From Planctomicrobium sp. (GTDB lineage: Bacteria; Planctomycetota; Planctomycetia; Planctomycetales; Planctomycetaceae), in contig JABJMI010000509.1 of the NCBI GenBank assembly GCA_018659505.1, positions 1 through 14,702 of the forward strand: DNA of 14,702 bases, given 5' to 3'. Below, in pieces: positions 1 to 14,702 of this stretch; position 1 is the first letter of the stretch, and each line of letters begins with the position of its first letter. Below the pieces are notes generated by a model that made no database searches, was not told where the DNA came from, and saw nothing but the letters and a program-made list of their open reading frames with translations. A program made the position numbers and the translations under genes.

Positions 1-1
1 C

Positions 2-352
2 AGAGAGTTGAACAATAAAGGTCTTGAAGTTCTGAGTGCTAGATCACTGAATCACGGAGTAAAATTAAGTGCTGCGAACACCCAACTGTTCGTGATGATT
101 ATCTGCGCAGAATTCGCTGGTCCCGTCGGGACAACTCACCTTACGAACGTGTTGCACACTCAGCTTGAAATCCTCAACGAGCAATCCCAAGACAACTCCG
201 AACGCAAACCATTTTTGATTGACTCAGAGGGGAAGTTCGTGAAAGAGATCCAACTTGTGAAACAGAAAAAAGTTAGAAACTTCGATTTCTATGAGTTCGA
301 TATCGGTGGAGAATTCCACATCCCGACCACTCACAGCCCCTTCTCGGGGTAA
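2..352 (+). CDS. Hypothetical protein, C-terminal part (5' end outside window)
   Basis: The reading frame is open to the left edge of the window and ends at TAA 350-352, so this is probably the 3' part of a longer gene; a TTG at position 8 is the only early start-like codon, and an internal ATG occurs at about 98. Codon use looks like that of the neighbouring genes and there is no internal stop. The visible residues show a small hydrophobic stretch (LFVMIICAEFAG), then a hydrophilic, charged region containing FLIDSEGKFVKEIQLV and FDFYEFDIGGEFHIP, and a short end PFSG. I recognise no family and infer no function. It lies about 460 bp from recA, and the two genes converge. It could be a chance open frame, but its length and composition favour a real gene. 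Confidence 0.4.
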   Translation, partial: RELNNKGLEVLSARSLNHGVKLSAANTQLFVMIICAEFAGPVGTTHLTNVLHTQLEILNEQSQDNSERKPFLIDSEGKFVKEIQLVKQKKVRNFDFYEFDIGGEFHIPTTHSPFSG

Positions 353-544
353 TGGACAATTATCGTTCCGCAGCGATGCTTGCCTCAGTGTGACGTAGGA
401 GAAACAATTGTTGGAATTGTGCCAGAAACGAGACTTTGGGACGGTATGATTTGTTCACGCAATTTGTTGGTAACTAGCAGAACTGAGACCTAAGACAATC
501 TGAAACGCAATGTCGTGAAGGTGCAAAGAATTCTTACCGGCATC

Positions 545-614
545 TACAAGCACGACGCGCAAGCGAGTGGATCGAACAACTCACTCACTTGCGCTACATG
601 CTGGTATTCTTGTA
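545..614. repeat. Imperfect inverted repeat, planctomycete-type dispersed element
   Basis: The left part, 545-569, begins TACAAGCACGACGCGCAAGC and ends GAGTG; the right part, 582-614, is roughly its reverse complement. The central 13 bases pair (GCGCAAGCGAGTG with CACTCACTTGCGC, one G/T mismatch) across a 12-nt loop. The tips also match (TACAAG at 545, CTTGTA at 609-614), with the right arm carrying extra bases between. A copy of the left arm, differing at one base, occurs at 8269-8293, so this is a dispersed repeat rather than a local hairpin. I recall similar intergenic motifs from other planctomycete genomes, but cannot search for them here. Confidence 0.7.
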
Positions 615-633
615 AGGAAGAATCAAAAGAATC

Positions 634-700
634 TCACGCAGAGCCGCAGGGTTCGCAGAGAAAAAATCAAAAACTCTGCGCTCTCTGCGGCTCTGCGTGA
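634..700. repeat. Long inverted repeat (27-nt arms, A-rich loop)
   Basis: The left arm, 634-660, starts TCACGCAGAGCCGCAG and ends GCAGAG. The right arm, 674-700, starts CTCTGC and ends CTGCGGCTCTGCGTGA. About 24 of 27 positions pair, with a short internal mismatch, around a 13-nt A-rich loop (661-673). The motif CTCTGCG...CTCTGCGTGA resembles a dispersed intergenic repeat seen in many environmental bacteria. On the minus strand it lies about 110 bp beyond the recA stop codon and could act as a 3'-end or processing structure, but no transposase is attached to it. Confidence 0.75.
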
Positions 701-812
701 TTCATAACTTTCTGAACTCCAACAATTAAAGATTCCACATTCCAATGGAGGCAGTCACTCACGCACCGTCTCTTAGAATTTTAACTCTGTGGCGACCCGC
801 CCTCTTTCTCCA

Positions 813-1883
813 TTAATCTTCAACAGGTGCGGGTGCTGGCGAACTGTCGACTTTGTCGAGGAATCCTTTGTTCTCCAGAACTTTCAGCCTGATTTCTTCC
901 ATCATTTTGGGATCTTCTTCGAGGCTGATCCGGGCTTTGTCGCGACCTTGTCCTAATTTGATGTCGCCGTAAGCGAACCACGATCCACTTTTCTGGACAA
1001 TCTTCGCCTCTGTCGCCAAATCGAGAATATCGGCAGACATACAAATTCCGCATTCGCCGAGCATGTCGAATTCAGCAATGCGAAACGGGGGAGCGACTTT
1101 GTTCTTGACGACTTTGCCTCGCATACGAATTCCGATTGCTTCGTCACCATCTTTCAGAGTCGCAATTCTACGAACATCAACACGGACAGAAGAATAGAAT
1201 TTTAAAGCGCGACCACCGGGAGTCGTTTCTGGACTTCCGAACATGACTCCGATTTTCTCGCGGATCTGGTTAATAAAGATGACAGTCGTTTTTGACTTGG
1301 CGATGATGCCTGTCAGTTTACGCATCGCCTGACTCATCATTCTGGCTTGCAAGCCGACATGTTTATCACCGATCTCGCCATCTAATTCCGCCTTTGGAAC
1401 CAAAGCAGCGACCGAATCGATCACAATAATATCGACTGAATTCGATTTGATGAGCATCTCAGCGATCTGCAATCCTTCTTCACCATATGATGGTTGACTC
1501 ACGAGGAGTTCTTCGAGATTCACGCCCAGTTTTCGTGCCCAGGCGGGGTCGAGTGCATGTTCCGCATCGATGAAAGCAGCGATTCCACCCGCTTTTTGAG
1601 CACTTGCGACGGCATGGAGCGCGAGAGTCGTTTTACCACTCGATTCTGGACCGAAGAGTTCAAGGATTCGTCCTCGTGGAAAGCCAGACCCGCCCAGAGC
1701 TAAATCGAGGGAAAGAGCACCTGTTGAGATTCCATCTATTGAAGCATCTGGCGAATCGGAAAGCCGCATGATCGAGCCTTCTCCAAACGCCTTATGGATT
1801 TGCCCTAACGCGTTTTTGAGAACTCCATTCTCATCGCTTTTATTACCGGTCGCTGCTTTTTTAGAACTCTTCGCTTTTGCCAT
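813..1883 (-). CDS. recA: Recombinase RecA
   Basis: RecA is the ATP-dependent DNA strand-exchange protein of homologous recombination and the co-protease of the SOS response; it is cytoplasmic. The product is 356 residues, normal for RecA. Walker [10 protein letters not shown] is at 78-86; the Walker B strand [13 protein letters not shown], with Asp156, begins at 151. The signature [19 protein letters not shown] spans 198-216, followed by the loop 2 region [16 protein letters not shown] up to about 230. The C-terminal lid begins near 268 and ends in a short Pro/Ala/acidic tail. I chose the ATG at 1881-1883 (MAKAKSS) because a GGA-containing Shine-Dalgarno-like site lies just upstream; an in-frame ATG ten codons earlier (1913) would give an unusual N-terminus. 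The stretch [16 protein letters not shown] (about 275-290) replaces the usual EGI-type segment and contains two cysteines. The gene diverges from ilvN; no recX follows. Identity is certain. Confidence 0.98.
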
Positions 1884-2187
1884 TCTTGCATTCCTACAAT
1901 GGGTACTGAACATTCGAACACAACTTTATCAATTCATCGCTTAGAATCAACAGTGATTTAGGCATTTTTTGTCGTGATCTTTGAAAATTCGGCAGTTGTA
2001 TTCGTCACAAGCGATGAAATGCTCTAAATCGACTGTGGGTCTGATTCAATCTCGAATGTCGAGAGTTGTAGTGACACCGATGGTCGGATAGACTCGCAGC
2101 GACATTTGAGAAAATGAGGCGACGAAGGAACGCTTCACGAACCATTTTGTTTGAACCACTTATTTAAGATTTTCTTGGACTTCGATA
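1884..2187. promoter_or_regulatory. Divergent recA / ilvN intergenic region
   Basis: This 304-bp region must hold the promoters of both recA (minus) and ilvN (plus). I could not pick out a convincing -35/-10 pair. A 10-bp perfect inverted repeat, TTCATCGCTT at 1933-1942 and AAGCGATGAA at 2009-2018, has its arms 66 nt apart on the recA side. A direct repeat GAAC-N7-GAAC occurs at 2128-2142, about 45 nt before the ilvN start; this spacing matches the alphaproteobacterial LexA operator, but nothing else supports that reading. No Gram-positive-type box GAAC-N4-GTTC and no E. coli-type SOS box was found. Confidence 0.35.
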
Positions 2188-2736
2188 ATGCGGCACATCA
2201 TTTCAGCATTAGTCATGAATCAACCCGGTGTTCTTGCACACATTTCCGGGATGATGGCTTCTCGTGCGTTTAATATCGACAGCCTCGCTGTCGGTCCGAC
2301 CGAAAACGACCTTTATTCACGCATGACGTTTGTCGTGAATGGCAGTCCGCAGGCACTGAATCAGGTCCGCAAACAACTTGAAAAGATTGTCACGATTGTG
2401 AAAGTCGTTGACTATCTTGACGAAGAACATGTTGAACGTGACCTTATGTTGATCAAGGTTCGCACCGAATCGACCCTACAGCGAAGCGAACTTAAAGAAC
2501 TTGTCGACATCTTCCGCGGCAGCATCGTCGACGTGAGCCCAGACCATGTCATGATTGAATTGTCTGGTCAGGAACGCAAAATTGAAGCATTCATTCTAGC
2601 TGTGAAGCCATTCGGTATTATCGAGATGGTTCGCACCGGCAGAATTGCACTTGCTCGCGGGAATTCGATGTCAGCTGAATCGGAAGTTGGTGATCCAACA
2701 CACGCAGCTGATTACAAAGAACACGCAGCATCATAA
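2188..2736 (+). CDS. ilvN: Acetolactate synthase small (regulatory) subunit
   Basis: This is the regulatory subunit of acetohydroxyacid synthase, the first common enzyme of valine, leucine and isoleucine synthesis; it binds the catalytic IlvB subunit and mediates valine feedback inhibition. The product has 182 residues, close to IlvH/IlvN of other bacteria. An ACT domain covers about 3-75 (ISALVMNQPGVLAHISGMM...FNIDSLAVG), and the ALS small-subunit C-terminal domain covers about 85-158 (RDLMLIKV, IFRGSIVDVSPDHVMIELSG, FGIIEMVRTGRIALARG). Asn11, Gly14 and Asn29, positions tied to valine binding in E. coli IlvH, are all present, so the protein should be valine-sensitive (inference). The ATG at 2188 has only a weak upstream GGA. 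ilvC follows after 120 bp. The usual partner ilvB is not upstream, where recA diverges instead. Confidence 0.96.
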   Translation: MRHIISALVMNQPGVLAHISGMMASRAFNIDSLAVGPTENDLYSRMTFVVNGSPQALNQVRKQLEKIVTIVKVVDYLDEEHVERDLMLIKVRTESTLQRSELKELVDIFRGSIVDVSPDHVMIELSGQERKIEAFILAVKPFGIIEMVRTGRIALARGNSMSAESEVGDPTHAADYKEHAAS

Positions 2737-2748
2737 ACTTAGTCTACG

Positions 2749-2821
2749 GCAGAATAAGAGAATTTATTCTGCATATCTTCTTTGACCGGTCTTGATTCAA
2801 ACTATTCTGAAACCACCGGTC
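2749..2821 (+). promoter_or_regulatory. Two potential hairpins in the ilvN-ilvC gap
   Basis: The first hairpin is 2749-2772: GCAGAATAA pairs perfectly with TTATTCTGC across a 6-nt loop. The second pairs GACCGGT (2784-2790) with ACCGGTC (2815-2821) across a 24-nt loop that contains a smaller TTCA/TGAA pairing. There is no strong T run after either, so they look less like a full terminator than like an RNA processing site or a structured ilvC leader. No short leader peptide rich in Ile/Val/Leu codons was seen, so classical ilv attenuation is not supported. Confidence 0.4.
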
Positions 2822-2856
2822 TCAACTTTTCATTGATTAACGACGAGGCGACTTTC

Positions 2857-3861
2857 ATGGCGGCAAAGGTATATTACGACGACGATGCGGATCTCTCACT
2901 CCTCAAAGATAAAACCATTGCCATTCTTGGCTATGGAAGTCAGGGTCACGCTCAGGCACAAAACCTGAAAGACAGTGGCTGCAATGTTGTGATTGGTCAG
3001 CGAAAAGGGAGTGCCAATTACGACCTCGCTGTCAGCCATGGCTTCGAACCTGTCTCAATTGAAGAAGCTTCAAAAGCTGGCGATCTCGTCAACATTCTTC
3101 TACCGGATGAAGTTCAAGGCGACATCTTCCGTGATCAAGTTCAAGCGAACCTAGAGCCGGGCAACCTGTTGCTTTGCTCACATGGTTTTAACATTCACTT
3201 CGGTCAAGTTGTTCCACCAGAAGGTGTCGACGCTGGTCTTGTCGCTCCTAAGGGTCCTGGTCACCTTGTCCGTAGCGAATACGAAAAGGGTGGCGGAGTT
3301 CCATCACTCATCGCAATGTACCCAGGTGCTTCAGAAACATCACGCGGACTCGCACTCGCCTATGCAAAAGGCATCGGCGGAACACGTGGTGGTGTCATTG
3401 AAACAACCATCGCTGAGGAAACTGAAACAGATCTCTTCGGTGAACAAGTTGTCTTGTGCGGCGGTGTCAGCGAACTCGTCAAGGCGGGTTTCGAAACACT
3501 TGTCGAAGCAGGCTACCAGCCAGAAATGGCATACTTCGAATGTATGCACGAATTGAAGTTGATCGTCGACCTCTTCTACGAAGGTGGACTCAACTACATG
3601 CGATACAGTGTTTCCAACACAGCTGAGTACGGCGACTACAGCAGCGGTCCTCGGATCGTGACTGAAGAAACTAAAAAAGAGATGAAGAAGATCCTGGAAG
3701 AAATCCAGAACGGAACCTTCGCTCGCAACTGGTTGTTAGAAAACAAAGCCAACTGCCCCGGCTTCCACGCCACTCGCCGTCGCGAACGATCACATCAGAT
3801 CGAAGAAGTCGGCAAAGAACTCCGCAGCATGATGAGCTGGATTGATTCGAAAGAGAAGTAG
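2857..3861 (+). CDS. ilvC: Ketol-acid reductoisomerase (class I)
   Basis: IlvC converts 2-acetolactate and 2-aceto-2-hydroxybutyrate to the dihydroxy acids of the branched-chain amino acid pathway, using NAD(P)H and Mg2+; it is cytoplasmic. The product is 334 residues, the class I (short) length. The Rossmann motif GYGSQG is at 25-30, and the cofactor loop GQRKGS at 47-52 has Arg49 and Ser52, which suggests NADPH preference (inference). The catalytic His109 lies in CSHGFNI. The knotted C-terminal domain contains the metal ligands Asp192, Glu196, Glu228 and Glu232 ([16 protein letters not shown]), and the end motif is [22 protein letters not shown]. The ATG at 2857 was chosen because GAGG at 2845-2848 gives good spacing and [13 protein letters not shown] is a typical KARI start; the frame is open further upstream, but that part has no family similarity. 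It follows ilvN and is probably co-transcribed with it. Confidence 0.97.
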
Positions 3862-3887
3862 AAGAAAGAATTCGTAACGAATTATGA

Positions 3888-3921
3888 TAAAGCTCAGAGT
3901 GATTTGCTCTGGGCTTTTTTT
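3888..3921 (+). terminator. Intrinsic terminator after ilvC
   Basis: AGCTCAGAG (3891-3899) pairs with CTCTGGGCT (3907-3915) with one G-U wobble around a 7-nt loop, and the stem runs into seven T residues (3915-3921). It lies about 30 nt after the ilvC stop codon and is the clearest Rho-independent terminator in the window. A smaller hairpin, AATTCG-TAA-CGAATT (3869-3883), precedes it. Confidence 0.88.
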
Positions 3922-3932
3922 GCAGTGGAAGA

Positions 3933-3956
3933 ACACTATCACACTATCACACTATT
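3933..3956 (+). repeat. Three tandem copies of an 8-mer
   Basis: ACACTATC occurs twice in tandem (3933-3948), followed by a third unit ACACTATT (3949-3956). The array abuts the outer end of the left REP copy at 3957, so it sits exactly at the edge of the transposase/REP unit. Confidence 0.7.
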
Positions 3957-4037
3957 GTCGCGGAGCGACTTTTTCCGATAGCCTTGGGATTTATCCCAAG
4001 GTGAGTTTGCCCCATGTTGATGATGTCGCGGAGCGAC
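3957..4037 (+). repeat. Composite REP element, copy 1 (left flank of RAYT)
   Basis: Three hairpins stand in a row. GTCGC-GGA-GCGAC is at 3957-3969. After a 7-nt spacer and GATAG comes CCTTGGGAT-TT-ATCCCAAGG at 3982-4001. After a 23-nt spacer comes a second, identical GTCGC-GGA-GCGAC at 4025-4037. Total length is 81 nt. The same order and spacing are found in the copies at 4623-4704 and 14597-14680. Confidence 0.85.
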
Positions 4038-4085
4038 TATATGCGACTGAGGATGCCACTCTTTACGTGTAATCAGACCGCTCAT

Positions 4086-4550
4086 TCAACCAATATGCTC
4101 TTCTTCAAATACATATTGTGGATCGAACTCAATTCTGTGTTTCTTTAGAAACAAAATGTATTCATCGCGAAACGATTGCTTCGCATGATGCTCTTCCTGA
4201 TTCTCGATATATTGCTTCACAACCTCTGACATAGATTCACTGACTGAGAACGCTCCATATCCTCGCTGCCAAGAGAACCTCGATGAGGTTTTATGGTTCT
4301 TGTTGATCCAATGCGATGAATTGCCCTTGATGAGTTTAATCGTATCAGCGATGGCATAAGAGGGGTGAGTTTTCAAGAGGAGGTGGACATGGTCTTCAAT
4401 TCCACCGGCTTTTAACAAAGACCCTTTGTGAGTTTGAGCATTCGCACCCATCACGCCGTAGAGATCATCTCGCCATGATTTATCGAGAAGTTTGGTGCGT
4501 TGTTTTGTATTGAAGATAACGTGGATCAAGATTCCAGAATGTGTAGACAT
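4086..4550 (-). CDS. REP-associated tyrosine transposase (IS200-like, HUH/Y1 family)
   Basis: The product is a single-strand DNA endonuclease/transposase of the Y1_Tnp family (PF01797), here 154 residues, the usual compact size. The HUH metal-binding motif is His54-Val-His56 in GGIEDHVHLLLK. The catalytic tyrosine is most likely Tyr114 in YIENQEEHH, four residues before Gln118, which is the Y-x3-Q spacing of IS200 TnpA proteins. WQRGYGAFSVS (93-103) is a typical conserved segment. All catalytic elements are intact and there is no frameshift. The ATG at 4548-4550 begins MSTHSGILIHVIFNTKQR, a standard family start; the upstream Shine-Dalgarno is weak. The gene lies between two inverted copies of a three-hairpin REP element, which marks it as a RAYT (TnpA_REP) rather than a free IS200. 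It probably nicks or moves these REPs (inference from the family). Confidence 0.92.
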   Translation of the reverse strand: MSTHSGILIHVIFNTKQRTKLLDKSWRDDLYGVMGANAQTHKGSLLKAGGIEDHVHLLLKTHPSYAIADTIKLIKGNSSHWINKNHKTSSRFSWQRGYGAFSVSESMSEVVKQYIENQEEHHAKQSFRDEYILFLKKHRIEFDPQYVFEEEHIG

Positions 4551-4622
4551 GAGCGTCGGCTCTTATCAAGAATCAAGAACTTGTATGCGATACATCTCAT
4601 TGTCACCGCCGAATCACAAATC

Positions 4623-4704
4623 GTCGCTCTGCGACGTGAGATGGAGAGAGATGCACTAACCTTGGGATGAATCCCAAGGCTATCGAACGAAGTGCCTCCG
4701 GCAC
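4623..4704 (-). repeat. Composite REP element, copy 2 (right flank of RAYT, inverted)
   Basis: Read on the minus strand: GTGCC-GGA-GGCAC (4704-4692), a 7-nt spacer, then GATAG and CCTTGGGAT-TC-ATCCCAAGG (4679-4660), a 24-nt spacer, and GTCGC-AGA-GCGAC (4635-4623). It is 82 nt long. The first hairpin differs from copy 1 by paired changes that keep the stem, which is evidence that the structure itself is under selection. It lies about 75 bp beyond the 3' end of the large lipoprotein gene. Confidence 0.85.
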
Positions 4705-4779
4705 AATGTAATCGCTTCGCCATCGGTCTTCATGGCTGACACTAATTTTGTTTATCTATGTCGTACTTTTGATTTAATC

Positions 4780-6720
4780 TCAGCGGTTATAAACCTCTGA
4801 CGGAATCGGTTCAAACACTGCTGACTGGACTGGGAGTTGCTCTTGTTGAGATTCAACTTCCTGTGAACCGGACGCCTGCATGACCGATTGACGACGTGCT
4901 CCCCTTGGAAGGAGTTGTCCAGCTGCGATCATTTGACGAATGTTCTTCATGAAGACGAACTGTTTTGTCGGTGAGGCCTCGTTGATAAGCGAGACATCGT
5001 GGACCACAAAACGGTCACCTTCTCTTGCGAGTTTGATCTCAGACGAAATCATACCGTCGCTGGTGTGGACGATCATCCAAGATTCTCCGGGAGTGATACG
5101 AATCACTTCGCTCATTAACGGTCGAACAAGTTCGCGTGAAATCTCAGGAACATAGTTGAGTTGCTTCCAGATGATCTGCCCCATGGAATTTGTCGAATAG
5201 CGATCTGCTCCTTCAACGTCACCACGACTGATCGCAGAGGCAAACGCATGAATCGGCAGTAGCATTTCTAGATTCGACTTCAGTGAAACTGGTCGATCAC
5301 GAGCGGGCATTTGCACATCGTCGATGACCATCCAGCCTTCACCTAATCTTAGGATGAATGTCATCGGTGTGTTGCCTTGAGCAACAGTGATTTCGGTGAT
5401 GTCGCCACGGAAGACAGTTGAAAGAACTTCGGTTTCACCTTCTTCGATGAAAGGATAAGGCATGATTCCGAAGTGCTTCGCTGCCGGTGTTTTCCAGACT
5501 CGTTCGTTGAAGTCATTACTCGACATGCTACGAATCTGTTGTAGATTGCGAGTTCTTAAAGCTTCGACATAAAGATCGACGACTGAACTAGAGAGCAACA
5601 TCGCGGAGATCTTCTTGACTTCCGAGCCATCTGCTTCAAAGATCGTCACTTCATCAACGCGCGGTTCGTTCGCTGCCGCTGAGCCATCTTCGTTAACGAG
5701 ATCAACGGCACGGACCGTCAACATGTAGGTTGTTCCATTCGCTTCAAGAAGGAGCTCGGTTCGATCCTGGTATTGCTTGGCATCGTAATCGTCAGCAATT
5801 AACATCGCGACAGGAAGATGAATTGAACCAATATCTCCGTTTTGCAGCGACTGAGAGAAGAAGTCAGGCGAGGCAAATGCTTCGAGTTCACTAATGTTTT
5901 GCTCAGCAAAGTTGGTGAGGAACTGAGCTGTATGATTCAATGTTTTTGCCAAGGTCATTAACGATCGCATTTCTGCTTCTTCGCCAGACTTTGATTCGAT
6001 GGCAAGGTTCTGAACTTTCCAGTGGTTGAGTTCTTTGCGGAACTCGATGAACAAACTTCCGCCGTCATGAGGTGCAACAACCACGGCGTGGTCACCATTC
6101 AAGCGGGCTTCAGGTCGAAAGGTGACGCTGCGACCTTTGCCAACACTTTGCTCAGTTACACTGTTAAACCAGTTCGGTGGCAATGTCGATAACGCTGCGT
6201 GAAGTTCGTTCGTACAATGTTGGAGCTTGACCGTCCGAGGTGCAGACGCCCAATCCTTGAGAAGTTCCCGACTCGTTAAGAGCAAATCCATTTGATCGGA
6301 AACCGAGCGTTGAATCTCTTGCCCGGTGGTATCGTTCTGGCTGAGGATCACATCATCAACAACCCAGCGACCGGTCTCGGCATCCAAGGTCAGACGATAA
6401 TCAAGAACTTTTGCAGCGTCGTCCTTTCCAATTTCAACTGTCGCCAATTTCGTCGACTCGTTAATCGGCTCTAAAGCAACGACTCGAACGTCCCCCTTGG
6501 GGAACTTCATCAATCTGAGATCACTCATCGCTTCAGGTTGTCGCAGCGCTTTCTCTTCAAATTTTTCAGAGGTCGCAACTCGAATCTGTTCGAGATCCTG
6601 TGATTCCAAACTGTCAGCGAAGTTCACGATAGCTCTTCTGGCAATCAGATTCGTGCAACCGCTCGTAAAGAGAGTGGAAATCAAAAGTACATAAACTGGG
6701 AAGTCTGGGCGGAACATCAT
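4780..6720 (-). CDS. Predicted lipoprotein with about five tandem NTF2-like repeats
   Basis: The protein has 646 residues and no named family that I recognise. The N-terminus has a basic residue, a hydrophobic stretch (VYVLLISTLFTSGC) and Cys22 in a lipobox-like context, so it is probably membrane-anchored on the outside of the cytoplasmic membrane. The rest looks like five degenerate repeats of about 100 residues, at about 30-127, 140-243, 251-362, 372-472 and 483-580. Each has an N-terminal helix of the type FADSLESQDLEQIRVATSEKF / LYVEALRTRNLQQIRSMSS, an F/W-containing segment, and a C-terminal pair of strands ending W-x-V-x-D-V (GRWVVDDVIL, NHWKVQNLAI, EGWMVIDDVQM, DRFVVHDVSLI). This pattern resembles the NTF2/SnoaL fold (inference). 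The tail, about 605-646, is Gln/Ser-rich. The ATG pair at 6720/6717 is preceded by GGGAT. Function is unknown; a binding or scaffold role is only a guess. Confidence 0.88.
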   Translation of the reverse strand: MMFRPDFPVYVLLISTLFTSGCTNLIARRAIVNFADSLESQDLEQIRVATSEKFEEKALRQPEAMSDLRLMKFPKGDVRVVALEPINESTKLATVEIGKDDAAKVLDYRLTLDAETGRWVVDDVILSQNDTTGQEIQRSVSDQMDLLLTSRELLKDWASAPRTVKLQHCTNELHAALSTLPPNWFNSVTEQSVGKGRSVTFRPEARLNGDHAVVVAPHDGGSLFIEFRKELNHWKVQNLAIESKSGEEAEMRSLMTLAKTLNHTAQFLTNFAEQNISELEAFASPDFFSQSLQNGDIGSIHLPVAMLIADDYDAKQYQDRTELLLEANGTTYMLTVRAVDLVNEDGSAAANEPRVDEVTIFEADGSEVKKISAMLLSSSVVDLYVEALRTRNLQQIRSMSSNDFNERVWKTPAAKHFGIMPYPFIEEGETEVLSTVFRGDITEITVAQGNTPMTFILRLGEGWMVIDDVQMPARDRPVSLKSNLEMLLPIHAFASAISRGDVEGADRYSTNSMGQIIWKQLNYVPEISRELVRPLMSEVIRITPGESWMIVHTSDGMISSEIKLAREGDRFVVHDVSLINEASPTKQFVFMKNIRQMIAAGQLLPRGARRQSVMQASGSQEVESQQEQLPVQSAVFEPIPSEVYNR

Positions 6721-7140
6721 GTTCGATCCCGTTGGGTAAGGTGTCGGATGACAGCAACAAACTTAGAATGAGAATGTCGCTGTCGAATGAAGGTCGACTC
6801 GATGGGAGACTCGTTTTCTCACAACCACTCAGCAACGGTCAAGCGGTAGATTTCCAGTGAATAATGAGATGCGAACACTTTCGTATGGTTTTTCTTTAGG
6901 AAATCTCACTCAGAAGCCATTTTTCAAGGAAAAACGGTATAGACACATTCTTGCCGGTCGAGGTACAACCCCTCACAAGGTAACCGGCAGGAATAGCCGA
7001 ATTGTCGATTGAGGTTTCGTATGGAGGCGATTCTTTTCAATTGGCAGTCGACTCGCTGAGTTGCCTTCCCCTCGTATTCCCTTCTCGATACTCAGAGATC
7101 CTTCTCTGATATTTCCCCCCCTCCATGACCGAGGATTTAG
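6721..7140. other. Non-coding region between two divergent lipoprotein genes
   Basis: These 420 bp separate the divergent genes at 4780-6720 and 7141-8217 and should contain both promoters. No clear -35/-10 pair is visible. The main structure is the stem-loop at 6948-6993 (separate entry). The final 80 bp before the plus-strand gene are C/T-rich (CCTTCCCCTCG..., TTTCCCCCCCTCC) and end in GAGGA, a good Shine-Dalgarno site. No small gene is supported. Confidence 0.5.
6948..6993. promoter_or_regulatory. Strong stem-loop in divergent intergenic region
   Basis: TTCTTGCCGGT (6948-6958) pairs with ACCGGCAGGAA (6983-6993) over 11 bp with one G-U wobble. The 24-nt loop holds an inner GAGG/CCTC pairing. 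It lies about 150 bp upstream of the plus-strand lipoprotein start and about 230 bp upstream of the minus-strand one. It matches no riboswitch class that I recognise. It could be an operator, a structured leader or a dispersed palindrome. Confidence 0.45.
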
Positions 7141-8217
7141 ATGATGAGTCCGGTCATCAATAATCGATTTATTCTGTTCTGCCTGATTGGTATGACATGG
7201 AGCGGCTGCACCTACGGTCCTTCACCTTATGGTGGAGGAGGATATGGTGGCTATCCACAAGGAGGCTATCCTTACGGATCGCCTTATCAAGGTGGTTACC
7301 AGAACTATCAAGTTCCGGGACAACAATATGCTCCCGGGGGAACGGTTACTCCCGGAGGAGTTTATCCAGGTGGAACACCAACGTACCAAAACAACAATGG
7401 CACATTACAACCCATTCCGAATAATGGAGCCAGCTCCGATGCGCCTCCGTATACATCTACGGAAATCAATAAACCAGTTCCGAATCCATCGGACACGACT
7501 GGCGGACCGTTCTACAACAATAGCAATTCATCAACATTTCAGCCGCCGATTGATTCGCGATCAATCCAGCCTGCTGCGCTGGAGCAAGAACCGCTGCGAC
7601 CGATCAACAACCATTTAAGAGAATCCAACGCCAGCACAACGATTTCCGGAGCGAATGAAAATTATAGCCCGCCCGCAGCGAACGTGTTCCCTGCGGCTGC
7701 CCCGATGACAAATGCGATTGACATCAATCATCCGGAAATTCCAAGTGCTGCTCCGATCAATAGTCTGCCATCTGTGGATACGATTCCTTCATCGAATGCA
7801 ATCGCTCCACTCAATACCGAAGACGACCCTTTTAATGCTCCGATTCCAGCACCTGCAGGAAATAGTTCGCCTCCGCCAGAGATGCCAGCCTTCGGGAACA
7901 TCAGCAATATCCGTACGAATAAACCGATCGTTGATGAACCAGAAGTCTTTGCTCACGATCCAAGCTATCAATGGCTACGTGGAGTCGTCAGCCAGGACAA
8001 ACCAACCGGCACATGGAGTGTTGTGTATTCCGACAATCCCCAAGCCAGCGACGAGTACGCTGGACATCTGTCTCTTGCATCGAGTCCATTCCTGAAAGGA
8101 CTCGAAGACGGAACGATCGTCGAACTTCAAGGCGAAGTTGATCCCGTCCTGAAAGACCCGCTCGGTAAACCGTTCTATCTAGTAACACGCTTAAAAACGA
8201 TATCCGCAGCACCGTAG
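7141..8217 (+). CDS. Predicted lipoprotein, Gly/Tyr/Pro-rich with small C-terminal domain
   Basis: The protein has 358 residues and I do not recognise a family. It begins with a signal peptide, FILFCLIGMTWSGC, with Cys23 as the likely lipidated residue. Residues 24-80 are a low-complexity stretch of GGY, YPQGG and PGG units. Residues 80-265 are Pro/Asn/Ser-rich and probably disordered. Residues 274-358 look folded (YQWLRGVVSQDKPTGTWSVV ... GTIVELQGEVDPVLKDPLGKPFYLVTRLKTI), with alternating strands that could be a small beta-barrel; this is an inference. GAGGA at 7131-7135 sets the ATG at 7141 (a second ATG follows at once). The likely picture is a surface-tethered protein with a long flexible linker. 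It converges with the SUMF1 gene and diverges from the repeat-containing lipoprotein gene, but a functional link is not shown. Confidence 0.9.
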   Translation: MMSPVINNRFILFCLIGMTWSGCTYGPSPYGGGGYGGYPQGGYPYGSPYQGGYQNYQVPGQQYAPGGTVTPGGVYPGGTPTYQNNNGTLQPIPNNGASSDAPPYTSTEINKPVPNPSDTTGGPFYNNSNSSTFQPPIDSRSIQPAALEQEPLRPINNHLRESNASTTISGANENYSPPAANVFPAAAPMTNAIDINHPEIPSAAPINSLPSVDTIPSSNAIAPLNTEDDPFNAPIPAPAGNSSPPPEMPAFGNISNIRTNKPIVDEPEVFAHDPSYQWLRGVVSQDKPTGTWSVVYSDNPQASDEYAGHLSLASSPFLKGLEDGTIVELQGEVDPVLKDPLGKPFYLVTRLKTISAAP

Positions 8218-8268
8218 GAATCTGTAAGAAGCGCGAAAACAATAAGCTGCGTGATAAATGGGATTGAT

Positions 8269-8293
8269 TACAAGCACGATGCGCAAGCGAGTG
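8269..8293 (+). repeat. Second copy (left arm only) of the repeat at 545-569
   Basis: These 25 bases match 545-569 except for one C/T change (TACAAGCACGATGCGCAAGC, then GAGTG). The palindromic right arm of the first copy is absent or unrecognisable. It lies in the 104-bp gap between two convergent genes, the same kind of location as the first copy. Confidence 0.75.
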
Positions 8294-8321
8294 AGTCATA
8301 CGTGAAGCGTACCCTACGGTG

Positions 8322-9392
8322 CTATCGATCTTTTCGTAGATGTTCGGGAATGTCGGGATAATAGACTTTCTCAGTGATCTCTTTCTCGCTGGGACGTTTG
8401 AAAGGACGAACCAAGCGGAAGCCGACAAAATCTCCATTGGTCAGATACCACATGCTCTGAGAGGCGTTTGGATCGTGAAGGAGCCAATCAAATTCTGAAT
8501 AGATTCGATTTGCACTCCGCAAGTCCTGTGGGTCATCGAACCACGAGCCTCCTCGCGCTACTCTTGGGAATATCTTTGTCGGGATTGCATAAGGAGTGAG
8601 AGTAGTCGGTTGGGATTTGGATCGCTTATAGAAGTCCGGCAGGTATTGATCCAAACACCATTCAGCGACGTTGCCATGCATGTCGTACAAGCCCCAAGGA
8701 TTCGGCTTTTTTTGCCCCACTCTCCGGTAACCTTCTTCGGAGTTTCCGTAGAAGACAGCATAGTCTCCGAGTTGCTTCACATCATCACCAAATGAAAAGG
8801 AAGTCAATGTTCCTGCTCGGCAGGCGTATTCCCATTCAGCTTCTGTTGGCAAACGGTAGTATTGCCCTGTCTTCTCTGATAACCAAGCACAGTACATCTT
8901 CGCAGCATAATGAGTCATGCTCACGACAGGACGTCTTCCACGCCCCATGCCAAACGAGAAGTCCATAGCCGGAATTGAAGGTCGTGAAACAGCATCGGCT
9001 TTCTTGTCGATTGCCGTTGGCTTGATCTCTGTTTTTTTTCTCAGCCGACTATCCAAACCGTAAATCCAGATTTCGTATTCATTCCAAGTGACTTCATATT
9101 TCCCCATCCAGAATGGTTCGATCTTAACCCGATGCTGTGGTCCCTCATCCACTTTGCGATGTTCTTCCTCCAGCGGGCTACCCATTGTAAATTCCCCGCC
9201 TGGAATGGGAAGCATTTCAAAACTGACATCACTGTCGCGAATTTTCTGCGTATATTGTTTCATCTCCGCAGGTGACTTCGCGAGACTGTCTGAGTTTCTT
9301 AAATACGGATCCAACCGCTTCTCATCTGCTTGATTCTCAAGGCAGCAGCAAAGAACTGTAACGAGAACGCAGAGTCCAAAGATTCGACACAT
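8322..9392 (-). CDS. SUMF1 (formylglycine-generating-enzyme-like) domain protein, secreted, lacking the Cys pair
   Basis: The 356-residue product has a hydrophobic N-terminus (IFGLCVLVTVLCCCLEN), suggesting export and possibly lipidation at one of three consecutive cysteines (15-17). A full SUMF1/FGE-sulfatase domain (PF03781) spans about 58-330: MLPIPGGEFTMGSP (60-73), PVVSMTHYAAKMYCAWLSEKTG, RLPTEAEWEYACRAG (180-194), NPWGLYDMHGNVAEW (231-245), RGGSWFDDPQDLRSANR (280-296) and GDFVGFRLVRP (320-330). In true aerobic FGE, two cysteines follow the GGSW motif; here the corresponding segment FDDPQDLRSANR has none, so sulfatase activation is unlikely and the fold probably has another role. A GAGGA Shine-Dalgarno site precedes the ATG. 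No sulfatase gene is in the window. Such cysteine-less paralogues are common in planctomycetes. Confidence 0.92.
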   Translation of the reverse strand: MCRIFGLCVLVTVLCCCLENQADEKRLDPYLRNSDSLAKSPAEMKQYTQKIRDSDVSFEMLPIPGGEFTMGSPLEEEHRKVDEGPQHRVKIEPFWMGKYEVTWNEYEIWIYGLDSRLRKKTEIKPTAIDKKADAVSRPSIPAMDFSFGMGRGRRPVVSMTHYAAKMYCAWLSEKTGQYYRLPTEAEWEYACRAGTLTSFSFGDDVKQLGDYAVFYGNSEEGYRRVGQKKPNPWGLYDMHGNVAEWCLDQYLPDFYKRSKSQPTTLTPYAIPTKIFPRVARGGSWFDDPQDLRSANRIYSEFDWLLHDPNASQSMWYLTNGDFVGFRLVRPFKRPSEKEITEKVYYPDIPEHLRKDR

Positions 9393-9492
9393 AATGATTC
9401 CTCATTCGATCCTATCGCTAAGTATGCGACTGATTAAATCGTATTAGAAATCATCGTGTTAAGGAAACAACAGGCATACATTACCCATGAAA

Positions 9493-10203
9493 TCATTCTT
9501 GGAGAGTTGCGACTTCCTTTTCAAATACGTCTTCAGCCTTTGCAACTTGCTTTTCTAACCGGTCAAATTTCTTCGCTAACCAGGTGTTTCCGGTGAAGAG
9601 AATGGCAACTGACCAACCCACGGCGGCGCCAATAAAGACGTCACTCGGAAAGTGTGCAGAAGTTGTGATGCGGTGGAGTCCTACGAAACAGGCGAGCAGT
9701 AGAAAGACTCTTTTTCCTGATGGAAATGCCCAGGTGAGCAACGCTGCAAATCCGAACGCTGACGCAGTGTGAGCAGACGGAAAGCTCTGCGCCTTGGAAC
9801 CTGCGGAATCTAGCAAGAACCAGCCGACGAAACTATCAAAGAGTTCGTGCTGTTCGAAGTCGAATGACCGAGGGCGTGTGCGCCCTACGAACATCTTGAC
9901 GAGGTTTGCTCCCATGCCAGCTGCGCATGTTCCGAGGAAGATACGGAAGACTCGCCTTTCACGCCAACTTGTGGCAGCGAACAGACAAAGCAGTGCGAGT
10001 ATCTGTCCGTATGGTGTCCCGAAGTGCTCAGCTGCATCAACAAAATCTTCGAGTTCATCTGGCAATTCAGAAACACTGAAAAACCGCCCGATTCGATAAT
10101 CAATTGTGATTAAAGATATTCCTCCCAGTACCACCCACACCAGTGGTAGGGTGACACGGTCATAGAACGTAAATTGATACTGGTCTTTATGTAAATCATC
10201 CAT
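9493..10203 (-). CDS. PAP2-family membrane phosphatase
   Basis: This is a 236-residue integral membrane protein of the PAP2/type 2 phosphatidic acid phosphatase family, which dephosphorylates lipid phosphates such as phosphatidate or undecaprenyl diphosphate on the outer face of the membrane. All three signature motifs are present: C1 K-x6-RP (Lys103 to Arg110-Pro111), C2 PSAH (142-145, within SFPSAHTAS) and C3 R-x5-H-x3-D (Arg178, His184, Asp188). About six hydrophobic segments are visible, at about 18-34, 64-77, 86-101, 148-160, 165-176 and 188-204. The last 30 residues are charged and may form a helix or coiled coil (FDRLEKQVAKAEDVFEKEV). No good Shine-Dalgarno site precedes the ATG at 10203, so the start is less certain. 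The specific substrate cannot be told from sequence. Confidence 0.93.
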   Translation of the reverse strand: MDDLHKDQYQFTFYDRVTLPLVWVVLGGISLITIDYRIGRFFSVSELPDELEDFVDAAEHFGTPYGQILALLCLFAATSWRERRVFRIFLGTCAAGMGANLVKMFVGRTRPRSFDFEQHELFDSFVGWFLLDSAGSKAQSFPSAHTASAFGFAALLTWAFPSGKRVFLLLACFVGLHRITTSAHFPSDVFIGAAVGWSVAILFTGNTWLAKKFDRLEKQVAKAEDVFEKEVATLQE

Positions 10204-10249
10204 GACTTTGTCGACTCTTCTTACTCCAATTCTTACGAAACGTTGCTTT

Positions 10250-10270
10250 CCCCCGGTCGATGACCGGGGG
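10250..10270. repeat. Perfect 9-bp GC-rich hairpin between esterase and PAP2 genes
   Basis: CCCCCGGTC (10250-10258), a 3-nt loop GAT, and GACCGGGGG (10262-10270) form a perfect palindrome 30 nt after the stop codon of the esterase gene. On the minus strand it is followed by AAAGC rather than a T run, so it is not a classical terminator, though it may stabilise the 3' end of the mRNA. I recall similar CCCCCGGTC...GACCGGGGG palindromes between planctomycete genes. Confidence 0.65.
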
Positions 10271-10300
10271 CTAAATAGCAGGCAGAACCTCTGAAACCAT

Positions 10301-12874
10301 TTACTTGACCGTTAGCTTTCTCGAATAAATTGCCGAACCGTTTGTAACGTAAAGCGTGCTATGGTCTGGTCCGCCGAGTGTGCAACTCGTCAGCGGTTGA
10401 GTCTCGTCTGGTTTCGGTAAAACTCCGCATGGTCGTCCAGTCGGATCAAAAATCTGGATTCCCAAAGCACTTGTCACGTAGTAGCGACCTTTCGAGTCGA
10501 CTGCCATCCCGTCGCCACGTGATGCTGCGACGTAAGGTGGTTCTTCGTTGAAGTTAAATTCTCCTTTTGGATTGATCGGCCGTCGCATCGGCATGGTCGG
10601 CATTTTGCTGTCGAGTTCGCCTTCAAGATTCACTCGGAAGGTCCAGGTCGATTCTCCACCAGAATCTGAAACAGCGAGCGTTCCACTATCGTTCGAGAGT
10701 GCGATTCCATTAGGTCTTGTAATCCCAGTGTCGACAGGTGTTGATTCGCCAGTCGTGATGTTGATTCGAGTGACCTGTTGAGCCTTTGTTTCTGTAATGA
10801 AAATATAACCATCATCAGAAACGGTCAGATCATTCGGAGTCACGCCACTTGCGATCAGTGTTACTTTGCCAGATTTTGGATCGATGGAAACCACTCGGTT
10901 TTGCTTCCCTTCACAACCGTAGATCATACCATCAGGACCGAAGTCCATTCCGCTCAGCGACTCTTTTGCGATAAGAGTTTTCGTTCCGTCTTTTGCATCA
11001 ACACGATAGATCGCTGGGGCACGCATATCACAGAAGTAGAAGTTGCCCTCCGCGTCCGCACAGGGAGCATCTGAGAATCCGAGATTGTCAGCGACGACTT
11101 CCCAGTTTTCTCCAGGGACAAGTAAATTCAACAAGGTTAAGTCGCCACCTAAATCGCCGCTGGTGTCGATTTCTGGATTGTGTTCTTCATTTCTCCACAA
11201 CCATTTCATTGCATCGGGAAATCTTGAACTCCCGTAATCAGAGTTATGGGCGTAGCCTTCTTCCCAGTCGAAACGGATGTCATAGCCCATATATTTAAGT
11301 GCGGACGCCATGCGTTGATTCGCCCAGGGCCAGCTGCCATAGGCGTTGTCGATATCTCCACTGGTGTCTGCCATGTAAACGCGAATCGGTTTCGGTTCAC
11401 TTTTACGCACGAGTGCGGGATAGATGTTTCCACCTCGCAAATGGGTGAAGCTGCCGACGTTCGAATAAACTTTTCGGAACTGATTGACTTGTTCCCAGGC
11501 AACTGTGAAAGCACAAATCGCACCTGAACTCGAACCACCGATGGCACGCATTTCGGGGTCATCTGAAATGCTATAATGCTTTCCAACTTCTGGAAGGATC
11601 TCTTCGAGAAGAAACTGGCTGTAACGAGCTCCGAGACTATCGTATTCAAAACTTCTATTGGAGGATTTGTTGCCTTGGCGTTGTTTTGCCTTGTGATGTC
11701 CGGGATTGATGAAGACTCCAATCGTAACCGGCATTTCTCCGCTGGCAATAAGATTGTCGAAGACAGTCGGAATCCGCCAGCGACCTTTAATGTCTCGCAT
11801 CCGCTCGCCATCTTGAAAGATCATCAGCGCAGCTGGCTTCTCTTTGTTGTACTGTGCGGGCACATAAATCGACCAATCACGAATCGTTCCAGGGAAGATT
11901 TTAGATTCCCACGGTTTCATCTGCTTGACCGTTCCTTGTGGGACGCCTTCTTTGACAAGTGCATCGGGATGCGGTTCCCATTTAGGCTTTGAAGCGGTCG
12001 AAGGGAGGTGAGTCGCTTTAGAGTTTTCATCCCAGAGCCATTTTACAGCTGCCGGGAATTCTTCTCCTCCCCATTTCCCGCTATGGCCACCTTCAGTCAT
12101 CACGAGCTTGTAGTGGTAACCAGCGAATTGCAGAGCGGCAGCCAAGTCACGATTTCCTAGTGGCCAGTTTCCATGTAAATTGTTGAGGTCGTCCTTGCCT
12201 TCTTGAAGATAAACTTTGATTGCCTTGGGGTTCTTGTGCGATTTGCGAACAAGACCGGGATACGCCCAACCTCCGCGAATGTTTGTGAAGCTTCCAATAT
12301 GACTAAGAACTTTTCCGAATTGTTCTGGTTTCTCCCAAGCAACAGTGAACGCACAAATCCCGCTGGAAGAAATCCCGCAGAGAGCTCTTTGACTTGGGTC
12401 ATTTGAAACATTCAGATCCTTCAAAGCGATAGGCAGAAATTCATCAATAAGAAAATTGGCATGACGAGCCCCGAGCGAGTCGTACTCGAACGATCGATTA
12501 CTCCTTGATTTTGCCTTCGGCTTGGTCGCACGAATCGAGCCTGGATTGACGAAGACAGCGATCGTCACCGGCATTTCTTTTTGATGAATTAAGTTGTCAA
12601 AGACAATCGGAACACGAAACGAGCCTTTGGGGTTCGCGTAGTTCTTGCCATCCATGAAGACCATCAGGTTGGCAGGTTGATCAGCTTTGTACTGTGCAGG
12701 AACGTACACGCTGTAAGCTCGCTCAGTGCCGGGGAAAATCTTACTCTCTGTGAAAACTCCATCGGTTACTTTTCCTTTGGGGACGTCTGGATGAACTTCT
12801 CGAGCAGATTGATCGTCCGCCTGAGAGACCGCACAGAACAACGCAACAAAAAGAATGTAGTTCAAGATTTTCAT
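10301..12874 (-). CDS. Secreted protein: two tandem esterase domains plus SMP-30/gluconolactonase-like domain
   Basis: The 857-residue product begins with a Sec signal peptide (MKILNYILFVALFCAVSQA, cleaved near 19-20). I chose this ATG at 12874 because AGG precedes it; an in-frame ATG 18 codons upstream gives a less signal-like start. Two homologous esterase D/enterochelin-esterase-like domains follow, about 35-285 and 315-562, sharing blocks KIFPGT, YVPAQY, VFDNLI, EMPVTI, SNRSFEYDSLGAR, CAFTVAWE and LVRKS. The second has a canonical nucleophile elbow G447-S-S449-S-G451 and His543 near the end; the first has GISSS (Ser169) and His264. Residues about 585-857 form a six-bladed-propeller domain of the SMP-30/gluconolactonase type (SDAPCADAEGNFYFCD, VTPNDLTVSDDGYIF, RPNGIALS with Asn722, GDGMAVDSKG with Asp788). 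It is probably an extracellular carbohydrate- or aryl-ester hydrolase; the substrate is unknown. Confidence 0.92.
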   Translation of the reverse strand: MKILNYILFVALFCAVSQADDQSAREVHPDVPKGKVTDGVFTESKIFPGTERAYSVYVPAQYKADQPANLMVFMDGKNYANPKGSFRVPIVFDNLIHQKEMPVTIAVFVNPGSIRATKPKAKSRSNRSFEYDSLGARHANFLIDEFLPIALKDLNVSNDPSQRALCGISSSGICAFTVAWEKPEQFGKVLSHIGSFTNIRGGWAYPGLVRKSHKNPKAIKVYLQEGKDDLNNLHGNWPLGNRDLAAALQFAGYHYKLVMTEGGHSGKWGGEEFPAAVKWLWDENSKATHLPSTASKPKWEPHPDALVKEGVPQGTVKQMKPWESKIFPGTIRDWSIYVPAQYNKEKPAALMIFQDGERMRDIKGRWRIPTVFDNLIASGEMPVTIGVFINPGHHKAKQRQGNKSSNRSFEYDSLGARYSQFLLEEILPEVGKHYSISDDPEMRAIGGSSSGAICAFTVAWEQVNQFRKVYSNVGSFTHLRGGNIYPALVRKSEPKPIRVYMADTSGDIDNAYGSWPWANQRMASALKYMGYDIRFDWEEGYAHNSDYGSSRFPDAMKWLWRNEEHNPEIDTSGDLGGDLTLLNLLVPGENWEVVADNLGFSDAPCADAEGNFYFCDMRAPAIYRVDAKDGTKTLIAKESLSGMDFGPDGMIYGCEGKQNRVVSIDPKSGKVTLIASGVTPNDLTVSDDGYIFITETKAQQVTRINITTGESTPVDTGITRPNGIALSNDSGTLAVSDSGGESTWTFRVNLEGELDSKMPTMPMRRPINPKGEFNFNEEPPYVAASRGDGMAVDSKGRYYVTSALGIQIFDPTGRPCGVLPKPDETQPLTSCTLGGPDHSTLYVTNGSAIYSRKLTVK

Positions 12875-12944
12875 ATACAACCTGTAAGATATTTGATGTC
12901 TTAAGAAGCCAATCACTGACTTTTTCACATTAAGTACACATCAT

Positions 12945-12977
12945 GGCTGTTGCTTGGAAACGAAGCAAGCAACAGCC
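12945..12977. repeat. Perfect 11-bp inverted repeat between CrtI-like and esterase genes
   Basis: GGCTGTTGCTT (12945-12955) pairs exactly with AAGCAACAGCC (12967-12977) around an 11-nt loop. It lies about 50 nt beyond the stop codon of the minus-strand FAD oxidoreductase gene and about 70 nt upstream of the esterase start. There is no T run directly after it on the minus strand, so it is at best a weak terminator; an mRNA-end hairpin or an operator for the downstream gene is possible. Confidence 0.6.
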
Positions 12978-13028
12978 AAAGAGGTCAGCCCGACATGCCT
13001 GAGAACCGCTTAATTGAAGGCAGCGTAC

Positions 13029-14411
13029 TCACCGTAACAAATGGTTATTTGCCATCGTGATCCCTGAAAGCATTGAGCCGATGATTCCCAGGAAGCCTTG
13101 ATCTGTTCCGCAAAGATACAGATTGTCGATTGGGGTCGAACCGTCGAGAACTTTCACGGGAGCACCATAGACTGCACCGTTTAAGTGTCCGGTGAATTTC
13201 TTGATTGTGCGCGGTGTGAAGACATCGACATCGATCACGTGGTCCCTGAAATTCGGGATATGGTGCTGTGCCGATTCGACCGTTTTCTCGGTCCAGACTT
13301 CTTTCTGTTTGTAGTAGTCTTCGTCGGGCAGATTCATCCAGTAGTCTGGATTCGCAAGAGCGGTGATGCGTATGAAACCGTCTTCCAATTCCTGATCATC
13401 AGCGTATTGGAAGTTGTTCGGTGAGCAGATGATTCCGCTGCGAACATCGCAGGGATCGTTTGGCGGTTCGTAATGAAACTTTTCTTCATTGTTGTAGAAG
13501 ACAATTGTCTCATCATGACCCAGCTGATGTGGTTGCTGGTCGAGCACAAAGATCGCTTCATTGAAGGAGACTTCGCCATGTTTCACATCGTCAGTCGGGA
13601 GATTCTGCCCACACATGCGATATGTCTCAACAACTCCCGCGGAAGAGAGGACGTTCTCTGCTTCGATTTCTGTCCCATCATCCGTAATCACACCGACTGC
13701 CTTGCCGTTTCGGATGATGATTTCCTGCACACCATGTCGCAGCTTGAGGTCGCCACCCAGCGACTTAAAGTGACGAGTTAAAGTTTTGAGAATTTGTCGC
13801 ACACCATCGTACGGACGCCCGAAGCCTTCCTTGAAAATGCTTTTAAACATGATCACGAACTGATTAAAGTCCATATCATGCGGAAGTGCGGAACCGTAGA
13901 ACATGAGCGGGCAAAGCAACATATCGATCAGCAACGGATCGGTTAGAACTTCCCCCAGAACCTTTCTCGCCGAGACCGGTTTCTGTGAGAGATCGAGTTC
14001 ATTGAAGTCCTCGACCTGTTGGACCAGTCGGCGAAAATTGTCTGCCTGTTCAGGAAACTCTGCGCAGACATCATCAAGAAACTTCTCGTAATCATTATCA
14101 AAGGCGAGTTTGTGTCCCGGGAAAACAACAGTCGAGCCTTTTTGCGGTGACAGGTCGAAATCATCCCATCGCAATCGTAATTGCTTCAGCAACTTCGCCA
14201 GCGGACCTGTTCTGGTCCCCGGTGCAGCGTAGTTCGTCACCGCGTGCAGTCCGACATCATAGTTGCGATCGCGCAGCCGATAGAAAGAATTCAACCCGCC
14301 GATTGTTGTATGCCGTTCAAGAATACAGACAGATTTTTCGTAATACGCAAGACGAATTCCGGCAGCTAAGCCAGACATTCCAGCACCAATAATTATTGTA
14401 TCGTACTTCAC
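13029..14411 (-). CDS. FAD-dependent oxidoreductase, phytoene desaturase / carotenoid isomerase / retinol saturase-like
   Basis: The 460-residue product belongs to the phytoene dehydrogenase-related (COG1233) group. The N-terminal FAD-binding motif is YDTIIIGAGMSGLAAG (GxGxxG at 9-14), with Glu32 (ILER) at the usual ribose-binding position, followed by GGLNSF. The C-terminal FAD motif is LYLCGTDQGFLGIIGSMLSG (431-450), typical of CrtI/CrtISO. The middle part (SALPHDMDFNQFVIMF, FGRPYDGVRQILKTLTRHFKS) is also family-like. I chose a GTG start at 14409-14411: the only upstream ATG (14477) lies inside an intergenic repeat and would add 22 residues without family character, whereas GTG places the FAD motif at the normal N-terminal distance. 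No clear Shine-Dalgarno site is visible. No carotenoid gene (crtB, crtE) is nearby, so the substrate (carotenoid, quinone or other polyene lipid) is unknown. Confidence 0.88.
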   Translation of the reverse strand: MKYDTIIIGAGMSGLAAGIRLAYYEKSVCILERHTTIGGLNSFYRLRDRNYDVGLHAVTNYAAPGTRTGPLAKLLKQLRLRWDDFDLSPQKGSTVVFPGHKLAFDNDYEKFLDDVCAEFPEQADNFRRLVQQVEDFNELDLSQKPVSARKVLGEVLTDPLLIDMLLCPLMFYGSALPHDMDFNQFVIMFKSIFKEGFGRPYDGVRQILKTLTRHFKSLGGDLKLRHGVQEIIIRNGKAVGVITDDGTEIEAENVLSSAGVVETYRMCGQNLPTDDVKHGEVSFNEAIFVLDQQPHQLGHDETIVFYNNEEKFHYEPPNDPCDVRSGIICSPNNFQYADDQELEDGFIRITALANPDYWMNLPDEDYYKQKEVWTEKTVESAQHHIPNFRDHVIDVDVFTPRTIKKFTGHLNGAVYGAPVKVLDGSTPIDNLYLCGTDQGFLGIIGSMLSGITMANNHLLR

Positions 14412-14455
14412 TTGATCGATTCTAATTTCAACGAGGTTTGGTGATTTGGAAAGAT

Positions 14456-14502
14456 CACCACGGAGGCACTGAGACACGGAGAAAGCGAAGCGAAAGTGTC
14501 TC
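14456..14502. repeat. Dispersed-type intergenic repeat with hairpin upstream of the FAD oxidoreductase
   Basis: The segment from 14456 (CACCACGGAGGCACTGAGAC, then ACGGAGA) resembles a widespread intergenic repeat of the type cacggaggcacagagacacgg. Within it GAGACAC (14471-14477) pairs with GTGTCTC (14496-14502) across an 18-nt loop. It overlaps the only ATG-started version of the adjacent gene, which argues against that start codon. Confidence 0.5.
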
Positions 14503-14596
14503 TGACGAAATATGGTTTATATCAAGTTTCAATTGAATAAGCGATTTTGCGAGGATTACTTAAGATTGAATTTGATAGGTTGTTTGCAAAAGCAAT

Positions 14597-14680
14597 GTGC
14601 CGGAGTCACTTCTTGTGATAGCTTTAGGTTTTTAACCCAAGGTAAGGATATCCACGCCATGCGTATCGTCACGGAGTGAC
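14597..14680 (+). repeat. Composite REP element, copy 3 (distant from the transposase)
   Basis: This is the same three-hairpin plan as at 3957-4037: GTGCC-GGA-GTCAC (14597-14609, one mismatched pair), a 7-nt spacer, GATAG plus an imperfect CTTTAGG/CCCAAGG core (14617-14642), a 25-nt spacer, and GTCAC-GGA-GTGAC (14668-14680, perfect). It is 84 nt long and more diverged than the two copies beside the transposase. It lies in the gap upstream of the FAD oxidoreductase gene. Confidence 0.75.
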
Positions 14681-14702
14681 GGTTTGTGGATCGGGTGACC
14701 AA

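Follow-up and report, generated by a model that had tools for sequence, protein, structure and literature searches.

The window analyzed here, the whole stretch of 14,702 nucleotides of contig JABJMI010000509.1 from Planctomicrobium sp., contains at positions 3957 to 4704 a gene for a HUH/Y1 transposase bracketed by two oppositely oriented units of about 82 nt. The gene, tnpA, was identified by open reading frame, domain and motif searches; it occupies positions 4086 to 4550 on the minus strand (stop codon included) and encodes 154 amino acids, which give 101 bits with the Pfam Y1_Tnp model. From the outside inward, each unit consists of an outer hairpin (hp1), 12 nt that end in GATAG, a middle hairpin (hp2), 23 nt, and an inner hairpin (hp3). 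The spacers of 12 nt (7 nt plus GATAG) and 23 nt are equal in both units; the stems have 5 bp in hp1, at least 8 bp in hp2, and 5 to 6 bp in hp3. In the left unit, on the plus strand, hp1 (GTCGC-GGA-GCGAC, positions 3957 to 3969) is followed by the GATAG foot at 3977 to 3981, which lies directly 5′ of hp2 in a guide-like position and was recognized from the sequence and from foot counts in relatives. There, hp2 (3982 to 4001) was assigned by sequence, fold and covariation and hp3 (4025 to 4037, with a GGA triloop) by sequence and the triple rule described below, and hp1 was assigned by sequence and fold. The inverted right unit, read on the minus strand, begins with hp1 (GTGCC-GGA-GGCAC, with a GGA triloop) at 4692 to 4704 and continues with the foot at 4680 to 4684 (CTATC on the plus strand), hp2 at 4660 to 4679, and hp3 at 4622 to 4636 with an AGA triloop; hp1 and hp3 were assigned by sequence and fold, the foot by sequence, and hp2 by sequence and by an RF01687 match at 4660 to 4705 on the plus strand. 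The outer arms of the module, 3954 to 4006 and 4655 to 4707, are 83% complementary.

Folding of the hp1-first strand as single-stranded DNA (ssDNA) gave z scores of −3.72 for the left unit (as 3957 to 4036, the final hp3 base missing), which 1 of 200 shuffles matched, and −4.82 for the right unit, which none of 200 shuffles matched; hence, the three-hairpin structure is more than chance. The earlier note on this DNA, made from the letters alone, had described an intact Y1 transposase between inverted copies of a three-hairpin element, and both this plan and its coordinates, spacers and loops proved correct on direct reading of the window and in the folds.

The surroundings of the left unit have features of their own. 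A hairpin that resembles a terminator and has a T run (3891 to 3921) lies between the left unit and a gene that we take from its sequence to be ilvC-like, and it probably places the module outside the transcript of that gene. Abutting the left hp1 at 3933 to 3955 is an 8-nt direct repeat, ACACTATC, in nearly three copies; the CTATC within it is complementary to the GATAG foot, a suggestive hint at a guide/target match. The 6 nt outside hp1 showed no conservation across the other loci compared, which were those found by the relaxed rule below.

The earlier note had labeled the transposase a RAYT, a label that has to be given up: the protein scored 27.2 bits on the NCBIfam RAYT model NF047646 (cut-off, 80; Escherichia coli rayT scores 179 bits), it passed the IS200/IS605 model NF033573 with 85.1 bits (cut-off, 55), and it fell on the IS200 side of a quick tree (SH-aLRT, 99). 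RAYT membership is thus ruled out by the NCBIfam score, by the tree, and by the Y motif, which is Y---Q--HH instead of Y--NP. Among 48 aligned proteins, all matched the IS200 model at an E value of ≤0.001, and 25 also matched the RAYT model. The motifs of the window protein are DHVH, WQ and YIENQEEHH, which contain H54, H56, W94, Q95, Y114, Q118, H121 and H122; H54, H56, W94, Q95, Y114, Q118 and H121 are invariant in 47 aligned rows, and this HUH, tyrosine and glutamine set is the one known from IS608. Across 47 proteins including that of the window, DH.H or NH.H and WQ were present in all and Y...Q..HH in 46, and the C-terminal tail is conserved as well (F127 and E130 in at least 90% of the aligned proteins). 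By motif, the transposase is assigned to TnpAY1 subclass 1.2, for which the sections of PMC6006769 on this subclass give DH[IV]H, WQ and Y---Q--HH as common motifs and a length of about 150 amino acids. TnpAY1 class 3, also known from Planctomycetes and Acidobacteria and described there with atypical high-copy hairpins, differs in having NHVH, W[TA], a CnGA foot and another Y motif (PMC6006769), and it is ruled out by HUH motif, Y motif and foot.

An AlphaFold2 model of the protein (pLDDT, 90.3) had its best Foldseek E values with the TnpA proteins of ISDra2 and IS608 (6e-9), and TnpA_REP (4er8) ranked 30th (1.9e-6). The TM-scores were alike (0.60 for 4er8; 0.53 to 0.62 for IS608 and ISDra2), so the fold is no arbiter between IS200 and RAYT; sequence-profile matches in the PDB were to IS200-type proteins only. 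The tree had 49 rows (33 of the 47 rows of the subclass set, 12 other Y1 proteins, rayT and 3 others), and in it the subclass set grouped with IS200-type proteins and was split from E. coli rayT, which is a long branch, and rayT-like proteins. Six IS200-type rows were nested inside the set, and the subclass is therefore not shown as a single clade. Named relatives of the window protein include one from a planctomycete (62% identity), one from an acidobacterium, and others from Bacteroidota and a Cloacimonadota MAG. Per genome, 0 to 5 gene matches were counted among the planctomycete relatives, and one acidobacterium had as many as 12, so the gene is not low in copy number everywhere.

The three-hairpin plan is kept beside this gene in relatives. 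A strict triple rule identified units on 35 of 74 flank sides at 38 loci including the window, with both sides at 13 loci and neither at 16 (two of these 16 having one side too short). The same rule found nothing on the 10 sides of five distant Y1 loci or in dinucleotide shuffles (40 for each of 84 sides). With a relaxed rule, 56 of the 87 sides long enough to test at 44 loci were positive, as against 0 of 1,740 mononucleotide shuffles. Applied unchanged to acidobacterial loci, the relaxed rule identified units on 31 of 60 sides and at 20 of 30 loci, and on neither side at 10 of 30; in this set, L208 repeats L025 (29 of 58 sides and 19 of 29 loci without L208), and L218 and L219 are the same unit. 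Other Y1 genes, given wider flanks, yielded 0 of 59 sides at 30 loci. That set, which takes 30 of 33 matches in 11 genomes mostly picked as RF01687 positive without the gene, includes a 93-aa fragment (L240, of unplaced subclass) and a locus that overlaps strict-rule locus L059. Units found by the relaxed rule occur in Planctomycetota, Acidobacteriota and Bacteroidota; the Cloacimonadota relative (L030) had none by either rule. Among the Y1 genes tested, the three-hairpin units belong to subclass 1.2.

Seventy-two units, from the 44 relaxed-rule loci and 16 of the 30 acidobacterial loci, were compared in detail; those from related loci are not independent. Read from outer to inner, GNA triloops, which are very stable in DNA, occurred in hp1 of 40 units and hp3 of 41, and TNC, the same loop on the opposite strand, occurred in none of either. 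In 43 of 56 units taken as found, the 3 nt before hp2 were TAG, CAG or AAG; when the script was allowed to strip outer pairs until it came to an AG, which favors AG feet, 70 of the 72 units had TAG (59), CAG (7) or AAG (4), and the four-letter foot was ATAG in 31 and GTAG in 15. In 16 units selected for perfect stems, and therefore with each of the 13 pairs intact by construction, 9 pairs showed changes on both sides.

The right unit also matches an Rfam family, RF01687 (Acido-Lenti-1), with 35.7 bits, just below the gathering score of 37; for the left unit, no RF01687 match was listed at an E value of ≤1. The 46 positions of the model correspond to hp2, foot and hp1, that is, to the outer half of the unit, and hp3 lies outside it. 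The model was built on the strand with TCC/TTC-type loops, and the GNA triloops are on the opposite strand; it matches the unit, but it is filed as an sRNA, lacks hp3 and describes the other strand. The gathering score was passed in 22 of 59 planctomycete and 24 of 119 acidobacterial genomes, with the best acidobacterial copies reaching 62.1 bits. At 13 loci (L025, L037, L039, L041 to L044, L046, L047, L056 and L061 to L063), matches lay within 200 nt of the gene as an inverted pair, on the minus strand to the left and the plus strand to the right. At an E value of ≤0.01, 22 of the 36 subclass loci scanned, the window included, had at least one match, and the inverted pairs account for 13 of the 36; the four distant Y1 loci scanned at that limit had none. 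One locus (L064, on G057:C2) has the arrangement reversed (plus left, minus right) with further matches downstream, and another (L050) has a single match in the other orientation. RF01687 was found at 9 of 20 acidobacterial loci scanned and at 0 of 20 loci of other Y1 genes.

At the level of genomes, the hairpins and the gene co-occur, in line with the earlier note. In 59 planctomycete relatives (own genome included), RF01687 (E value, ≤0.001) was present in 23 of 23 gene-bearing genomes and 5 of 36 others at a protein limit of 1e-15, a limit chosen after seeing the table; at a protein limit of 1e-5, the counts were 24 of 25 and 4 of 34. In 119 acidobacteria, they were 21 of 24 (three gene-bearing genomes had no RF01687 match) and 8 of 95. 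Fisher tests gave P values of 6.8e-12 for the planctomycetes and 5.9e-14 for the acidobacteria, both uncorrected for kinship, and 14 control genomes had no RF01687 match. The earlier note had also pointed to hairpins just as abundant in relatives lacking the transposase as a possible objection, and this applies to a minority of genomes: among those without the gene, RF01687 is present in 5 of 36 planctomycete relatives and 8 of 95 acidobacteria, with up to 35 copies. Three RF01687-rich genomes had no subclass gene found: G137 (35 copies), which has one short Y1 fragment, and G111 (24 copies) and G014 (14 copies), in which no Y1 gene was found. Gene loss, incompleteness of the assemblies or mobilization by another enzyme are alternative explanations for these three.

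RF01687 is typed in Rfam as an sRNA. Group II introns have reportedly been remarked upon near Acido-Lenti-1. In the 2010 source of the family, the term “group II intron” is absent from the main text as searched, and its table lists Acido-Lenti-1 as “probably” RNA. A 2026 paper describes Acido-Lenti-1 beside protease genes and suggests a regulatory noncoding RNA; its authors saw no transposase there. In the published main texts searched on Acido-Lenti-1 or RF01687, we found no link to a Y1 transposase. In light of the data above, RF01687 looks like the outer half of a DNA element targeted by the transposase.

Within its own genome, for which the assembly is 75% complete, the left unit had 23 BLASTN matches at an E value of ≤1 (two of them at 0.63), which represent the window and 16 other places; the window protein had a single match. 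The many copies and few transposase genes expected by the earlier note are thus present, and the lack of further copies that it had considered did not occur. As judged by eye, at least 9 of the 16 other places are inverted doublets too close together to hold a gene and formed of two half-unit types, and the remaining places are partial or run off contig ends. Many of these copies have further ends around them. Allowing up to 2 mismatches, we found that 11 of the 16 other copies have an end with the sequence GTAACCGTTCACG no more than 200 nt away, on one side or both. Own-genome copy number is therefore not a clean measure of Y1 activity, and the system may or may not be self-contained, as the earlier note had suggested it to be. 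The GTAACCGTTCACG pattern matched at 56 positions, compared to 8 for the reversed control; no such end was found near the window module or at ten copies checked in G049, a genome of the planctomycete genus discussed below, where outer inverted repeats did not exceed 11 nt.

The GTAACCGTTCACG ends define a separate, unrelated terminal inverted repeat (TIR) element of about 258 to 464 bp in this genome, with at least three interior repeat types, of which the three-hairpin doublet is one. Examples lie at G000:C219:9519-9982, C104:472-845, C473:2072-2329 and C920:7777-8054, and the C219 copy is bounded by a perfect 8-bp duplication, AAATTTCT. Other interiors (on C104, C219, C473 and C498) carry CCACGAAACACACAAATGACACGAAA / GACAGGATTGACATGATTTACAGGAT and GAACAGGAGGAAACAGAGAGAGCAGAG, which resemble intergenic repeats of many phyla. 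The GTAACCGTTCACG ends look IS66-like in their GTAA start and the 8-bp duplication; a PF03050 search of the 75%-complete assembly for an IS66 transposase found nothing.

In related genomes, the gene is under purifying selection, the module turns over at orthologous sites, and the lineages of enzyme and repeat match. Nine genomes of one planctomycete genus share a single intergenic site, which holds the module in G049, G064, G057 and G059, only hairpins in G065, and neither gene nor units in G060 to G063 (one short hairpin being left in G061). At this site, the hairpins of the G059 copy are of another type, and its protein is 62% identical and has a stop. G059 carries a second copy at another place (77%), and the hairpins of that copy are of the G057 type. 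Comparison of the two G059 copies indicates that here the repeat type follows the enzyme lineage, not the site or the genome. Over 30 loci, enzyme and repeat similarity were correlated (r = 0.66; 0 of 2,000 permutations as high, with genome kinship uncorrected). The ratios of dN to dS were 0.05 to 0.09 in five pairs, at dS values of 0.4 to 1.1 in four and 2.5 in the fifth.

The gene-less copies turn over as well. In G049, 8 were queried and 4 sites could be aligned, and at each of these one or more congeners lack the doublet, some of the empty sites perhaps retaining traces of hairpins; one G049 doublet is common to G062, which has no gene match. Doublets spanned 190 to 205 bp in 7 of the 10 G049 copies measured, and one copy was a single unit. 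An extra unit in G057 runs about 27 nt into the end of the gene, as expected of a deletion derivative. Element ends and target sites are unreadable in the alignments of filled and empty sites because the intergenic flanks have diverged.

These features recall several known systems. Like RAYT/TnpA_REP systems as described in PMC6006769, PMC8266576 and PMC3116915, the locus has a gene amid inverted repeats, with a GTAG-type foot (ATAG in the window), dispersed inverted doublets and a pairing of cognates. The inverted doublet is the repeated form, as in REPINs, at the at least 9 of 16 own-genome places and the 7 of 10 G049 copies mentioned above. The foot sits directly at the stem, as does GTAG in REPs; PMC8266576 describes such a position as having a guide role in IS608 and proposes the same for REPs, and the combination of purifying selection with gene-less doublets resembles RAYT/REPIN biology (PMC3116915). 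The differences from RAYTs are the enzyme branch and Y motif, the three hairpins per unit instead of one, and a foot that is mainly ATAG.

With IS200/IS605 elements (IS608 and ISDra2), the locus has the enzyme family, the fold and the HUH, tyrosine and glutamine set in common, but it differs in its inverted three-hairpin ends, gene-less doublets and long-term purifying selection. Ends of the IS608/IS200 type have one subterminal hairpin each, on one strand, and are not inverted copies, and insertion occurs 3′ of a fixed tetra- or pentanucleotide with no duplication; in place of one subterminal hairpin per end, inverted three-hairpin units were found here. For subclass 1.2, the sections of PMC6006769 (Quentin et al., 2018) on this subclass give REPs as absent, generally no IS200-type end structures, and low copy numbers, mostly in Cyanobacteria and Bacteroidetes. 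Many of the genes here are instead flanked by three-hairpin units, and they are present in Planctomycetota and Acidobacteriota; the flank tests thus do not bear out a lack of REPs or end structures. Short single stem-loops with a GTAG foot have been reported in Rhodopirellula baltica and Opitutus terrae (Di Nocera et al., 2013; PMC3733652). By this description, hp2 together with its foot might be taken for a repeat of that kind, and the planctomycete GTAG-tagged single palindromes may overlap hp2.

Taken together, we consider it probable that the locus is a REPtron-like module, in which a subclass 1.2 Y1 gene lies between two inverted copies of the repeat cognate to it, and the data are best read as a REPtron/REPIN-like ssDNA system whose enzyme comes from the IS200 side. 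Among the alternatives, the element could be a structured RNA, an sRNA or regulator near the gene by chance that, for example, controls the transposase mRNA. This would agree with the “probably” RNA entry in the 2010 table, the sRNA type in Rfam and the regulatory suggestion of the 2026 paper, and the structure covaries, although DNA hairpins would do likewise. We consider such an RNA unlikely, given the inverted pairs at 13 of 36 subclass loci, a model that spans two of three hairpins with the GNA triloops on the strand opposite to it, and the fact that RF01687 tracks one transposase subclass in two phyla and was found at none of 20 loci of other Y1 genes. Slightly further down in likelihood, the dispersed copies could be passengers of the GTAACCGTTCACG-ended TIR element, of DDE type, with the Y1 gene unrelated to their spread. 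The ends at 11 of 16 other own-genome copies, the excess over the reversed control, and the two other interior types bounded by the same ends, one copy with a perfect 8-bp duplication, all speak for it. Against it, such ends are missing from the window module and the ten G049 copies, the flanking plan is kept in other phyla, and an IS66 transposase was not found in the 75%-complete assembly.

An IS200/IS605 insertion sequence of the ordinary kind, its ends having decayed or been misread, would account for the NF033573 score, the ISDra2/IS608-like fold and the presence or absence of the module as a block. It is, in our judgment, improbable, and more so than the two readings before it: each end is a three-hairpin unit and the two are inverted copies, the own genome holds more gene-less doublets than genes, and the dN/dS values of 0.05 to 0.09 hold at dS values of at least 0.4. 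Least probable of all is a RAYT/REP system of the canonical type whose REP happens to be unusual, although its mechanism may be alike. In favor of it, the doublets are inverted, the foot is TAG, selection is purifying and enzyme and repeat match, as described for RAYT/REPIN (PMC6006769 and PMC3116915), and the TM-score to 4er8 about equals those to IS608 and ISDra2; against it are the failed NF047646 test, the Y---Q--HH motif where Y--NP would be needed, the IS200-side position in the tree, the rank of 4er8 by Foldseek E value behind IS200-type structures, and PDB profile matches to the IS200 type only.

For the REPtron-like reading, we infer that the transposase binds, cleaves and mobilizes ssDNA. 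The unit would act as a polar three-hairpin ssDNA signal (hp1, NTAG foot plus hp2, and hp3) and would fold once the strand carrying it becomes accessible, most likely during replication. TnpA would then most likely bind the NTAG foot together with hp2, by analogy with TnpA_REP, which binds GTAG and a hairpin, and hp1 and hp3 would help the unit to fold or mark the cleavage region. Tyr114 would cut and rejoin nearby, and doublets would spread in trans. Gene-less inverted doublets would be the main dispersing form, as in REPINs, some of them derived from modules that have lost the gene. In a bolder form, which goes with the third-system reading below, a single unit of about 80 nt may itself be a minimal ssDNA element, because hp1 and hp3 have the same orientation around the guide-bearing hp2; each strand of an inverted doublet would then carry a working end, and the one-strand limit of IS608 would not apply.

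Whether these loci make up a third Y1 ssDNA system besides IS200/IS605 and RAYT/REP, with subclass 1.2 enzymes, polar three-hairpin repeats, inverted doublets, a range of at least three phyla and a substrate filed in Rfam as RNA, is in our view evenly balanced. Its components are all of familiar kinds, and what we did not find in the literature searched are a three-hairpin repeat cognate to subclass 1.2 and the interpretation of RF01687 as DNA. The system would stand between IS200 elements and domesticated RAYTs. If it is real, the subclass reported without REPs in PMC6006769, as far as its sections on the subclass go, gains a specific DNA partner, an Rfam “RNA” of unassigned function is likely an ssDNA element, and Acido-Lenti-1 copies beside protease genes, as presented in the 2026 paper, are possible traces of a mobile element. 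Elsewhere in the window, the region at 626 to 711 matches several miRNA families below threshold, on either strand, and is probably a strong hairpin.
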